This document shows positions 1 through 64,000 of a stretch of 64,000 nt of DNA, one piece after another. The stretch is from NCBI RefSeq assembly GCF_012911925.1, contig NZ_JAAXKY010000001.1:124001-188000 (forward strand), read 5' to 3'. This stretch comes from Pseudonocardia xinjiangensis (GTDB lineage Bacteria > Actinomycetota > Actinomycetes > Mycobacteriales > Pseudonocardiaceae). The position numbers and the translations under genes are program-made. The notes under the pieces are model-generated. The model was not told the origin of the DNA, ran no database searches, and was given only the letters and a program-made list of their open reading frames with translations. The number at the start of each line of letters is the position of its first letter. The stretch's first letter is position 1.

Positions 1-366
1 GTCGAGATCCCCGCCGACCGGATCGACGACCACCCGTCGACCTTCTCCGGGGGCATGCGGCAGCGGCTGCAGATCGCCCGCAACCTGGTGGTCTCACCGC
101 GGCTGGTGTTCATGGACGAGCCGACCAGCGGCCTGGACGTGTCGGTGCAGGCGCGCCTGCTCGACCTGATCCGCAGCCTGGTCTCCGACCTCGGCCTCGC
201 GGTCGTCGTCGTCACCCACGACCTCGCCGTCGCGCGGCTCATCTCGCACCGCACGCTCGTCATGAAGGACGGCCGCGTCATCGAGTCCGGTCTCACCGAT
301 CGCGTGCTCGACGATCCGCACGCCGCGTACACGCAGCTGCTCGTCTCCTCGGTCCTGCAAGGGTGA
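1..366 (+). CDS. phnK: Phosphonate C-P lyase ATP-binding subunit PhnK, 5'-truncated by the window edge
   Basis: Only the last 121 codons are in the window; the reading frame is open from base 1. Visible are the ABC signature [14 protein letters not shown], Walker B with D-loop ([14 protein letters not shown]) and the H-switch ([13 protein letters not shown]). This is the nucleotide-binding half typical of PhnK, the ABC-like protein that docks on the C-P lyase core and takes part in alkylphosphonate breakdown rather than transport. Walker A is upstream of the window. The stop overlaps the GTG start of the next gene by 4 bp, so the genes are translationally coupled. The identity rests on the neighbours phnL, phnM and phnN; on sequence alone it could be any Opp/Dpp-type ATPase. 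Confidence 0.88.
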
Positions 367-1094
367 TCCGCCACATGAACCGACAGACGCCGATCCTGGC
401 CGTCTCCGCGATCGACAAGACCTTCACCATGCACCTGCAGGGCGGGCAGCGGCTCGCCGTGCTCGAGCGCCTCGAGTTCGAGGTGTTCCCCGGCGAATGC
501 GTCGTCCTCGGCGGCCCCTCGGGTGCCGGCAAGAGCACGATCCTCAAGCTGGTCTACGGCAACTACGCCGCCGACCGTGGCCGGATCGTGCTCGGCGCGG
601 GCACGGGCGCGGTCGACATCGCCGCCGCGGACCCGCGGTCCGTGCTCGCGGCCCGGCGCCACACCATGGGCTACGTCAGCCAGTTCTTGCGTTGCGTACC
701 CCGGGTCCCCGCGCTGCAGGTCGTCGCCGAGCCGCTCGTCGAGCGCGGCGTCGCACCCGACGAGGCGCGCGAGCGCGCCGCGGACTTGCTGACGCGCCTG
801 TCGATACCGCCGCGCCTGTGGTCACTGCCCCCGGCGACGTTCTCGGGCGGCGAGCAACAGCGCGTCAACATCGCCCGCGGCTTCCTGCCCGAGCTTCCGC
901 TGCTGCTCCTCGACGAGCCCACGGCGTCGCTCGACGCCCGCAACCGGGACGCCGTGATCGAGCTGATCCGAGAGAAGCGCAGCCGGGGCGTCGGCATGCT
1001 CGGCATCTTCCACGACGTGCAGGTCCGCACCGCCGTCGCCGATCGGGTCCTCGATGTCGAGGCCTTGGCGCCAGGCGCCGGGGCCGCAGCATGA
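363..1094 (+). CDS. phnL: Phosphonate C-P lyase system protein PhnL (ABC-type ATPase)
   Basis: Encodes 243 residues, normal for PhnL. Walker A is [10 protein letters not shown] at about residues 50-59, the signature [14 protein letters not shown] at about 161-174, and Walker [14 protein letters not shown] follows. PhnL is a C-P lyase pathway component needed with PhnG-PhnI to attach methylphosphonate to the ribose of ATP. I chose the GTG at 363 because it overlaps the phnK stop (GTGA); an in-frame ATG at 375 would drop only four residues. The stop overlaps the next start in an ATGA. Membrane-permease genes do not adjoin it, which supports a catabolic rather than a transport role. Confidence 0.92.
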
Positions 1095-1849
1095 CGGCCC
1101 GGTTCGCGATCTACGCCGCACCCGGCACCGGGTCGGCCGACGCCGCCGCGGTCCGCCTGCGCGAGCAGGCGGAGTCCTGGCTCGGCCGCCGCATGGACGG
1201 GACCCGCCCGGATCCCCGGCTGCCGAGCGGCTGGACACGCGCGGCCGTCGACGAGATCACCGTCAACGCCCGGCGCTACGGTTTCCACGGCACCCTCAAG
1301 GCCCCGTTCCGGCTGGCCGAAGGCCGCTCGGTCGAGCAGCTGGAGCAGGATCTCGAACGGTTCGCCCGGACGGGCCGCCCCATCGCACTCCCGCAACTGC
1401 GCCTGCATCGCATGGACGGCTTCTTCGCCCTGGTGCCGGGCGCCGACGCACCGGAGCTGCACGAGCTCGCCGCGGCACTCGTGACCGGATTCGACGCCTA
1501 CCGCGCGCCCGCCACGGCGACCGAGATCGCCCGCCGCAACCCCGACGCGCTGACCCCGCGGCGGCGCCGGATGCTCGAGACCTGGGGGTATCCGTACGTG
1601 CTCGACGAGTTCCGCTTCCACCTGACGCTCACCGACCGGATCCCGCCCGACCGGCACGGCCAGGTGCACGACGCGCTGGCCGCCTGGTTCGCCGACTGCC
1701 TCGGCCGGACGATCGCCGTGGACGCGCTCACCCTCTGCACCCAGCCCACGCCGGGCGCGCCGTTCCGGCTGCACTCGGTGCACCCGCTTCGACGCCCTGC
1801 CGACCGTCCCCGCGCCTGCGCCGCGGCCGCCCACGAAGGAACCCGATGA
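1091..1849 (+). CDS. 2H-type phosphoesterase of the phosphonate operon (DUF1045 family)
   Basis: Encodes 252 residues. It carries the two HxTL-type motifs of the 2H phosphodiesterase superfamily: GFHGTLKAPF near residues 65-74 and FHLTLT in the last third, with an acidic and arginine-rich linker between. Members of DUF1045 sit inside phn operons of many non-enteric bacteria, usually where the metallo-hydrolase PhnP is missing. The inferred role is opening of the ribose 1,2-cyclic phosphate made by C-P bond cleavage, giving ribose 1,5-bisphosphate for PhnN. phnP is not seen in this window. Start ATG overlaps the phnL stop, and its own stop overlaps phnM, so it is embedded in the operon. The family assignment is firm; the substrate is inferred from context. 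Confidence 0.87.
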   Translation: MTARFAIYAAPGTGSADAAAVRLREQAESWLGRRMDGTRPDPRLPSGWTRAAVDEITVNARRYGFHGTLKAPFRLAEGRSVEQLEQDLERFARTGRPIALPQLRLHRMDGFFALVPGADAPELHELAAALVTGFDAYRAPATATEIARRNPDALTPRRRRMLETWGYPYVLDEFRFHLTLTDRIPPDRHGQVHDALAAWFADCLGRTIAVDALTLCTQPTPGAPFRLHSVHPLRRPADRPRACAAAAHEGTR

Positions 1850-3012
1850 GTCGCGAGACCGTCCTCGGCAACGCCCGCATCGTCCTGGACGACGAGATCC
1901 TGCACGGGTCCGTCCACATCCGCGACGGCGAGATCGCCGACATCACGGCCGGCCCGGCCGCAGGCGAGGACCTCGACGGTGATCTGCTGATCCCCGGCCT
2001 CGTCGAGCTGCACACCGACCACCTCGAATCACACGCCCGGCCCCGCCCCGGCACCCGGTGGGACGCGGTGCCCGCCGTGCTCGCCCACGACGTGCAGCTC
2101 AGCGGCGCAGGCGTGACAACCGTGTTCGACGCCGTCCGGATCGGCACGCTGGAGGGCCGCGACGACGAGACCACGTTCGCCCGCTCCCTCGCCGCCGGGA
2201 TCGAGCAGGCCCAGCAGGCCGGGATCACCCGCGTCGAGCACTTCATCCACCTGCGCTGCGAGGTCTCCGCCCCCTCCGTCGTCGCCGAGTTCGAGGCCTT
2301 CGACGACGTCTCGTCCCTGCGCCTCGCCTCGCTCATGGACCACACCCCCGGACAGCGCCAGTACGCCGACGTCGAGGCCTACCGGCGCTACATGCTCGGC
2401 AAGGGCCGGTTGCCGGCGGACGCGATCGAGGAGTTCATCGCCCAGCTCAAGGAGATCGCGCTCGAGCACTCAGTGCCGAACCGGAAGGCGATCGCCGGGC
2501 TCGCCGCGGACCGCGGGATCGCGCTCGCCACCCACGACGACGCCACCGTGGAGCACGTCGAGGAGGCCGCGTCGTTCGGCGTGCGGATCTCCGAGTTCCC
2601 CACCACCGAGGTCGCGGCGCGCGCCGCCCGCGAGCGCGACCAGCTCGTCGTCATGGGCGCACCGAACATCGTCCGCGGCGGCAGCCAGTCCGGCAACGTC
2701 GCCGCAGCCGCGCTGCTCGACCTGGGCCTGCTCGACATCCTGTCGTCGGACTACGTGCCGTCCAGCCCGCTGCAGGCGATCGTGCAGCTCGACGCCGACG
2801 GCCGTTGTCCGCTGGTGGAGGGGGTCCGGCTGGTCAGCGGCAATCCGGCCCGCGCCGTCGGGCTCGACGAGCGCGGCGTGATCGCCGTCGGCAAGCGCGC
2901 CGACCTGGTGCGGGTGCACCCCCACGCGCTCCCGGCAACACCGCGTCATCCGCGCGGGCACGTGGTGCCGGTCGTGCGCGCCGTCTACCGGCAGGGGGTG
3001 CGGGTGTCGTGA
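1846..3012 (+). CDS. phnM: Alpha-D-ribose 1-methylphosphonate 5-triphosphate diphosphatase PhnM
   Basis: Encodes 388 residues of the amidohydrolase superfamily, full length for PhnM. The metal-site motif [10 protein letters not shown] follows the opening beta-sandwich. Further metal-site segments are [10 protein letters not shown] and [12 protein letters not shown], and the C-terminal [10 protein letters not shown] holds the conserved Asp. PhnM removes pyrophosphate from the ribose-methylphosphonate triphosphate made by PhnGHIL, giving the substrate for the radical enzyme PhnJ. The gene starts at an ATG overlapping the 2H phosphoesterase stop and ends overlapping the GTG of phnN. Nothing suggests damage. 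Confidence 0.95.
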
Positions 3013-3590
3013 CCGCGCGAATCGGACCAGGCGCCTTCGTGGCGGTCGTCGGCGCGAGCGGCGTCGGCAAGGACGCACTGATCAGCGGGGCGCGCGCGCA
3101 CTGCGGGCGCGCTGTGCACTTCCCGCGGCGCGTGATCACACGGCCGCCCGGGCCCGGCGAGGACTTCGACTCCCTGAGCGAGGCCGCTTTCCTCGACGCC
3201 GAGGAGCGCGGCGACTTCGCGGTGTCCTGGCGGGCGCACGGTCTCGCGTACGGCATTCCGGTCTGGGTGGACGAGCCGGTCCGCGCAGGCGAGGTCGTCG
3301 TCGCGAACGTCTCCCGCGGAGCCGTCAGCGCGCTCGAGGAACGTTACGACCACGTCGTGGTCGTCCGGGTCACGGTGTCCGACGCCGTACGCGCCGCGCG
3401 ACTGCGAGCCCGCTGCCGGGAGTCGGTCGACGCCATCGCGCGGCGGCTGGCCCGGGTGGACCCGGCGCCGGAGCGCGTCGCCGACCACGAGATCCGCAAC
3501 GACGCCACCGTGGCCGAGGGCAGCGCCCAGCTGCTCGCGATCGTCACGGCGGCGCTCGCCACGACCGGCCGATCGGGAGAGCGGGTGTGA
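3009..3590 (+). CDS. phnN: Ribose 1,5-bisphosphate phosphokinase PhnN
   Basis: Encodes 193 residues with a P-loop near the N-terminus ([12 protein letters not shown]) and the guanylate-kinase-like segment [17 protein letters not shown]. PhnN phosphorylates ribose 1,5-bisphosphate to 5-phosphoribosyl diphosphate, returning the C-P lyase product to nucleotide metabolism. It starts at a GTG whose last two bases are part of the phnM TGA (GTGA overlap), and its stop overlaps the next gene in the same way. Length and motif order match the family. Confidence 0.94.
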
Positions 3591-4207
3591 GCGCGCAACG
3601 CCTCTCGGAGCAGCCCGTGATCGGGCCGGACGTGAGCATGAGCGACAGCGTCCTCGGCCGCTACACCGAGATCGGTGCGGGAACCCGGCTCTCGAACGTC
3701 GTCATCGGCGACTACAGCTACTGCGACCGGCTTTGCGATTTCGCCAACACCACCGTCGGGAGGTTCTCGAACATCGCGAGCTTCGTGCGGATCGGGGCGA
3801 CCGACCACCCCCTGGACCGCGCGAGCCTGCACCACTTCCTGTACCGCAGCGCCAAGTACTGGGACGACGCCGAGGACGACGCCGAGTGGTTCCAGCGGCG
3901 CCGCGCGCGCCGGACCGTGATCGGTCACGACACCTGGATCGGCCACGGGGCACAGGTCAAGCCGGCGGTGACGGTCGGGGACGGCGCGGTGATCGCGTCC
4001 GGGGCGATCGTGACCACGGACGTCCCCGCCTACGCGATCGTGGCGGGTGTGCCCGCGAGGGTGCTGCGCTACCGGCAGCCGCCGGAGATCGCCGAGCGCC
4101 TGCGGGACCTCGCGTGGTGGGACTGGGACCACCGGACGCTACGGGCCCGCCTGGCGGACTTCCGCAGGCTCACCGCCGAGGAGTTCCTCGACCGCTACGG
4201 GGACTGA
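3587..4207 (+). CDS. Hexapeptide-repeat acyltransferase-like protein of the phosphonate operon
   Basis: Encodes 206 residues made largely of left-handed beta-helix hexapeptide repeats (for example [20 protein letters not shown], then [20 protein letters not shown]), with the xenobiotic/chloramphenicol-acetyltransferase-type loop [12 protein letters not shown] recognised subfamily of such transferases occurs only in phn operons and is thought to acylate an aminoalkylphosphonate, in analogy to PhnO; the substrate is not established. GTG start overlaps the phnN stop. It is the last gene of this + strand operon, followed by a 94-bp gap before the convergent phnE stop. Confidence 0.85.
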
Positions 4208-4301
4208 CCGGGTCGGCAGCGCGTGGCGTCGTCGAACTCCGCCGATCTCGGGGTGCGGTCGGGCGACCGTCCCGTCGGGGTGCGGCGACGCCACCGACCG
4301 G

Positions 4302-6035
4302 TCAGCGGAACACCCGGCGCATCCACGCCGCGATGCCCTCGACGACGAGCACGGTGCCGAACACCATGATCACGAGCGTGGTCACCTGGCCATGCAGCGT
4401 CAGCACGGTCGAGGCGTTGGTGAGGTAGAAACCGACGCCGCTGCCGCCGACGATGCCGAGGACCGTCGCCGCCCGGATGTTCGTGTCGACGAGGTAGAGC
4501 GAGTTGCCGATCAGCGACGGCAGGCCCCGCGGCCACGTCGCGGCGAGATAGCGCTGGCTCCGCGTGGCGCCCGCGGCGCTCAGCGCGCGTTCCGGGCCGG
4601 GGGGAAGCTCCTCGAACGAGTCCGCGACCAGCTTGCCGAGCAGTCCGACGCCGCCGAAGGCGAGTGCGACCACGCCGGCCTGGTTGCCGAGGCCGGTCAC
4701 CATGATCAGGAAAATCGCCAGTACGAGCTCCGGTACCCCCCGGAAGATCACCAGGATGGTGCGGAAGGTGGTGCGGACGGCGTTGTTCGGCGCGACGTTG
4801 CGAGCGGCGAGCGAACCGACGAGCAGTGACAGGACGAGGGACAGCACGGCGGATGCGAAAGCGACCTCGACCGTCACGAGCAGGGCCTGGGCGAACTCGT
4901 CGAGGCTGTGGCTGCCGAAGTTCGGCGGCCAGAAGCTCTGCAACGTCGGCACGACGTAGTTCCAGCTGATCTGCCCGAAGTCGACGTCTGCCATCCAGTA
5001 ACCGGCGACGACGATCGCGACGGCGGTCCACGCCCAGCTCAGGTTGCGCACGCGAGCCCGGGTCCAGGGGCGACGCAGAGCCGCTTCGACGCCGAGGGCA
5101 GCCACGTGGCCGCCGGGCGGCTGCCCGCGGACGGGCGGGCGCTTCCCGGCCGCCCGCAGGATCCGGCCGCCGAGGCCGTTGCCCACGGCGTCGACGCCGA
5201 GCAGGTTGCTGCGGATCATCGAGGAGATGATCTCGAGCACCACGCAGAGCACGAAGATCACAGCGGCAATGCCGAGGCCGCGCCCGTAGCCCTCGGGGAA
5301 CTGCGCGAAGGCCACCTTCATCGCGTAGCCGAGGCCGCCGACCCCGGCGTAGCCGAGAATGGCCGAACCGCGCAGGTTGATGTCGAAGCGGTGCAGCACC
5401 GTGGCGATCCACGACGGCAGCACCTGTGGGAACACCGCCGACCAGAACTCCTGCGCCTTCGAGCCGCCCGCGGCACGTACGGCGAGCTGCGGACCGTGGT
5501 CGATCTGCTCGATGGCGTCGGCGAAGAGCTTCGAGATCATCCCGATGGAGTGGATCCCGATGGCCAGGATCCCGGGGAGCGAGCTGCCGAGTGCGAAGGC
5601 CAGCGAGAACGCCAGCGCCAGCACCACGTCGGGCACGGCGCGGGTGATGACCCCGATCGCCCGACCGAGGACGCGCAGCCAGCCTGCCGGTGTCGTGTTT
5701 GCCGCGGAGACGTAGGAGACCGGGATCGAGATGAGTGCGGCGACAACGGTGCCGAGGATGACGATGCCGAGCGTCAGCCCGATCAGGTACGCCAGATCGG
5801 GCGGCGCGGGGAGGCTGACGGGGTCCATCAGGCTGAACACCTTGACCGCGTTCTGCGTGCTCGCCGCCACGTTCGACCAGGAGAAGTCCAGCGTCGTCAG
5901 TGAATAGACCCCGAAGGCGAGCATGAACAGGACGGCGCTGCAGCCCGCGATCCTGCTCGTGGGGATCCGAGGACGCCGGAGGCTCGCCGCGGTGTCGGCC
6001 TCGGGCGGGCGGCTCGTCGTTCTCGCCGCGGTCAC
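4302..6035 (-). CDS. phnE: Phosphonate ABC transporter permease, two PhnE domains in one chain
   Basis: Encodes 577 residues, about twice a single PhnE. Two homologous binding-protein-dependent permease modules lie in tandem. Each carries an EAA-type loop: the first in the region LAVRAAGGSKAQEFWSAVFP, the second near LSAAGATRSQRYLAATWP. The linker between them is hydrophilic and Arg/Pro-rich. The start is a GTG at 6035 whose GTGA overlaps the phnC stop; no better start exists upstream because that would run into phnC. It forms the membrane channel for phosphonate import with PhnC and PhnD. A fused PhnE1-PhnE2 chain is known in some bacteria, but the two-gene form is commoner. Confidence 0.92.
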   Translation of the reverse strand: MTAARTTSRPPEADTAASLRRPRIPTSRIAGCSAVLFMLAFGVYSLTTLDFSWSNVAASTQNAVKVFSLMDPVSLPAPPDLAYLIGLTLGIVILGTVVAALISIPVSYVSAANTTPAGWLRVLGRAIGVITRAVPDVVLALAFSLAFALGSSLPGILAIGIHSIGMISKLFADAIEQIDHGPQLAVRAAGGSKAQEFWSAVFPQVLPSWIATVLHRFDINLRGSAILGYAGVGGLGYAMKVAFAQFPEGYGRGLGIAAVIFVLCVVLEIISSMIRSNLLGVDAVGNGLGGRILRAAGKRPPVRGQPPGGHVAALGVEAALRRPWTRARVRNLSWAWTAVAIVVAGYWMADVDFGQISWNYVVPTLQSFWPPNFGSHSLDEFAQALLVTVEVAFASAVLSLVLSLLVGSLAARNVAPNNAVRTTFRTILVIFRGVPELVLAIFLIMVTGLGNQAGVVALAFGGVGLLGKLVADSFEELPPGPERALSAAGATRSQRYLAATWPRGLPSLIGNSLYLVDTNIRAATVLGIVGGSGVGFYLTNASTVLTLHGQVTTLVIMVFGTVLVVEGIAAWMRRVFR

Positions 6036-6892
6036 CGCCGCCCGCCCCGGGCCGCCGTCCCTACGGAGACGCCGTCGCCGACGTCGATGGCCCCCAGCTC
6101 GGTCTCGATCGCCGTCAGCTCGGCGGTGGACGCGGCGACGCGCCCGTAGATCTCCATCACCTCCGCCCTGCCCAGACCGTCGGTGGTGGTGTCGAGCACG
6201 ACTTCGCCGTGGCGCAGACCGACGATCCGGTCGCCCCAGCCGAGCGCCAGGTCCACCTGGTGGAGGCTGCACACGACGGTCAGGCCGTCGTCGGCGGCGA
6301 TCTCCCGGATGAGCCGCATGACCTGGTCGCTCGACTCCGGGTCGAGGCTCGCGACAGGCTCGTCGGCCAGCAGGATGCGCGGATCCTGCATCAGCGCTCG
6401 CGCGATCGCGACCCGCTGTTGCTCGCCACCCGAGAGCTGATCGGCACGCTGGTAGGTCTTCTCGAGCAGGCCGACCCGTTCCAGATGCGTGATCGCGAGG
6501 AGCTTGAGGGAGCGGGGATAGGCCCACAGTCCCAGGCGCGGTCCGCGTAGGCGGGACAGTGCGCCGGTCAACACGTTCTCCAGGACCGTCAGCGACGGCA
6601 CCAGCTCGAACCGCTGGAAGATCATGCCGACCCGGCCGCGCAGGGCGCGCAGTGCCGCGGGTCTCAGCGTGGCGACGTCCTCGCCGAGGACCTCGACCAC
6701 ACCCGCGGACGGGCGCTCCAGCCCGTCGAGGTGGCGGAGCAGCGTCGACTTGCCCGACCCGGAACGGCCGAGCAGCACGACGACCTCGCCCTGCTCCACC
6801 GTCAGGTCGACGGCGCGGAGGGCTCTCGTGGAGCCGAAGTCCTTCGTGACCCGGGACACCGAGATGATGGGGGTGGGCTTCGGGCTGCTCAT
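6032..6892 (-). CDS. phnC: Phosphonate ABC transporter ATP-binding protein PhnC
   Basis: Encodes 286 residues. Walker A LLGRSGSGKSTLLRHLDGL lies near residues 37-55, signature [19 protein letters not shown] and Walker B ILLADEPVASLDP follow, with the H-switch CSLHQVDLA. It energises import of phosphonates through PhnE and PhnD. ATG start, with its stop overlapping the phnE GTG by 4 bp. The gap to phnD is 37 bp, so phnD-phnC-phnE form one operon read on the minus strand, convergent with the catabolic genes. The C-terminal tail of about 40 residues after the family core is longer than in E. coli. Confidence 0.94.
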   Translation of the reverse strand: MSSPKPTPIISVSRVTKDFGSTRALRAVDLTVEQGEVVVLLGRSGSGKSTLLRHLDGLERPSAGVVEVLGEDVATLRPAALRALRGRVGMIFQRFELVPSLTVLENVLTGALSRLRGPRLGLWAYPRSLKLLAITHLERVGLLEKTYQRADQLSGGEQQRVAIARALMQDPRILLADEPVASLDPESSDQVMRLIREIAADDGLTVVCSLHQVDLALGWGDRIVGLRHGEVVLDTTTDGLGRAEVMEIYGRVAASTAELTAIETELGAIDVGDGVSVGTAARGGRR

Positions 6893-6929
6893 GACCGCGT
6901 CGGTCCGTTCCGTCGATCGGGCGCGCCGG

Positions 6930-7892
6930 CTACTTCGAGCACTTGGCCGCTGGGATGGACGTGCAGAGATCGGTGATGGACTTGTAGTACGACGCGTCCT
7001 CCTTCTGCGCGCCGAAGTACCCCTCTGTGAAGCCCTCGGTGAGGGGGACGCCGGAGGCCTTGATCGCGTCGAGCGACGCGCCCTGCAGTGCCGCGGTGAG
7101 CTTGGCCTGCGCATCTGCGGGCAGCGTCGTCGAGATCGCGAGCGGGCCGCCCGGGACGTACTCCTTGCCGATGACCGTGACCTCGCCCTTCGCGACCGCT
7201 GGGTCGACAACCGTGTCCTCGGCGAAGCCGACGTCGCACTGCTTCGAGGCCACGGTCTGCTCGGACTTGTCGTGGGCACCTGCGAAGTAGGCCGTGAAGT
7301 CGTTGAACGTCGGGTTGCCGTTCGCGTCGGTGCCCGAGCTGTTGACGTCGAGGCCGGCCTGGTGCAGCTGGTACAGGCCGAAGAGGAAGCCGGAGGTCGA
7401 GTTGGGGTCGACGAAGCAGACCTTCTTGCCCTTGGCGTCGGCGAGTGTGGTGATCGGCGAACCCGCGGGCACGATGGCCTCGGAGTAGTAGCCGGGATCC
7501 TGGACCTTCGGCGAGGTCAGCGTCGCCGCGACCGGTGTGAGCTTCGCGCCCTTGTTGACGGCCATGACGTACTGCAGGGCCCCGGAGGTGATCATGTCGA
7601 CCTTGCCCGCGACCGCGGCGGCGATCAGGGCCGTGTAGTCGGAGGTCGGGTAGTACTCGACCTTGTAGCCGGTCGTCTTGGCGATGTAGTCCTCGAGCGG
7701 TTTGTTGTTCGAGTCCGAGCCTGCCTGGTCCGGCGTGGCACCGAAGACGATCGTGCCCGCGGACTTGGCCCAGGTCCCGGAATCGGCCTGCGAGCCGGAC
7801 GGGGCGTTCCCGCCACAGGCGGTCAGCGCGCCGAGGCTGATCAGCGCGGCAGCCACAAGGGTTCCGATGCGCGTAGTGCGAGACAAGAGCAC
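6930..7892 (-). CDS. phnD: Phosphonate-binding lipoprotein PhnD
   Basis: Encodes 320 residues with a lipoprotein signal: positive n-region (LLSRTTRIG), hydrophobic core, and lipobox LGALTACGG, so the mature protein is lipid-anchored at its Cys. The mature part matches PhnD family landmarks: FGATPDQ, the segment around TSGALQYVMA, the FVDPNSTSGFL loop and the FAEDTVVDP region. It captures phosphonates outside the membrane for PhnE/PhnC. I chose the GTG at 7892 because it begins exactly at the signal peptide, with a GAAAGG-like ribosome site upstream; a longer frame to 8021 adds residues unlike a signal peptide. Confidence 0.92.
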   Translation of the reverse strand: MLLSRTTRIGTLVAAALISLGALTACGGNAPSGSQADSGTWAKSAGTIVFGATPDQAGSDSNNKPLEDYIAKTTGYKVEYYPTSDYTALIAAAVAGKVDMITSGALQYVMAVNKGAKLTPVAATLTSPKVQDPGYYSEAIVPAGSPITTLADAKGKKVCFVDPNSTSGFLFGLYQLHQAGLDVNSSGTDANGNPTFNDFTAYFAGAHDKSEQTVASKQCDVGFAEDTVVDPAVAKGEVTVIGKEYVPGGPLAISTTLPADAQAKLTAALQGASLDAIKASGVPLTEGFTEGYFGAQKEDASYYKSITDLCTSIPAAKCSK

Positions 7893-8050
7893 GGAGAAGC
7901 CTTTCGCGAGGTGTGCGAGCGGATCGGGGAGGGGACGGGCCCCCGGTGACCTGCAAAGTAGGTGTCCGACATGGCCCCTCGGCCGTTCTGCGGTAGCGGG
8001 CGAGTGACCTTGTATGAACATCTAGACAACTCGCGGTCGGGTGATCGCGG
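7893..8050 (-). promoter_or_regulatory. Upstream region of phnD with an interrupted TTGT/ACAA inverted repeat
   Basis: The leader of the phnDCE operon. It holds an inverted pair TTGTATGAAC/ATCTAGACAA at about 8011-8030. Each half contains TTGT(A/C)T, resembling the TAGAC-containing half-sites reported for GntR/HutC-type phosphonate regulators of the PhnF kind. No regulator gene is in the window. The assignment as operator is a guess from position and symmetry. Remnant IS DNA begins just beyond it, so the native promoter may be partly replaced. Confidence 0.3.
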
Positions 8051-8079
8051 CGCTGTCTTCCGGGTCACTTCGGCCGCAG

Positions 8080-8261
8080 CGACCACTCGAGCCCCACGCC
8101 CGAATCCCCCGTAGCGCGCCTGTTCGAGCTCGACGGGTGGGATGTCGCCGCAGCTTCGAACAGTCGTCGGTGGTTGAAATCGCCGCACGCCGGCCCAGGA
8201 TCCGGCGCGAGTAGGCATCGAGGACGAACGCCACGGAGACCCTCCCGGACCAGGTCGCCAC
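8080..8261 (-). pseudogene. IS3-family transposase OrfB remnant
   Basis: The minus strand reads TWSGRVSVAFVLDAYSRRIL at about 8200-8258, the conserved DDE-core segment of IS3-family OrfB. A large internal deletion follows, and the C-terminal hallmarks FNHRRLFEA and GDIPPVELEQARYGG appear in two other frames. At least one deletion and one frameshift separate the pieces, so no enzyme is possible. It marks the boundary where intact phosphonate genes give way to accessory DNA. Confidence 0.8.
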
Positions 8262-8265
8262 CGCC

Positions 8266-8523
8266 GTGCACCACGTCGCACGCAGTCAGGTCGGCGGGCT
8301 GCGGTTCCACGACCCCCACCACTCCTACCCCACCTGGCTCGTCGACGACGGCGTCCCGCCCAACATGGTGCAGCGGGTCATGGGACGCGAACGCTCGTCC
8401 ACGACGCTGGACCGCTACGCCCGGCGCACCGACAACAGCGTCCGCATCCTCCAGGCGCTCGACGACCAGGCCGACGACGAGGACCCCGACGACCCGACGG
8501 AGCCTGTCCCCGCTCCGGCCTGA
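8266..8523 (+). pseudogene. Tyrosine recombinase (phage-type integrase) C-terminal fragment, copy 1
   Basis: An 85-codon frame carries the end of a tyrosine recombinase catalytic domain: GLRFHDPHHSYPTWLVDDG, then MVQRVMGRERSSTTLDRYARR. The expected HxLRH box reads HDPHHS, so the catalytic Arg is replaced by His. The nucleophile position is the Tyr of LDRYARR. The N-terminal arm-binding and core-binding domains are absent. A second, better-preserved copy of the same fragment lies at 15955-16167. The 3' end is native here, with an acidic Asp/Pro tail ending about 97 bp from the tRNA-derived site at 8620. It is not functional as it stands. Confidence 0.85.
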
Positions 8524-8567
8524 GACTGCTGCTCCGGGAATGCTCCGAGAAGGGAGCCATCATGCGA

Positions 8568-8613
8568 AACGGCCTGGCCGGAAGCTCTGAAAAGAGCCCC
8601 TGACCAGGCCGTT
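8568..8613. terminator. Nested hairpin between integrase fragment and tRNA remnant
   Basis: Outer stem AACGGCCTGG (8568-8577) pairs with CCAGGCCGTT (8604-8613). An inner stem GCTCT/AGAGC closes on a GAAA loop. It lies just downstream of the 3' end of the minus-strand tRNA fragment and just after the integrase fragment, so it could be the original tRNA terminator, the int terminator, or part of an att region. There is no strong T-tract. Confidence 0.55.
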
Positions 8614-8619
8614 CGGCTG

Positions 8620-8654
8620 TGGGCGATACTGGGATCGAACCAGTGACCTCTTCG
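8620..8654 (-). other. 3' half of a tRNA-Val-like gene: probable att site
   Basis: The minus strand reads the 3' side of an anticodon stem (CGAAG), variable loop AGGTC, T-arm ACTGG-TTCGATC-CCAGT, and 3' acceptor strand ATCGCCC plus A. This matches the 3' half of actinobacterial tRNA-Val. Identity stops at the anticodon stem; the next bases do not form the 5' stem, D-arm or acceptor partner. A tRNA 3' half next to an integrase gene is the classic attachment-site arrangement for actinomycete integrative elements. Because the 5' half is missing, this looks like an attP-type or rearranged junction rather than a working tRNA. Confidence 0.75.
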
Positions 8655-8769
8655 GCGCCTCTCTGTGTCAACACCTGAGCTACTTCCGGGCGGCCGTAGG
8701 CTGCGTGGTGGCGGGTCCGGGAAGTGACTTGTCCGAAGAGTCGGCTATCGGGGTTAGGCCGGCCGCGCT

Positions 8770-9847
8770 GGATTTAGTAGTCGCCCCCGAGTGTCCTCCC
8801 GGGCCCGTCGCCTGCGAGTCGCGCACCAACTTCCGGTAGACCACATCGGACAGCCGCCGTTTCAGACACCGCAGCGCCTCCTTGTGGCTCTTCCCCGCCG
8901 CACGTTTCCGCCGGTAGTACTCCCGGCCCGCGGTGTCGTGACGGATCTAGGTAATCGCCATGACATGCAGCGCATAGTTCAACTGCCGATCCCCGCCCGC
9001 GACAACCGATGCCGAACCACATCCCCAGAGGACACCGCGATCGGCGCAGAGCCGGTGTAGGACGCAAACGCCCCCGCCGAGGCGAACCGACTGATCGACC
9101 CGACCCGCGCCAAGATCTTCCCGGCCAGCATCCCACCGATGCCAAACAGCTCGGTCAGCGTCGTTCCCGACTCCCCGACCGCGGTGGTGATCTGCTCGCC
9201 GGTCGCGGCGATCCGGCCATCAAGCCGGCGGACCTCGGCAACCAGGTCCACCGCGAGCCGCCGCCGGATGGACCCGAGAACATCACGCGGCCGAACCCGA
9301 CGCAACAAGCCCGCAGCATCATCGGCAGTCAGTCCCAGATCAGCGCCACCCGGCAGCAGGTGCGCGAGCAGCACATGCAGTCGATTCACCGTCTGAGTAC
9401 GGGTCTTGACCAGGTCGTCGCGGTGCTCGGTCAGCGCCCGCAGCGCCATCGCGAGCTCGTCGAACTGCACCGACACCACCCAGAGGCCGTCCACGCGGCG
9501 ACACCCACCGAGACGGCGTCAGCCTCATCAGTCTTCCGGCCATGACCCGTCGAGAGCGCCCGCACCCGCGCGGCCAGCTTCGCCGGCACATCCAGCACCG
9601 CCAGCCCGTCGGCGAGCAGCCTGGTCGCCAACGGTGCACCCAACCCGCCCGCACCCTCGATCGCCCACCGCGACCCTGACCAGCCCCGGGCGAACCGGCG
9701 CAGTTGCCGATAACCGTCCCGATTGGCCTCCACCCGAAGCGAGGTCCGCGGCTGCAACGATCCGTCCACCGCCACCGCGGTCCAGGATCGCTTGTGCGGA
9801 TCAACCGCGATCACCACCGGACCCGAGCCAGCACTCCGACGCGACAC
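8770..9847 (-). pseudogene. IS110-family transposase, inactivated
   Basis: The minus strand gives a DEDD-type start (VVIAVDPHKRSWTAVAVDG), the middle TDEADAVSVGVAAW, then in another frame the TLTELFGIGGMLAGKILARVG helix-hairpin region and SYTGSAPIAVSSGDVVRHRLSR. The C-terminal part, with ALHVMAIT followed by IRHDTAGREYYRRKRA, needs a third frame and contains an internal TAG where relatives have CAG. So there are at least two frameshifts (near 9480 and 9000) and one nonsense change. IS110 elements lack terminal inverted repeats, so exact ends cannot be drawn. Confidence 0.85.
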
Positions 9848-10236
9848 CCAACCTCCTCCACGACAGCCAGCAGGAGCTCGAGGAGACGGCACACCGACTT
9901 CGGGCGAAGCAGGCCTCTCTTCAGCCACTCACCTCGACGGCGATGGCCGGGACGCAGGCCGAAGAACAGTCAACCCCACACGGGGCGACACGTGTGAACC
10001 GAGCGACCCCGACCACCGCCTCAGAGATCATGGCTGCAGACCTGATCTCCTGCCGGCATTGAACAAGTCGGTGTGAACGCGGACGCGGTAGCCCGTCAGC
10101 TAGCCTCTCGTGACGTCGCATGCCGTCTGAGCAGGAGTTCCCTGACGGTACGTGGCAAGTGGTAACAGCGGCTCATTGGCCGTTCGCTCCGAGATTGCTC
10201 CGTCCCTGGAGAAATCGCCGGCGGTAGCCTTCCGCG

Positions 10237-11022
10237 ATGCGACATGGCTGGCTGGCCTCACCGATCCATCGCCTCTACGAGCGTCGGTTGCAGTGTTCCG
10301 TGACCGCCGGCGAGCTTCCTCGCCACGTCGGCCTAGTCATGGACGGTAACCGGCGCTGGGCCCGGCAGATGGGGATGGACAACCCCAGCATCGGTCATCG
10401 CTACGGCGCCGAGCACGTCGACGAGGTCCTGGGCTGGTGCCGGGAGCTGGGCATCGAGCACGTCACCGTCTACGTCGCCTCGATCGACAACCTGCACAAG
10501 CGCAACGGATCCGAGGTCACCTACCTGCTCGACGTAATCGAGAACATCGTGACCGAACGCCTCGCCCGCCCCGGCAGCTCGTGGCAGGTTCACCTGGCCG
10601 GTCGACTCGACGTCCTGCCTGACTCAACGGCGCACGCGCTCAAGCTTGCTGAGGAGCAAACTCGTGGCTGCGCCACCGGGGCTCACGTCACCATCGCCGT
10701 CGGCTACGACGGGCGCACCGAGGTTGTCGACGCGCTCCGTTCCCTCCTTGACGTCGAAGCCCGTGCCGGTGCGAGCCTGACCGAGGTGGCGGCCCGGATC
10801 TCTGACGAGGCGATCGCCGCGCACCTCTACATGGCCGCTCACCCCGAACCCGATCTGATCATCCGAACCAGCGGGGAACAGCGGCTGTCTGGCTTTCTAC
10901 TCTGGCAAGCCGCGAACGCCGAGCTGTACTTCTGCGACACGTACTGGCCAGCCTTTCGCAAGGTCGACCTCCTGCGTGCGCTGCGCGACTACGGCCGACG
11001 CGAACGCCGCCTCGGCCGGTAG
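10237..11022 (+). CDS. Cis-prenyltransferase (isoprenyl transferase, UppS family)
   Basis: Encodes 261 residues. Family landmarks in order are HVGLVMDGNRRWARQMG (substrate Asp and diphosphate-binding region), HRYGAEHVDEVL, VTVYVASIDN, the IIRTSGEQRLSGFLLWQ motif and ELYFCDTYWPAF. It condenses isopentenyl diphosphate onto an allylic diphosphate to make a Z-prenyl chain, normally the lipid carrier for cell-wall glycans. The housekeeping gene normally sits near era/recO; here it stands alone in an island, so a carrier or specialised-metabolite role is possible. Asn instead of Ser/Phe in VASIDN is one departure from typical UppS. ATG start; no clear operon partners. Confidence 0.9.
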   Translation: MRHGWLASPIHRLYERRLQCSVTAGELPRHVGLVMDGNRRWARQMGMDNPSIGHRYGAEHVDEVLGWCRELGIEHVTVYVASIDNLHKRNGSEVTYLLDVIENIVTERLARPGSSWQVHLAGRLDVLPDSTAHALKLAEEQTRGCATGAHVTIAVGYDGRTEVVDALRSLLDVEARAGASLTEVAARISDEAIAAHLYMAAHPEPDLIIRTSGEQRLSGFLLWQAANAELYFCDTYWPAFRKVDLLRALRDYGRRERRLGR

Positions 11023-11040
11023 TCGCGCTTAGCGCGCGCA

Positions 11041-11183
11041 GACGTTGAAGCGGAACGAATCGCCGCAGAACCCCCACCCGCGGCGATGGGCCAACACCTG
11101 CTCTGAGGTGCGCGAACGCCTGTCGACGGTTCTCGTCGCTTTGCGCTGCCGGTGGGCGTCCTGACGATCGACCGACGAACGGG
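11041..11183. repeat. Dispersed repeat, copy A
   Basis: One of three related segments (others at 13884 and 15673). Shared landmarks are GACGTTGAAGCGGAACGAAT at the left, GCGCGAACGC in the middle, TTTGCGCTGCCGGTGGGCGT, and a right end with near-tandem copies of TGACGAACG (here degraded to TGACGATCG and CGACGAACG). It begins 19 bp after the cis-prenyltransferase stop. Copy A is the most diverged of the three. Confidence 0.75.
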
Positions 11184-11971
11184 CTCGGCCATCGTCCGAC
11201 CCAAGCAGCAATGGACGTCATGGCGGTCTACCGGGAGTGGCTGCCCCTTGTTCATCTCAATCCACGAGGACGTCGCAATAACGATACCGTTCCCACCATG
11301 GGCAGAGGCAGGGCGAAGCAGAAACGTGATCATGGCCCGGTCCGGACGGCGGCAGCGCAGGTGTTCCCGCCCCCGTCGGGCCGGTCCCTCCCGCGCCGAG
11401 CGGTGGCGGTAACAAGCCGGCGCCGGACCACACTTCCGCGTGCGCAGGCACATCACCGGCCGCCGATCCTCTGCTTCAGCGGTAGTTGGTGAACCGTGTC
11501 TGACCAGCCGTTACGCGACCGCGGGCGCTCTGACCTGCCGCACAGTGTCTGCGCGTGTCGTCATGTAACGGCCAGGATTGGCGGTCTTCTGTACCCGATT
11601 TGTACCGGGAGTGCGAGACACCAGCTTGGGAACCAGCGTGTCGGCCGGTCGCACTGGGCCTGAGCTGCTCTCGCCGCCGGTCTGTCTGCGCCGCCGTTGA
11701 CCGCTGGTGACCGCCCTCAAGGCCCGTGAATGGCCCGTGGCTGAGGCGCTGACGAGCGCACGTCAGAGCGCGTATGGCATACCGCGACAGTGAGATGGAC
11801 GAGTGGGCGGCGGGTCGGCAGCTGCCCTCGACGCACCAGGACCCGGCTCGCCGTGTGGTAGCCCTCCGGGAGTTCGACGGGATGCCACACCACCAGTGGC
11901 ATCAGGGTCGCAGCCGGCCTGTAGTCGTACATCGACATGACCTCGTTGTTGCGTTGGGTATCGGTGCGCGG
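11184..11971. other. Long non-coding stretch with degenerate repeat tail
   Basis: About 790 bp with no convincing gene. At 11857-11892 it contains the second repeat motif of this island, whose minus strand would read HPVELPEGYH. Related copies are at 13561-13593 (HPIDLHEGNR) and 14172-14203 (LPVDLPEGYC). Elsewhere the distance between the two repeat motifs is about 290 bp, while here it is about 820 bp, so roughly 530 bp appears to have been inserted or recombined in. Confidence 0.5.
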
Positions 11972-12766
11972 TCAGAAAGGTTTGCCGCCCGCCGCGTCGA
12001 CCGGTTCACGGTTGTTGTTGTCATGCGGAGCCTGACCCTTGTACGCCGCGAGGGTTTCCTCTAATGGCCCATGCATGCGCATCCGGCCTTCGTCCATCCA
12101 GATGGCGGTCGTACACAGCTCTCTCAGCAGGTCGTCGACATGAGAGGCGAACACTAGGATCCCGGAGCGTTGAGCGAGGTCCACGAGCCGCTGACGTGCC
12201 TTGGCGAGGAATGCCGCGTCGATCGAACCAAGGCCTTCATCGAGGATGAGAATTTCGGGGTCGATGGCAGTCACCACGCCGACTGCGAGCCGGACTCGCA
12301 TACCGGCAGAGTAGGTGCGCAGAGGCATGCTCAGATAGTCGCCAAGCTCGGTGAACTCCGCGATGTCGTCGAACCGCTTCTGCATCTGCTTGCGAGTCAT
12401 GCCGAGGAACAGACCACGGATCGTGATGTTCTCGTAACCCGAGACTTCGGGATCCAAGCCCACGCCGAGGTCGAACACGGGCGCGACCCTGCCGAAGATC
12501 CGCGCGCTGCCCCGTGTCGGCTCGTAGATGCCGGACAACAACCGCAAGAGGGTGGACTTGCCAGCACCGTTGTGCCCCACCAGAGCTACTCGATCGCCTT
12601 CGCCCAGCGACAAAGTGATGTCCTGCAGGGCCTCGATGATCGGGACCTTCGCGCTGGTGGCGATCTTACTGCCGACCTTGCCGAGCACCTGCTTCTTGAG
12701 GGACCGGGACTTGGCGTCGAAGATCGGGAAATCGACGTAGGCGCCCCGCACGTCGATGCTCACCAT
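11972..12766 (-). CDS. ABC-2 type polysaccharide/teichoic-acid export ATPase (Wzt/TagH-like)
   Basis: Encodes 264 residues. The long N-terminal extension before Walker A (about 60 residues, including the FPIFDAKSRSLKK segment) is typical of O-antigen and teichoic acid export ATPases. Walker A is VGHNGAGKSTLLRLLSGIY, signature TYSAGMRVRLAVGVV, Walker B ILILDEGLGSID, and switch His FASHVDDLL. It would power export of an undecaprenyl-linked glycan. The partner permease and glycosyltransferases are not present, so it is an orphan in this island. The nearby cis-prenyltransferase is a functionally plausible companion, though the two genes are on opposite strands. Confidence 0.88.
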   Translation of the reverse strand: MVSIDVRGAYVDFPIFDAKSRSLKKQVLGKVGSKIATSAKVPIIEALQDITLSLGEGDRVALVGHNGAGKSTLLRLLSGIYEPTRGSARIFGRVAPVFDLGVGLDPEVSGYENITIRGLFLGMTRKQMQKRFDDIAEFTELGDYLSMPLRTYSAGMRVRLAVGVVTAIDPEILILDEGLGSIDAAFLAKARQRLVDLAQRSGILVFASHVDDLLRELCTTAIWMDEGRMRMHGPLEETLAAYKGQAPHDNNNREPVDAAGGKPF

Positions 12767-12884
12767 GCGCTACCACCCCTGCTGATCGACTGCCGTACGC
12801 GAACCAACATTATCATTCGTGTTCGGCCGGTCGGGCCGGCCACGGTCGAAGGTCGGGACCAGGCGCCCACCAGCGGGAGGTAGC

Positions 12885-13535
12885 GTGCGATCGGTGAGTG
12901 AGCGATCCGCCGACCAGGGCTTTCATCCTCCACAGCAGGCCCGCAGCCGGGAGTCCCTGCAGAAAGTGTTGGCCGCCGCTGAGCACGTGCTGGCCAGCCA
13001 GGGCATCGAGGAGTTCACCGTCGCGGCGGTCGCTGAGCAGGCGGGCATGTCGGTGGGTGCGATCTATGGCCGGTTCTCAGGCAAGGACCAGCTGCTCCAC
13101 GCCGTGAAGGACCAGTTGCTCGGACTCCTGGAGACCAGCGTCAGCGAAGCCCTTCACTCACCGGCGCCCGGGCTCAAGGGGATCATCGGCGCCTTCACCC
13201 AGGCTCTGGCGCGCACCTTCACACGCCACAACCGGATCTTCCCCGAGTTGCTCGACGGCCAGCGCACCGAAGGACGCGAGCGTGGCCTCCAAGCGCTGGC
13301 CGCAATCCAGCAAGCCTTCGCCGAAGCCGTCCAACCCTGCCTCGAGGAAGTCCAGCGACCGGACCGCGCGATGGCCATCCGCATGGCCACTCGAACAATC
13401 ATCGGCTCCTGCGTGCACCGTGCCGCCACCTGTCGATTCTGGCCCGACGACATGACCTGGAGCACGTGGGCCACCGAAACAAACGAAATGGCACTCGCCT
13501 ACCTCACTTCACCGGACGATCGAGATCAGCTATAG
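12885..13535 (+). CDS. TetR-family transcriptional regulator
   Basis: Encodes 216 residues from the GTG at 12885, preceded by GGGAGG; another GTG at 12894 is possible. The N-terminal helix-turn-helix is clear: ILAAAEHV-like segment VLAAAEHVLASQGIEEFTV, then AVAEQAGMSVGAIYGRFSG and KDQLLHAV. The all-helical C-terminal domain is not diagnostic of a ligand. It is divergent from the ABC ATPase at 11972 across about 120 bp, which makes that gene a candidate target. Typical TetR length. Confidence 0.88.
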   Translation: MRSVSERSADQGFHPPQQARSRESLQKVLAAAEHVLASQGIEEFTVAAVAEQAGMSVGAIYGRFSGKDQLLHAVKDQLLGLLETSVSEALHSPAPGLKGIIGAFTQALARTFTRHNRIFPELLDGQRTEGRERGLQALAAIQQAFAEAVQPCLEEVQRPDRAMAIRMATRTIIGSCVHRAATCRFWPDDMTWSTWATETNEMALAYLTSPDDRDQL

Positions 13536-13883
13536 AGGCGGAAAGTGTTGAGTGAGAGCCGGTTGCCCTCGTGGAGGTCGATGGGATGCCCACCATGCCC
13601 GATTGTGGGTGAACGGCCAGTTAAGAGCGTGTGGCCCGGCCGCTCCACACGGGCGACCCCGGACTCGACGAATTGTTCGCCCACGCCCTGCATGACCCGC
13701 TCCTCGCCACAGCCTGACCACACGGCCACACGGCCACACGGCCACACGGCCCCGACCGGAGACCAGCCGGAAGCCCTCGGCAATCACACCACGCTCCGCT
13801 GGCCGATCCTGACAAGTTGCCCCCGCTGGCGACAGCGCAGATTCGCGGGCGTCCGATCAGGCGCTATCGGCCTCGCGGCGCCA
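13536..13883. other. Intergenic segment with repeat fragment and CCACACGG tandem run
   Basis: No gene is recognisable. At 13561-13593 it carries a copy of the LPEG-type repeat. At about 13719-13750 an 8-base unit (CCACACGG) is repeated in tandem, about four times, a simple-sequence array inside otherwise random GC-rich DNA. Confidence 0.5.
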
Positions 13884-14026
13884 GACGTAGCGGGTGAACG
13901 AATCGGGACACGGCGCCTACCTGCGATGGCGCGGCGAGACGTCCTGTGAGCTGCGCGAACGCTCGCCGGTCGTTCTCGTCGTTTTGCGCTGCTGGTGGGC
14001 GTCCTGACGAACGTTTGACGAACGGC
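13884..14026. repeat. Dispersed repeat, copy B
   Basis: Aligned with copies A and C from GACGTAGCGGGTGAACGAAT through GCGCGAACGCTCGCCGG and TTTTGCGCTGCTGGTGGGCG. It ends in the tandem pair TGACGAACGT/TTGACGAACGG at about 14005-14025. A second motif (minus strand LPVDLPEGYC) follows at 14172-14203, about 290 bp from the left edge, the same spacing as from copy C to its neighbour. Confidence 0.78.
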
Positions 14027-14225
14027 CCGACCCGGGTGCGCACCTCACCATCACGGGCCCGTGTTGTATCCCGTCGACATGGCGCAGCCAGACCACGCGA
14101 CGCCCCCGTGCGCAGCCTCTCCACCTATCCGCCACCGGAGTCCTGCCAGGCCTGTGCCGGGGCGTCGCGCAGTAGCCCTCGGGGAGGTCGACGGGAAGCC
14201 GCACCCGGCCCCGACCGAGACGAGG

Positions 14226-14993
14226 TCAGCCCGGCAACCGGCTGGCCCGTACGAGGAGGAAAGGCGGGAGTGCGGCTCGCTGGGGTTGCTCGGCGATGAC
14301 GAGGGGGTGCGCCAGCGGCTCGGCGACCATGGTCAGGGTGAAGTCATGAGCGATGAGGGCGTTGAGATAGTGCGAGATCATCCGGTGGTGGTTGCCGGCA
14401 CGGCGCACGCCTTGTGGATTGGCGGAGCGCCAGAATCCCTCGGTGGAGTAGCTTCCGATCACTCGCTCGGCTCCGACCCAGCGCGCGTGAGGAGCCTCGA
14501 AGCACGGATGGGGCACGGTGAAGGCTAGTTGACCCCCGGGAACCAGTGCGCGCCGAATCGAGGCGATAGCGGCATTGAGATCGGGGACATTGTTGAGCGA
14601 GAGGCCAGCGGTCACCCAGTCCGCCCAGTCGTCGGCGACGGTGGCCAGGCTACATCCGTCGTCCACGCGATATGTCGCGCCGGTGGCGCCCGTCGCTTCG
14701 ATCGCGCGAGCCCGTTCGATGAGGCGGACCGTCGGATCCACCCCCACCACCTCAGCACCCCGGCTCGCGGCCGCACGTGTGATCAGGCCTTCGCCGCAAC
14801 CCAGGTCGAGCACTCGCTGCCCGCTCATGCCCATGGGCAAGACATCAACCAGCACGTCACGGGCGAACTGGTGCATCGCGGACCCTCGATCGACGTGATC
14901 GGCGTACCAGTCCGCAATGGTGTCCCAGGTATCGGCCATCGCGCTGGAGTCTACGGATGCGGTGGAGGCCCCGGTTTCAACTGGGACGTACAT
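14226..14993 (-). CDS. Class I SAM-dependent methyltransferase
   Basis: Encodes up to 255 residues. The SAM-binding motif I is RVLDLGCGEGLITRAAASRG, followed by the acidic motif EVVGVDPTVRLIERA and post-motif VTAGLSLNNVPDLNAAIASI. The C-terminal part has a FTVPHPCFEAP region seen in type-11/12 methyltransferases. Two starts are possible: ATG 14993 (chosen, with GAAGAA upstream) or ATG 14939, which begins at the better-conserved MADTWDTIADWYADHV. The substrate cannot be predicted. Its start is 26 bp from the stop of the GrpB-like gene on the same strand, so the two may be co-transcribed. Confidence 0.87.
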   Translation of the reverse strand: MYVPVETGASTASVDSSAMADTWDTIADWYADHVDRGSAMHQFARDVLVDVLPMGMSGQRVLDLGCGEGLITRAAASRGAEVVGVDPTVRLIERARAIEATGATGATYRVDDGCSLATVADDWADWVTAGLSLNNVPDLNAAIASIRRALVPGGQLAFTVPHPCFEAPHARWVGAERVIGSYSTEGFWRSANPQGVRRAGNHHRMISHYLNALIAHDFTLTMVAEPLAHPLVIAEQPQRAALPPFLLVRASRLPG

Positions 14994-15019
14994 CGCTGCA
15001 GATTCTTCAGAGCTCTGAG

Positions 15020-15589
15020 TCAGCGCTCGGGCATCCAGTTGACCGCACCGGCCCACTCCTCGGCGCGGGCAGTAATCTCGGCGATCAAGGTGCCCTTCGC
15101 GTCCGCGTAGGCGTTCATGTCCGGCCAGTCCCGCTCGGCCAGCTCGTGCTTGAGTTCGGCGTACGCCCGCCGGTCGGCTGCGTCTCGGCGGAGCCAGTCG
15201 CGGAATAGCAGGTGGCGGCGCTCCCACTCGCTACCCTGCGCACAGACGTGTACCTGCACGCTCAGATCGACAGTACGCACCATGCGGTGGCCCGGCTGGC
15301 GGACCCGCAGGTGGTAACCCGCCCGCCTCAAGGCCGGGAGATAAGACGGCTCATCCTCGACATCGGGGACGCTCAGATCAATGTCGATGATCGGCTTGGC
15401 GTCCAATCCGGGCACAGAAGTGGACCCGATGTGGTCCACACGTCGAGCAGTAGCGCCCAACGCACCGATGATCCGCTGACGCTCAGCGGCGAACTTCTCC
15501 GGCCAGGTTAGGTCGTAGGGGACAACGATGATGTCGCGCTTCTCCTGGCCACCGATCAGCTCGGTCTCGTCAGGCACGTGATCAAGCAT
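15020..15589 (-). CDS. GrpB/UPF0157 family protein (nucleotidyltransferase-fold)
   Basis: Encodes 189 residues. Opening VVPYDLTWPEKFAAERQRI is followed by the family hallmark HIGSTSVPGLDAKPIIDID, with the downstream HVCAQGSEWERRHLLFRDWLR. GrpB proteins have a nucleotidyltransferase-like fold and are often fused to or next to dephospho-CoA kinase; their reaction is unknown. ATG 15589 is chosen because homology begins within ten codons. It lies just upstream of the methyltransferase and is flanked on the other side by repeat copy C, so this pair looks like one cargo unit. Confidence 0.88.
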   Translation of the reverse strand: MLDHVPDETELIGGQEKRDIIVVPYDLTWPEKFAAERQRIIGALGATARRVDHIGSTSVPGLDAKPIIDIDLSVPDVEDEPSYLPALRRAGYHLRVRQPGHRMVRTVDLSVQVHVCAQGSEWERRHLLFRDWLRRDAADRRAYAELKHELAERDWPDMNAYADAKGTLIAEITARAEEWAGAVNWMPER

Positions 15590-15672
15590 GCCGCACCACT
15601 GCCGGGTGGACCGAGCCACCCACTGCACCGTCCGTCTGAGCGTCCTGCCTCTCGTCCGCGTCGACGAGCTTG

Positions 15673-15814
15673 GACGTTGAAGCGGAACGAATCCGGGTAG
15701 GACGCCTACCTGCGACGATGCGTCGATACCGCCCGTGAGATGCGCGAACGCTCGCCGGTGGTTCTCATCGGTTTGCGCTGCCGGTGGACGTCCTGACGAA
15801 CGATTGACGAACGG
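15673..15814. repeat. Dispersed repeat, copy C
   Basis: The best-preserved copy: it shares an uninterrupted 21-base left end with copy A and the tandem pair TGACGAACGA/TTGACGAACGG (15794-15814) with copy B. A recombinase C-terminal fragment starts about 140 bp further on, which ties the repeat to the mobile element. Confidence 0.8.
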
Positions 15815-15954
15815 CTTAGCCCCGGAGCCTTCACCACTACGGGGCCCGTGCGGCATCCCGTCGACCTGGCGCAGCCCGACCGCGCCGCACCCCGGGCGCA
15901 GCATCCCCGCCCCATACGCTGCCAAGCCTGCCAGGCCTGCGCCCGGGGTGGCGC

Positions 15955-16167
15955 GTGGTAGCCGTGCACCACGTCGCACGACACCAGGCCGGGGGGCTGC
16001 GGTTCCACGACCTCCGCCACTCCTACGCCACCTGGCTCGTCGACGACGGCGTGCCACCGAACATGGTGCAGCGGGTGATGGGACACGAACGCTCGTCCAC
16101 GACGCTGGACCTCTATACCCGGCGCACCGACAACAGCGTCCGCATCCTCCAGGCGCTCGACGACTAG
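15955..16167 (+). pseudogene. Tyrosine recombinase C-terminal fragment, copy 2
   Basis: Encodes about 70 residues nearly identical to the fragment at 8266-8523, but with the catalytic HxxR box intact (GLRFHDLRHSYATWLVDD), then MVQRVMGHERSSTTLDLYTRR with the Tyr nucleophile. All upstream domains are missing. The native acidic tail seen in copy 1 is cut off after QALDD, where an IS5-type element begins; the TAG stop is formed at that junction. So this is a truncated remnant of the island's own integrase family. Confidence 0.85.
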
Positions 16168-17079
16168 GTCGTGTCCTGTAGGTCGGTGCGCAGCCACAAC
16201 ACGATCGAGGCGATGATGATCTCGGCTCGGTAGTAGGCGGCGCGTTTGGCGTATCGGGTGGCCAGGCCCCGGAACTGCTTGAGCCGGTTGAAGCAGCGCT
16301 CGACCACGTTCCGGCCGGCGTAGATGACCTGGTCGAACGCGGGCGGGCGGCCACCGGCCGAGCCCTTCGCACGGCGATGCCGGACCTGGTCGCGGCGTTC
16401 GGGGCAGGTGAACGGGATCCGCCGCTCACGCAGCGCGGCCCGGGTGGACAGGTGCGAGTAGGCCTTGTCGGCCACGACTCGGTCCGGGCGGGTGCGGGGC
16501 CGGCCGGGTCCGTCACGCCCGACGTTGATCTGGTCGAGCATCGGCAGCAGTTGCGGGTTGTCCCCGGCCTGACCCGCGGTCAGCATGATCGACATGGGCA
16601 GGCCACGCCCGTCCACAGCGAGGTGGATCTTGCTGGTCAGCCCGCCTCGGGACCGTCCGAGGGCTTCCCCATCGACGGCGAGGTCTTCGACCCAGTCGGT
16701 GGCGCATCCCCCTTTTTGCGGGCTCCCGCCGAATGCTGGTGGGCCCGCACGTTGCTGGAGTCCACGCTGATCGTCCACTCCACGTTCCCGACCGAGTCGT
16801 CCTTGACGACCACCTGGTCGAGGATGCGTTCCCAGGTGCCGTCGGCGGTCCAGGTCCGCAGCCGCTCGTGGGCGGTCTTCCACGGCCCGTACCGATCGGG
16901 CAGGTCCCGCCACGGCGCCCCGGTGCGCAGCCCCACAGGATCGCGTTGATCACCTGACGGTGATCACGCCAGTACCGGCCCCGGCCCGCGACGGGGGTAG
17001 CAGGGGTTCGATCCGGGCCCAGGCCTTGTCGGTCAACTCACCACGACCCACCACCCGGCCATGATCAACTACCGCAGGT
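16165..17079 (-). pseudogene. IS5-family element with inactivated two-frame transposase
   Basis: Closely related to the element at 38751-39690. The left end AGGTCGTGTCCTGTAG matches that element's inverted repeat. Minus-strand pieces include GELTDKAWARIEPLLPP, then in a second frame VINAILW, then TGAPWRDLPDRYGPWKTAHE, then past an AAAAAGGGGG run GGLTSKIHLAVDGRG through VERCFNRLKQFRGLATRYA. The change at the A/G run is probably the normal -1 frameshift of this group. The two one-base losses near 16997 and 16940 are not, and they kill the N-terminus. The right inverted repeat is missing, cut by the next IS. Confidence 0.87.
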
Positions 17080-17087
17080 CTCCGCCC

Positions 17088-17916
17088 GTGACACCACGGC
17101 AGCAGCGACTCGTTGACGACCGACTCTGGGAGCTGATCCAGCCGCTGCTGCCCGCCCGACCCCGACCACGAGGCCCCGGTGGACGGCCACGGGTCGATGA
17201 TCGAGCCGCGTTGGAGGGGATCCTGTTCGTGCTGCGCACCGGCTGCCGTTGGCGCGACCTGCCCCTGCAGCTTGGGTGCGGGTCCGGGCACACTGCCTGG
17301 CGCCGCCTGCGAGCCTGGCAGGACGCCGGGGTGTGGGACCGACTGCACCGCATCGTGCTCGAAGAGCTGTCCGAAGCCGAGCTGTTGGACTGGTCGCGCG
17401 GCTGTATCGATGCCGTCTCGGTGCGGGCGAAAAGGGGGGCGAGCTGACCGGGCGAAATCCGACCGACCGCGGCAAGTCGGGCAGCAAGTACCACCTGCTC
17501 TGTGACGCCAACGGGCTGCCGCTGCATGCGCTGATCTCGCCGGCCAACACCCATGACAGCAAGCTGTTCGAGCCCTTGCTGGAGACCAACCCCGGCGTCT
17601 GCAGGCATCGCGGCCGCCGGGGACGCCCACAACGCCGGCCGGCGAAGCTGCACGCGGACAAGGGCTACGACTTCCCGCGCTGCCGCGCCTACCTGCACCG
17701 ACGCGGGATCAAGGTACGTATCGCCAGGCGCGGCGTCGAGAGCAGCACCAAGCTCGGCCGACACCGCTGGGTGGTCGAAGCGCACCATCTCCTGGCTGCT
17801 GCGGTTCAAGCGACTCGGGGCTGCGCTACGACCGCACCGAACCCACCCTCACCCCGCTACTGACCCTCGCCATGGTCCTGATCAACCTCCGCCGCCTCGT
17901 CGAGAACGAGTTCTGA
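17088..17916 (+). pseudogene. Second IS5-family transposase, inactivated
   Basis: Plus-strand coding begins about at the GTG 17088 (TPRQQRLVDDRLWELIQPLLP) and runs to VSVRAKR, where a GAAAAGGGGGG run marks the expected -1 shift. The next frame carries GKSGSKYHLLCDANGLPL, KLHADKGYDF and GRHRWVVE. Single-base insertions near 17780 and 17822 then break the conserved ERTISWLLRFKRLGLRYD segment. The tail LTLAMVLINLRRLVENEF and its stop are still readable at 17916. It abuts the truncated right end of the preceding IS, so it inserted into that element. Confidence 0.85.
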
Positions 17917-17986
17917 GACCAGGTCTAAGCCGACGATCATGGCGCGGCGGCCGCAGAGTGAGTTTCCGCTGGTGGAAACCACGAAG

Positions 17987-18014
17987 GCCGGTGTCTCCGT
18001 CGGATGACACCGGC
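17987..18014. terminator. Perfect 9-bp hairpin beside the tRNA-Pro remnant
   Basis: GCCGGTGTC (17987-17995) pairs with GACACCGGC (18006-18014) around a 10-base loop. It lies 13 bp beyond the 3' end of the minus-strand tRNA-Pro remnant, the place expected for that gene's own terminator. Confidence 0.65.
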
Positions 18015-18026
18015 TTCCGTCGACCG

Positions 18027-18068
18027 TCGGGACGACAAGATTTGAACCTGCGACCCCTTGACCCCCAG
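18027..18068 (-). other. 3' part of a tRNA-Pro(GGG) gene: probable att site
   Basis: The minus strand reads anticodon loop CTGGGGG with 3' anticodon stem TCAAG, variable loop GGGTC, T-arm GCAGG-TTCAAAT-CTTGT, 3' acceptor CGTCCCG and discriminator A. This is the 3' part of tRNA-Pro with anticodon GGG. The 5' anticodon stem, D-arm and 5' acceptor are missing. The T-stem has a C-to-T change relative to the usual CCTGT. Such 3' tRNA halves arise at the end of elements that integrate into tRNA genes, so this marks an island boundary. Confidence 0.78.
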
Positions 18069-19047
18069 GACGTGCGGGTAGCCGTTTACTCACGGGAAAG
18101 CGTGCATCGTGGGCGTGGGAGGCCCGACTAGCGGCTCGCGAGCAGGCGAGCGCGCGACGTGTGGTCCCCGTGCGGTCCCGAACCAACGCGGTCTTGATCT
18201 GGGCAGCCTCGGGATTGGGCCAGCACGGAACGCAGGAACCCCGCAGTGGTGGCCAACCGGCCAACGATGATGTGGAGCACAGCCAGCGCGGCGGAGGGCG
18301 GTGTCGCCGTCCTCGCTCGTGGCCTGACCAGAGGTACCTTCCAAGGCGCTGGCGAAGGCACCGCCTTCAGTAAGCCACAGGTTCCGATCTGCCTCAGCCG
18401 CCGTGATGGACCGGTCCAGGAAGACGAGATAGTCGAGCGCTCATCGGACGGGCGCGCGAGGCAAGAGTCAGCCACACCAGCAGCTCCAAGCGCAACAGCC
18501 AAAGCGAAGCACTCTTTCGGACGCTGCTGACCGAGCCAGAATCACTTATCCTGCGAATGATCGGCGATGTTGCCTCTCATTTTCCGAGACTCCTCAACAT
18601 GGCCTCTGAGCTGGAGCGTAAAGCGTCCCACACCGCCGGTTACGCCCCAACACCTCTCATCAGTCCTGGCCCTTTCTGATGGATAAGTCATGTGCGGATC
18701 TTGTCGTTGCTGCGATGGCGTCCCGGATCCGCAGTAGCCGCCGCCCGGCGTGTCGTCGTCGAGCCTTCGCATCGTCTACATCAACGGCGGGCGGACCGTC
18801 CGGCTGGGACGCGAGCAAGGCCGCGACCCTCTGATGACGGTTGCTCGGGGCCAAGAGACAACCGACCAGCTTTGAGCACGGTCAACGTGACGCCCTCGCG
18901 CAGGTTCACCGTCGGCGGATGGTTCGCCTCAGCAGCAGACCAGCGCTGGCGCGCGTGACCGCAAGTCAGGGCCCAAGCTGCCCGTGCAGTTCACCCAAGG
19001 TGCCCGGCCACACGCGGAGCCCCTCGAGCAACTCCGAGTGGACGCCC
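18069..19047. other. Stretch without recognisable genes
   Basis: About 1 kb with only short, unconvincing frames on both strands. No known domain, tRNA, or IS end was recognised in it. Confidence 0.45.
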
Positions 19048-19383
19048 TCAGCGGGACCGGCCACGCCTGGTTCTGATCTGGCCTTGCCGCTTCGCCTCGT
19101 CGAAGACGTCCCGGAGCGATACCCATTCCCCCGGCCGCCGCTCGGCCAGCCAGAAGCTCATCCCGCTGACGTACTTCCTCCCGCGCACGACCGCCCCGGC
19201 TTCGTCGGGCAGCCGGTAGCTGTCCCCAGTAGACAGTTCGATACGTCCGCCGGTGACGACAGCCGTATGTGCGCGGTCGCCGTCCTGGGCTCGTAGCGGT
19301 GCGCCGTCCGCAAGCACACCCGCCTCGAGCTGGGAAAGCTGCGTGGTACCGCCTCGCCGTCGTGGACCCGCCCCGAATGCCAA
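19048..19383 (-). pseudogene. RAMA-like domain fragment
   Basis: The minus frame gives VLADGAPLRAQDGD, AVVTGGRIELSTGDSYRLP, GRKYVSGMSFWLAERR. This resembles the RAMA domain (restriction-enzyme and adenine-methylase associated), a small domain often appended to DNA modification or predicted DNA-binding proteins. The open frame is only 111 codons and its only starts are weak (TTG at 19383), so it is probably the C-terminal remnant of a larger protein rather than a complete gene. The domain call is from pattern memory, not a search. Confidence 0.5.
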
Positions 19384-19440
19384 GGAGCGGCCCGGCGTCC
19401 ATTGAGCGCCCCCATCAGCGAGCCGACCTGACGGCCGGAG

Positions 19441-20532
19441 TCACCGTGCTAGATGTTCTGGTGACAGGTCTGTGGCCCCGTTCTGTGCCCGGATCGCCAG
19501 TTCGATGGCCTTGAACGCGTGGTGCTGAGTCATCGCGTTCTCGGTGCGCTCGAGGCAGTCGAGCACGAGCTGGCCAAAGAACGGGTAGCCGACCTTTCCA
19601 GCGACCCGGAAGTGCGTCTCCTGCCGCCCGTTCGCGAGGAACAGGTGGCCGGGCCCGTCTGTCGTGGCAAGGTTCATGTATTTCCGCTGCTCAATGTACC
19701 CCTCGGTGCCCAGGATGAAGGTACGACCGTCACCCCAGGTCTGTAGACCGTCCGGGGTGAACCAGTCGCAGCGTAGATAGCCGGTGGCGCCGGTGTTCGT
19801 GACTAGATTCGCGTCGCCGAAGTCGTCGAGTCCTGGGTGCTCGGGATTCGCGTAGTTCGCGATCTGGCTGTTGACGACCTGAGCGTCTGTTGCGCCCGTA
19901 TAGTGCAGGATCTGGTCGATGTTGTGGCTGCCGATGTCGGTCAGGATGCCGCCGTACTTCTCCTTCTCGAAGAACCACGCCGGCCGACTAGCGGCGTTCA
20001 GACGGTGGGGACCGAAGCCGACGACCTGGACGACTTTGCCGATCGCGCCTTGCTCGATGAGCTGCTCGGCGAACACCGCCGTCTCGACGTGGACGCGTTC
20101 GGAGTAGTAGACGGCGTACTTCAGCCCGGTGCGCTGGACCGCCTCCCGAGCAGCGGCCAGCTGATCAAGCGTCGTCAGCGGGGCCTTATCGGTGAAGTAG
20201 TCCTTGCCGGCATCCATCACCCGCAGGCCCAGCGCACACCGCTCATTGGTGACGGCCGCCCCAGCAATCAGTCGTACCTCCGGATCGTCGAGAACTTCGG
20301 CCTCGGTCCGGGCCACCCGCACGTCGGGGAAGCGCTCACGGAATCGCTCGACCTTGGCCGGGTCGGGGTCATACACCCACTTGAGGGTGGCGTTGGCCCC
20401 GATGATCCCCTCGCACATCCCATAGATGTGCCCGTGGTCGAGGCCGACCGCCGCGAAGACGAACTCGCCGGCCTCCACGACCGGAGCGGGCAATGGGGTG
20501 GGTGCGTATGTGCCGCCCTCGGACGTGCTCAT
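19441..20532 (-). CDS. Gfo/Idh/MocA-family NAD(P)-dependent oxidoreductase
   Basis: Encodes 363 residues. The N-terminal dinucleotide-binding region is an atypical form (FAAVGLDHGHIYGMCEGI) of the usual GxGxxG. The EKP motif of the family is replaced by TDKAPLTTLDQL, and the C-terminal half has LTDIGSHNIDQILHYTG with the expected His. Such enzymes oxidise or epimerise sugars or cyclitols. ATG 20532 overlaps the stop of the next upstream gene, a second member of the same family, by 4 bp. Last gene of the sugar-uptake operon. The altered nucleotide-binding loop is seen in one subfamily and does not itself imply loss of function. Confidence 0.88.
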   Translation of the reverse strand: MSTSEGGTYAPTPLPAPVVEAGEFVFAAVGLDHGHIYGMCEGIIGANATLKWVYDPDPAKVERFRERFPDVRVARTEAEVLDDPEVRLIAGAAVTNERCALGLRVMDAGKDYFTDKAPLTTLDQLAAAREAVQRTGLKYAVYYSERVHVETAVFAEQLIEQGAIGKVVQVVGFGPHRLNAASRPAWFFEKEKYGGILTDIGSHNIDQILHYTGATDAQVVNSQIANYANPEHPGLDDFGDANLVTNTGATGYLRCDWFTPDGLQTWGDGRTFILGTEGYIEQRKYMNLATTDGPGHLFLANGRQETHFRVAGKVGYPFFGQLVLDCLERTENAMTQHHAFKAIELAIRAQNGATDLSPEHLAR

Positions 20533-21713
20533 CGGCTCGCCTTCTGCTCGTGGTCGGGACCTGTGGCCCCCGAGACGGTGATCGAGCCGGCGAGGTCAGT
20601 GACAGAAGCGGACGTGGCGAAGAACCTCGGCGCGCGCTCCGTCAGGGTCCCCGGCCGGTAGTACGGGTCGTCGCCTGCGAGCGGCAGGTCGACGGTGCGG
20701 CGCTCGATTCCTGCTCGGTAGACCGCTGTGATCAACTCGATCGTTCGACGTCCGTCATGACCGTCGATGGCTGGACGGCGACCGGTCTCGATGGCCGTCA
20801 GGACGTCGTCGATCTGCCCCTGGTGCCCGGTGTGCGCCAGCGGCTCCTGCGTCGCGGTCAGCGCCTGCAGGCGCTCGAGCAGCTCGGCGTTGCCGCCCGG
20901 CGCCGGGAACCCGTTCGGCTGGGAGATCTCGGCGACGACGTCGCCCCCCAAGCCGATACTGGCCTCGCGGCCCTGCACGACGATCTGCTGGCGCTCTCCG
21001 TGGTGCACCACCGAGCTCGTGATGGTCGCCAAGGCGCGCTGGTACATGAGCACCGCCACCGACAGGTCCTCGATCTCCGCGTTCTCGTGCGCGGCGTTCG
21101 CGAGGACGGCCGTCACGGACTGTGGCGCGCCCAGCAACCACAGCAGCAGGTCGATGTGGTGCACCGCGTGGTTGAGCGTGCAGCCGCCACCCTCCTGCTC
21201 CCAGGTACCGCGCCACCACAGGTCGTAATAGCTCAGACCTCTCCACCAGGCCGAGTCGACCTGCACGTGCGAAACCGGTCCGACGAGGCCCGAGTCGAGG
21301 ACGGCCTTCAACCGCGCCACGTCGTCACGGAAGCGATTCTGGGCCACAGTGGAGAACATCGCTCCGCCCTGCTTCTCCGCACGCAGCATGGCGTCGCACG
21401 CCGCGAGCGAGGGTGCCATGGGCTTCTCGCACAGCACGTTGATCCCCGCGGAGAGAAAGTCGACGCTGATCTGCTCGTGCGTCGCCGGCGGCGTGCAGAT
21501 GCTGACGAGATCGAGGTCCTCGTTCGCGAGCAGTTCGGCATGGGACGCATACACCTTCGCCTGCTCTAGGCCGAGCTCACGGCGCCGCACCTCTGCTCCT
21601 TCGGGCAAGATGTCGCAGCAGGCGACGATGGCGCACCGGTCACTGAACGTCTGGTAGGCGCGTATGTGGGACGGGGAGATGTTGCCCATGCCGATGATTG
21701 CAACCTTGATCAC
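20529..21713 (-). CDS. Gfo/Idh/MocA-family NAD(P)-dependent oxidoreductase
   Basis: Encodes 394 residues from a GTG at 21713 preceded by a strong GAGGAGAG site. Rossmann motif VAIIGMGNISPSHIRAY, then the family catalytic region INVLCEKPMAPSLAACDAM with the conserved Lys of EKP, and GGGCTLNHAVHHIDLLLWL in the C-terminal sheet domain. It probably acts on the sugar imported by the adjacent transporter. It overlaps the following oxidoreductase gene by 4 bp, so the pair is translationally coupled. The gap to the binding-protein gene upstream is about 90 bp. Confidence 0.9.
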   Translation of the reverse strand: MIKVAIIGMGNISPSHIRAYQTFSDRCAIVACCDILPEGAEVRRRELGLEQAKVYASHAELLANEDLDLVSICTPPATHEQISVDFLSAGINVLCEKPMAPSLAACDAMLRAEKQGGAMFSTVAQNRFRDDVARLKAVLDSGLVGPVSHVQVDSAWWRGLSYYDLWWRGTWEQEGGGCTLNHAVHHIDLLLWLLGAPQSVTAVLANAAHENAEIEDLSVAVLMYQRALATITSSVVHHGERQQIVVQGREASIGLGGDVVAEISQPNGFPAPGGNAELLERLQALTATQEPLAHTGHQGQIDDVLTAIETGRRPAIDGHDGRRTIELITAVYRAGIERRTVDLPLAGDDPYYRPGTLTERAPRFFATSASVTDLAGSITVSGATGPDHEQKASR

Positions 21714-21804
21714 GTAGCTAATCTCTCCTCTGTTCAACATATTCGGCGGTCGGTGAGACGATCGATGTACTACTACACCTGTCTTGGACGTACCTGGTGT
21801 CCGG

Positions 21805-23127
21805 TCAGGAGGCTGCATCGATGGAGCGCTGCAGCTCCTCGACGAACGCTTTGCCAGCATCTTCTGGACTGAGCTGACCGAACAACGCCTGCTGGTTGTA
21901 TCGGCCGATCATGGTCTGCACATCGCTCGCGCCGTTGGGCGTCGGTGCCGGCGCCGGCCCTGATTCGGTCGCCATGGCCGCCGTGAAGTCGAATGCCATC
22001 TTGGTGTTCGCATCGAGGCCGGCAGAGAGCGCGTCGCGGAACTTGGGGTTGGCCGGCACGCCCCGGTCGACACCGAACAGCTTGGCAACGCGGATGTCGT
22101 TCGTCAGGAAGTTGATCAGCAGGCCAGCCTCGGCCGGATGTTCCGACCGCGCGGAGGCCGCCCAGTACATCGAAGGCTTGAGGTACTGGAACCCGGGTTT
22201 GGTGTCGGGATCGGTCGGCCAGTTCGCGATTACGTACGTGAACTTGGGTGCCGCGCTCTGGTACGACGTGAGCGACCCGGCGGGGATGAACATCATCCCG
22301 ACCCGACCGGTGACGATATCGGCCTGGTCGAGGGTGTTGCCGTTGCCCTCGGCCCACTCCGATGCCGAACCGGATGCGCCGGCTTTGATCCAGTCCAGTT
22401 CACGCTGAAAATAGCTTGCCACGGTTTCCGGGGAGATTGCGACCTTACCATCGCTGCCGTAGAGCTGATCGCCGTGCTGTCGCGCCCAGATGTTGAGAGG
22501 GAAGGCGTCGTTGCCGAAGAGGCTGACTCCATTCACCTTTCCGCCGGATGCGGTCTGGAGCTGTACGGCGGCCTGGGTGAACTGTTCCCAGGTCCATGTC
22601 GCGGTGTCGGGCAACGCGACACCGTACTGGTCGAAGAGGGTCTTGTTGATGATCACGCCGTTCGGCGCCGCCCCGATCGGCACCGCGTCGAGCGTGCCGC
22701 CGACACGGCCGGAGTCGAGTGTGTCCGGACTGAGAGCGCTCGTGTCGAGAACGCTGGAGACCTTCTGGAGGTCGAGCAGGGTGCCACGATTTGCATAGGA
22801 GGTTAGGTACACCTCGTCGAACTGCATCACGTCGGGCATGTCACCCGCGGCCGTGGTGGTGGCGAGCCGGTCCCAGTAGCCATTCCAATCGGCGTACTGC
22901 GGCTCGACCTTGATGTTCGGATGATCCGCCTCGAACAGCTTGATCGCCTCGAGCGTCTTCTGGGTGCGCGCATCCGCTCCCCACCAGGACATCGTCAGGG
23001 TGACCGGCTTGTCTGTGAGCCCGACGTCGGTGGGACCCGCGCCGATCCCGCATCCGGCAAGGACCAGGGCGGCGGCAACCACGAGGGCGGCGCCCCTGAG
23101 CATGCGCCGTTGCATACGATGCACCAT
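21805..23127 (-). CDS. Sugar ABC transporter substrate-binding lipoprotein
   Basis: Encodes 440 residues. Signal region RMLRGAALVVAAALVLAGCG ends in lipobox LAGC, so it is a lipid-anchored surface receptor. The mature part has family-1 solute-binding landmarks: VTLTMSWWGAD, FEADHPNIKVEPQYADW, GDMPDVMQFD, and the C-terminal MMFIPAGSLTSYQS and SARSEHPAEAGLLINFL. It delivers an unidentified sugar to the two permeases upstream. It sits after the permease genes, unlike the commoner order. The last 182 codons are duplicated in inverted orientation at 26732-27277. Confidence 0.93.
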   Translation of the reverse strand: MVHRMQRRMLRGAALVVAAALVLAGCGIGAGPTDVGLTDKPVTLTMSWWGADARTQKTLEAIKLFEADHPNIKVEPQYADWNGYWDRLATTTAAGDMPDVMQFDEVYLTSYANRGTLLDLQKVSSVLDTSALSPDTLDSGRVGGTLDAVPIGAAPNGVIINKTLFDQYGVALPDTATWTWEQFTQAAVQLQTASGGKVNGVSLFGNDAFPLNIWARQHGDQLYGSDGKVAISPETVASYFQRELDWIKAGASGSASEWAEGNGNTLDQADIVTGRVGMMFIPAGSLTSYQSAAPKFTYVIANWPTDPDTKPGFQYLKPSMYWAASARSEHPAEAGLLINFLTNDIRVAKLFGVDRGVPANPKFRDALSAGLDANTKMAFDFTAAMATESGPAPAPTPNGASDVQTMIGRYNQQALFGQLSPEDAGKAFVEELQRSIDAAS

Positions 23128-23183
23128 TGCACTTCCTCTCTTACGTGTTGGCTTTCCAAGCGATGACGCCTGCGTCCGGCTCC

Positions 23184-24023
23184 CTATTTTCCACCCGTGG
23201 TTGCGATCCCACGCAGCAGTAGACGTTGCCCGAACAGGAAGACCAGGAAGACGGGGACCAATGAAATGACGCTCATCGCGAAGAGCGCTCCGAAGTCGGA
23301 CTGCGACTGGGCGTCGATCAGCGAGCGAAGCGCGACCGGAACCGTGTACAGGTCAGGCTTGGTAACGAAGATCAGCTGCGAGAAGAAGTCGTTCCATGTC
23401 CAGATGAACGTGAAGATCGCCGTCGTCGCGAGCGCCGGAATCATGAGCGGTAGCATGATCTGAAGGTAGATGCGGGCATGACCGGCTCCGTCGATGCGCG
23501 CTGCCTCGTCGAGCTCGACCGGTATGCCCCGGATGAACTGCACCATCAGAAAAATGAAGAAGGCGTCGGTCGCGAGGAACTTGGGCACGATCAACGGCAG
23601 GAACGTGTTGATCCAGCCGATCTGCGCATACAACACGTACTGCGGAATGATCAGCACGTGGACCGGCAGCATGATCGCAATCAGCATGATGACGAAGGCG
23701 ATGCGTTTCGCTGAGAACTGCAGGCGCGCGAACGCATAGGCAGCAAGGGAACACGAGATCAGGTTACCGACCACCGAACCGGCGACCACGATGGCCGAGT
23801 TCAGCAGGTAGGTACTGAAGGGGCGGGCGAGGGCGTTCCAGCCGTCCGGGTAGTGCCGAAAGTCGAACGTATCGATGAGGAGTCCGGGGCTGGTGAAGAT
23901 CTCGTCGTTCGGCCGCAGTGAACTCGCCACCATCCACAGCAGCGGATAGATCATCAGGACGGCGACCACGATGAGCGCGACATGCTTCGACAGGGCCCGT
24001 ACCCAGCGGCGGAGTTCAGTCAT
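23184..24023 (-). CDS. Sugar ABC transporter permease, MalG type
   Basis: Encodes 279 residues with about six membrane segments, beginning HVALIVVAVLMIYPLLWMVASS. The EAA loop reads ELDEAARIDGAGHARIYLQI, where contact is made with the ATPase. The upstream permease gene ends 8 bp inside it, so the two are coupled. No ATPase gene is present in the operon, which is common for actinobacterial sugar importers that share an MsiK-type ATPase encoded elsewhere. Confidence 0.93.
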   Translation of the reverse strand: MTELRRWVRALSKHVALIVVAVLMIYPLLWMVASSLRPNDEIFTSPGLLIDTFDFRHYPDGWNALARPFSTYLLNSAIVVAGSVVGNLISCSLAAYAFARLQFSAKRIAFVIMLIAIMLPVHVLIIPQYVLYAQIGWINTFLPLIVPKFLATDAFFIFLMVQFIRGIPVELDEAARIDGAGHARIYLQIMLPLMIPALATTAIFTFIWTWNDFFSQLIFVTKPDLYTVPVALRSLIDAQSQSDFGALFAMSVISLVPVFLVFLFGQRLLLRGIATTGGK

Positions 24024-24960
24024 TGTAGAAGACCCAGTACTTTGCGGCCCAGAAGTTCACGGCCGTGAATGCAGCGATGATGATGAGCAGTAGCCAGGCG
24101 AGTGCTGACGCGTAGCCCATCCGCAGGCTGGAAAATCCCTCCTGGTAGAGGTACAGGGAGTAGAACAATGTTGAGTCTGCCGGCCCTCCGGTACCGTTCG
24201 AGATGATGAAGGCCTGAGTGAAGGTCTGGAAGCTGCCGATCAGTCCCAGTACCAGGTTGAAGAAGATGATCGGACTCAGCATCGGCAGCGTGATCGAGCG
24301 GAACTGGCGCCATCGGCCTGCACCATCGGTCGAGGCCGCCTCGTAGAGCTCCCGTGGGATCTGCCGCAGGCCGGCCAGGAAGATGACCATGGGGGACCCG
24401 AACGTCCACACGTGCAATACAATCAGCGTCCCGAGCGCGGTCTGCGGCTCGGCAATCCAGGCCGGACCCTGTATGCCGAACAGTGAGAGCAGCGCGTTGA
24501 GCAAACCTTGGCCACCGAACACGAGTCGCCACAGCACCGCGATGGCCACGCTCGCGCCGAGCAGCGAAGGCAGGTAGAACACGGAGCGATACAGGGGCAG
24601 TCCGCGAACTCCTCGATCGAGCAGGATCGCGAGCGCAAGTGCGACGGCAAGCTGGAGTGGCACTGACACGAGCACGTAGATTGCGGTGACCAGGAGCGAG
24701 GCGCCGAGTCGTTCGTCCCCCAGCATGCGCTGGATGTTCTCAAGTCCTGTGAACTGCGGGTTCTGCAGCAGGTTGTAGTTGGTGAACGCCAGATAGAGCG
24801 ACATCAGCATCGGACCCAAGGTGATGCCGATAAGTCCGATCAGCCACGGCGCGAGGAAGATCGCAGCTGCTTTGTTGTCGCGGCCGCGCGCAGCCTTTTC
24901 CCTGGCTGATTGCATTCCCCGCGGGGCGCTTAGCGCGCGCAGCTCTCCCAGCGCTGTCAC
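24016..24960 (-). CDS. Sugar ABC transporter permease, MalF type
   Basis: Encodes 314 residues with about six membrane segments, the first at AIFLAPWLIGLIGITLGPML. The EAA loop is ELYEAASTDGAGRWRQFRSI. Partner of the MalG-type permease that follows with an 8-bp overlap. First intact gene of the operon after the truncated oxidoreductase at 25012-25573, from which it is separated by about 50 bp. Start at 24960 is assigned from the open frame; an in-frame ATG 15 codons later would also keep all membrane segments. Confidence 0.92.
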   Translation of the reverse strand: MTALGELRALSAPRGMQSAREKAARGRDNKAAAIFLAPWLIGLIGITLGPMLMSLYLAFTNYNLLQNPQFTGLENIQRMLGDERLGASLLVTAIYVLVSVPLQLAVALALAILLDRGVRGLPLYRSVFYLPSLLGASVAIAVLWRLVFGGQGLLNALLSLFGIQGPAWIAEPQTALGTLIVLHVWTFGSPMVIFLAGLRQIPRELYEAASTDGAGRWRQFRSITLPMLSPIIFFNLVLGLIGSFQTFTQAFIISNGTGGPADSTLFYSLYLYQEGFSSLRMGYASALAWLLLIIIAAFTAVNFWAAKYWVFYND

Positions 24961-25011
24961 GAGCGGCCCCCAGGCGAGGACGGCTCATTCGCGAGGTTCA
25001 TGTTCGGCTCC

Positions 25012-25573
25012 TCATCGAGACGTTCGTGCTGTCACGTCAGGTTGCGGTGGGACGGAGTCCTGGCCTTTCTGCGGGCCACTTCTTCCGAAGATGTCGGACC
25101 ACGAGTGATTGGCTGTACCAGCCGACAGGTGGGCGTCGGTCTCGGCTACTCCAACTCCAGCTAGCCGGGCACGCGTTCGAAATGTCGGCTCTGGCGAGCG
25201 AACGACGGGCCCGACCCAAGGTCCGTCCTCACCGTCGTAGCGAGCGATCTCGTCGAACTCTGGAAGCCTCATACACCACACCCAGGGCGCTGGCCTCCAG
25301 GGCAGCGGCTGCTGAGCCGCGATGTGCCGCGGGCGGCGTGCAGACAACGGCGATCTCCGGCGCGGCCTCGCCCAGCATCCGGTCCAGCTCGTGATACCGG
25401 CGCGGAATACCCCAGGAGTCCGCCGCCCGCTCGACACGCTCCGAGCGGACGTCAACGATCGCCTCCACCGTGACCCGGTCGCGCAGAGCCGTAAGGGCAG
25501 GCAGGTGACTGCCGGATGCGACCGCACCAGCACCGCCGACGACGGCCCTGACCGGGCTCGATGTCCGAGTCAC
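25012..25573 (-). pseudogene. Gfo/Idh/MocA-type oxidoreductase, internally deleted
   Basis: It starts at a GTG (25573) with an excellent GAAGGAG site and reads an N-terminal Rossmann half (VRAVVGGAGAVASGSHLPAL, then EIAVVCTPPAAHRGSAAAAL). It then breaks near 25290; a different frame carries a C-terminal segment (RLPEFDEIARYDGEDGPW, WSDIFGRSG). About 200 codons of the usual catalytic and sheet domain are missing. It would have been the first gene of the sugar operon, right behind the LacI-controlled promoter, so its ribosome site and leader may still serve transcription of the rest. Confidence 0.75.
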
Positions 25574-25601
25574 GGATGCTCCTTCGCGCCGGCGCCTCGA
25601 T

Positions 25602-25615
25602 AGTGATCGTTCACT
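25602..25615. promoter_or_regulatory. LacI-family operator, site 1
   Basis: AGTGATCGTTCACT is a 14-bp near-perfect palindrome, 29 bp upstream of the truncated oxidoreductase start on the minus strand. It contains TGATCGTTCA, the same core (in reverse) as site 2. The divergent LacI gene is the obvious ligand. Confidence 0.75.
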
Positions 25616-25633
25616 CTGTGGCTCGTGCAAGAT

Positions 25634-25647
25634 AGTGAACGATCACC
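25634..25647. promoter_or_regulatory. LacI-family operator, site 2
   Basis: AGTGAACGATCACC carries the core TGAACGATCA, the reverse complement of site 1's core. Its centre is 32 bp from that of site 1, about three helical turns, so two LacI dimers would bind the same DNA face. It lies about 46 bp before the lacI start, which also suggests autoregulation. Confidence 0.75.
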
Positions 25648-25692
25648 TCTCTGGCGTCAACTGTTAGTCTTTCCCGCTGAGAAGGAGCTGCG

Positions 25693-26733
25693 ATGACCCG
25701 AGGACCCGACGCCCGCCGTCCGACGATCATGGAGGTGGCCGCCCTCGCGGGCGTCTCGCACCAGACGGTCTCGCGGTACCTCCGACACAACGGTGGCCTG
25801 AAGCCCGCCACTGTCGAGAAGGTCGACGCGGCGATCCGCGCGCTGGACTACCGACCCAATCTCGTGGCTCGATCCATGCGGACCAAGCACTCGAACCGCC
25901 TCGCCATCGTCCTGCCCACCCTGCCCGGCTTCGTCCCCGTCAGGCTGCTCGCCGGCGCGAGCTCCGTCGCACATGAGGCCGGCTACCAGCTCGAGATCGT
26001 CAGCCTGGACGGCAGCAGCGAGGTGCGAGCAGAACGGACCCGGGAACTCGTCGAGTCCGGTTACGTCGGCGGAGTGCTCTCACTGGCACCCCTGCCCGGC
26101 TTCGACCCCGGAGCCCGGGCACACGGATCGGCCACCATCGTCATCACACCGGAGTACGACCAGAACCTGCACGGGGCGGGCGCTCTGGCCGACGGCTCCA
26201 TGGAGGGCGAAATCGTCGCCTACCTGTCCTCGCTCGGCCACCGCAGGTTCGTCCACCTCGCCGGCCCGGACACGTTCCCCTCTGCACGTAACCGCAAGGC
26301 CGCCTACCTCGAGGCGATCGACCGGCTCGGCCTGGAGTCCTACGCCGTATTCGACGGAAACTGGACCGCTCGCGCCGGCTACGAGGCGATCCGCGACCTC
26401 GCCACCGACGCCGGCGTGACCGCCGTCGTCGCTGCGAACGACGTGATGGCCGTTGGCGCCATCCGCGCCGCCCTCGACCGCGGGTGGCGGGTACCGGAGG
26501 ACCTGAGCGTCATCGGCTGGGACAACGAGGAGATCGCACGCTACGGCTCGCCGTCGCTCACGACGGTGGCCGTTGACAGGGAGCGGCAGGGCCGCGAGGC
26601 GATGCAGCAGCTCATCGCCGAGGTCCGCGGGGAACCCGCTCCGCCACCGGCCCCCGAGACGATCAACACTCTCCTCATACGCGAGTCAACCTCTGCACCC
26701 GGCGCCCCCGCGATACGGGTGGAACTTCCGTGA
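25693..26733 (+). CDS. LacI-family transcriptional regulator of the sugar operon
   Basis: Encodes 346 residues from an ATG with GAAGGAGCTGCG upstream. The N-terminal DNA-binding domain is clear: TIMEVAALAGVSHQTVSRYLRHNGG with hinge region DYRPNLVARSMRTKHSNRLAI. The periplasmic-binding-protein-like effector domain follows, with ANDVMAVGAIRAALDRGWRVPEDLSVIGWDN. It is divergent from the sugar operon, with two operators between. The stop overlaps the first codon of the inverted binding-protein remnant that follows. Confidence 0.93.
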   Translation: MTRGPDARRPTIMEVAALAGVSHQTVSRYLRHNGGLKPATVEKVDAAIRALDYRPNLVARSMRTKHSNRLAIVLPTLPGFVPVRLLAGASSVAHEAGYQLEIVSLDGSSEVRAERTRELVESGYVGGVLSLAPLPGFDPGARAHGSATIVITPEYDQNLHGAGALADGSMEGEIVAYLSSLGHRRFVHLAGPDTFPSARNRKAAYLEAIDRLGLESYAVFDGNWTARAGYEAIRDLATDAGVTAVVAANDVMAVGAIRAALDRGWRVPEDLSVIGWDNEEIARYGSPSLTTVAVDRERQGREAMQQLIAEVRGEPAPPPAPETINTLLIRESTSAPGAPAIRVELP

Positions 26734-27277
26734 GGGTAATGGTAATCCCCTTGACCAGAGTGACACCGTCACCGGCCGCGTCGGGATGATGTTCATCCCC
26801 GCCGGATCACTCACCTCGTACCAGAGCGCCGCGCCCGGCTACACCTACGTCATCGCGAACTGGCCGACCGGTCCCGACACGAAACCCTGGTTCCAGTACC
26901 TGAAGCCCTCGATGTACTGGGCGGCCTCCGCGCGGTCGGAGCATCCAGCTGAAGCCGGCCTGCTGATCGACTTCCTGACCACCGACCCCCGTGTGGCGAA
27001 GCTGTTCGGCGTCGATCGCGGCGTGCCGGCCAACCCGCAGTTCCGCGATGCGCTCTCCGCCGGCCTCGATGCGAACACCAAGATGGCATTCGACTTCACC
27101 GCGGCCATGGCGACCGAATCAGCGCCGGCCCCGGCGACGACCCGCAACGGTGCGAGCGATGTGCAGATCATGATCGGTCGATACAACCAGCAGGTGTTGT
27201 TCGGCCAACTCAGTCCCCAGGACGCAGGGAAGGCCTTCGTCGAGGAGCTGCAGCGCTCCATCGACGCAGCCTCCTGA
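26732..27277 (+). pseudogene. Inverted partial copy of the sugar-binding protein gene (C-terminal 181 codons)
   Basis: The plus strand from 26732 to 27277 encodes the same C-terminal sequence as the binding protein at 21805-23127 (EGNGNPLDQSDTVTGRVG, KLFGVDRGVPANPQFRDAL, GKAFVEELQRSIDAAS), about nine residues in ten identical, and ends at a matching stop. Homology starts exactly at the lacI stop; there is no signal peptide, start or N-lobe. Changes are scattered and mostly conservative, so the copy was probably under selection or recently converted. It is likely the remains of a second binding protein gene left by an inversion, or a gene-conversion partner. Confidence 0.88.
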
Positions 27278-27378
27278 TCGGACCGGGTACACGGTTTCAC
27301 CATGCCACCTCTGGCGCGACTGCGAGGCCAGTCGCGCCAGGGGGGCGTGCTCACCAGCAGAGGAACGGATGGCTCGGC

Positions 27379-28164
27379 ATGATCGACGACGTGGCAGAAG
27401 GCGGCGGTGTCTGCGCCGGAGTTGAGCAGCACGTCGGCGGCAGACCCGACCTGGCTGAGTTGGTCGGCTCGTCCGTCGTCGCCGTGGACACGGCGAGCGG
27501 CCAACCGCATGTTGTGCTCACCTTCGACGACGGCCCGGAACCAGGCGGAACGGACCTGGTTCTTAGCGCCCTGGCCGAGGCCAGAGCCACCGCGACCTTC
27601 TTCGTCCTGCTTTCACGGACCCGCCGTCACCCGTCGCTGCTGGCAGACGTTGTCGCGGGAGGCCACGAGGTCGCACTGCACGGGCCCGACCACCGGCGCC
27701 TCACACACCTGCATCCCGACACGGTAGCCGTCCGCACCGCGGACGCAAGGCGTGAGCTGGAGGACGTGACAGGGCGATCAGTGCGTTGGTTCCGGCCGCC
27801 CTACGGCGCCCAGTCACCGGCGACCTGGCGCGCCGTCGCCACCGCCGGCCTGACGCCGGTGATGTGGAGCATCTCGTGCCACGACTGGCGCGACGTGACC
27901 GACGACGAGCGACTGGAGCAGATCGGCGCGATGGACAGGCCAGGAGCGGTGGTGCTCGCCCATGACGGCTTCGCCACCCTGGTCGATGGCGTGGATGACG
28001 GACCCCGACCAAATCTCGACCGTGGCGCATTCGTGCGGTCACTTCTGGAAATCTGTACGGCGAAAGGCCTCTCCGGCTGTTCACTCGAAACGGCCCTTCA
28101 AACGGGCCGCGCGGTCCATCGCGTATGGCTCGATCAGACGAACCCGAACCACGAGTGCGGTTAA
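27379..28164 (+). CDS. Polysaccharide deacetylase (NodB domain, CE4 family)
   Basis: Encodes 261 residues. Motifs in order: VVLTFDDGPEPGGTD (motif 1 with the catalytic and metal Asp), EVALHGPDHRRLTHL (metal-binding His region), WFRPPYGAQSP (motif 3), and VVLAHDGF (motif 5). Metal-dependent removal of acetyl groups from an amino-sugar polymer or related N-acyl substrate. No signal peptide is visible, so it may act in the cytoplasm. Start ATG 27379 is the most upstream in frame; the first 25 residues are not conserved. Confidence 0.88.
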   Translation: MIDDVAEGGGVCAGVEQHVGGRPDLAELVGSSVVAVDTASGQPHVVLTFDDGPEPGGTDLVLSALAEARATATFFVLLSRTRRHPSLLADVVAGGHEVALHGPDHRRLTHLHPDTVAVRTADARRELEDVTGRSVRWFRPPYGAQSPATWRAVATAGLTPVMWSISCHDWRDVTDDERLEQIGAMDRPGAVVLAHDGFATLVDGVDDGPRPNLDRGAFVRSLLEICTAKGLSGCSLETALQTGRAVHRVWLDQTNPNHECG

Positions 28165-28343
28165 CCTGTGTCGGATTCCTAGACTAGGGGACTGAAGCGG
28201 GCAGCCGATCGCACGACGTCGTGCGGACCGGAAACAGCCCGGACTGCACCAACTCAGCAGAGTTATGCCGAGACCGTGATCGCCGGGACCCCTGCGCCGG
28301 CACAACATGTGAGAGCCAACCCGCTGCGCCGTCGTTCTCTGAG

Positions 28344-29261
28344 AGCGTGTTTGAGAAGATCAATTTGCAGGTGTGCAGACGCGCCGTGCTTGACGGGTAG
28401 CAGGAGTTCCGCGGGCGATCCGACGGGTGATGGTGCTGATCGCAGCCCAGCGGATCATGGCTTCGGACACGGCAGGGTCGCGTTCGTAGTCCCGTGCCAG
28501 ACGGCGATGTGCAGTGATCCAGGCGAAGGTGCGTTCGACGGCCCAGCGACGCGGTATGACGGCGAAGCCGCGCTGGGCAGCGGGCTTGCGCACGATGTGC
28601 AGGGTGGTGGCCAGGATGGTGGTGGCCCAGTCGAGCAGGCGGCCGGCGAACCCGGCGTCGGCGAAGACGAACCGGACCGGTGTGTGCAGGTAGGTCTCCA
28701 GCAGGACCGGCTTGGCGCCATCGCGGTCCTGGACGCCGGCGGAGAGGACGACGACGGTGAGCAGCAGCCCGAGGGTGTCGGTGACGATGAACCGCTTCCG
28801 CCCGTTGATCTTCTTGCCGGCGTCGTAGCCGCGGGAGTTCCGCCCGACGGTGTTGGCACCCTTGACGCTCTGGGAGTCGATCAACCCGGCGCTCGGTTCG
28901 GCGTTGCGGCCTTCCTGGATCCGCAGCTGCCCACGCGCCACCGGCAGGATCTTCTCGGTCACCTTGGCCTCCTCCCAGCGGTTGAAGTACCAGTACACCG
29001 TCTGCCAGGGCGGGAAGTCGGCCGGTAGCTGCCGCCACGCACAACCCGTCCGCACCACGTAGAGGATCGCGTCCACCAGGGCGCGGCGGGGGTGCTTCTC
29101 CGGCCACCCTCCAGTCCGCACCTGCGGCAGCTGCGGCTCGATCAGAGCCCACTGCTCGTCACTGGTGTCCGAGGGATACCCCGCGCGTCGTGCCATCCGG
29201 CCAAACTTGATCAATCGGCGGGTGAGGTCACGCAGGCGCGCCGATCCTTCTCATACACGCT
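28344..29261. mobile_element. IS5-family insertion sequence, near complete (copy 1)
   Basis: Bounded by imperfect inverted repeats: AGCGTGTTTGAGAAGATCAA at the left and, reading in, AGCGTGTATGAGAAGGATCG at the right. Length about 918 bp. The same ends bound the element at 41869-42785. No clear target duplication is visible (CTGAG left, CGCTC right). Confidence 0.82.
28360..29196 (-). CDS. IS5-family transposase
   Basis: Encodes about 278 residues from the ATG at 29196 (an in-frame start at 29214 adds six residues). Contains the DUF4096-type N-terminus (SDEQWALIEPQLP, HPRRALVDAILYVVRTGCAWRQLP), then DDE-core regions AGLIDSQSVKGANTVG and VRFVFADAGFAGRLLDWA, and the final RRWAVERTFAWITAHRRLARDYE with the catalytic Glu. 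All core motifs are present and the frame is open, so it may be active. Confidence 0.9.
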   Translation of the reverse strand: MARRAGYPSDTSDEQWALIEPQLPQVRTGGWPEKHPRRALVDAILYVVRTGCAWRQLPADFPPWQTVYWYFNRWEEAKVTEKILPVARGQLRIQEGRNAEPSAGLIDSQSVKGANTVGRNSRGYDAGKKINGRKRFIVTDTLGLLLTVVVLSAGVQDRDGAKPVLLETYLHTPVRFVFADAGFAGRLLDWATTILATTLHIVRKPAAQRGFAVIPRRWAVERTFAWITAHRRLARDYERDPAVSEAMIRWAAISTITRRIARGTPATRQARRVCTPAN

Positions 29262-29279
29262 CGCTCTCAAGGAGCAGCC

Positions 29280-29636
29280 TCACTGCAGCCACCGAGGTGG
29301 TGCCGGCGGTTTCGGCACCCGCGCCGGGCCGTTGCGGTCCCTCGTGTAGGACTCGTAGTCGACGAAGTGGCGCCGCCGGCTAAGGTAGTGCGCGTAGTGC
29401 TCAAAGTGCCATCGGCACGCGTCGAAGAACGCCTGGTGGCCGTTCAGCCCGAGTCGCGTGCACAGCCGCTCGACGTCGTCGAGCCCGTTCACCAAATCCG
29501 CGCACTGTCGGGCATAGGCCCCGTTCGCCCCGTAGAGCACGCCGGCGGGCAGCTCGTGGACCGCGCACGACAGCCAGTCCATGGCGCGCCGGTACTCGGC
29601 GCGGTCAAGGTCTGCCTGCTCCGTCATGACAGTCAT
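29280..29636 (-). CDS. Hypothetical protein of 118 residues
   Basis: Predicted helical, soluble protein, rich in Asp/Arg/His and aromatic residues (for example HQAFFDACRWHFEHYAHYL). I do not recognise the family. It starts at ATG 29636, with another ATG nine bases later. It sits just outside the right end of IS copy 1, and its last codons end 18 bp from it. Coding character (third-position GC, no neighbouring frame shadow) favours a real gene. Confidence 0.5.
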   Translation of the reverse strand: MTVMTEQADLDRAEYRRAMDWLSCAVHELPAGVLYGANGAYARQCADLVNGLDDVERLCTRLGLNGHQAFFDACRWHFEHYAHYLSRRRHFVDYESYTRDRNGPARVPKPPAPPRWLQ

Positions 29637-29837
29637 GATGCCGGCATCGACTGAACTGGCAGTCCACTACAACCGCTCGTTCGATCCGCAAACATGCGCG
29701 AGCTCGGCTGGCCGGCGAGGTTTCCTCGCTCGACGGCTGGGCCGGCGGGTCTACAACAGCGGCGCGTGGCGCGAGATCGACAGGCGGCGCACCGACGTGC
29801 AGTACCGCGACCTCGCCATCGTCGGGCACCTCCTTCG

Positions 29838-30019
29838 TTCGCCTGGATCACCGCCTACCGCCACTTCCCCCACTACGAACGCCACCCCGCCATGTCCGAG
29901 GCCATGCTCCGCTGGGCCGCGATCACCACAATCACCCGTCAAACGCCCGCGGCTGGCCCGCAACCCGCCAACAGAAGCACACCTCACACCCTCAACTCGA
30001 TCTTCTCAAACACGCTCTA
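29838..30019 (+). pseudogene. IS5 transposase C-terminal fragment
   Basis: The plus strand reads FAWITAYRHFPHYERHPAMSE and AMLRWAAITTITR, equivalent to the last 45 residues of the transposase at 28360-29196, and ends at an IS terminus (TCAAACACGCT, 30007-30017). Everything upstream is gone. Confidence 0.82.
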
Positions 30020-30896
30020 AGAACGCGTTTGAGAGGGGTCGGCGTGTCGACGTGATCTTGCCGGCCGGATGGTCGACGGTGGCCGGATGGTTCGGCATGC
30101 GCAGCGGTACCCCTCAGACACACACGCCTCGGGCGAGCTGGCCATCTGGCGTCATCGCCGTCGCGTAGCAGCGCACGGAGCCGGTTGATCTGGACGGTGC
30201 TGGCATGGTGAGGTCGTGGCGTGCACCAGCAGGGTCCGCAGCGCTTCACGATCCCGTGCGCCGACGTAGCTCCCGGTCCCAGATTGATCTCATTCGCGCA
30301 CCGGACGTCATCGCAGACGCTGCAGCCGATGGCGAAGATCCGGGTCCCGGACCTCATGCGCGAGCTGAGGCGCGGGAGTCGGGGTCAAGATTCGCGCGCC
30401 GTTGACAGGGCGCCCGGGCACTGCCTCAACTTCGGGGAATCGCCCATCGCAGCATCGCCCCCATCCACGTGGCTGCAGCAGGTGCGGCAGCGGGTGGATC
30501 CACACGCGCTCATGCTCGTGAACCATCCCGTTCCGGCTGGATGACGGTCCCATGACCAGTCGCTGCACGACTTCGTCCGCTTTGCGGCGTCCATGGTGGT
30601 GGACGGGCTCAGTTGTAGGCCACGTGCCACGGTTTAGGCCGCCGGCCCCAGCCCTGGGAACGAGCTCGTGACTACGTCCGCACGTACTACGGGTTCGTCG
30701 GCGCCACGACGCCGACCACTGACCGAACACGCTCTCAATGAACCGGAGCGCCTCCGCGTGGCCCGAGATGCGCTGGCCGAGGTCGGGGAACCCCGGCGCC
30801 GGTGTCGAGCAGACCCGCGCATGCCCCGCGTAGCGCCGGGCACTTCACCGCGGTGGGTTCCTGATGTCCTTTCGGAGGGGCGAGCTGGGGCTCCCT
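30020..30896. other. Stretch without recognisable genes
   Basis: About 880 bp. It begins with a second IS-end-like sequence (ACGCGTTTGAGAGG, about 30023) but contains no convincing gene, tRNA or repeat. Confidence 0.45.
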
Positions 30897-31856
30897 CTAT
30901 GGAGTCGCTTGGTCATCTAGTTCTCGACCGCATCTGACCACGACCTCGCGTAGCCAGCGGTGCGCGGGATCCCGTTCGCGGGCCTCGTCCCAGGACATGT
31001 ACTCCACAAGCCGGGGCAGGGAATGAGGTAAGCGCAGTATTCGAACCTTTGCCGCACTGCACGCCACAACTCGTGACGGGACAACTGCCAGACGCTCGGT
31101 GCCCGCGATGAGGGCTGGTGCAGCCATGACGCTTTCGACGACGATCATCTGAGAATCATGATGGCCGTTGCGGAGGTAGCTCAGCGACGGGAGCAGGTTG
31201 GACTGGTGTCGAAACCAGTGCACCCACTGTGCTTGGCGGAGGTCCTCGCGCGTCGGTTGATCACTGAATGTTGCGTTGTCAGCGGAGGCAATGCATACCC
31301 AGGGATCTTTGAACAACTCGGCGCTTGAGGTGGGGCGGTTGATGCCTCGCGGAAGGATCCACGCGTCGAGCTCACGAAGCAGGTTGTCGTGTGCATCTGT
31401 GATCATCTCGCTGGGATGCAGGAGCCGCATGCGCGCGCGGGGAGCTCGCAGGGTCATCTCCCGCATCAGTAGTGGTCCGAGCGTATGAATGACGTAGTCC
31501 GACGCCATGATGGTGAAACTACGTGTGCAGGTGGCAGCGTCAAAGACCGAGGCGACGCCAAAGACCCTCTCCGCGTAGTCGGCTGCTTCCCGCACCTCAT
31601 CTGACATAGCAGCAGCGAACGGTGTGAGCCGGTAGCCGCGGGGGCCGCGTACGAGGAGGTCATCGCCGAAGTGGCGGCGGAGGCGGGCAAGGGCAGAGCT
31701 GAGCCCGGGTTGGCTGCGTCCCAATCGTTCCGCGGCGCGCGTGACGCTCTTTTCTACGATCAACGCTTCGAGCGCAAGCATCAGGTTGAGATCGACATTG
31801 GCGAGGCGTTTGCGGTCCATCATCTTGTCAATGATACGTGTCGATAGCAGGGACAT
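30897..31856 (-). CDS. LysR-family transcriptional regulator (NodD-like subgroup)
   Basis: Encodes 319 residues (alternative starts 11 or 12 codons later at the paired ATGs). The helix-turn-helix is NLMLALEALIVEKSVTRAAERLGRSQPGLSSALARLRR, read in segments, with FGDDLLVRGPRGYRLTPFA. The effector-binding domain contains FTIMASDYVIHTLGPLL, a pattern of the NodD/SyrM-like subgroup. It faces the metallo-beta-lactamase fragment at 31892 and may once have controlled it. Confidence 0.88.
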   Translation of the reverse strand: MSLLSTRIIDKMMDRKRLANVDLNLMLALEALIVEKSVTRAAERLGRSQPGLSSALARLRRHFGDDLLVRGPRGYRLTPFAAAMSDEVREAADYAERVFGVASVFDAATCTRSFTIMASDYVIHTLGPLLMREMTLRAPRARMRLLHPSEMITDAHDNLLRELDAWILPRGINRPTSSAELFKDPWVCIASADNATFSDQPTREDLRQAQWVHWFRHQSNLLPSLSYLRNGHHDSQMIVVESVMAAPALIAGTERLAVVPSRVVACSAAKVRILRLPHSLPRLVEYMSWDEARERDPAHRWLREVVVRCGRELDDQATP

Positions 31857-31891
31857 CTGGGCTGCCTGTCGACGATGACGCTGCTCGTTCT

Positions 31892-32235
31892 ATGATGAAG
31901 GTTCGAGTGCCTTCTGAACCACCCAGCTTACATGTGGTTCTGCATCCCTTTGTGCCGGTACCGGTGTACCTGTTGCGGACCAGTAGGGGATACGTATTGG
32001 TCGACACCGGGATCGATCCGGACGCCATCAAGGACCCAAAGGGCACGTGGGGCCAGAGCTAATGCGCTCGCTGGTGCCGTACATGACCGAGGCAAACCAC
32101 CCGTACGCACAGCTGGCGTTGGTTGGTGTCGACATCGCCCGCCCCCCAGGTACGCGGCCGACTCACCGAGGAGCCGGTCCGCCGCGGCAAGCGGTTCACA
32201 GATGCTGCCGCTATCGAGCGACGCCATCATTCTAA
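31892..32235 (+). pseudogene. Metallo-beta-lactamase-fold hydrolase, N-terminal remnant
   Basis: From the ATG at 31892 the frame reads LHPFVPVPVYLLRTSRGY followed by VLVDTGIDPDAIKDP, the first strands of the metallo-beta-lactamase fold, then stops at 32062 after losing frame. Another frame continues with PELMRSLVPYMTEANHPY. The HxHxDH metal motif is not found, so it is a truncated, frameshifted relic divergent from the LysR gene. Confidence 0.65.
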
Positions 32236-32348
32236 ACGGATTGCCGCACTACAAGGGCGGCCCGACGGCTAACAATGATTGATGTTGGCGCGCCATCGCT
32301 CGATCTACTACTAATTCAACCTGGAGAATGCATAGTTTTTTGCTTGAA

Positions 32349-33869
32349 TCAGTCCTGCCGCCGGGAGAATTGTGAATGCCGGCGTCCGTAGCCGCCGTAA
32401 ACGACCAGGCCAACCGCCATCCAGATGACGAAGCGCAGCCAGGTCTGGATTGTGAGGTTGATCATCAGCCACAGGCATGCGAGCACGGACAAGATCGGGA
32501 TCAGCGGCATCATGGGGGTGCGGAATGCGCGCGGCAGTTCGGGGCGGGTGCGCCGCAAAATGATCACACCGGTCGACACGAGCAAGAACGCGAACAATGT
32601 CCCGATGTTGACCATCTCCCCCAGGGTGTCGGCCGGTATGAACGCAGCAGCGAGCTCCACCGCTGCGCCGACGATCAGTGTGCTCCGAGCGGGGACGTCT
32701 GCTGAGTTGATGCGCGCCAAGTGGCGCGGTAAAAGCCCGTCGCGTGACATCGCGAGCAGCACTCGAGTCTGCCCAAGCATCGCCACGAGTACGACCGTGG
32801 TCAGGCCGGTCAACGCTCCTAAGGAGATCACAACGACCGCCCAGCCGACCCCGTTGAGCGCGAATGCGGTGGCCAGCGTCGCCGTGGTGCCGTCGGGCCG
32901 GGTAGCCAATGCCGTGTAGTCGACCATTCCGGTGAGCACGAGCGAGACTGCCACGTACAGCACGGTGATCGGCACCAGTGCACCGAGGATGCCGCGGGGT
33001 ACGGCCTTCTGCGGGTTGCGCGTCTCCTCGGCGGCGGTGGCCACGATGTCGAATCCGACGAACGCGAAGAACACCAGCGATGCCGCCGCGAACAGTCCGC
33101 CCACCCCAAAACTGCCGCCCCATCTACCGCCGAGCACGGTCAGCAGGCTCTCGTGCAGCGACGATCCTCCGTTGGTGGCGCATCGGCTGGTTGTCGACGG
33201 CGGGATGAACGGGGTGTAGTTGGACGCCTTGACGTAGCGGGCGCCGACCGCGACCACCAGAACCACCACCAGCACCTTGAACGCCGTGATGATCTTGCTC
33301 ACCCGACTCGACATCTTCACCCCGAGCACGAGGACTGTCGTGAGCGCTATGGCGATCAGCAGGGCGGCCCAGTCGAACCCGATCGCTCCCCACCTCAACT
33401 CCGTTGCTGGCAGCGGCACCCCGACCAGTCCCAGAAACTGCACGAGGTAGGCCGACCATGCCCTGGAAACCAGCGCGGCCCCTACTCCGCACTCCAGCAC
33501 TAGGTCCCAGCCGACCACCCATGCCAACAGCTCGCCGAAAGTGGCATACGAATAGGTGTAAGCGCTGCCGGCCACGGGGACGATGGAGGCGAACTCGGCA
33601 TAACACAACGCGGCCAGGCCACACGCGACCGCCGCGATCACAAACGCCAACGAGACCGACGGCCCGGCCACATCGCCGGCGATGCTCGCAGTCACGCTGA
33701 AGATCCCTGCGCCGACCACGACCGCAACTCCGAACACCACCAGGTCCAGCGCGCCCAGCTCCTTGCGAAGACGTCGACCCGGCTCGTCAGCATTGGCCAG
33801 GGACTGCTCAACGGACTTCACCCGGGACCAGCCACCCCGGACGGCGGACGCCCTACCAGGCCAACTCAC
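32349..33869 (-). CDS. APC-superfamily amino acid permease
   Basis: Encodes about 506 residues with 12 or more membrane segments. The opening RLRKELGALDLVVFGVAVVVGAG and GAGIFSV motif is that of the cationic amino acid transporter group. Helix-3 region ALCYAEFASIVPVAGSAYTY and FAFVGFDIVATAAEETRNPQ are diagnostic. Inner membrane, amino acid or amine uptake; the substrate is not predictable. I favour the GTG at 33869; GTGs at 33965 and 33821 are also in frame, and only the last 15 residues before the first conserved motif differ. It is 15 bp from the stop of the hydroxy-acid oxidase upstream on the same strand at the nearer alternative, so they may share a transcript. Confidence 0.88.
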   Translation of the reverse strand: MSWPGRASAVRGGWSRVKSVEQSLANADEPGRRLRKELGALDLVVFGVAVVVGAGIFSVTASIAGDVAGPSVSLAFVIAAVACGLAALCYAEFASIVPVAGSAYTYSYATFGELLAWVVGWDLVLECGVGAALVSRAWSAYLVQFLGLVGVPLPATELRWGAIGFDWAALLIAIALTTVLVLGVKMSSRVSKIITAFKVLVVVLVVAVGARYVKASNYTPFIPPSTTSRCATNGGSSLHESLLTVLGGRWGGSFGVGGLFAAASLVFFAFVGFDIVATAAEETRNPQKAVPRGILGALVPITVLYVAVSLVLTGMVDYTALATRPDGTTATLATAFALNGVGWAVVVISLGALTGLTTVVLVAMLGQTRVLLAMSRDGLLPRHLARINSADVPARSTLIVGAAVELAAAFIPADTLGEMVNIGTLFAFLLVSTGVIILRRTRPELPRAFRTPMMPLIPILSVLACLWLMINLTIQTWLRFVIWMAVGLVVYGGYGRRHSQFSRRQD

Positions 33870-33980
33870 CGAAGCGCCCCCACCAATCGCATGCAAATGC
33901 CGTCCGAGGCCGGTGACAGGCGCCGCGTAGCTGGCCCCATTCAGTAGATCCGCTGCTGCAGGCACCGTGTACGTACTCGC

Positions 33981-35096
33981 TCACAGGACGTTGGCCCGCA
34001 GCGCAGAACAGTCGAGCTCGCCGACACCAGCAACCCCGAGCAGGGTCAGCACGGTCAACATCTCCGCACGAAGCAATTGATGCACCCGGCGGACCCCGGA
34101 CTCGCCGTCAGCAGCCAACCCATAGGCGGCAAGTCGCCCGATCACCACCACATCAGCGCCCAGCGCCAGGGCCGTGACGATGTCGCTGCCACGCCGGATC
34201 CCACTGTCGAACGCGACCTGCACCCGTCCGGCAACGGCCGATACGACCTCGGGCAATTGGTCAAGTGCCGCAGGCACGCCATCGAGCTGGCGACCGCCAT
34301 GATTGGAGACCAACACACCGTCAGCCCCGGCCTCGACCGCTGCACGTGCATCTGCCCCGGTGAGCACACCTTTCGCAACCCAGGGCAGCGACGTCTCATT
34401 CATCAGCTCGCCGAGCTGCCCCCAGCTCCACCCTGGCCCGGAATGCGCGAAGAGCTTCCTAAATACGTTCTCCGGACTGGTCGGACCACCGGGCGGATAG
34501 TTACCAGATGCTACTTCGAAGTTCCGCTCGAATCGGTTCCGCAAGTCGCGTTCCCGCCGGCCGGCGGTGGGAAAATCCACGGTGACGCAGACTGCCTGGT
34601 ATCCCGCCAGCTCGATCCGGCGCAGCATCTCCACGAAATGCTCCGGGATGCCCATCGGGTGCAGCTGTGCAATGTAGGACGCGCCAGGTGCGGCCTCGGC
34701 AACAGCTTCGAAAGAGTAGGTCCCTGCCTCCGGCACAATACTCACAACCCCCTCGGCAGCATTCGCCCGGGCCACCGCGCGCTGTCCCTCAGGATGGAAC
34801 AAGCCATCCGCGCCGAACGGCGCGGTGAGAACGGGAATCGCCAGAGGTACACCCAAGAAGCTGGTCGACAACTCGGGCGTCCCGCAACCGGTCATGACCC
34901 GCGGAACGAAGCTCCACCGGTGGAACGCTCCCCGGTTGTCCCGCAGCGTCCGCTCCTCACCGGCTCCACCCTCGAGAAAGTCCAGTACATCTGTCGGCAA
35001 CGCAGAACGCGCGACGTCGGCGATCTCGGAAAATGTCAGGAAGGAGCCCATACCACCCCAGAATGACGGGGGCGTCCTCGCAGGGAGTAAATCCAT
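33981..35096 (-). CDS. FMN-dependent alpha-hydroxy-acid oxidase/dehydrogenase, paralogue 1
   Basis: Encodes 371 residues. FMN-binding barrel landmarks: DVLDFLEGGAGEERTLRDN, LTAPFGADGLFHPEGQRAVARANAAEG (in segments), VAKGVLTGADARAAVEAGADGV, and the active-site SNHGGRQLDGVPAALDQLPE with catalytic His and Arg. The FMN phosphate region is AFDSGIRRGSDIVTALALGADVV. Oxidises a 2-hydroxyacid such as lactate, mandelate or glycolate. ATG 35096 has an AGAAGAC site; an ATG nine codons upstream lacks one. About 75 percent identical by eye to the gene at 44640. Confidence 0.9.
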   Translation of the reverse strand: MDLLPARTPPSFWGGMGSFLTFSEIADVARSALPTDVLDFLEGGAGEERTLRDNRGAFHRWSFVPRVMTGCGTPELSTSFLGVPLAIPVLTAPFGADGLFHPEGQRAVARANAAEGVVSIVPEAGTYSFEAVAEAAPGASYIAQLHPMGIPEHFVEMLRRIELAGYQAVCVTVDFPTAGRRERDLRNRFERNFEVASGNYPPGGPTSPENVFRKLFAHSGPGWSWGQLGELMNETSLPWVAKGVLTGADARAAVEAGADGVLVSNHGGRQLDGVPAALDQLPEVVSAVAGRVQVAFDSGIRRGSDIVTALALGADVVVIGRLAAYGLAADGESGVRRVHQLLRAEMLTVLTLLGVAGVGELDCSALRANVL

Positions 35097-35331
35097 GGAT
35101 GTCTTCTTCCATTTCGGCGACATATTCGATTGATTTAGTAGAATGCGGATGCCCTGACTGGTAGGCCCTCCACGAAGCAAGCAAATGCCGGAAACATTCC
35201 GTTGATTCATTAGCTTGCCCTGTCTAGCTCGGACGAAACACCTGTTGCGATGTTGTCCTGCGAGTCTGCTGAGCCTCAGGCCCTCCGGAAGTCGCTCGAG
35301 GTGAGGACCTCCGTCGTGTCAGCAGCGGCAG

Positions 35332-35369
35332 GGCCGCCGACGGCCTTACAGGCCGCCGACGGCCTTTCA
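35332..35369. repeat. 19-bp perfect-phase tandem duplication
   Basis: GGCCGCCGACGGCCTTACA (35332-35350) is followed directly by a copy with one change (TTTCA ending, 35351-35369). Each unit can form a GGCCG/CGGCC hairpin. It sits upstream of oxidase paralogue 1, just before the conserved 540-bp segment. Confidence 0.8.
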
Positions 35370-35905
35370 GTACGCGCAGCGGGTCGCGCACTCCGGATCC
35401 TTCCCGGTGGGGTTGTCGCGGCTCCGCCTCGCTCGACAGCACGGCGCCCCCCGCCGCTTGCTATCGACTCGGTAGGCCGTCCACGGGTCTCACCAAACGC
35501 AGTCTCCTGCGTCGTCGGAGGGATGAATTAACGAACAGGAATACGCGAAACGGCGCCGGATGATGTCAGAATCGCACCGCAGCAGCCAGAAAGGTAGGTC
35601 ATCCTGGTGGCACGTCGGCAGCAGTCCGGACTCTGCGCCAATGTCACTGGAGATCCCCACCGTAGCCCGCAACGGAACGGTTAGCTCGGTGAGCCGCGGT
35701 CATCGAAAAAGGGGGGCCGCGTGGTCCGTTGTGTTCAGTACCGGGTCTTGTCATCGTCTGCGCTCTCCCTAGGGGTGCGATTTCATACTCTCCCTAAGCT
35801 AGGCGTCCCGCCCGGGGTTTGCCAGGTTCCGTTGCCAATAACGGACATCAGCAACGCGATATTTCGCGGTCCAGACATATGGGCGAGAGACGGCGAGCGG
35901 TAGTC
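35366..35905. repeat. Conserved 540-bp upstream segment, copy 1
   Basis: Aligns end to end with 47334-47875 at roughly 70-75 percent by eye: shared stretches include TACGCGAAACGGCG, GGTCATCCTGGTGGCAC (GTCGTCC in the other) and TTGCCAGGTTC. Both contain a minus-strand fragment reading about SG-LP-CHQDDL and RRRFAY-SLI, so part may be the relic of an old gene. Each copy lies upstream, in the sense of transcription, of one oxidase locus. Confidence 0.75.
35833..35847. promoter_or_regulatory. 15-bp palindrome in upstream segment, copy 1
   Basis: TGCCAATAACGGACA, an imperfect palindrome, corresponds exactly to TGCCTATAATGGACA in copy 2 (47799-47813). Symmetry and conservation suggest a regulator site; the regulator is unknown. 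Confidence 0.45.
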
Positions 35906-36113
35906 AACCTCAGATCAAGGGTCTTTACCCGATCGAAGCATTGCAGCTGTGCGCCCACCAGTCCGCGCAAGCAGGTTGGAGCAATCTCACGACCGGCGGC
36001 GTGAATGGCGGCCGCGACGCCGAACATCGGCAGCCAACTCGGCTCGGCGATCGCTGACATGGCCTCCCCGTAGCGTGAGAACGTGATCTATCGTCACGCC
36101 CTGGATGACAGTC

Positions 36114-36423
36114 TGTTGCGCGCCCGGCCATAGACTTGGCAGAACAGCCGCTCCGCGCTGATTGGGGCATCGGAGCGCTGCGGCGGGCTGACATCAACGG
36201 CAAGCACGATCCGACCGTCCGCAGCCTGGGGCAGCGGCAAGGACGCCAGCGTCCGACGGATCCGCTCCGGTTCCACCCGGCCATGGTTCAGCGCGTCATA
36301 CATCGCGCCGTGCCCGCGCCGATGCTCGGCCGCCAGGGTTAGGTCGACCAGCGTCCTCATCGGCCCATCGGCACACAACACCGCATTGGTCAGCTTGAAC
36401 AGCACATCAGCCCGCGCGGTCAA
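36114..36423 (-). pseudogene. Transposase-like protein, N-terminal fragment
   Basis: The minus strand reads ARADVLFKLTNAVLCADGP, then LTLAAEHRRGHGAMYDALNHG and GRIVLAVDVSPPQRSDAP with a candidate catalytic Asp in VLAVDVS. This resembles the N-terminus of a large actinobacterial transposase family (IS701/DDE_5-like). The rest is missing and the fragment is joined directly to an IS5 fragment at 36435. Confidence 0.7.
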
Positions 36424-36434
36424 ACTCCCGGAGC

Positions 36435-36600
36435 GTGCGGGGGGCCGACACCGTCGGGCGTGAGTGCCGCGGCTACGACGCGGGCAAGAAAATCAACGGC
36501 CGGAAGCGGTTCATCGTCACCAACACCCTCGGCCTGCTGCTGGTCGTGGTGGTCGTGGCTGCATCGCTGCAAGACCGCGACGGCACCAAACCCGCCCTCG
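36435..36600 (+). pseudogene. IS5 transposase internal fragment
   Basis: The plus strand reads GADTVGRECRGYDAGKKING then RKRFIVTNTLGLLLVVVVV and LQDRDGTKPAL, the middle third of the IS5 transposase seen at 28360 and 41869. It is bounded on both sides by unrelated DNA with no IS ends. Confidence 0.85.
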
Positions 36601-36673
36601 ACCCACGACCCCGCTGCTCGTCGTCACCATCGGCGGGATCGGGGGCGCCCTGCAACGGCTGCCGTCGTGGGTG

Positions 36674-38368
36674 TTACGTGGTGAGCTGGGCCTTGCTGCG
36701 CAGCCAGCGGCGCAGCAGCTCCTTTCGGACCTTGCCGGTCTCGTTGTGGGGCAGCTCGGGCACGACCTCGACACGGCTGGGCTGGTACCACTGCGTCATG
36801 CCGCGCTCGTCGAGATAGGTGCGGATGTCGTCGAGCGTCGGCGGGGTGGTACGGGAGGTGATCACCGCGCAGACGAGTTCGCCGCCGTTGCCGTCGGGGT
36901 AGCCGACGATGGCGACTTCGTCGACGCCGGGATGGGTGAGTACGGCGGCCTCGACGTCGGCGACGGGGATCATGAACGAGCCGCCGATCCGGTCGGTGGC
37001 CCGGCCGAGGATCCGGATGCCGCCGCGGCCGTCCGGGACGGCGAGGTCGCCCATGTCGTACCAGCCGTCGTCGTGGTCGGTGACGACGACGACTTCCCCG
37101 GTGTCGCGCCCGACCGTGGCCAGGCACACCTGGCAGCCGCGCAGGTACACGCGACCGGGCGAGTCGGCGGTAATCGTGCCGTCCCCGCGCAAGTCGATCT
37201 CGACGCCCGGTCCAGGCCGGCCCACGCTCCGCGCCGCCCAGTCCGGTGGATCGTCAGGCCGCGTCACCGTGCCGCCCGCCTCGGTCGACCCCCACGCGGC
37301 GTGCAGAGTCAGGGCGAACATCTCGGAGATGTCCGCGACGAGGGGGGCAAGGATCGCGGTGCCCGCAGCGCCCCCGGTGCGCAGCGCGGGCAGCGGCCGG
37401 GGTCGCTGCCGCAGCTCGGCCACGAGCTCCGCCCATGCCGCCGGTGCCCCCCACAGCGTGGTCGTGCCCGTCTCGGCCAGCAGTTCGATTGCTCGCGCGG
37501 GCTCCCAGACGTCCATGAACACCGCGGTGCCACCGACGAGGAGTGGGATGAGGTTGGCGTGGATGATCCCGCCCGCATGGCACACCGGGGACGACGTGGC
37601 GAACGTGTCGTGCGGGCCATGGTCGAAGATGTCGGCGTAGTTGGCGACCGCTGCGTGCACGCTGTTCAGGGTGTGCAGGGCGGCCTTGGGCTCACCGCTG
37701 GTGCCCGAGGTGAACAGCACCAGGCCGATCCGGTCCGGGTCCGGTGTGAGACGGTTCAGGGCGTCGGCATGGGCGCGTTCCCACGGGGGCCGCTCGAACT
37801 CGCAGAAGTTGATCTCGTCCTCGGCAGCGCCGTCGCCGAGGATGACGCGGTGCCGCAGATCCGGCAGGCGCGGAGCCAGCTTGGCGAGCGCTGCGGCGTG
37901 GGCGAATCCGGCCCATCGGTCGATAGTGACGCATACCGCCGCCCCGAGGCGGTGCAGCACGCGTTCCAGCTCGTGCGGGCGGATGGTCGTCATGATCGGA
38001 GCGACGACCGCTCCGATCCGGGCGCATGCCAGCACCAGCGCGTTGACCTGCCACCGGTTGGGCAGCTGGAGCGCCACGACACGGCCCGGACGGACGCCCA
38101 GCTCGTACAGGGCACCGGCGAAGCGGTCCACGTAGTCCGCGTACTCCCGGTAGGTCAGCCGCTCAACGCCCGAGCCCGCCCGGTGGGCGACGATGGCGAG
38201 CGAATCCGGGGTTTCCTGCCGCCAGCGAGCCAGATCATCCAGTGGCGTTTCCGCCCGCCACGCGCCGAGCGCGCGGAAGCGCTCGATGTCCGAACGGGAC
38301 GGACGCAGCCCCAGCGCCCTCCGGAAGTCCATTCCACCGGCCGTGTCAATTGCGACGGCTCCTGCCAC
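36674..38368 (-). CDS. AMP-forming acyl-CoA synthetase/ligase
   Basis: Encodes up to 564 residues. The AMP-binding P-loop is LVLFTSGTSGEPKAALHT; the following motifs are LHAAWGSTEAGGTVTRPDD, WYDMGDLAVPDGRGGIRILGR and the C-terminal NETGKVRKELLRRWL with the catalytic Lys. It activates a carboxylic acid to the acyl-adenylate and CoA thioester. Its layout is closest to cyclohexanecarboxylate- or benzoate-type ligases, so an aromatic or alicyclic acid substrate is plausible. The start could be the GTG at 38368 or the ATG at 38332, which is the first residue of recognisable homology. Confidence 0.9.
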   Translation of the reverse strand: MAGAVAIDTAGGMDFRRALGLRPSRSDIERFRALGAWRAETPLDDLARWRQETPDSLAIVAHRAGSGVERLTYREYADYVDRFAGALYELGVRPGRVVALQLPNRWQVNALVLACARIGAVVAPIMTTIRPHELERVLHRLGAAVCVTIDRWAGFAHAAALAKLAPRLPDLRHRVILGDGAAEDEINFCEFERPPWERAHADALNRLTPDPDRIGLVLFTSGTSGEPKAALHTLNSVHAAVANYADIFDHGPHDTFATSSPVCHAGGIIHANLIPLLVGGTAVFMDVWEPARAIELLAETGTTTLWGAPAAWAELVAELRQRPRPLPALRTGGAAGTAILAPLVADISEMFALTLHAAWGSTEAGGTVTRPDDPPDWAARSVGRPGPGVEIDLRGDGTITADSPGRVYLRGCQVCLATVGRDTGEVVVVTDHDDGWYDMGDLAVPDGRGGIRILGRATDRIGGSFMIPVADVEAAVLTHPGVDEVAIVGYPDGNGGELVCAVITSRTTPPTLDDIRTYLDERGMTQWYQPSRVEVVPELPHNETGKVRKELLRRWLRSKAQLTT

Positions 38369-38733
38369 GACCTCAAACTAGCGTGGCGAACCGGTCGGGC
38401 GTGCGACTCTGGGAAGTCTTGGTCACAATGCGTCGGGAATGTGGAATGTGATTACGGTCACGAATGCGGGCGTTCCACCACCACCGGTTCGAACGCCTCC
38501 CGGTACGGCTCGTGCACAGTGACGTCGAACCCCCGGCCTGCGAGCAGCTGCTCGGCATCTGAGCACGTGCACAGACCGCTCGCCTCTTATCCCCCGCGAT
38601 CCTGGCCGGCACTTGGCGGGACCGGACGGTGTCATCCATGACGGAGCGGGGCCGGTCAAGTAGCTGCTCGGGATGGGTGGTGTCCGTTTTTCGGGTGGTT
38701 CCGGCGGTGGTTGGACAGGCGTGCGTGCGGCGT

Positions 38734-38750
38734 GTTTGAGAAGATCAACT
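38734..38750. mobile_element. Isolated IS5 terminus
   Basis: GCGTGTTTGAGAAGATCAACT is the left end of the 917-bp IS5 element (compare 41869), standing alone and immediately abutting the next IS at 38751. It shows that the second element inserted at or beside the end of an earlier copy. Confidence 0.75.
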
Positions 38751-39690
38751 AGGGCGTGTCCTGGATGGGTCATGACCTGCGGTCGGTGATCATGTTCGGG
38801 TGGTGGGGAGTGGGGAGCTGACCGACAAGGCGTGGGCGCGGATCGAGCCGTTGCTACCTCCGGTCGCGGGTCGAGGGCGGCGGTGGCGTGATCACCGGCA
38901 GGTGATCAACGCGATCCTGTGGAAGCTGCGGACGGGCGCCCCGTGGCGCGACCTGCCCGAGCGCTACGGACCCTGGAAGACTGCCCATGAGCGGCTGCGG
39001 ATCTGGACCGCGGACGGCACCTGGGAACGCATCCTCGACCACGTCGTGGTCAAGGACGACTCGGTCGGCAACGTGGAGTGGAGCATCAGCATCGACTCCA
39101 GCAACGTCCGGGCTCACCAGCATTCGGCTGGGGCCCGGAAAAAGGGGGCTGCACCACCGAGTGGGTCGAAGCGCTCGCCGTCGACGGGGAAGCCCTCGGC
39201 CGCTCCCGAGGCGGACTGACCAGCAAGATTCACCTGGCAGTCGACGGCCGCGGCCTCCCGATGTCGATCATCCTCACTCCGGGGCAGGCCGGTGACAATC
39301 CCCAACTGTTGCCGCTACTGGACCACATTTCGGTGCGCCGCGACGGACCCGGCCCACCGCGGAAACGACCCGAGCGGGTCCTGGCCGACAAGGACTACTC
39401 CCACCCCTCGACCCGCGCGGCGCTGCGACACCGCGGGATCGCGTTCACCAGCCCGGAGTGGACCGACCAGATCGCACGCCGCCACGCAAAGGGCTCCCGC
39501 GGCGGTCGCCCACCCACCTTCGACCCCAACATTTACGCCGACCGCAACGTGGTCGAGCGCTGCTTCAACCGGCTCAAGCAGTTCCGCGCACTCGCCACCC
39601 GCTACGCCAAACGCGCCGCCTACTACCGCACAGAGATCATCATCGCCGCAATCGTGTTGTGGCTGCGCACAGGCTTACAGGACACGGCCT
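38751..39690. mobile_element. IS5-family insertion sequence with two-frame transposase
   Basis: Inverted repeats AGGGCGTGTCCTG at the left and, reading in from the right, AGGCCGTGTCCTG. Length about 940 bp. CTAG is present at both outer edges and may be the target or part of the repeats. It is the intact relative of the pseudogene at 16165-17079. Confidence 0.85.
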
Positions 39691-39692
39691 AG
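38800..39692 (+). CDS. IS5-family transposase made by -1 frameshifting
   Basis: First frame 38800-39219 (GELTDKAWARIEPLLPP, TGAPWRDLPERYGPWKTAHE, WSISIDSSNVRAHQHSAG with the first catalytic Asp). A run AAAAAGGGGG at about 39139-39148 lies where the second frame begins; a -1 shift there joins ARKK to GGCTTEWVEALAVDG. It then continues through RGGLTSKIHLAVDGRGLPMS, RVLADKDYSH and RNVVERCFNRLKQFRALATR (catalytic Glu) to 39692. Both frames are otherwise undamaged. Programmed frameshifting is usual in this IS group, so the element may be active. Confidence 0.87.
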
Positions 39693-39693
39693 C

Positions 39694-41868
39694 TAGCCCC
39701 TGAGCAGATCGGGCGCACCGGCCGGTCGGTGGACTAACGGGCCGATCTGTATGCGTTGGGCGCGACGCTTACGAGCTGGCAACGGGCGATCCGCCATTCG
39801 GTTCCGGCGACCCGTTGCGCCTCACACACGATCACCTGCCTCGCCTGCCGGTGCCGCCCGCCCAGGTGAACCCGGCTATACCGAGGCCGTTGTCCGAGAT
39901 CGTCATGCGACTGCTGGAGAAGGAACCCGACCACCGCTACCAGACCGCGGAAGGTCTGGCCCATGACCTGGAACTGGTGCGCGAGGCTCAGGCACATCCG
40001 GCGGCCGCTCCGGCGCGCATCGGCGAGCACGACGTTTCGCTGCGACTGCTGTAGCCATCGCGGCTGGTAGGGCGCGACGGCAAGATGGCTGCGCTGGACG
40101 CGGCGTTCGAGGACTCGCTGACAGGTGGCTACCAGGGAGTGCTGGTCAGCGGGGCACACGGACTGGGCAAGACCGCGCTGGTCGATCAGCTTCGACCGGT
40201 GGTGACGGGCAGGGACGGCTGGTTTCGTGGTCGGCAAGTTCGAGCAGTACCGGCGGGATTTGGAGTGCAGTGCGGGTTTCCACGCGTTTCGGGCGTTGGG
40301 CCGGCTGCTCTTGGCAGAGCCGGAGGACGAGCTCAGCGAGGTCCGCGGACTGATCGTCGAGGCGGTCGGAGCGAACGCGGGTCTGTTGAGCGCGGTGGTG
40401 CCGGAGTTCGCCGCGCTGTTGGGGGTGGCGCCCGATGCGGGGGATCCGGTGACCGCGCAGGTTCGCATGCAGCGCGCGGCTGTGCAGGTGCTGCGGGCGG
40501 TTGCGTCGCGGAAACGGCCGGTCGTGGTGTTCGTCGACGATCTTCAGTGGGGCAGGCGTACCCGGCTGGGCTTCGTCGATCTCGTGCTGAGCGAGGACCC
40601 GATCGAGGGCCTACTGCTGGTGGGGGCCCACCGGGAGACCGACGTGGACGCGGCACATCGGCTGGCCATGCTGCTGCCCCGGGGGCGCGAGCAGGCCGGC
40701 GTGCGGTGGCTGGCGCTCGACAACCTGCCGGTGCCGAGCCTCGTCACCATGGTCGCCGAGATGCTGCACGTGGACCGGGCCACGGCGGCGGGCCTGGTCG
40801 AGGTGATCAATGATCGCACGGCCGGCAACCCGTACGAGACGGTGGAGCTGCTTAACGCGCTGCGACACGAGGGCGTGCTGAAGGCGACGGGCGCCGGCTG
40901 GCGGTGGGACGACGCGGCCGCGCGGGCAAGCCTGGGCGAGCCCGAGGTGGCCGAGCTACTGGCGGCGCGGGTCGCGGCGATACCGCCGACCTCCCGCGCG
41001 CTGGTCGAGGCGATGGCGTGCCTGGGCGGACGGGTCGAGGCAAGCCTGCTGCCGACAGCCACAGCCGCATCGGCGGGCCAGGTGGAGCTGCAGCTGGCGC
41101 CGGCCCTCGCCGAGGGCGTCCTGGTGGTGGAGACCGGGCTTCGCGACCCGTGCGGTTTCGCCACGACCGCACCCGTGAGGCCATCCTGAACGGGCTGGAC
41201 CCTCAGCGGCAACGCACGCTGCAGCTGACCATGGCCCGGCGCCTGGCCGAGATGCCGCAGCTGTTCGCGGTCGCGGCCGAGCAGTACCTCCCGGTGATCG
41301 ACGCCGTCACCGACGCGGCTGAGCGACAGCTTGCGGTGAGGCTGCTACGCCGTGCCGCCGATCAGGCGGCGTTGGTCGGGGAATACGCCTCGGTGAACGG
41401 GCTGCTGGTTGCCGCGGCTGATCGAGCCGGAAGAGACCGCCGCGCTGGTGGAGGTGCACACCGGCCGCCACGCAGCCTTGTACGGCCTGGGGCGCCTCGA
41501 GGAGGCGGACGAGGAGTACCGCACGATCGAGGGGCTGTGTCCCGACGCGATCCGACGTGCCGAGGCGACGGCGGTGCAGGTGCGCAGCCTGACCCATCGA
41601 AAACGCTTCAGGGAAGCGATCGATCTCGGCCTGGAGTCGCTGCGCGAGTGCGGCATAACGGTCCCGGGTCAGGACCGGCTCGACCAGGAGCTGGCCCAGC
41701 GGTTCGAGTATCTGTTTCGGTGGCTGGACACCGACGCCGCGATCTGGCTGGGCCGGAGATTACCGACCGGCTCCTCTCTTCTTGGAAGCGCTCGACCGCC
41801 AGGGTCCTGAGATGGCAGAGCGTGTCTCGGCAGCGGCGCTCGCGGCCATTCCGGCCTCTCGACCTCAG
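39694..41868 (+). pseudogene. Kinase-fused AAA/TPR regulator (predicted ATPase), truncated at both ends
   Basis: It begins inside the C-lobe of a Ser/Thr kinase (ATGDPPFGSGDP, then VMRLLEKEPDHRYQTAEGLAH), passes a TAG at 40052, and continues as an AAA/STAND ATPase. That part has P-loop SGAHGLGKTALVDQL, Walker B RPVVVFVDDLQWGRRT, winged-helix and helical-repeat segments ending LFRWLDTDAA. Frame changes occur near 40225, 41160 and 41420. The 5' end is cut by the IS at 38751-39690 and the 3' end by the IS at 41869-42785. Such proteins are large multi-domain signalling regulators; this one cannot be made. Confidence 0.82.
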
Positions 41869-42720
41869 AGCGTGTTTGAGAAGATCAACTCGCGGGTGTG
41901 AAGGTGCGCGCTGCTGACGGGTTGCGGGGCCGCCGCGAGCGATCCGGCGGGTCATGGTGGCGATCGCGGCCCAGCGGATCATCGCCTCCGATACCGCAGG
42001 ATCGCGCTCGTAGCCCCGTGCTAACCGGCGATACGCGGTCAACCAGGCCAAAGTGCGCTCGACCGCCCACCGGCGCGGGATCACCGCGAACCCGCGCTGG
42101 CCGCCGGGCTTGCGCACGACGCGGATCGTGGTGCGCAGGAAGTGGGCGGCCCACTGCAGCAGCCGGCCGGCGAACGCGCTGTCGGCGAACACGAACCGGA
42201 CCGGTGAGGCGAGGTATGCCTGCAGCAGGACCGGCTTGGCGCCGTCACGATCCGGAATGCTCGCCGCGCAGACCACGACGGTGATCAACAGACCGAGGGT
42301 GTCGGTCACGATGAACCGCTTGCGCCCGTTGATCCGCTTCCCGGCGTCATAGCCGCGGGGGTCGGCGCCGACGGTGTCCGCACCCTTGACCGTCTGGGAG
42401 TCGACCAGCCCCGCGCTGGGCTCGGCGTTACGGCCTTCCTGGACCCGCAGCTGTTCGCGGACCGCAGCCAGGATCTTCTCGGTGACCTTCGCGTCTTCCC
42501 AGCGGACGAAATACCAGTACACCGTCTGCCAGGGCGGGAAGTCGCGGGGCAGTTGCCGCCACGAACAGCCCGGGCGCACGACGTAGAGGATCGCGTCCAC
42601 GATTGCCCGACGCGGGTGCTTCTCCCGGCGGCCACCGGTCTTGACCGGCGGTAACAGCGGCTCGACCAGCTCCCACTGCTGATCGGTCAGGTCCGATGGG
42701 TAGCCCTTGCGCCGTGCCAT
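41608..42720 (-). CDS. IS5-family transposase, C-terminus reads out of the element
   Basis: Starts at ATG 42720. Contains LTDQQWELVEPLLPP, AGLVDSQTVKGADTVG, VRFVFADSAFAGRLLQWA and RRWAVERTLAWLTAYRRLARGYE, so the catalytic DDE residues are present. Relative to copy 1, one base is missing near 41920, so the normal stop next to the IS end is skipped and the frame runs 260 bp into the adjacent pseudogene. The core is complete, so activity is still possible with an altered tail. Confidence 0.82.
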   Translation of the reverse strand: MARRKGYPSDLTDQQWELVEPLLPPVKTGGRREKHPRRAIVDAILYVVRPGCSWRQLPRDFPPWQTVYWYFVRWEDAKVTEKILAAVREQLRVQEGRNAEPSAGLVDSQTVKGADTVGADPRGYDAGKRINGRKRFIVTDTLGLLITVVVCAASIPDRDGAKPVLLQAYLASPVRFVFADSAFAGRLLQWAAHFLRTTIRVVRKPGGQRGFAVIPRRWAVERTLAWLTAYRRLARGYERDPAVSEAMIRWAAIATMTRRIARGGPATRQQRAPSHPRVDLLKHALRSRGRNGRERRCRDTLCHLRTLAVERFQEERSRSVISGPARSRRRCPATETDTRTAGPAPGRAGPDPGPLCRTRAATPGRDRSLP

Positions 42721-42785
42721 CGGTTCACGGTGGACCGATCCACCGTGATGATCACGCAGACACGCCGGACCATCTCAAACACGCT
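41869..42785. mobile_element. IS5-family insertion sequence, complete (copy 2)
   Basis: 917 bp between AGCGTGTTTGAG and its inverse CTCAAACACGCT. A 5-bp direct repeat CTCAG flanks it (41864-41868 and 42786-42790), a clean target duplication, so the insertion is recent relative to its surroundings. Confidence 0.88.
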
Positions 42786-42892
42786 CTCAGAGAGGATTTC
42801 CAGAGCTTCACGAGCCTTGACCAAAAGGAGCCTCGTCCGGCACGCGGCCGGGACGCGGAAGAGCTCGACTCCTCACACACCGACCGAGCGCG

Positions 42893-43226
42893 CTACCTGG
42901 CCCGAGCGGGTTCGTGGCGGACCGTCAGCCGCGAGCTGTGGGTCTGGCTCACCACGAGAAGCCCAGTCGCGAGATGTCCACTGGACCTTCGTTTCCCCAG
43001 ATCGTCCATGGCCTTGGCAGCTCCTCCAGGCTCTCCTCGAATCCGGCCACTTCCATGCGCGAGCACTGTCGGCGGCCGCAGCGGCAAGTTCGCCACGTTG
43101 CGCCACCCCCAGCGTCACCGCCCGCGCGCCGAGCCCTGACAGCAACATCCAGGCGTCGAGAAATGTCGCCTGGTATGGGTGGTCCTGCACCGTCACGGTT
43201 GCAGACGATCTCCGCGAGGGCGCCAC
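42893..43226 (-). pseudogene. LLM/luciferase-like flavin monooxygenase remnant
   Basis: The minus strand reads TVTVQDHPYQATFLDAWMLL then, after a frame change near 43100, VANLPLRPPTVLA. This is the conserved N-terminal region of F420- or FMN-dependent luciferase-like oxidoreductases. The frame is broken and the rest is not present. Confidence 0.65.
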
Positions 43227-43234
43227 CGCGAGGC

Positions 43235-44119
43235 TCAGGCTCCCGCTCCGGCCGGCGACGGTCGCTGCGGCTGCAGGACGAAGTCGTACTCGACGGTGAA
43301 GAACGGCTCCGCGGACTCGCCGCCGTTCGGCGTCGGCCCCGGCTCGTTCTCGACAAAGCTCACCACGAGCTCCTTCTTCACGCCGTACACGACGTCGTTG
43401 TCCAGGTGTGGCGTCCCCTCCCGGAACAGGTGGGTGATCACCCGTTCGTAGCCGGGCGCCTCGATGAGGAAGTGAACGTGTGCGGGCCGGAAGGTACTCA
43501 TGTTGGTGAGGTTGACCAGCTCCCTCACCGGGCCGTCGTCCGGAATCCCGTACCCGAACGGGACGATGGTTCGCACGCAGTAGCTGCCGTCCTCGCGGCT
43601 GGTGTACTTCGCCCGCAACCGCGCCTCGTCAACACTCAGCTGCGATTCGTAGAGGCCGTCGGAGTCAGCCTGCCACACGTCGAGCACGGCCCCACCGACC
43701 GGCTTTCCATCGATATCTCGAACGACGCCGTGGATGTACAACGGAGCACCCGGGATGCCCTCGGACATGTCGGCGCCGTACTCCGCGTCCGGTGAGCGAT
43801 CGAGGTGGAACGGGCCCAGCACGGTGGCGGGAGTCGCGGCCGGATCCCATTTGTTGCTCATCTGCACGACGAGCATCGACAGGCCCAGCACGTCGGAGGC
43901 GAGGATGAACTCCTCGCGCTTCTCGTCACTGATCTTGCCGGTCCGAACCAGCCACTTGATGGCGGCCGCCCACTCCGCCTCGGCGAGCTGGACCTCACGC
44001 GCGAACGCGTGCAGGTGGCGCACCAGCGCGGTCAGCAGCTCGGCGGCGCGCGGGTCGTCTCCCGAACCCCAGCGGGGCAGGGCGATCTCGGTGATGTTCT
44101 CCTCGGTGATGTACGGCAT
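43235..44119 (-). CDS. Intradiol ring-cleavage dioxygenase, hydroxyquinol 1,2-dioxygenase type
   Basis: Encodes 294 residues from an ATG with AAGGGAAATTGAGG upstream. The four expected Fe(III) ligands are at Tyr157 (DGLYESQ), Tyr190 (VPFGYGIP), His214 and His216 (RPAHVHF); their spacing of 33, 24 and 2 equals that of characterised hydroxyquinol dioxygenases. It opens hydroxyquinol or a catechol between the hydroxyls, giving maleylacetate or a muconate. The N-terminal helical dimerisation domain is present. It lies in an aromatic-catabolism cluster with the FAD monooxygenase at 46044. Confidence 0.92.
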   Translation of the reverse strand: MPYITEENITEIALPRWGSGDDPRAAELLTALVRHLHAFAREVQLAEAEWAAAIKWLVRTGKISDEKREEFILASDVLGLSMLVVQMSNKWDPAATPATVLGPFHLDRSPDAEYGADMSEGIPGAPLYIHGVVRDIDGKPVGGAVLDVWQADSDGLYESQLSVDEARLRAKYTSREDGSYCVRTIVPFGYGIPDDGPVRELVNLTNMSTFRPAHVHFLIEAPGYERVITHLFREGTPHLDNDVVYGVKKELVVSFVENEPGPTPNGGESAEPFFTVEYDFVLQPQRPSPAGAGA

Positions 44120-44194
44120 CCTCAATTTCCCTTCATTTCGGCGCGCGGGACTGCAGCTATATCCGACATGGCGCGCATCTTTCTGCAGCGGCAT

Positions 44195-44639
44195 CCCGCG
44201 GCAGGTACTTCATTCCACTGTCCGGAGCGATCACGAGATGCTCCGGCACTCAGCTGTGGCGGTCATCGGCGGAGATCCCCCTCGAGCGCGACGTTCGCGA
44301 GCTCCTCTGCGGGCGAACCAGACGCCTTCGTGATGCTTGCAGTAACGATCGGCTCGCGCACAGCTGGGACCACGGTCGGGGCCCGCTGCGTGGCAGTGCA
44401 GCGACAATCTGACAAGTCCGAGGCGGCCGCCGAATGCCTCCTCATAGAGGGCGTCGAATGTCGCCTTGAAGCTGTCGACGATCACGTGTGGGTGATTGCC
44501 TTGCAGCGCCCACTGGCCAGGCCGATTCAAGGAGAGACCCCCACTAATTGCATCCCATTACAGTCCGAGGCTGGCGACAGCCGTCCCACTGGCTGGCCCG
44601 CTCGCGTAGATCCGCTGCAGTCACTTTGTGCGAACTGCC
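44195..44639. other. Intergenic region upstream of the dioxygenase
   Basis: About 445 bp between the dioxygenase leader and the oxidase stop. A short minus-strand coding-like piece (VDSFKATFDALYEEAFGG) is visible near 44450; I do not recognise its parent gene. Otherwise empty. Confidence 0.4.
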
Positions 44640-45764
44640 TCACAGGACGAAGTTGGCCCGTACCGCGGAAGAACCGAGCTCGGCGACACCACCAGCGCCG
44701 AGCAGGGTCAGCACGGTCAGCATTTCCGCACGAAGCAACTGATGCACCCGACGCACGCCGGATTCGCCGCCAGCCGCCAACCCGTAGGCCGCAAGTCGCC
44801 CGATCACCACCACATTCGCGCCCAGCGCCAGGGCCGTCACGATGTCGCTGCCTCTCCGAATACCACTGTCCAAGGCAACCTCGACCCGCCCCGCAACAGC
44901 CGATACCACCTCGGGCAACTGGTCGAGCGCCGCCGGTACACCATCGAGCTGTCGACCGCCGTGGTTGGAGACCAGCACGGCGTCGGCCCCGGCCGCGACC
45001 GCAGCGCGCGCATCCGCGCCGGTAATCACGCCCTTTGCGATCCAGGGCAGCGACGTCTCGTTCATCAGATCGCCGAGCTGGACCCAGCTCCAGACCACAC
45101 CGGAGTGCGCGAAGAGCTGCCCGAACACATCCTCCGGACGGTTCGGCCCGTCGGACGGATAGTTGCCAGAAATCATCGTGGTTATATCCGATCCGAATCG
45201 ATCTTGCAGGTCGCGTTCCCGCCATCCGGCGGTGGGACAATCAACCGTGATGCAGACGGCGTGATATCCGGCCTTTTCGATCCGGTGTAGCATCGTCACG
45301 AAGTTCTCCGGGCTGCCCATGGGGTGCAACTGCGCAATGCGAGCCGCGTCAGGTGCGGCCTCGGCAACGGCTTCGAACGAGTAGGTTCCCGCCTCGGGCA
45401 CGATGCTCGCGACCGCCTCAGCGGCATTCGCCCGAGCCACCGCGCACTGCCCCTGAGGGTGGAACAGACCATCCGCGCCGAACGGCGAGGTGAGCACCGG
45501 CATCGCCAACGGTATGCCCAAGAAGCTGGTCGACAAATCCGGCATCCCCCGACCGCTCATCACCTGCGGAACGAAGTTCCAACGACGGAACGCCTCCTGG
45601 TTCTCCCGCAGACTGCGCTCCTCACCGGCCCCACCCTCCAGAAAATCCAGCACATCTGCCGGCAGGGCGCACCGCGCAGCTTCGATGACCTCAGACAACG
45701 CCGCGCAGGAGCCTGGAGTGCTCCAAGATGGCAGTCGCATATCAGTAGAAGACGGATCCAACAT
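44640..45764 (-). CDS. FMN-dependent alpha-hydroxy-acid oxidase/dehydrogenase, paralogue 2
   Basis: Encodes 374 residues from the ATG at 45764, preceded by GAAGGAAGAA. Same landmarks as the gene at 33981: DVLDFLEGGAGEERSLREN, LTSPFGADGLFHPQGQ, WIAKGVITGADARAAVAAGADA and SNHGGRQLDGVPAALDQLPE with active-site His and Arg. The family includes lactate 2-monooxygenase, glycolate oxidase and mandelate dehydrogenase; none can be singled out. The presence of two near-identical genes with related upstream regions points to a segmental duplication. It is followed upstream in transcription order by the FAD monooxygenase. Confidence 0.9.
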   Translation of the reverse strand: MLDPSSTDMRLPSWSTPGSCAALSEVIEAARCALPADVLDFLEGGAGEERSLRENQEAFRRWNFVPQVMSGRGMPDLSTSFLGIPLAMPVLTSPFGADGLFHPQGQCAVARANAAEAVASIVPEAGTYSFEAVAEAAPDAARIAQLHPMGSPENFVTMLHRIEKAGYHAVCITVDCPTAGWRERDLQDRFGSDITTMISGNYPSDGPNRPEDVFGQLFAHSGVVWSWVQLGDLMNETSLPWIAKGVITGADARAAVAAGADAVLVSNHGGRQLDGVPAALDQLPEVVSAVAGRVEVALDSGIRRGSDIVTALALGANVVVIGRLAAYGLAAGGESGVRRVHQLLRAEMLTVLTLLGAGGVAELGSSAVRANFVL

Positions 45765-46043
45765 TTCTTCCTTCGATTTTGACAGGGTGGTCATGTCGGG
45801 ACTGTAGTGCGGTGCAGAATTTGGACACGCGCCAGGCAGCACGCCGTCCACGAGCCGGCGCACAAGTTGCCCAGTGAACGACTATTCGATCTTCCTTCGA
45901 TAGTGTCTTCGCCTCAGACTGTTTCGCGATGCCGCCATTGCCGGCTACGTCCGCTGGCACAACGTCCGCGTTCAGTCGAAGAATGGCTTCGTGCTCGCCT
46001 CCCACCATTCCGAGCCTGGACCTGTTACCCGGTCAAGGCTGAA

Positions 46044-47261
46044 TCACAAGCCACTAGACCGATCAATTTCCGTGACTGCCTTCTCGACGTCATGCGCGTA
46101 CAGCCACTCGTTGTGGCGGAGCGGATTCGCCGCCGCGAAGCTCGCGTCCCGCGCGCGCTGCTCCGGCCCGTCGGGCAGGTGGTTGACGTCCTTGCGGCCG
46201 TTGCTGCGCAGCTGCACGGATGTCGCTCGCTCGATGCGGGCGTCTTGGTAGGCCCGCAGCCCCTCGGCAAGGCCAGCGTCACGGTCCGCCAGGCAGAGCG
46301 CGAGCGCCGCGGCGTCCTCGATCGTCTGAGCTGCGCCCTGTCCGAGGAACGGGAGCATGGGATGCGCCGCATCGCCGAGCAGCGCGATCGAGCCCTCCAC
46401 CCACATCGGCAGCGGTTCGCGGTTGAACAGTGCCCATCGGCCGACGCTCGGTGCTTCGGCGATGATGCTGCCGAGGCGCGGATCCCACTGCGTAAACTCG
46501 GACCTCAGGTCCTCGATACGGCCCTCGGCACTCCATGATTCGACCAGCCACTCCGTTTCCGGCACGATGGCGACGAGGTTGACCAGCGCTCCACCGGAGA
46601 TCGGGTAGTGGATGACGTGGCGCCCCGGGCCCAGCCAGAGCGTGTGTACCGGCTGGCGCGCGAACTCGGGCGCCTTGTCGGCCGGCACCAAGCAGCGGTA
46701 CGCGCATAGTCGGGTGAACTCCGGCTCGGTCGCCGTCGTCACGGCAGAAGCCACGACGGAATGAATGCCGTCGGCACCGATCACCACGGCCGCGGTGGTC
46801 GAGGTGCCATCGTCGAACCTGACGTCTACGGTGTCGCCCCGCTGTTCGATTCCCGTACAGCGCTTGCCCAGCACGACGGTTTCCGGGTCGATCGCTGCCA
46901 GTAACGCCGCGAGCAGGTCCGCGCGGTGTGCCACCAAATAGTCCTCGCCGTAGAGTTCGCGGCACTGCGTTCCCAGCTCCTGCGAGAACAGCACCGTGCC
47001 GTCGCTCCAGCGCCGGAACTCCCAGGCGGCCTGCAGCGGAACCGCCATCCGCTCCAGGACGGGGAGCACCCCGAGCCTGCGGATCAGCCTGACGGCGTTG
47101 GGCGAGACGACCAACCCGGCGCCGACCGCCCCGAACTCTCGTGCCTGCTCGTAAACGCGTACGCGACGCCCGACGCGTCGGAGGAATGCGGCCGCGGCGA
47201 TCCCGCCGATGCCACCTCCGATCACAACGATGTCGGCGCCTTCTCTCGGAGCCTCGTACAA
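46044..47261 (-). CDS. FAD-dependent aromatic-ring monooxygenase
   Basis: Encodes 405 residues from a TTG at 47261 that has a strong GGGAGG site seven bases away; this site decides the start. FAD-binding motif ADIVVIGGGIGGIAAAAFLRR, the DG motif region TAAVVIGADGIHSVV, and the second FAD motif IALLGDAAHPMLPFLGQGA define the salicylate / 3-hydroxybenzoate-6-hydroxylase group. It hydroxylates an aromatic ring using NAD(P)H and O2. Probably it feeds the dioxygenase at 43235. The gene is intact and its promoter would lie in the conserved segment at 47334-47875. Confidence 0.92.
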   Translation of the reverse strand: MYEAPREGADIVVIGGGIGGIAAAAFLRRVGRRVRVYEQAREFGAVGAGLVVSPNAVRLIRRLGVLPVLERMAVPLQAAWEFRRWSDGTVLFSQELGTQCRELYGEDYLVAHRADLLAALLAAIDPETVVLGKRCTGIEQRGDTVDVRFDDGTSTTAAVVIGADGIHSVVASAVTTATEPEFTRLCAYRCLVPADKAPEFARQPVHTLWLGPGRHVIHYPISGGALVNLVAIVPETEWLVESWSAEGRIEDLRSEFTQWDPRLGSIIAEAPSVGRWALFNREPLPMWVEGSIALLGDAAHPMLPFLGQGAAQTIEDAAALALCLADRDAGLAEGLRAYQDARIERATSVQLRSNGRKDVNHLPDGPEQRARDASFAAANPLRHNEWLYAHDVEKAVTEIDRSSGL

Positions 47262-47333
47262 GTGAACCTCCCTTAACGTTCCCGCGTGTATCGCCGGGAT
47301 CGACGCGTTGACCTTTTGTCAACCACCCGGCCA

Positions 47334-47875
47334 GTCAGCACGCACAGCGGATCGCGCGCTCCCGCTCCTTTCCGGTGAAGTTGTCGCGTGCTCGGCCTCG
47401 TTCGACGGCACGGTGCCCCGCAGCTCGTCATCGGCCCGGTAGACGCCACGAGTCCTCCCAGGCACGGTTGCCCTCGTCTTCACACGAGACGGATCAGCGA
47501 GCTGGGATACGCGAAACGGCGTCTAGCGGACGATTCGGACTCACATTTCAGCGCCCCGTGAAGTAGGTCGTCCTGGTGGCACACCGGCAGCTGTCCGGAG
47601 TAACACCATTGGTCACCAAGAGATCGCTGCCGCCCGCAACGAAACGATCGGCTCGGCCAGCTGCGGTCGCCGAAAAACTGACGGCATGACCCGTTGTTCC
47701 AGCACCAGTAGTGATCATTTTCCTGTGCTCTCCATAGGAACGGTCGAAAGCATGCTTCCCCAAGTTAGGTGCACGGCCAGGGCCTTGCCAGGTTCAGCTG
47801 CCTATAATGGACATCACCGATGCAATACCTCGCAGCCCGGACATGGCAGCGACTCGGCGGGGGGTGGTCAACCGT
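47334..47875. repeat. Conserved 540-bp upstream segment, copy 2
   Basis: Homologous to 35366-35905 over its full length. It lies about 70 bp upstream of the FAD monooxygenase start. In copy 1 the same segment lies about 270 bp upstream of an oxidase, with no monooxygenase between, so a deletion in copy 1 or an insertion in copy 2 is implied. Confidence 0.75.
47799..47813. promoter_or_regulatory. 15-bp palindrome in upstream segment, copy 2
   Basis: TGCCTATAATGGACA: TGCC and GGACA-type arms around an AT-rich centre that also looks like a -10 element (TATAAT). The match in copy 1 is at 35833-35847. Likely a regulator site overlapping a promoter. Confidence 0.48.
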
Positions 47876-48046
47876 CGGATCCGGCCGCCATTGCTCTGGC
47901 CCGTTGCCGGATCAACGTCCGCCACGGTTCTTCCGCAATCGCCGGCCCAACATCCCGAGCACGTTGCGGCGGCCTGACACGAGAATTGGGCTGCCGCGTC
48001 TCCCGCTAGCCCCGGCTCTAACGGGTGACCGGGACTGCGGACGGGG

Positions 48047-48613
48047 ATGGTGTGGTGGGTGAACGCGGTCGACGCCGACGGCGGACACCGAGACGGTGCC
48101 GGCCTGGCCGAGGTCACCGGGCTGCTCCCCGCCCGTGTCCTGGACGACTCGGCCGGAACCCGGGTGATCGTGCGCCGGGAACGTTCACTTCCCGGCGCCC
48201 AGCTGGATCTGATCGAAACCCGAGGCGGGTAGCTACACGGCGTTCGCCACCGACACCCGCGCCGGCAACTGGCCTGGCTCGACGCACAACATCGCGGGTA
48301 CACTGGGGTCGAGGTCGGCATCCGCTGCGACAAGGACACCGGCCTGGATCACTTCCATCGCGGACGTTCGCGATCATGGCTGGGCGGTCATGCTCGCCGT
48401 TGACGTACTGATATGGCCCAGCGGCTACTCCTCGACGGACCTCTCGCCAACGCCGAGCCGAACACCCTGCGCTACCGTTTGCGCCGCGTGGCTGCCCGTC
48501 TCACCCGCGGCCAGCGACGGGTCTGGGCGCGCATCCAGCAGTCCTGACCCTGGCCCCACGAGCCGGCCCCGGCGTTCGTACGGTTGCATACACTGCCGAT
48601 CCCGACTGGCTGA
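48047..48613 (+). pseudogene. IS1380-family transposase remnant
   Basis: Plus-strand pieces in order: WVNAVDADGGHRDGAGLAEV and GTRVIVRRERSLPGAQLDL, a stop, SYTAFATDTRAGNWP, then near 48445 the C-terminal signature LRYRLRRVAARLTRGQRRVW. A stop and several frame changes interrupt it. The order and identity are those of the last half of IS1380 transposases. Confidence 0.78.
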
Positions 48614-48886
48614 ACCCGTGAAGCGCCCTGTGCAGCTGACGGGGGTCACTTCAATGTGCACCACGCCGGCGTGCGGCAGTCCGTGTGAGTCGTCAGTGGA
48701 AGACCGCGATAGGAGGGCATCGTCTGGCCGTAGCTCTGGGGGTCGTCGGGGGTTCCGGTCGCGACGACGGCGGCGATGTGGTGGTCGAAGTGCTGGCCGT
48801 CTTCGGCGAAGTCCTCAGAGGGGTGGCGGAGTCTGGGCGGGCGGGCGAGCTCAGCACACGTGCGGCGGTCCCCAACCCCTTGTCGG
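48614..48886. other. Short stretch without recognisable genes
   Basis: About 270 bp between the IS1380 remnant and the LysR gene with nothing recognisable. Confidence 0.4.
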
Positions 48887-49783
48887 TCATTCATCGTCGG
48901 TGGCGAGCACGACGTCGAACGTGGTGCACACTAGGTCCACGAAGGCAGCGGCAGCCGCCGTGAGGTGCCTGTCGGACGAGGCGATAAGGGAAACTCCCCA
49001 CTGCGGCAGGCCGGACACCGTCCGCCAGGTCAGCCCACGCGATCGGATCATTGATTTGGGCATGATGGCGACGCCGAATCCGGCGCGGACGAGTTCGGCG
49101 CAGGTCAGGATGTCAGCCACCTCGACCACGATCCTCCGCTGTATCCCGGCGTTCCGGAAGGCCTGATCCGACAGCGTCCGCGCACCCCAGCCCTCCGGGA
49201 ATTCGACGAAGGCCTCGTCGCTGAGATCGGCGAGTTCAAGCCTGCGGGGCAGGCGGCGACTGGTCGGCACGACGAGCACGAAGGGTTCGGTTGCCAGTTC
49301 GGCCACGCGCAGCCCGCGTGCGGAAGCTTCGGGCTGCCAGGCAAACGCCAGGTCGAGCTCACCGTGCCGGACGTGTTCAGCGAGAGCGACAGAGCCGCCG
49401 TGGGCAGGCTGGGGTTCGATGACGACCCCCGGGTGTGCCTGGTGGAACGCCGCGAACATCCGGCCGGCGTCGATCAGGGCGAGCGACTGCATGATGCCGA
49501 TCCGAAGCCGCCCCCGGACCACGCCGCGCACCGCGTCCACCTCCTCCCTGACGGTTGCAACCTCGCGCAGGACACGTCGGGCCGCCGGCAGCAGTGCCTC
49601 GCCCGCCGCGGCCAGCCGCACACCGCGGCTCGTCCGGTCGAACAACGTTGCTTCCAGGTCCTTCTCCAGATTCCGGATCGACACTGACAGCGCGGACTGC
49701 ACGAGGTTCAGCCGCGCCGCAGCCCTGGTGAAGCTCGATTCTTCTGCGAGGGCGACGAAGTGTTCGAGATGACGTAGCTCCAC
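48887..49783 (-). CDS. LysR-family transcriptional regulator
   Basis: Encodes 298 residues. The helix-turn-helix HFVALAEESSFTRAAARLNLVQSALSVSI is read in segments, with FDRTSRGVRLAAAGEALLPAA. The effector domain begins GRLRIGIMQSLALIDAGRMF. The typical size and the divergent membrane-protein gene at 50262 suggest control of that gene or of the catabolic cluster. ATG 49783 starts MELRHLEHFVAL, the standard LysR opening. Confidence 0.9.
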   Translation of the reverse strand: MELRHLEHFVALAEESSFTRAAARLNLVQSALSVSIRNLEKDLEATLFDRTSRGVRLAAAGEALLPAARRVLREVATVREEVDAVRGVVRGRLRIGIMQSLALIDAGRMFAAFHQAHPGVVIEPQPAHGGSVALAEHVRHGELDLAFAWQPEASARGLRVAELATEPFVLVVPTSRRLPRRLELADLSDEAFVEFPEGWGARTLSDQAFRNAGIQRRIVVEVADILTCAELVRAGFGVAIMPKSMIRSRGLTWRTVSGLPQWGVSLIASSDRHLTAAAAAFVDLVCTTFDVVLATDDE

Positions 49784-49887
49784 GGGTATTCCTTGAGTAG
49801 ATGGCTTCGATCAAAAGTCTTCGTTGGACAGCATAGCTCCGGTGCATGACAGTAGAAGGGCTGGTGCAACACCCATGCTGAGGAGAT

Positions 49888-50205
49888 GTGGCAACGGACG
49901 AAACCGACGACAGCGTGTCCAGCGACTGCTGCGTCTCACGATCACGAGGGGTGTCAACGGGCACGGGCACCGCTCACCGACCAGCGAATCCTGCCGCAGG
50001 CATCACCCTCACCGGGGCCGACGGACAGCCCGCTGATCCGTCCGTTGTGCCGGGCTCGTCAACGACGAACCGAATAGCGCGAGTCGCGGAATACGCTGTT
50101 GATTTCCACCGGAACGACAACCGCCCGACAGCTCGGCTAGTTCTCCGAACGGGACAAACGCCGCCCGCGCAGTACTCACCCCACCCCCCATGTAATCAGC
50201 CGTGA
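49888..50205 (+). CDS. Hypothetical protein, doubtful
   Basis: A 105-codon frame from a GTG, with acidic start ATDETDDSVSSDCCVSRS and a Ser/Thr/Pro-rich middle. AGGAG occurs just before, but too close for an ideal site. No domain is recognised and the last third looks non-coding. Kept only because the region between LysR and 50262 holds nothing else. Confidence 0.25.
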   Translation: MATDETDDSVSSDCCVSRSRGVSTGTGTAHRPANPAAGITLTGADGQPADPSVVPGSSTTNRIARVAEYAVDFHRNDNRPTARLVLRTGQTPPAQYSPHPPCNQP

Positions 50206-50261
50206 TGTCAACGACTGAACACCACATGTGAACAATGCCAATAGAAGGAGCGTGACTGAAG

Positions 50262-50678
50262 ATGAATGGGCTCGCAGCGAAGATCGGAGCAACCTTCTAC
50301 GTGATCTGGGGCCTCGTGCACATCAATGCCGCATACGCCCTGTTGACACTCGGGCAATCGATCGATCCGAGCATGGTCCAGGCCCGCATCTTCCAGGACG
50401 CCTGGAACATCTTGGTCGGCGCTGTCGCCGTGATCATCGTCGGTATCGCCATGAACTGGCGCAACTCCAAGACCGGCTTCTGGATCAACCTGACCGTTGT
50501 GTCACTACTGGATATACCCTTCGTCCTCTTCGTCATCGCGCCCGGTTACGCGCCGTTATGGCCAGGACTCCAGGGCCCGATCGCCTGGGTGATCGCCGCA
50601 GTCTTCAGCACACTGGGACTGGCCGGCCACCCGGTCCGGCCCAAGAGCGCCCACGTGGCCGCAGGACATTCTCACTGA
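50262..50678 (+). CDS. Four-helix integral membrane protein
   Basis: Encodes 138 residues with four predicted membrane spans: GATFYVIWGLVHINAAYALL, a segment around NILVGAVAVIIVGIAM, WINLTVVSLLDIPFVLFVIA, and IAWVIAAVFSTLGLAG. It ends in a His-rich tail (HVAAGHSH). I do not recognise a characterised family. AAGGAGCG precedes the ATG by about ten bases. It may be co-transcribed with the YciI-like gene 200 bp downstream. Confidence 0.75.
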   Translation: MNGLAAKIGATFYVIWGLVHINAAYALLTLGQSIDPSMVQARIFQDAWNILVGAVAVIIVGIAMNWRNSKTGFWINLTVVSLLDIPFVLFVIAPGYAPLWPGLQGPIAWVIAAVFSTLGLAGHPVRPKSAHVAAGHSH

Positions 50679-50877
50679 CGCCGACAACGTGGGGTGTGGG
50701 GTGCGGCAACCAGTGAAGGCGCCGCACACACGTTTCACCGACAGCTTCAGCAGAACCTGGGTCACGTCTCAAGGTCGCCGACGGCCTCACCGTGTCACAG
50801 CGGCTGGACGCCGCAGCTCTGCGCGCAGGCACGTCCACCTCATGACCTTCCACCCCCTCGATAGGAGGAGAATCCCG

Positions 50878-51300
50878 ATGTCCGACGCATCCTCGAACCC
50901 GGCGTCCGAGCCGTCCATGCCGTGGCAGGACCTCGTCACCTACTCCGAGACGCACGACCTGCTCGCCAAACGGCTCTACGTCGTGTTCTCCGAGCCGACG
51001 AACGGCCTGCGTCCGGTCCTGGAGAACCTCGACCCGCACGTCGCGCACCAGACCGAGCTGGAGAAGAACGGGATCATGTTCGGTGCCGGCCCGTTCGCCA
51101 GTGACGACGAGCAGCAGTGGAACGGCGAGGGCATGTTCATCTACCGGGCCGGCTCCCTCAAGGAGGCGCGCAAGATCGCAGAGTCCGACCCCATGCACAG
51201 CAGCGGGGCTCGCAGCTTCCGGATCCGGTCCTGGCTGCTGAACGAGGGCACCTACTCCTTCCGGCTCTACTACTCGGGCGGCAAGCCGGAGATCGTCTGA
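50878..51300 (+). CDS. YciI-like (YCII-related domain) protein
   Basis: Encodes 140 residues. A perfect AGGAGGAG site precedes the ATG at 50878. The core reads KRLYVVFSEPTNGLRPVLEN, then ENLDPHVAHQTELEKNGIMF and GPFASDDEQQWNGEGMFIYR, resembling the YCII alpha-beta fold with the conserved His. Such proteins are found as accessory enzymes (dehydratase- or dehalogenase-like) in aromatic-ring catabolic clusters. The exact reaction is unknown. The gene is complete. Confidence 0.78.
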   Translation: MSDASSNPASEPSMPWQDLVTYSETHDLLAKRLYVVFSEPTNGLRPVLENLDPHVAHQTELEKNGIMFGAGPFASDDEQQWNGEGMFIYRAGSLKEARKIAESDPMHSSGARSFRIRSWLLNEGTYSFRLYYSGGKPEIV

Positions 51301-51598
51301 GCGGACCGGGCAGCCGCGCGGCTTCGGATCGACGCCGCCGCGCGGCTGCCCGTCCTCCAGCTCCGGCGCAGGGAGGGCAGCCGGCGCGGGACGGGGCGGC
51401 CTCGACACCCCCGCGGGCCTGGTCGCACTCGGTCCTCGGCCCCCGTCCACCTGCGCCGGAGGCCAAGCCCACGTCCCGCCGCCGTCGGCCCCGCTCGTCC
51501 GACAGTGCCAACGATCGTCCGACGTGCACTCCCGGAGCGTCTCATCACCTGCTGACAGCGCAGCTCGCGATTGCGACTACCGATGAAGGCGAGTGTCG

Positions 51599-52330
51599 GT
51601 GTCCGTTCGTGACGTGATCGATCGGGCTCCGCTGGGCCGGTTCCAGGTCCCGCTCATCGCGGTCTCCGCGTGCTGAACATGCGACGGCTTCGACCTCCTC
51701 GTGATGTCGTTCGCCGCATCCGGCCTGGCCACAGAGTGGGGGCCGAACGGCGCCCAGGTCGGGCTGCTGCTCAGCGCCGGCCTGCCCGCGTGGCGCGGGG
51801 TTCGGCGTTGCTCGCTCCGCTCGCCGACCATATCGGTCGCCGGCCGCCGAGCATCGGTTGCCCGGTCGGGTGCACCGTCGGCATGGCTCTGGCCGCGATC
51901 GTGACGAGCCACGTCGGCCTCGGCCTGGCTCGTCTCCGCACCGGGTTCGGGATCGGCGGCCTGGTGTCGAGCCCGCCCGTGCTCCTCTCCGAAGTTCTCC
52001 CCGAAGCGCCGGCGCGGGACCGTCATCGCTCCGCGTGCTCGTTCGTCGGCACCGGCCTCGCCTTCGTAACGATGAGCATCGTGCTGGGCGACCTCGGCTG
52101 GCCCCTTGGCGTCGCCGCCATGATCGGCGTCGTGCTCAACGCCAGCGCCGCAGGCCTCTTCGCACTGGCACCGGACCACTACCCGACGTCGGTACGGAGC
52201 ACTCGGGGTCATTGTCTCGCCAATCTTCATGGGACTTGCTGGCTCGACCATGGGCGCCACCGCGGTCTTCGTCCTGTTCACCGCCCCCACGGTCCTGGCG
52301 CGGCCGCGCCGGTGCTGCGGGCTCGGACGC
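51599..52330 (+). pseudogene. MFS transporter of the aromatic-acid:H+ symporter type, inactivated
   Basis: From the GTG at 51599: DVIDRAPLGRFQVPLIAVSA, a TGA at 51676, then CDGFDLLVMSFAASGLA and, after frame changes, LLAPLADHIGRRPPSIG (the GRR loop between helices 2 and 3), VTSHVGLGLARLRTGFGIGG and LGWPLGVAAMIGVVL. The order is that of AAHS transporters (4-hydroxybenzoate/gamma-resorcylate-type). Several membrane segments in the middle are deleted. It cannot make a functional carrier. Confidence 0.82.
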
Positions 52331-52480
52331 GTACGGGGCTCGACCGGTTCGCCTCCGGGGTCGTCGTCGTCACCGCGGTGGGGAGCGACGGTCCCTTGGC
52401 TTTACCTGTCAGAACTTCGCCAGCGTCTCGCACGACCCGCCGCTGGTGACCTCCGCGCCCGCGCGGACCTCGTCGACCTG
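52327..52480 (+). pseudogene. Flavin reductase fragment joined to the MFS remnant
   Basis: Immediately after the MFS relic come DRFASGVVVVTAVG and, in the next frame, GFTCQNFASVSHDPPLV, the N-terminal flavin-binding region of HpaC/DIM6-NTAB-type flavin reductases. The rest is missing. The junction between the two is within a few bases, so a deletion fused the two genes. Confidence 0.72.
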
Positions 52481-52643
52481 GGCGCGTACGACGACCGCGA
52501 CCCCCTGCCGAAACGGATTGCAAGCCACAGAGCCTGACGGACACGAGCGTCCATCGCGCACATACCCTTGAATGGCGATCAGCCGATCGGTGCTCCCACC
52601 GAGGTACGGAGTACTTGTCCACTCACACTGCGAGGAGACTCTC

Positions 52644-52997
52644 ATGTCCACCACACCGTTCGAACTGTCTGGCGCCAGCGCTCACCCGGTTACGCACATC
52701 GTGCTTCTTCGTGTACGCGAGGATGTGGCCGCCAGTGAGGTCGAACGCGTCTTGAAAGAGGTCGGGGCCCTCCAGTCAAAGATTCCTGGAATTCTCTCGT
52801 ACTTGTGGGGGCCGTACTCGTCGCCCGAAGGCCTTGGCCGCGGATACACGCACGGTTTCTGCATGACTTTCGTCAGCGAAGCGGCGCGTGACGCATACAT
52901 GCCGCATCCCGAGCATCAGAGGGCCGGGCGTTTGGTGTCTTCAATCGTCGAGACCGGTTCGATGGACGGGGTGCTTGCGTTCGACTTCACGTCGTAG
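52644..52997 (+). CDS. Dabb (dimeric alpha-beta barrel) family protein
   Basis: Encodes 117 residues from the ATG at 52644, with GAGGAGA upstream. The core VTHIVLLRVREDVAASEVERV and YTHGFCMTFVSEAARDAYMPHPEHQ matches the stress-responsive Dabb domain. These small proteins form dimeric ferredoxin-like barrels; in aromatic clusters some act as hydroxyquinol- or ring-processing accessory enzymes. Function is not assignable. Intact. Confidence 0.82.
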   Translation: MSTTPFELSGASAHPVTHIVLLRVREDVAASEVERVLKEVGALQSKIPGILSYLWGPYSSPEGLGRGYTHGFCMTFVSEAARDAYMPHPEHQRAGRLVSSIVETGSMDGVLAFDFTS

Positions 52998-53523
52998 CAC
53001 CCCCATCATCCCCTGCTAGGGGCCGATTGCTCGGGTTGGGGCGACGCGGGTGCGCCGGATGCCCGCCCGGTAAGGGCACTCGCCTCCGCTGCGCTCCGCA
53101 CGCCAGGCTGCTGGCCGCCTGTGGCTTCGCCGGCCTGGGCAACTTCGCCCAGGTGATCACCGATACGACGAGCGCTGAGAACCGGAGCCTGTCGTTGCGC
53201 AGCCTCGACTGATCCACAGGCGGCGGCCGTACGCCCGATGATTCGCGCCTGACCGGCGAAGGCCACGCTGTCGGAGGGTGGCCGTGTGGCTGCACCTGCG
53301 CCTACGCGACCGGCGCGGCGGTGCACGGCAGGATCAGGCAAGAAGCGGAAAGGATCGTGCTTTTGCCGGAGGTATCGGCGTGGTTGCCTTCAAGTGTCAC
53401 GTTTTTGGCCGTCCGGAGCTGCCGTCGTCCGCCCCAGAGTTTCGGATGGACCAGCGGTACGGGCGTCGTCTTCCTCGCCGCGAATCCTCACCGTGACTAG
53501 ATCTGGCCACGCCCCACGCGACG
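52998..53523. other. Intergenic stretch without recognisable genes
   Basis: About 525 bp. A coding-like piece (LLAACGFAGLGNFAQVIT near 53110) is visible on the plus strand but no family was recognised. Confidence 0.4.
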
Positions 53524-53556
53524 AGAACCCCCGGTGCTCCCTCGGCCGGGGGTTCT
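53524..53556. terminator. Strong intrinsic terminator-like hairpin
   Basis: AGAACCCCCGG (53524-53534) and CCGGGGGTTCT (53546-53556) form an 11-bp perfect stem with an 11-base loop. It lies between the plus-strand catabolic remnants and the convergent AraC gene, so it could end transcripts from both sides. Confidence 0.8.
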
Positions 53557-53683
53557 CTGCTGTCTCGGGCTACTCGCGTCTCGGCGACCGCTGGCGGTGT
53601 CGCCGCTCGTTCGTCCCCGGGGGGGGGCTTGCGATCTTCGCGGTCTGGGCGATCCCGCTCCCGCGCCCGGGCAAGATGACGGA

Positions 53684-54640
53684 TCAGGAGCGGCGGTACG
53701 CACGCCGCCAGCCGGCCGGCGTCGTCCCGTACAACCGCCGGAACGCCCGTTCGAACGTACTGAGGTCGCGAAACCCGACGGCAGCCGCGACGCTCGATAT
53801 AGTGAGACGGTCGCACCTCGGGTCGGACAGCATCGCCTGGGCCGCGAGCAGCCGCTGCTCGCGAAGGTAGGCCCCCGGTGTGGTCCCGATTCGTTCGAAC
53901 ATGGTGTACGCATGGCGGATAGACACGTGGTGCCGCCGCGCCAGCTCCTCGACCCGCAGGTCCGGGTCGCCCAAGTGTTCGCGGACGTGGGTCCGCATCA
54001 TCTCGAGCAACACCCCCTCGGGACCGTCCCCGCCCGGCACGGAGGGGGTGACATCGCGCAGCGCCATGGTGAGCAGATCGATCGCGGCGTGCCCGGCGTC
54101 CTGCCGCTGCGGCGCGGTGAGATTGTTGGCAACCTCGAACAGCTGGCCGAGGTAGCCGGAGAGCATCTGCATGGCCGGCACCGCCGGGTCCACGCTGCGT
54201 GCACAGGCCTCGGTGATCTCGGCGGTGCGGAGCGGAAGCAGCTCGCGGGAGAAGCGCAAGCTCATGCGCCGAGTATTGGTCGCCGAGACCCGCTCATAGC
54301 GGCTACGCGCCTCGGCCAGAACTCCGATACCGGGCGCCAGCTCGGCGACGCGGTCGTGCTGGCGGACGCGGCCCCGGCCAGCCATGTATACGCAGAAGAC
54401 CACGAGGTTGTTGGCTGACGCTCTCGCTGCCATCCGATCGGTCCGGACGACCGACAGCGGTCCTCCCCAATGCGCGTGAGCGAGTGTCAGGTTCTCGCCC
54501 AGCTCGTGGAACGCCACTCGCCCGCGGCAGTCGGGACCCGTCCGGGCGATCACCGGAATACAGAACTCACCGGCGACGTGTTCCAACTCCTCACGGGAGA
54601 ACTCGTGACTCTTCACCGTCCCGATGGTAGCTTCGGCCAT
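53684..54640 (-). CDS. AraC-family transcriptional regulator
   Basis: Encodes 318 residues from the ATG at 54640, the first that gives a sensible N-terminus. The N-terminal ligand-binding domain has the AraC_binding_2-like pattern (FHELGENLTLAHAHWGGPLS), and the C-terminal double helix-turn-helix is LRVEELARRHHVSIRHAYTMF and FRDLSTFERAFRRLYGTTPAGW. Two truncated copies of its C-terminal part lie at 55545-55810 and 57105-57500. Probably controls an aromatic-acid catabolic operon. Flanked by terminators on both sides. Confidence 0.9.
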   Translation of the reverse strand: MAEATIGTVKSHEFSREELEHVAGEFCIPVIARTGPDCRGRVAFHELGENLTLAHAHWGGPLSVVRTDRMAARASANNLVVFCVYMAGRGRVRQHDRVAELAPGIGVLAEARSRYERVSATNTRRMSLRFSRELLPLRTAEITEACARSVDPAVPAMQMLSGYLGQLFEVANNLTAPQRQDAGHAAIDLLTMALRDVTPSVPGGDGPEGVLLEMMRTHVREHLGDPDLRVEELARRHHVSIRHAYTMFERIGTTPGAYLREQRLLAAQAMLSDPRCDRLTISSVAAAVGFRDLSTFERAFRRLYGTTPAGWRRAYRRS

Positions 54641-54810
54641 CAGCCCATTGGGAGGCCGTACTGGGCGTGCTTTTAGCACCGGGACGGCTACCGTCGTGAC
54701 GAGCAGGGCCAGGCCGCAGACGGACGGCGCAGGAGCGGCCGGAGTACGGACGGGCGACCTCCAGGGGTGGTGCCACGCCGCGACTGACTCCGCTCCCGCC
54801 AAACGTACGA

Positions 54811-54840
54811 GGACCCCCGACCGGGAGTGGTCGGGGGTCC
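54811..54840. terminator. Strong intrinsic terminator-like hairpin
   Basis: GGACCCCCGACC (54811-54822) and GGTCGGGGGTCC (54829-54840) form a perfect 12-bp stem with a 6-base loop. It lies upstream of the AraC gene. Confidence 0.82.
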
Positions 54841-54987
54841 TCTGCCGTTAAGGCGCTGCCGCGCCCGTGACCAAAAGCCGTGACCCCATAGACGGTGACC
54901 CCATGGACCGTGATGCAACTGCAGCTCCGGCGCATCCTCGGGCACATGCGGCTGAGACAGTCCCGGAGCATGTGAGTCGCGTACTCA

Positions 54988-55296
54988 CTAGGCAGAAGGC
55001 AGACGCCCCTTCACTGACCGCTTCTGAACACTCGGCTCTGGGGCCTTAGCACCCAACTCGCTCTGTATGAGAAGAGTGATCTTGTTGGACGCATCGACGA
55101 CCTCCTGCTCGGCAGCCTGGTCCGCAGGGTCGGCCTCGTCGTACTCCTGAAGTGCAGCTATGAGTCCGGAGGCCGCGTCGAGCACCTCGCGCGGCATCAC
55201 GAGCGTTACGCGCATCAACGCGTCCAATAGCCCGCGACCGCGGGCCCGTTCACGCAGGAGTGGCCTGGCGGGTGCGTGGCGCAGCTTCAAGACCAC
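54988..55296 (-). CDS. Hypothetical protein fragment
   Basis: The minus strand gives ALMRVTLVMPREVLDAASG, then LIAALQEYDEADPADQAAEQ and VVDASNKITLLIQSELGA, an amphipathic helical protein rich in Ala/Asp/Glu. I do not recognise the family. The N-terminal 20 residues of the frame look non-coding, so the true start is unclear and the gene may be 5'-truncated. Confidence 0.45.
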   Translation of the reverse strand: MVLKLRHAPARPLLRERARGRGLLDALMRVTLVMPREVLDAASGLIAALQEYDEADPADQAAEQEVVDASNKITLLIQSELGAKAPEPSVQKRSVKGRLPSA

Positions 55297-55550
55297 CGCA
55301 GGCGCTGTGCGGGGCGGGCATCTGATCCTGTACTCGGCAACAAGCCCCGAGGGGAGCGGCGCGTACCTCGGCTACCAGGACGCCTCGACCGACTCCTTCA
55401 TCAACGTCAGCGAAGACGGAACCTGAATCTGGAAGGCCCGTTCTCGGCATTCAGCGCGCCCGCCGGGCAAAGCTCCATGTTCATCGGGTTCGGGCAGTTG
55501 CCAGCGGCGTTCTCCGAGATAGTTGTCAACTACGGATTGACCATGGCTGA
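55280..55550 (+). pseudogene. Unidentified beta-rich protein fragment with frameshift
   Basis: The plus strand reads TTAGAVRGGHLILYSATSPE and YLGYQDASTDSFINVSEDGT, a stop, then in another frame NLEGPFSAFSAPAGQSSMFI and VVNYGLTMAD. The pieces are continuous in character and look like one strand-rich protein broken near 55425. Not recognised. Confidence 0.4.
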
Positions 55551-55810
55551 CCAGCGCGGAACCCGGCAGCGGCCGCGATGCCCGACATCCCGCGATGCGC
55601 GTGCCTCGGGTCGGATAGCATCACCTGTGCCGTGTGCAGCCGCTGCTTGAGAAGGTATGCGCCAGGCGTGATCCCGATCCGTGCGAACAGGCTGTACGCG
55701 TGGCGAACCGATACAGGGTGCCGCCGCGCGAGCTCCACGACGCAAGTGCGGCTCGGCCAGGTGTTCGCGCACGTGAGTCTGCATCGTGTCGATGCAGTAC
55801 CCGTTACCTT
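55545..55810 (-). pseudogene. AraC-family C-terminal fragment, copy 2
   Basis: The minus strand reads VELARRHPVSVRHAYSLF, RIGITPGAYLLKQRLHTAQV and MSGIAAAAGFR, matching residues about 235-300 of the intact AraC protein at 53684, then breaks. The upstream helix continues in another frame (MQTHVREHLAEPHL). Confidence 0.78.
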
Positions 55811-56053
55811 CTTGATCAAGCCCGGGTGAGGGCTTGCAGGCCGCCGGTCGCGGTATGACTCGTTGCCCCTGTCGCTTGCATGATCTGGAGGGTGTTGCCG
55901 CCGCGACCGGAGGGCGCCAACGACCGCTGATATAGACCTGACCCGCTCGTGGTCTGCTCGTAACGTGGCTGCCGGCGCGGGTGCTCGTGGTCGGCCTGCC
56001 GCGACGAGGAGGAAGCGGCGGATACCTGATCCTGATCACCACCCGAGTGGGTT

Positions 56054-56840
56054 TGCGGTGTTCTGCGGGCTGGATGTCGGCAAGTCCGAGCACCACGCCT
56101 GCGCGGTTGATGCCTCGGGGAAGCGGCTGCATGACAAGCCGCTGCCCACGACGAATCCGCGCTGCGCACCGTGCTGACCGGCCTATGATGGTTGTCGATC
56201 AGCCCGCGTCGATCGGTGCGCTCGCGGTCGCGGTCGCCCGCGATCTCGAGATCACGGTGGCCTATCTGCCCGGGCTGGCGATGCGTCGGATCGCTGACCT
56301 GCACCCCGGCCAGTCCAAGACCGATGCCCGCGACGCGCGTCATCGCCGAAGCCGCCCGCACGATGCCGCACACGCTGCGCCGGGTCGGCACCGACGACGA
56401 GACCCTCACCGAACTCAGCGTGTTGGCCGGCTACGACGACGATCTCGCCGGGCAATCGACCAGGCTCACGAACCGGCTGCGCGACGCCCTGCTCCACGTC
56501 CACCCGGCACTGGAACGCCTGCTCGGTGCCCCTCTCGACCGCGGCGGGGTCCTCAATCTGCTCACCGCCGCGTCGAACATCCGGCAGGGTGGGCCCGCGC
56601 AGGCGCGTGACATGCAGGCCGCAGCCGAGAAGGCTGGCAACATTCCGGGGATCCTGCGGCCGATCTGGGCTATGACTGGGCATGTGCTCCTCGCCGCGGC
56701 CACGGAGTTGGCCAACGGGCGCCGGCTTCCGATTGAGGTGCGGCGTGCCGCGCTGCACAGATGGTCTGGGCGATCGAAGAGGCCGCGCTATGGCGATAGC
56801 TCGAGGTGCTCGGGCCCCGGTGGAAGCCCCGGGGCCTGAG
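56054..56840 (+). pseudogene. IS110-family transposase, inactivated
   Basis: Plus-strand pieces: VFCGLDVGKSEHHACAVDAS (DEDD motif region), VVDQPASIGALAVAVARDLEITVAYLPGLAMRRIAD read in segments, GQSKTDARDARV, and after a frame change LLTAASNIRQGGPAQARDMQ. The C-terminal serine-containing domain is missing. Two or more frame changes; not functional. Confidence 0.83.
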
Positions 56841-57104
56841 ATGGTCAGCGTTGGACGTCGAGCCCGCCGCGTGAGGTGGCGGCGGCCTGACCGTGCCGTA
56901 CCGGGTGTACCGCCGTGACGAGCGGGGGCCGGGACGCGTGCACGTCCCGGCCCCACCCCCCTCGGGCCAGGGATCAAACATCGACGCGGCCCCCAACCCC
57001 GTTCGCGTCTGCTTGTCCCATTGGCTGTGCATACAGTTGACCAACCAGGACCTTCGATGTGTACGGCCATTCCTGCTCGGCACCATGCGTTTCCTGCAGC
57101 ACGG
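56841..57104. other. Intergenic region with strong hairpins
   Basis: Contains the hairpin at 56926-56955 and, at 56809-56840, a GGGCCCCGG/CCGGGGCCTG stem overlapping the end of the IS110 remnant. No gene recognised. Confidence 0.45.
56926..56955. terminator. 12-bp GC hairpin
   Basis: GGGGCCGGGACG and CGTCCCGGCCCC pair perfectly around a short loop. No gene end is adjacent except the IS110 remnant, so it may be part of that element or a terminator for lost genes. Confidence 0.6.
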
Positions 57105-57500
57105 TCACGGGAGCAGTCCGGAGCGAAGGTGCTCACGCCGCCAACCGGCCAGCGTCGTCCCGTCCTGCCGCCGGAACGTCCGTTCGAACGTCCTGAGGTC
57201 GCGGAACCCGACGGCCGTCGCGATGTCCGACATCCTGCGCCAGCCGTGCCTCGGGTCGGACAACACGGCCTGTGCCGCGAGCAGCCGCTGCTCGCGCAGG
57301 TACGCACCCGGCGTGGTTCCGATCCGTTCGAACAGGATGTACGCGTGGCGGACCGATACATGGTGCCGCCGCGCCAGCTCCTCGACCCGCAGGTCCGGGT
57401 CGGGCAGGTGTTCGCGGTCGTGCGTCCGCATCATGTCGAGCAGTACGTCCTCGGGGCCGGCCCCGTACGGCACGAAGGGGGTGACGTCCCGCAGCACCAT
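57105..57500 (-). pseudogene. AraC-family C-terminal fragment, copy 3
   Basis: The minus strand reads LRVEELARRHHVSVRHAYIL, FERIGTTPGAYLREQRLLAA and FRDLRTFERTFRRQDGTTLAG, then the stop. This equals the last 130 residues of the intact regulator at 53684, with over eight in ten identical by eye. The N-terminal ligand domain is missing; upstream the frame is lost near 57520. Confidence 0.82.
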
Positions 57501-57789
57501 CGCGAGCAGATCGATAGAGGCCCGCCCGCATGGCGTCGTCCGACCGGGCCGATGCTGGCGAGCAGGACTGCGGCACCGCCTGCGCGGACGGGGGACGGCA
57601 GCCCCGATGGCACCTTCGAAAGCGTACCGGCCCGGCCGGTCACGCGTGGCAGGTCGACGACACCGACCGCACCGGAGCGCTCGGTCGCGCTGGCGTCGCC
57701 CCCGCGGGGGCGCGTTCGTGCTGGAGACGCCGCTGCCCTACCTCGAACTCGAGCGAGGCCTCGAGGACGCCGACCGTTCGCGTCCGCAT

Positions 57790-58500
57790 CCGACGCGGAT
57801 GCCCCTGGCGGCCGACGCCGGCTACTGGGCCACCGGCAGTTCGCTGCAACGGACCACGGCTATCACGAGCTGCTCACCTGGATGCGCAAGCACGGCCAGC
57901 GCGCCGCTATCGGAGTCGAGAGCACCGGCTCCTTCGGAGCGGCGCTGACCCGGACCCTGACCGCCGCTGGAGAACGAGTAATCGAGGTCAACCGCCCGAA
58001 TCGACTGGCCAGACACATGGACGGCAAGTCCGACCGACTCGGCTCCGAACAGATCGCCCGCGCCGTCCTCGGGCGCACCTGCACCGCAGTGGCGAAGGCC
58101 AAGTCCGGGCTGGTCGAGGTCATCCGCACGCTGCGGGTCACCCGAGCCAGCGCGGTCAAGGCGCGGACTCAGGCGTTCAACACGCGCTGGGGCATCATGA
58201 TCGGCACCCTGTCACCGCTGCGTGACGAGTAGGTCGTGCTGAGCAAGCGCACCCTGGTGAACCGGTGCCTACGGTTGCGCCCCGAGACCGAAGACCTGCT
58301 TCCGCTGGCCGATGATTCCCACCGGCTGCTGACTAGACCTCACTACGCGCTCGCGCATGACGCTGGAAGGCACGCGGTGACGAGGTCAAGGCGTTGACCG
58401 GCAGATCGAGGCGCTGGTGCGCGCTGCAGCTCCAGTCCTGGTCGAGCTGCATGGAGTCGGGGTGGAACCCGGCACTGGGCGCGAACCGGCAACTGCCCTT
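57790..58500 (+). pseudogene. IS110-family transposase remnant, second type
   Basis: Plus-strand frame: FAATDHGYHELLTWMRKHGQ, RAAIGVESTGSFGAALTRTL, RVIEVNRPNRLARHMDGKSD, VEVIRTLRVTRASAVKARTQ, then a TAG at 58230 and, beyond it, VVLSKRTLVNRCLRLRPETE. A later frame change leads to ALDRQIEALVRAAAPVLVEL. It is a different IS110 subgroup from the copies at 8770 and 56054, missing its N-terminus and C-terminus. Confidence 0.8.
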
Positions 58501-58563
58501 CACCCGTGAAGCAACGTCGGACCCGACCGCAACCGAGGCGACGTGAACAAGGAGGCGACACCG

Positions 58564-59573
58564 ATGATGAGGACGATCGCTGTCGAGGAGGCATTCAGTC
58601 TCCCGCAGTTGGCCACTCGGGTGGCCCCGTGGGGCGGCAAGTCCGTGCTGCGGCCCGACCGGGCCGCCGAGTGGGCAAGGCGACTGCCCGATTTCGACGA
58701 GCTCCGGCTGGCCGAGATGGACGCGCATGGCGTTGACGTCGCGGTGCTGTCGCTGACAGCACCCGGGATCCAGGTCCAGCCCGACACCGCCGTGGCCGTG
58801 ACCGACGCCGCGATCGCCAACGACGCCCTGGCCGAGATCGTGGCCAGGCAACCAGACCGCTATGCGGGCCTGGCCGCGCTGCCGCTGCAGAACCCGGACG
58901 CCGCGGCGGACGAGCTGGACGGGCGGTCCGCACGCTGGGGTTCAACGGTGCCCTGGTGAACGGCCCGACGCTCGGGCAGTACTTGGACGAACCCCGGTTC
59001 CGAGGGGTGTGGGCGGCGTTGGAGGACCTCGGTGTCCCGCTCTACCTGTACCCGACGTCCGCGCCGGCCGGGGAGTGGCACGTCCTCGGCGGGCGACCCG
59101 AGCTGGCCGGGCCGTCGTTCAGCTGGGCCGCCGAGACCGGAGCCCATGCCATGCGGATCATCTACGGCGGTGTGTCCGACGACCATCCAGGCCTCACGCT
59201 CGTCCTCGGACACATGGGCGAGTTCCTGCCGTTCCAGCTTTCCCGTCTGGACGCCCGGCACGCTGACATCAGTCCTCTCCGCTCGCTCGCCAAGCTGCCG
59301 TCGGAGTACATACGGCAGAACGTGATGATCACGACGAGCGGCGTGTGTTCGCATGCGTCGTTACTGGGTGCTGTGCTGGAGATGGGCGCCGACCGGGTGG
59401 TGTTCGCTGTCGACTACCCCTACGAGTCGACCGCCGACGCTGTCCGGTTCCTCCGATCGGCCCCGTTCACCGAAACCGACCTAGCTCGAATCGCGCACCG
59501 CAACGCCGAGCGTGTGTTCAAGCTCGACCCGGTTCCCACCAACCGACGGACCTCCACGCGAGGAGGATCGTGA
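58564..59573 (+). pseudogene. Amidohydrolase-family decarboxylase (gamma-resorcylate type), single frameshift
   Basis: ATG 58564 follows AAGGAGG by 8 bases. The first frame reads RTIAVEEAFSLPQLA and PDFDELRLAEMDAHGVDVAV up to DELD near 58920; the second frame continues GPTLGQYLDEPRFRGVWAAL, LVLGHMGEFLPFQLSRLDAR and VVFAVDYPYESTADAVRFL. Restoring one base near 58921 rejoins DELDRAVRTLGFNGALV, so one deletion (or a sequencing error) splits an otherwise full-length ACMSD-type decarboxylase. Metal ligands Glu, His and Asp are present. Such enzymes convert gamma-resorcylate to resorcinol or related hydroxybenzoates. Confidence 0.85.
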
Positions 59574-59997
59574 CAGCGGTCACGTTCGGCCCGGCTACGT
59601 CGCAGACCCCCGACCGCCGGACAACGTCGTAGGGAATCTGCTCCTCGTGCTCGACGCGCTGCTTCCGTCGAATGGTGCCGGGGGTCACAGCTCCATGCTT
59701 GACGTCACTGTCAAGTTTACAACCTCGCATACTTTGACCGCATCGTCAAACAAGGCTGGCTCTCGTCGGTGGTCGAAAACGACAATCCGATGAAATCAGG
59801 GACGCCGGCTGAAATACCGCACCAAAACGGCCACAGCGCTTGCCCATCCGCTCATCGATCGCCGCCAGCCGATCGGTGATCGGAAGGAGCCGAGCTCGCC
59901 TACCACGACCAGATTGCGCCACTCCTGCGTGACGGTGTGTTCTTCGCCCACCCGGGAAGCCCGTGGCAGCGCGAGACACGGGACACTGTGAGTGTGG
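59574..59997. other. Intergenic stretch between decarboxylase and RepSA remnant
   Basis: About 425 bp. No gene, tRNA or IS end was recognised. Confidence 0.4.
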
Positions 59998-60290
59998 GTG
60001 GCCCGGTTTGTTGATCGACCGGGCTGGCGTCGGCAACTCGAGGTGACTTCCGGGGCGCACAGCTCGACCTGCGTCCGCGGTCACCCCCACACCCACACGT
60101 CGCCTCGAGAACGACGAGTCGCGGTCACCGACACCGCGCTGGCGGGCTACATCGCCAAATACGGCACCAAGCACCGGCATCACCAACGGTGCCGACCGCC
60201 CCATCCGCGACATCACCCACATCGAACACCTCGATCTCACCCATCGCCGGCCCATGATCGAACCGCGTGGGAGCTCGGCGGCCTGTGGTC
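59998..60290 (+). pseudogene. RepSA-type replication initiator fragment
   Basis: Plus-strand pieces: AVTDTALAGYIAKYGTK, then in a shifted frame ITNGADRPIRDITHIEHLDL and the end of a HRRMIETAWELGG-like motif. This is the signature region of the rolling-circle replication initiator of actinomycete integrative and conjugative elements. It is frameshifted and short. Confidence 0.72.
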
Positions 60291-60497
60291 GTCGCGGACG
60301 TCCATTCCATCCGAAGTGCGGCGGTTCCGGAGCAGCAGAAGAAGCTCGCCGCAGAGCGCACGAACCTCGGTGTCCGCGACGGCGGAAGCCGGCCCATGAC
60401 CGAACGTCGGCTCGTCCGGCCCGAGCCCGGTCACCGGCGGTAGCCGGTCTCGGTTCCCGAGCGCGAGCATGCACAGAGTCTGAGTCCAAGCCCTTGG

Positions 60498-60860
60498 TCA
60501 TGCTCCGCGGTCGGCAGCCCCGGTGGCGACTTCGGCGCTGAGCATCCAGGCCTGCTTCTCAAGGGCGTTGATCAGCGCGTGGAGCAGGTCGCTGGTGGAG
60601 GGATCTTCCTGATCGACGGCGGCGTGGACGGCGCGGAGCGTCGCGACGGTCGCGCGGATTCGGGCCGTGATCAGCCGTGCGACCTTCCGGGTGTCCTGCT
60701 CGCCGGGTGGAAAGGCCGGCAGGCTGGTGCCGGCAGCGACGGTGTCCGAGCGTCCGTCCGCGGGGAAGGCTAGAGCGCGCATCCGTTCGGCGATGGTGTC
60801 AGCACCGTCGCGGGCGATGATGACGATCTCGTCGAGTTGTTGCCGGGCCCGCGGCGAGGA
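60498..60860 (-). pseudogene. Dps-like protein, 5'-truncated
   Basis: The minus strand reads RARQQLDEIVIIARDGADTI, then ARIRATVATLRAVHAAVDQE and DPSTSDLLHALINALEKQAWML, the last two helices of a Dps/ferritin-like DNA-protection protein with the ferroxidase-site Asp/Glu of helix 2 missing. The 5' half is lost at about 60865, where the frame of the next gene begins. It keeps its own stop at 60498. Confidence 0.75.
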
Positions 60861-61111
60861 GAATTATTGAAGATCACCTTCGTTACCCGTAGCAGCCGCT
60901 TCTTGCCGACGGGATTGACCAGTTCGATGAGGTCACCCTCATCCACGTCGCTGTTCGGGCGCAACGTGATCTTATCGTCGTCGCGGATCTGGGCCGAGTC
61001 GAACTCGACCCGCTCCTCGCCCTCGGGTGTCTCTCGGATGCGCACGACCTTCTCGGTGAAGAGGATCAAGGGTTCGTCCTGGCTCGTGTCGTCAAAGGGG
61101 AACAACACCAT
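60770..61111 (-). CDS. Small acidic element protein, C-terminus altered by the junction
   Basis: Begins LFPFDDTSQDEPLILFTEKV and continues ETPEGEERVEFDSAQIRDDD, KITLRPNSDVDEGDLIELVN, GKKRLLRVTKVIFNNS. I do not recognise the family; the alternating hydrophobic/charged pattern suggests a beta-barrel. After NNS the frame runs into dps sequence in the wrong frame, so the original C-terminus was replaced. ATG 61111, or GTG 61108. Confidence 0.55.
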   Translation of the reverse strand: MVLFPFDDTSQDEPLILFTEKVVRIRETPEGEERVEFDSAQIRDDDKITLRPNSDVDEGDLIELVNPVGKKRLLRVTKVIFNNSPRRGPGNNSTRSSSSPATVLTPSPNGCAL

Positions 61112-61856
61112 CGTGGCAGAGCAGTCGCCGAACCCCGCAGTGCCATCGCCGACCACGAGCACGGCCACCAGGCGCCCGCCTGGGAAACCGCCGTGCACGT
61201 GACGCTCTGCCCGACGAGCGCTCGGTCGTCCGCTGCGGTGCAGACGCTCGGAAGATAAGCGGTCCAGGACGGAGCGCCGGGACGCTCGCTTGCCTGCCGC
61301 GCAGACCGGGAACCAACTGCGTGATCGGCCGCCGCGGAACCGGCTGAGCAGGCCGTCCATGATCGCCGTGAGGTGTCGGGGAAGACGCGCTAGCGGTCGA
61401 GCTGAGCAGTGTCGCGACCTCTCGACGGCTCGGTGACGCGGTGCGGCCGCTTGGTCCCGGCTGGGTCGAACTGGAGCTGGCCAGCGCGGCCCGGCTATCG
61501 CGGCCGGGTTCACACCGGCCTCGCTCGAACGTAAGCGCATCGCACCGGAACGCCCCCGTTCCGGCTCTGCCCCTACAGGGACAAGAAGCATCGCTTCTTG
61601 CATATCTCGCTGCTGCTCCCAACCACGGACCTGCCCATCCGTCTCCGCGCTCGAAGCCGTTGACCCGATTCAGATCTTTTCGGCGCGCCGCCACCTGGCC
61701 CTGGAACACCAGTACTGCTGGCGAGTGGTCACGACAGCGACCACGGCCCCTGCCAGCAGCGGTGCGCTTCGAAGGAGCTCTGTAAGCGGGGTCGGGACAG
61801 ACAGCATGTCGCGAGCGCGGGTCCCGCTGGGAGTGGTGGCGGGACCCGCAGCCGGC
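61112..61856. other. Stretch without recognisable genes
   Basis: About 745 bp of GC-rich DNA with long but unconvincing frames on both strands; none shows a known domain or a good ribosome site. Confidence 0.4.
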
Positions 61857-62072
61857 TCAGCTCGGGCGGAGTTCGGTAGCGAGCTGCGCGAGTTCCTGGA
61901 GGGTGTGCTGCAGGAGTGTGGCCAGTGACGCGACGGCATCCAGGGCGAGTGTGGGCTCGCCGCAGAGGGCGGCGCCCTGGATTTCGCTGCGTGCCTGGCA
62001 GACCTGGGCCTCGAGTGCGGTGAGGCGGGTCGCGCGGGTGTCGGACTCGGTGATCTCGTGGGTGGTGGTCAT
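61857..62072 (-). CDS. Small hypothetical protein of 71 residues
   Basis: A helical peptide (TRLTALEAQVCQARSEIQGA, then LATLLQHTLQELAQLATELR), with GGAGG six bases before the ATG at 62072. The amphipathic repeats suggest a coiled coil. No family recognised. It lies about 490 bp downstream, in transcription order, of the primase-polymerase gene, in what looks like an element backbone. Confidence 0.65.
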   Translation of the reverse strand: MTTTHEITESDTRATRLTALEAQVCQARSEIQGAALCGEPTLALDAVASLATLLQHTLQELAQLATELRPS

Positions 62073-62561
62073 GAGGGCCTCCGGTGCTCGGCGTCGGGGG
62101 AACGCGGCACTGCCTCAGCGCGCCGGGGTGGGGGTCCCGCAGGGGCGGCGAGGGTTCTGGCTCGCCCATCCCGGTGCGATCGCCGACCTCAACCGCCGGC
62201 CGACGTCGAGGCGTGCGGGCGATCTCGGCGGGATCGGTGGGCCAGGTTCATCGCCGCTTGCCCCGCCCCGGTGTGCTGACCTCCGGGCGATCCACCCGGA
62301 GCTGTGCACCGGAGGCCCGACCCGTCACACGACCGCCACCCATCCGATACCCGGCCACCTTCCGCGTTCACCGACCACGAAATGTCCACGCGGCACTCGA
62401 GGCCGACCACGGCGCGACCACACGATCTCCACCGGCCCGGCGACCTGGGTAGCCCCTTGGGGAGCCCAGCGACCGAGCACTGGAGTGGCAGGGGGCAGAA
62501 CTGCTGGACACTCGAACTTCTTGGCCCGGGCGCCGGAACGGACCGAATGTCGGTCCTCGGC
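62073..62561. other. Intergenic stretch inside the element
   Basis: About 490 bp without a recognisable gene. Possibly holds control or replication-origin sequences of the element, but no iterons or palindromes stood out. Confidence 0.35.
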
Positions 62562-63539
62562 TCAGTTGGTCGAGTTCGCTGGATGGATCGGGTTCGAGGT
62601 GTTCTCGACCGATCGTGGGAGTCGGGCGCCGTAGGTGAGGCCGTCGGTGATGTCGCGCTCGACGTGTGCGGCGGTGTAGCCCGCGACCCCGACGAACTGC
62701 CCGGCGGCTTCGGTCAGCGCCGTTCGTGCCTCGGTCTCGGCCAAGGCGCCGCTTCCTACCCAGTGCCCGAGGCGGCGCGCTGCCCGCAGCAGCGTGATGT
62801 GCCGCTCCCCCACACCTGCCGCAGTGACGGCGGCGAGCTCTCCGGTGACGACGGCCCGTAGGTACGCCGCGGCGCGGCTGCCAGACGCCGGCGTCCGCGT
62901 GCCGACAGTGATTGACGGTGGCTGCGGAGACAGGACGGTGACAAGCCAGTCGGGAAAGGGCGCGATCGGGTATCGGCGAACCGAGCGATAGGAGCCCTCC
63001 CGGGAGACGGACCCCGAACCGAGTACATAACCGCCGTGGCCGCGGGTGTCCACACACCACCCGAGGCCACGGCCAGCCGCGCCTTGGGTGTTACGCAGCT
63101 CGACTCCCGCGGGCTGCCGGAAGTACCAATGCGTCCCGCCCGCTGGCGTGGCAACGACCAGGGTCCGCGGTGGCCAGGGCTCGCCGGCTCCGGCTGCGAG
63201 CCGCGCCAGTACGTCGAACCCGCCACGGACGCCGGGCGACTCGGGTGGTGGGTAGCCGTGCGCGAGGTCGAGGTCGAGGACGACCAGGCCGCTCTTTCCG
63301 GTGGCGATACCGATGTTGTAGGGCCGGTGAGCCCACCAGCCCTTGATCTGCTCGAGGTCGCGGGTAGCGGTGGCCTCCCAGTCCTTCACGGCGGGGAGCT
63401 TGCTGCGCGGGTGCACCGGGAACACGTACCGGCCGGCCTCGGCCCCCGCCGCGGCCACGCGGCCCAGCCGCGTACCCGTCGTCTTCGACAGCCCGGATCC
63501 GGGTTGCGGGTTGGTGCGGGGGTCGGGCGTGGTGGTCAT
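62562..63539 (-). CDS. Bifunctional DNA primase/polymerase (Prim-Pol) of an integrative element
   Basis: Encodes 325 residues. The N-terminal half is a Prim-Pol domain: FPVHPRSKLPAVKDWEATAT, HRPYNIGIATGKSGLVVLDLDL with the catalytic DxD, and GGTHWYFRQP with the conserved His/Trp. It then has DTRGHGGYVLGSGSVS. Such enzymes start replication of actinomycete integrative elements. Start ATG 63539. The gene is intact, in contrast to the RepSA fragment about 2.3 kb downstream. Confidence 0.85.
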   Translation of the reverse strand: MTTTPDPRTNPQPGSGLSKTTGTRLGRVAAAGAEAGRYVFPVHPRSKLPAVKDWEATATRDLEQIKGWWAHRPYNIGIATGKSGLVVLDLDLAHGYPPPESPGVRGGFDVLARLAAGAGEPWPPRTLVVATPAGGTHWYFRQPAGVELRNTQGAAGRGLGWCVDTRGHGGYVLGSGSVSREGSYRSVRRYPIAPFPDWLVTVLSPQPPSITVGTRTPASGSRAAAYLRAVVTGELAAVTAAGVGERHITLLRAARRLGHWVGSGALAETEARTALTEAAGQFVGVAGYTAAHVERDITDGLTYGARLPRSVENTSNPIHPANSTN

Positions 63540-63908
63540 CAGGCTGGGCTCCGGGTCTCGGATGGGCGGGCGACTACGGCCGCCGCTGGGACGTGGTGCC
63601 GCAAAGCGAGCTCCGCTTGCTGGTCTGGCTCGTGTCTGCTCGCGTCGGCACGCCGGAAACTGCCCGGGGTTCCGGGCCCGCGATCCGCGAGGAGCTGGAC
63701 GTCAGGGTTCGGTCGGGGTTGTGTCACGGGCCCGGGTTCTCGGGCACCGTGTCGGGCCGACGCGAGACCACGAGCCGACCACGCGCTGACCATGGGCTGA
63801 CCACGCTGCACGCGACCTGATCCGGCGCCCGTCCGTTCCGCGCAGACGCGCGATACGCCGAGCACGGCCAGCGACCCGGACCGGTGGCCCGGGCCGCTGG
63901 CCGCAGGA
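63540..63908. other. Intergenic region upstream of the primase-polymerase
   Basis: About 370 bp. Several GACCACG direct repeats occur at 63765-63810 (for example CGACCACGCG and TGACCACGCT). They could bind an element regulator or mark the origin; no gene is convincing. Confidence 0.4.
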
Positions 63909-64000
63909 TCAGGCGGCGGTGTCCTCGGTGGTCGACTCGGGCAGCGGCTCAGGAGCGGGGCCGGTGTCGGTGTCGGGTCGCTTGTTGCGGGTGATCTCGG
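63909..64000 (-). CDS. 3' end of an unidentified element gene, cut by the window edge
   Basis: The minus strand from the window edge reads EITRNKRPDTDTGPAPEPLP and ESTTEDTAA, then TGA at 63909. This is an acidic Pro/Thr-rich C-terminal tail; the gene lies beyond the window. In this class of element, an FtsK/TraB-like or regulatory gene often stands here, but that is a guess. Confidence 0.55.
   Translation of the reverse strand, partial: EITRNKRPDTDTGPAPEPLPESTTEDTAA

Follow-up and report, generated by a model that had tools for sequence, protein, structure and literature searches.

Probable remnants of pSAM2-type AICE ends and an associated four-way-junction palindrome in Pseudonocardia xinjiangensis

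Results

A repeat array with cargo genes and integrase tails

We analysed a window of 64,000 nucleotides from Pseudonocardia xinjiangensis (contig NZ_JAAXKY010000001.1, positions 124,001 to 188,000), in which an earlier note had described a 145-bp repeat, here called M1. The repeat is real and occurs as three copies on the plus strand, with 69–80% identity to copy B, the reference. M1-A (11039–11196, repeat similarity from 11041) has 69% identity to the reference and consists of a core and an arm region; M1-B (13882–14039, similarity from 13884; 100%) has a degenerate core and an arm region, and M1-C (15671–15828, similarity from 15673; 80%) an arm region and a core with two mismatches. The copies share their left end, as the note had proposed, and the onset of similarity is sharp: pairwise identity among them is 0.24–0.40 in the 50 bp left of the edge and 0.62–0.80 in the first 50 bp to its right. 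M1-B (14005–14024) and M1-C (15794–15813) contain exact copies of the paired 9-mers TGACGAACG(N)TTGACGAACG, and M1-A (11162) has them with three mismatches; these three matches compare with a chance expectation of 0.02.

Pfam assignments place a prenyltransferase gene (PF01255; 10237–11022, plus strand) immediately left of M1-A. The A–B interval holds genes for an ABC transporter ATPase (11972–12766, minus) and a TetR-type regulator (12819–13535, plus), and the B–C interval a methyltransferase-containing open reading frame (14226–15227, minus) and a GrpB-family gene (15020–15592, minus); with two cargo genes in each, the intervals do not hold the single genes that had been claimed. Two integrase C-terminal tails lie on the plus strand, one at 8266–8523 (Phage_integrase, E 2.9e-5, which misses the family cut-off) and a second copy at 15964–16167; positions 15961–16171 repeat 8263–8473 at 91% identity. 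They were the sole matches to genes of actinomycete integrative and conjugative elements (AICEs), and the Rep, FtsK and ychF proteins searched gave none in the window.

Downstream of each M1 copy lies a second element, M2 or M2-H3, a four-way-junction palindrome with a hairpin. The fold has an outer stem of 17 pairs and an inner one of 23, together with two small side arms; the hairpin, H3, is small, stands apart and has a conserved loop. All copies in the window are on the plus strand. Copy B is a complete palindrome (14061–14206; model R1, 86.5 bits), and copy C (15848–15963; model match 15848–16007, 54.8 bits) is severed within its right arm and fused to the second integrase tail, which is reached where M2 stops, after about 15963, much as had been noted. 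The right-half motif occurs at 14171–14198 in copy B, at 11857–11884, where it is well preserved within a relic downstream of M1-A (11772–11892, 41.3 bits), and at 13561–13588, in a further right-half relic with the TetR gene to its left and M1-B to its right. The weak M2 downstream of M1-A had gone unremarked in the earlier note. The short 'LPEG' motif listed there proved to be a minus-strand reading of the M2 right half. Covariation in M2 is strong: 18 pairs are altered on both sides, a number reached in 0 of 500 shuffles, and a strand bias is evident in 79 G–U against 7 A–C. Rfam gave no match at the gathering score, either in the window or at nine loci, where there was one weak, unrelated match (E 0.49).

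The left edge of M1 matches the 3′ end of ychF

Eighteen base pairs at the left edge of M1 form an attachment core that reads as the ychF 3′ end in reverse complement; in M1-A (11039–11056) the match to the ychF ends of G060 and G000 is exact. In the relative G019, ychF is intact (NCBIfam TIGR00092, E 2e-129; protein end ...DVVEFRFNV*) and its end recurs 2 kb away, adjoining M1, which there terminates an element remnant flanked by ychF-end repeats. Arm repeats of the form TTCGTCAG adjoin ychF in G060, G057 and G019, and G000 has a single unit. Beside these repeats, G060 and G019 have a reading frame of Phage_integrase type; in G057 the frame adjoining ychF and the arms encodes a helix-turn-helix protein instead of an integrase. 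At ychF, G060 carries an AICE whose integrase is split and which also has RepSA (PF20199, E 8e-149), an FtsK homologue and M2; its M1 is on a separate contig from this AICE. The integrase on the ychF side of G060 matches the window tails only weakly (44% over 39 amino acids). In the window genome, ychF is on a different contig from the window.

The likeness of M1 to recombinase arm sites, first suggested from the repeat itself, is thus upheld by the ychF-type core and by the arm repeats at ychF in relatives. M1 is very likely the end, core and arm region together, of a pSAM2-type AICE with the ychF 3′ end as its integration site. In the AICE survey PMC3218068, ychF goes unmentioned in the main text.

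Two other explanations of M1 were rejected. It is not the decayed end of an ordinary gene, its left edge being the ychF attachment core and the rest an AICE arm region. Nor is it the promoter of a GIY-YIG gene: it lies upstream of one in G026 and G060, and a third relative (G028, locus L070) has no M1 match. Exact matches of 22–25 bases to query stretch 148–172 were seen in other genomes; a regular-expression search found no paired arm repeats at the eight such loci fetched (L233–L240), and we therefore treated these matches as chance rather than as M1. Plasmid and phage collections gave no match to the window query. For none of the M1 copies did we find a clean empty site. When related genomes were compared for empty sites, two pairs (G034 with G033, G015 with G016) had no syntenic flank.

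M2-H3 has a fixed place and polarity in AICEs

Within AICEs, M2-H3 sits close to the far attachment site; cargo, FtsK and RepSA follow downstream of it and share its strand. In 16 of 20 loci the best FtsK match was downstream of M2 and on its strand, and no other arrangement was seen. Among tRNA-bounded elements, M2 was inside in five of the six tested, 163–3473 bp from the far attachment site. The element tracks a single RepSA lineage, with 35 of 48 there and 0 of 19 and 1 of 51 elsewhere. Two other RepSA lineages have their own M2-like versions, variants of the same architecture, at the same upstream place, in five of eight long type-I and four of five type-II loci; no version was found at the remaining three and one. 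M2 is absent from the short type-I RepSA loci L318 and L319, which are in near-complete genomes, even in unfiltered searches. At 53 of 95 M2 places there is no RepSA within 20 kb on the same contig. We consider M2-H3 almost certainly an AICE component.

M2 is nearly confined to Pseudonocardiaceae, with matches in 46 of 62 genomes of the genus and 54 of 100 of the family. A Pseudonocardia M2 query matched two plasmids, both from Pseudonocardia, and no phages; three RepSA plasmids of other genera (L315, L333, L334) gave unconvincing best model scores of 18.8, 19.3 and 16.3 bits.

In some genomes M2 is dispersed. Of 16 copies examined in G072, 15 had no AICE genes in the downstream stretch, and in G111 the M2 head is present in 18 of 20 stretches. 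Among the G072/G111 pairs, one copy lacks the inner stem and one locus has a different segment after M2; no clean empty site was found among them. G045 has 17 copies and no RepSA match in the genome. A DUF222 match (DUF222-HNH genes) lies within 1.5 kb of 14 of the 17, and the remaining three begin 87–398 bp from a contig end. DUF222-HNH repeats, the REP13E12 type described in parts of PMC10589994 and PMC13061034, were rejected as the general partner of M2, since 30 DUF222 loci in five other genomes, eight of them from the window's own genome, contained no M2 motif.

Discussion

Full relatives of the pSAM2 type (RepSA family) carry a tyrosine-type integrase, RepSA (PF20199) and an FtsK-type protein between direct attachment repeats, often with a GntR/UTRA regulator, whereas the window retains only ends and cargo. 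It has the attachment core matching a host gene end, with arm sites, but not the rep, tra (FtsK) and int genes of such an element; because its matches are limited to two integrase tails, we regard it as a relic and not as an AICE. Tandem accretion islands and CIMEs have multiple attachment ends and cargo in one orientation, with core genes lost. The window resembles them in each respect, but it is not at ychF and the boundaries of complete units cannot be traced. We think it probable that the segment is a graveyard in which AICE ends lie among cargo genes and that M2-H3 is a replication-type signal. Three or four ychF-type AICEs, or segments copied from them, may have piled up here and then shed int, rep and tra, so that the attachment end, M2 and cargo remained. 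Several observations weigh against this explanation: integrase tails are the only AICE genes matched in the window and resemble the G060 integrase weakly, ychF is on another contig, no M1 has a clean empty site, the G057 frame is a helix-turn-helix protein, some RepSA loci lack M2, and M2 also occurs without AICE genes or a nearby RepSA.

In an intact element, the excised circle would replicate by rolling circle, and the displaced strand, assumed here to be the repSA coding strand, would expose M2-H3, which could then fold and act as a signal for starting or processing that strand. As expected of a single-strand origin, M2-H3 is a strand-specific fold in a rolling-circle element, to judge the replication mode from RepSA. 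Parts of PMC4595007 and PMC4170104 describe ICEBs1 sso1 as non-coding, stem-loop rich and orientation-specific, and pIJ101 sti as the non-coding single-stranded origin of a Streptomyces rolling-circle plasmid. M2-H3 is likewise non-coding, but unlike both it is a single long four-way-junction palindrome with a hairpin, differs between RepSA lineages and is a putative origin known here from sequence. Section 7 and other parts of the survey PMC3218068 make no mention of a similar element, and a literature search found no description of M2-H3. On balance we lean slightly towards a single-stranded DNA replication signal, with a single-strand origin favoured over a double-strand origin recognised by RepSA. 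Against this, a single-strand origin need not track a Rep lineage, and a transcribed RNA would give identical covariation and polarity.

Such an RNA, made by the AICE and regulating, for example, transfer, incompatibility or host response, is an unlikely reading that still deserves weight. The covariation is strong, G–U far exceeds A–C on one strand and the small hairpin has a conserved loop; Rfam offers no family at the gathering score, although a new RNA would be missing from it. The versions differ from one RepSA lineage to the next yet occupy the same place, and a replication signal therefore fits better than an RNA.

Somewhat less probable is a double-strand origin, a cruciform nicked by RepSA as an HUH-type initiator. 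This would explain why M2 tracks one Rep lineage while others have variants with the same architecture, and section 7 of PMC3218068 predicts that two RepSA subfamilies recognise different origins; the survey describes these subfamilies as distant, and they may correspond to types I and II here. M2-H3 is, however, kilobases distant from rep, and an entire AICE subfamily, beyond Rep alone, may co-segregate. The same source quotes te Poele for a pC194-like nick site in pSAM2, and M2 therefore fits poorly as a double-strand origin.

Mobile palindromic repeats go by names such as ERIC and REP. That M2-H3 is an independently mobile repeat of this kind, carried incidentally by AICEs, is suggested by the dispersed copies in G072 and G111, the G045 copies next to DUF222-HNH genes and the variants without an inner stem; its constant orientation and position within AICEs and the match to Rep lineage make it improbable.

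An integron-like cassette array, or cis-mobilizable cassettes exchanged at the repeat, would correspond to the gene-capture array of the earlier note. In its favour are three same-strand repeats with differing genes in the intervals, and contig C250 of G000, the only place elsewhere in the genome where a segment of the array was found, shares M1-B, the methyltransferase frame and an M2 without inner stem. We nevertheless judge it very improbable: integrons have a single gene in each interval, bounded by the recombination site, whereas the intervals here hold two, homology to C250 sets in 137 bp to the left of the core, so that the shared segment does not end there, the palindromes are AICE parts whose polarity follows FtsK and RepSA, and a simple gene caller found no open reading frame between paired M2 copies in G004 or G006. 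The note's other option, in which recombination at a repeated site built an island, agrees with the ychF attachment core at the left edge and with the related arm repeats at ychF in relatives.

Returning to the replication signal, we offer only tentatively that M2-H3 and its lineage variants form a new class: a single-stranded four-way junction in rolling-circle replication, diversified with RepSA initiators, sometimes captured and multiplied by unrelated DUF222-HNH repeats, and a marker of AICE integration history in Pseudonocardiaceae. The odd repeat array is explained as AICE history, and ychF is indicated as an AICE insertion target. M2-H3 is a testable cis element that could reveal how RepSA elements start or convert the single strand, and its covariance model detects both AICEs and AICE relics in this family, in which antibiotic producers abound.

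The 145-bp repeat and the ychF target

The three-copy repeat in the window (M1), proposed in the earlier note, is real: copies A, B and C start at 11041, 13884 and 15673, all on one strand. The paired 9-mers at the right end are exact in copies B and C, and the common left end is confirmed by an identity of 0.24–0.40 in the 50 bp leftward vs 0.62–0.80 in the first 50 bp rightward. Beyond the three window copies, BLAST and motif searches revealed M1-like sequence elsewhere in the same genome, on contig C250, and in five other genomes (G037, G019, G026, G060 and G057). A profile built from these nine M1-like sequences added one place among the loci searched, L054 of G042 (E 1.4e-25), to which L100 also refers.

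On the minus strand, the left edge of M1 reads as ...FRFNV, the same peptide with which an intact ychF gene (TIGR00092) about 2 kb away ends in G019. A remnant in this genome is enclosed by the ychF end and its repeat; an integrase tail adjoins ychF (Phage_integrase, E 3.8e-6), and M1 lies opposite ychF together with M2, a four-way-junction palindrome. G060 has an actinomycete integrative and conjugative element (AICE) at ychF, with a two-piece integrase (one piece matches Phage_integrase), the replication initiator RepSA (Pfam E 8e-149; 427 bits with the NCBIfam RepSA model, below its cut-off of 700), a UTRA-domain regulator and M2. Its homologue of the transfer protein FtsK was recognized solely through similarity to locus L038 (FtsK_SpoIIIE, E 8e-9) and itself matched nothing in Pfam or NCBIfam. 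M1 with its core, which we infer to be the far end of this AICE, is on a separate contig of G060 (L050). Repeat arms of TTCGTCAG adjoin ychF in G060, G019 and G057 (where the neighbouring frame encodes a helix-turn-helix protein), and a single unit remains beside ychF in the genome that contains the window. Our conclusion is that M1 forms the far end of elements that target ychF. As ychF is outside the window, on contig C142, we conclude that the window copies are relics away from their usual target. The repeat array is an island of AICE relics.

The window also holds a relic of an IS110-family transposase at 8979–9494 (PF02371, E 1.9e-11) and, directly after the second integrase tail, a DDE transposase at 16164–16936 (PF01609). 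A GIY-YIG-domain gene (PF20815) starts about 40 bp past M1 in two genomes (L041, 9228–9785; L050, 142–684). A different insert lies between ychF and a second core copy in G008 and G013 (L263 and L264); perhaps ychF serves as a general hotspot for integration in Pseudonocardia. The L263 insert holds a 572-amino-acid Schlafen AlbA_2-type open reading frame.

A conserved structure beside the repeat

M2 lies to the right of each M1 in the window, complete at B, cut at C and weak at A; a motif search of the window found no H3, a separate small hairpin. In an alignment of copies from 28 loci, M2 is made up of an outer stem of 17 pairs, two small arms and a long inner stem, and is followed by a linker and the small hairpin with the loop GGCGA. 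Across 27 sequences, 97.1% of cells pair in the combined structure (M2–H3) and 18 pairs are altered on both sides, the structure being derived from the same alignment that was used for this covariation test. None of 500 shuffles attained any of the five measures used, and sliding the partners out of register reduced pairing to 38–50%. The stems contain 79 G-U cells vs 7 A-C cells, with two pairs giving 43 of the G-U cells; the structure is therefore maintained on one strand.

M2 was present in 46 of 62 sampled genomes of the genus and, at family level, in 54 of 100 genomes, covering 30 of 46 genera; at order level it was present in 10 of 150, including a single genome from outside the family. 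When one genome from each of 84,980 species was scanned with a 32-letter pattern in which three letters were two-way, 22 stretches matched, every one named Pseudonocardia.

M2 in AICEs

We chose 20 M2 loci (L272–L291) from the model matches by the length of their contigs, blind to their surroundings, and searched them with AICE proteins. In 16 of the 20, the top FtsK match of the locus was about 4–10 kb downstream of M2 on the same strand, and in none was it upstream or on the opposite strand; L273, L276, L289 and L290 had no downstream match. In other genera, L311, L313 and L314 likewise have FtsK and RepSA; L312 does not. Eight of 25 scanned loci contain a tRNA gene, which in six is at the integrase end. 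Five of these six have a repeat of the tRNA end (L313 has none within the stretch examined), and M2 is inside all five elements, 163, 324, 813, 2,679 and 3,473 bp from that repeat. M2 thus belongs to AICEs.

On a Pseudonocardia plasmid (L316, 12331–15752), defence-type cargo (AIPR and N-6 methylase genes) directly follows M2–H3. An AICE-like order (integrase, rep, FtsK) recurs along L334, a 27.8-kb Streptomyces formicae plasmid record; either the units are in tandem or the assembly has created the repetition.

Two groups of RepSA matches are seen in the genus, 67 that score high and at least 52 that score lower, with at least 300 bits; 51 of the latter were entered. M2 was upstream within 20 kb on the same strand in at least 35 of 48 short type-I RepSA genes, in none of 19 long type-I genes among the M2 matches listed, and in at least 1 of 51 type-II genes. 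In at least three further pairs M2 is downstream, again on the same strand; no opposite-strand pairs occur among the matches listed. At 53 of the 95 M2 places listed, no RepSA lies within 20 kb on the contig, which contig ends may explain in some cases. With filters off, diverged M2 versions appeared in 4 of 5 type-II loci (51–66 bits) and 5 of 8 long type-I loci (22–32 bits, individually weak); two short type-I loci without M2 still had none. All nine lineage versions are 5.2–9.4 kb upstream of rep and share the M2 layout while differing in sequence, with G-U vs A-C ratios of 24:0 and 25:8. The minus strand scores higher for the long type-I version of L320, yet its plus strand aligns with the others of this type.

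M2 without AICE genes

Of 16 M2 copies examined in G072, with a sharp left edge and in many cases degenerate tandem-repeat tails, just one had a downstream AICE match. The M2 head is present in 18 of 20 stretches of G111. Such dispersed M2–H3 copies with degenerate tails are seen at L133–L148 (G072) and L183–L202 (G111); at L183, an alpha/beta-hydrolase gene (PF08386) takes the place of the H3 and tail of G072. G045 has 17 copies (L109–L124), contained in a repeat that measures about 2 kb at most, with stems preserved and loops strongly variable. A DUF222 match lies within 1.5 kb of 14 of these, the remaining three being at contig ends; all four proteins tested were DUF222-HNH by Pfam, and the genome has no RepSA match. 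The inner stem is missing from some copies (C250 and several in G111). Because many non-AICE copies preserve the stems, M2 may exist or function in its own right.

A possible role in replication

The structured strand of M2–H3 is the sense strand of repSA. In rolling-circle replication, this strand is expected to be displaced. The displaced strand would then bear the folded M2–H3, as expected of a single-strand origin. Known single-strand origins include ICEBs1 sso1, which is stem-loop based and orientation-specific (PMC4595007), and sti of pIJ101 (PMC4170104). Less probably, M2–H3 is the double-strand origin of RepSA elements, a reading with which the match between M2 presence and Rep lineage is compatible; an AICE survey has two RepSA subfamilies expected to recognize different origins (PMC3218068). 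It may also be a transcribed RNA.

Titles and abstract starts of the open-access literature on Pseudonocardia integrons, AICEs/pSAM2, single-strand origins, pMEA300/pMEA100, ychF attB, RepSA origins and actinomycete integrative stem-loops contained no description of M2–H3, and no open-access paper was found that treats Pseudonocardia and AICEs together; on this literature alone, M2–H3 is undescribed. The repeat array itself is of a known kind, AICE relics; what may be new is the conserved structure that accompanies the repeat.
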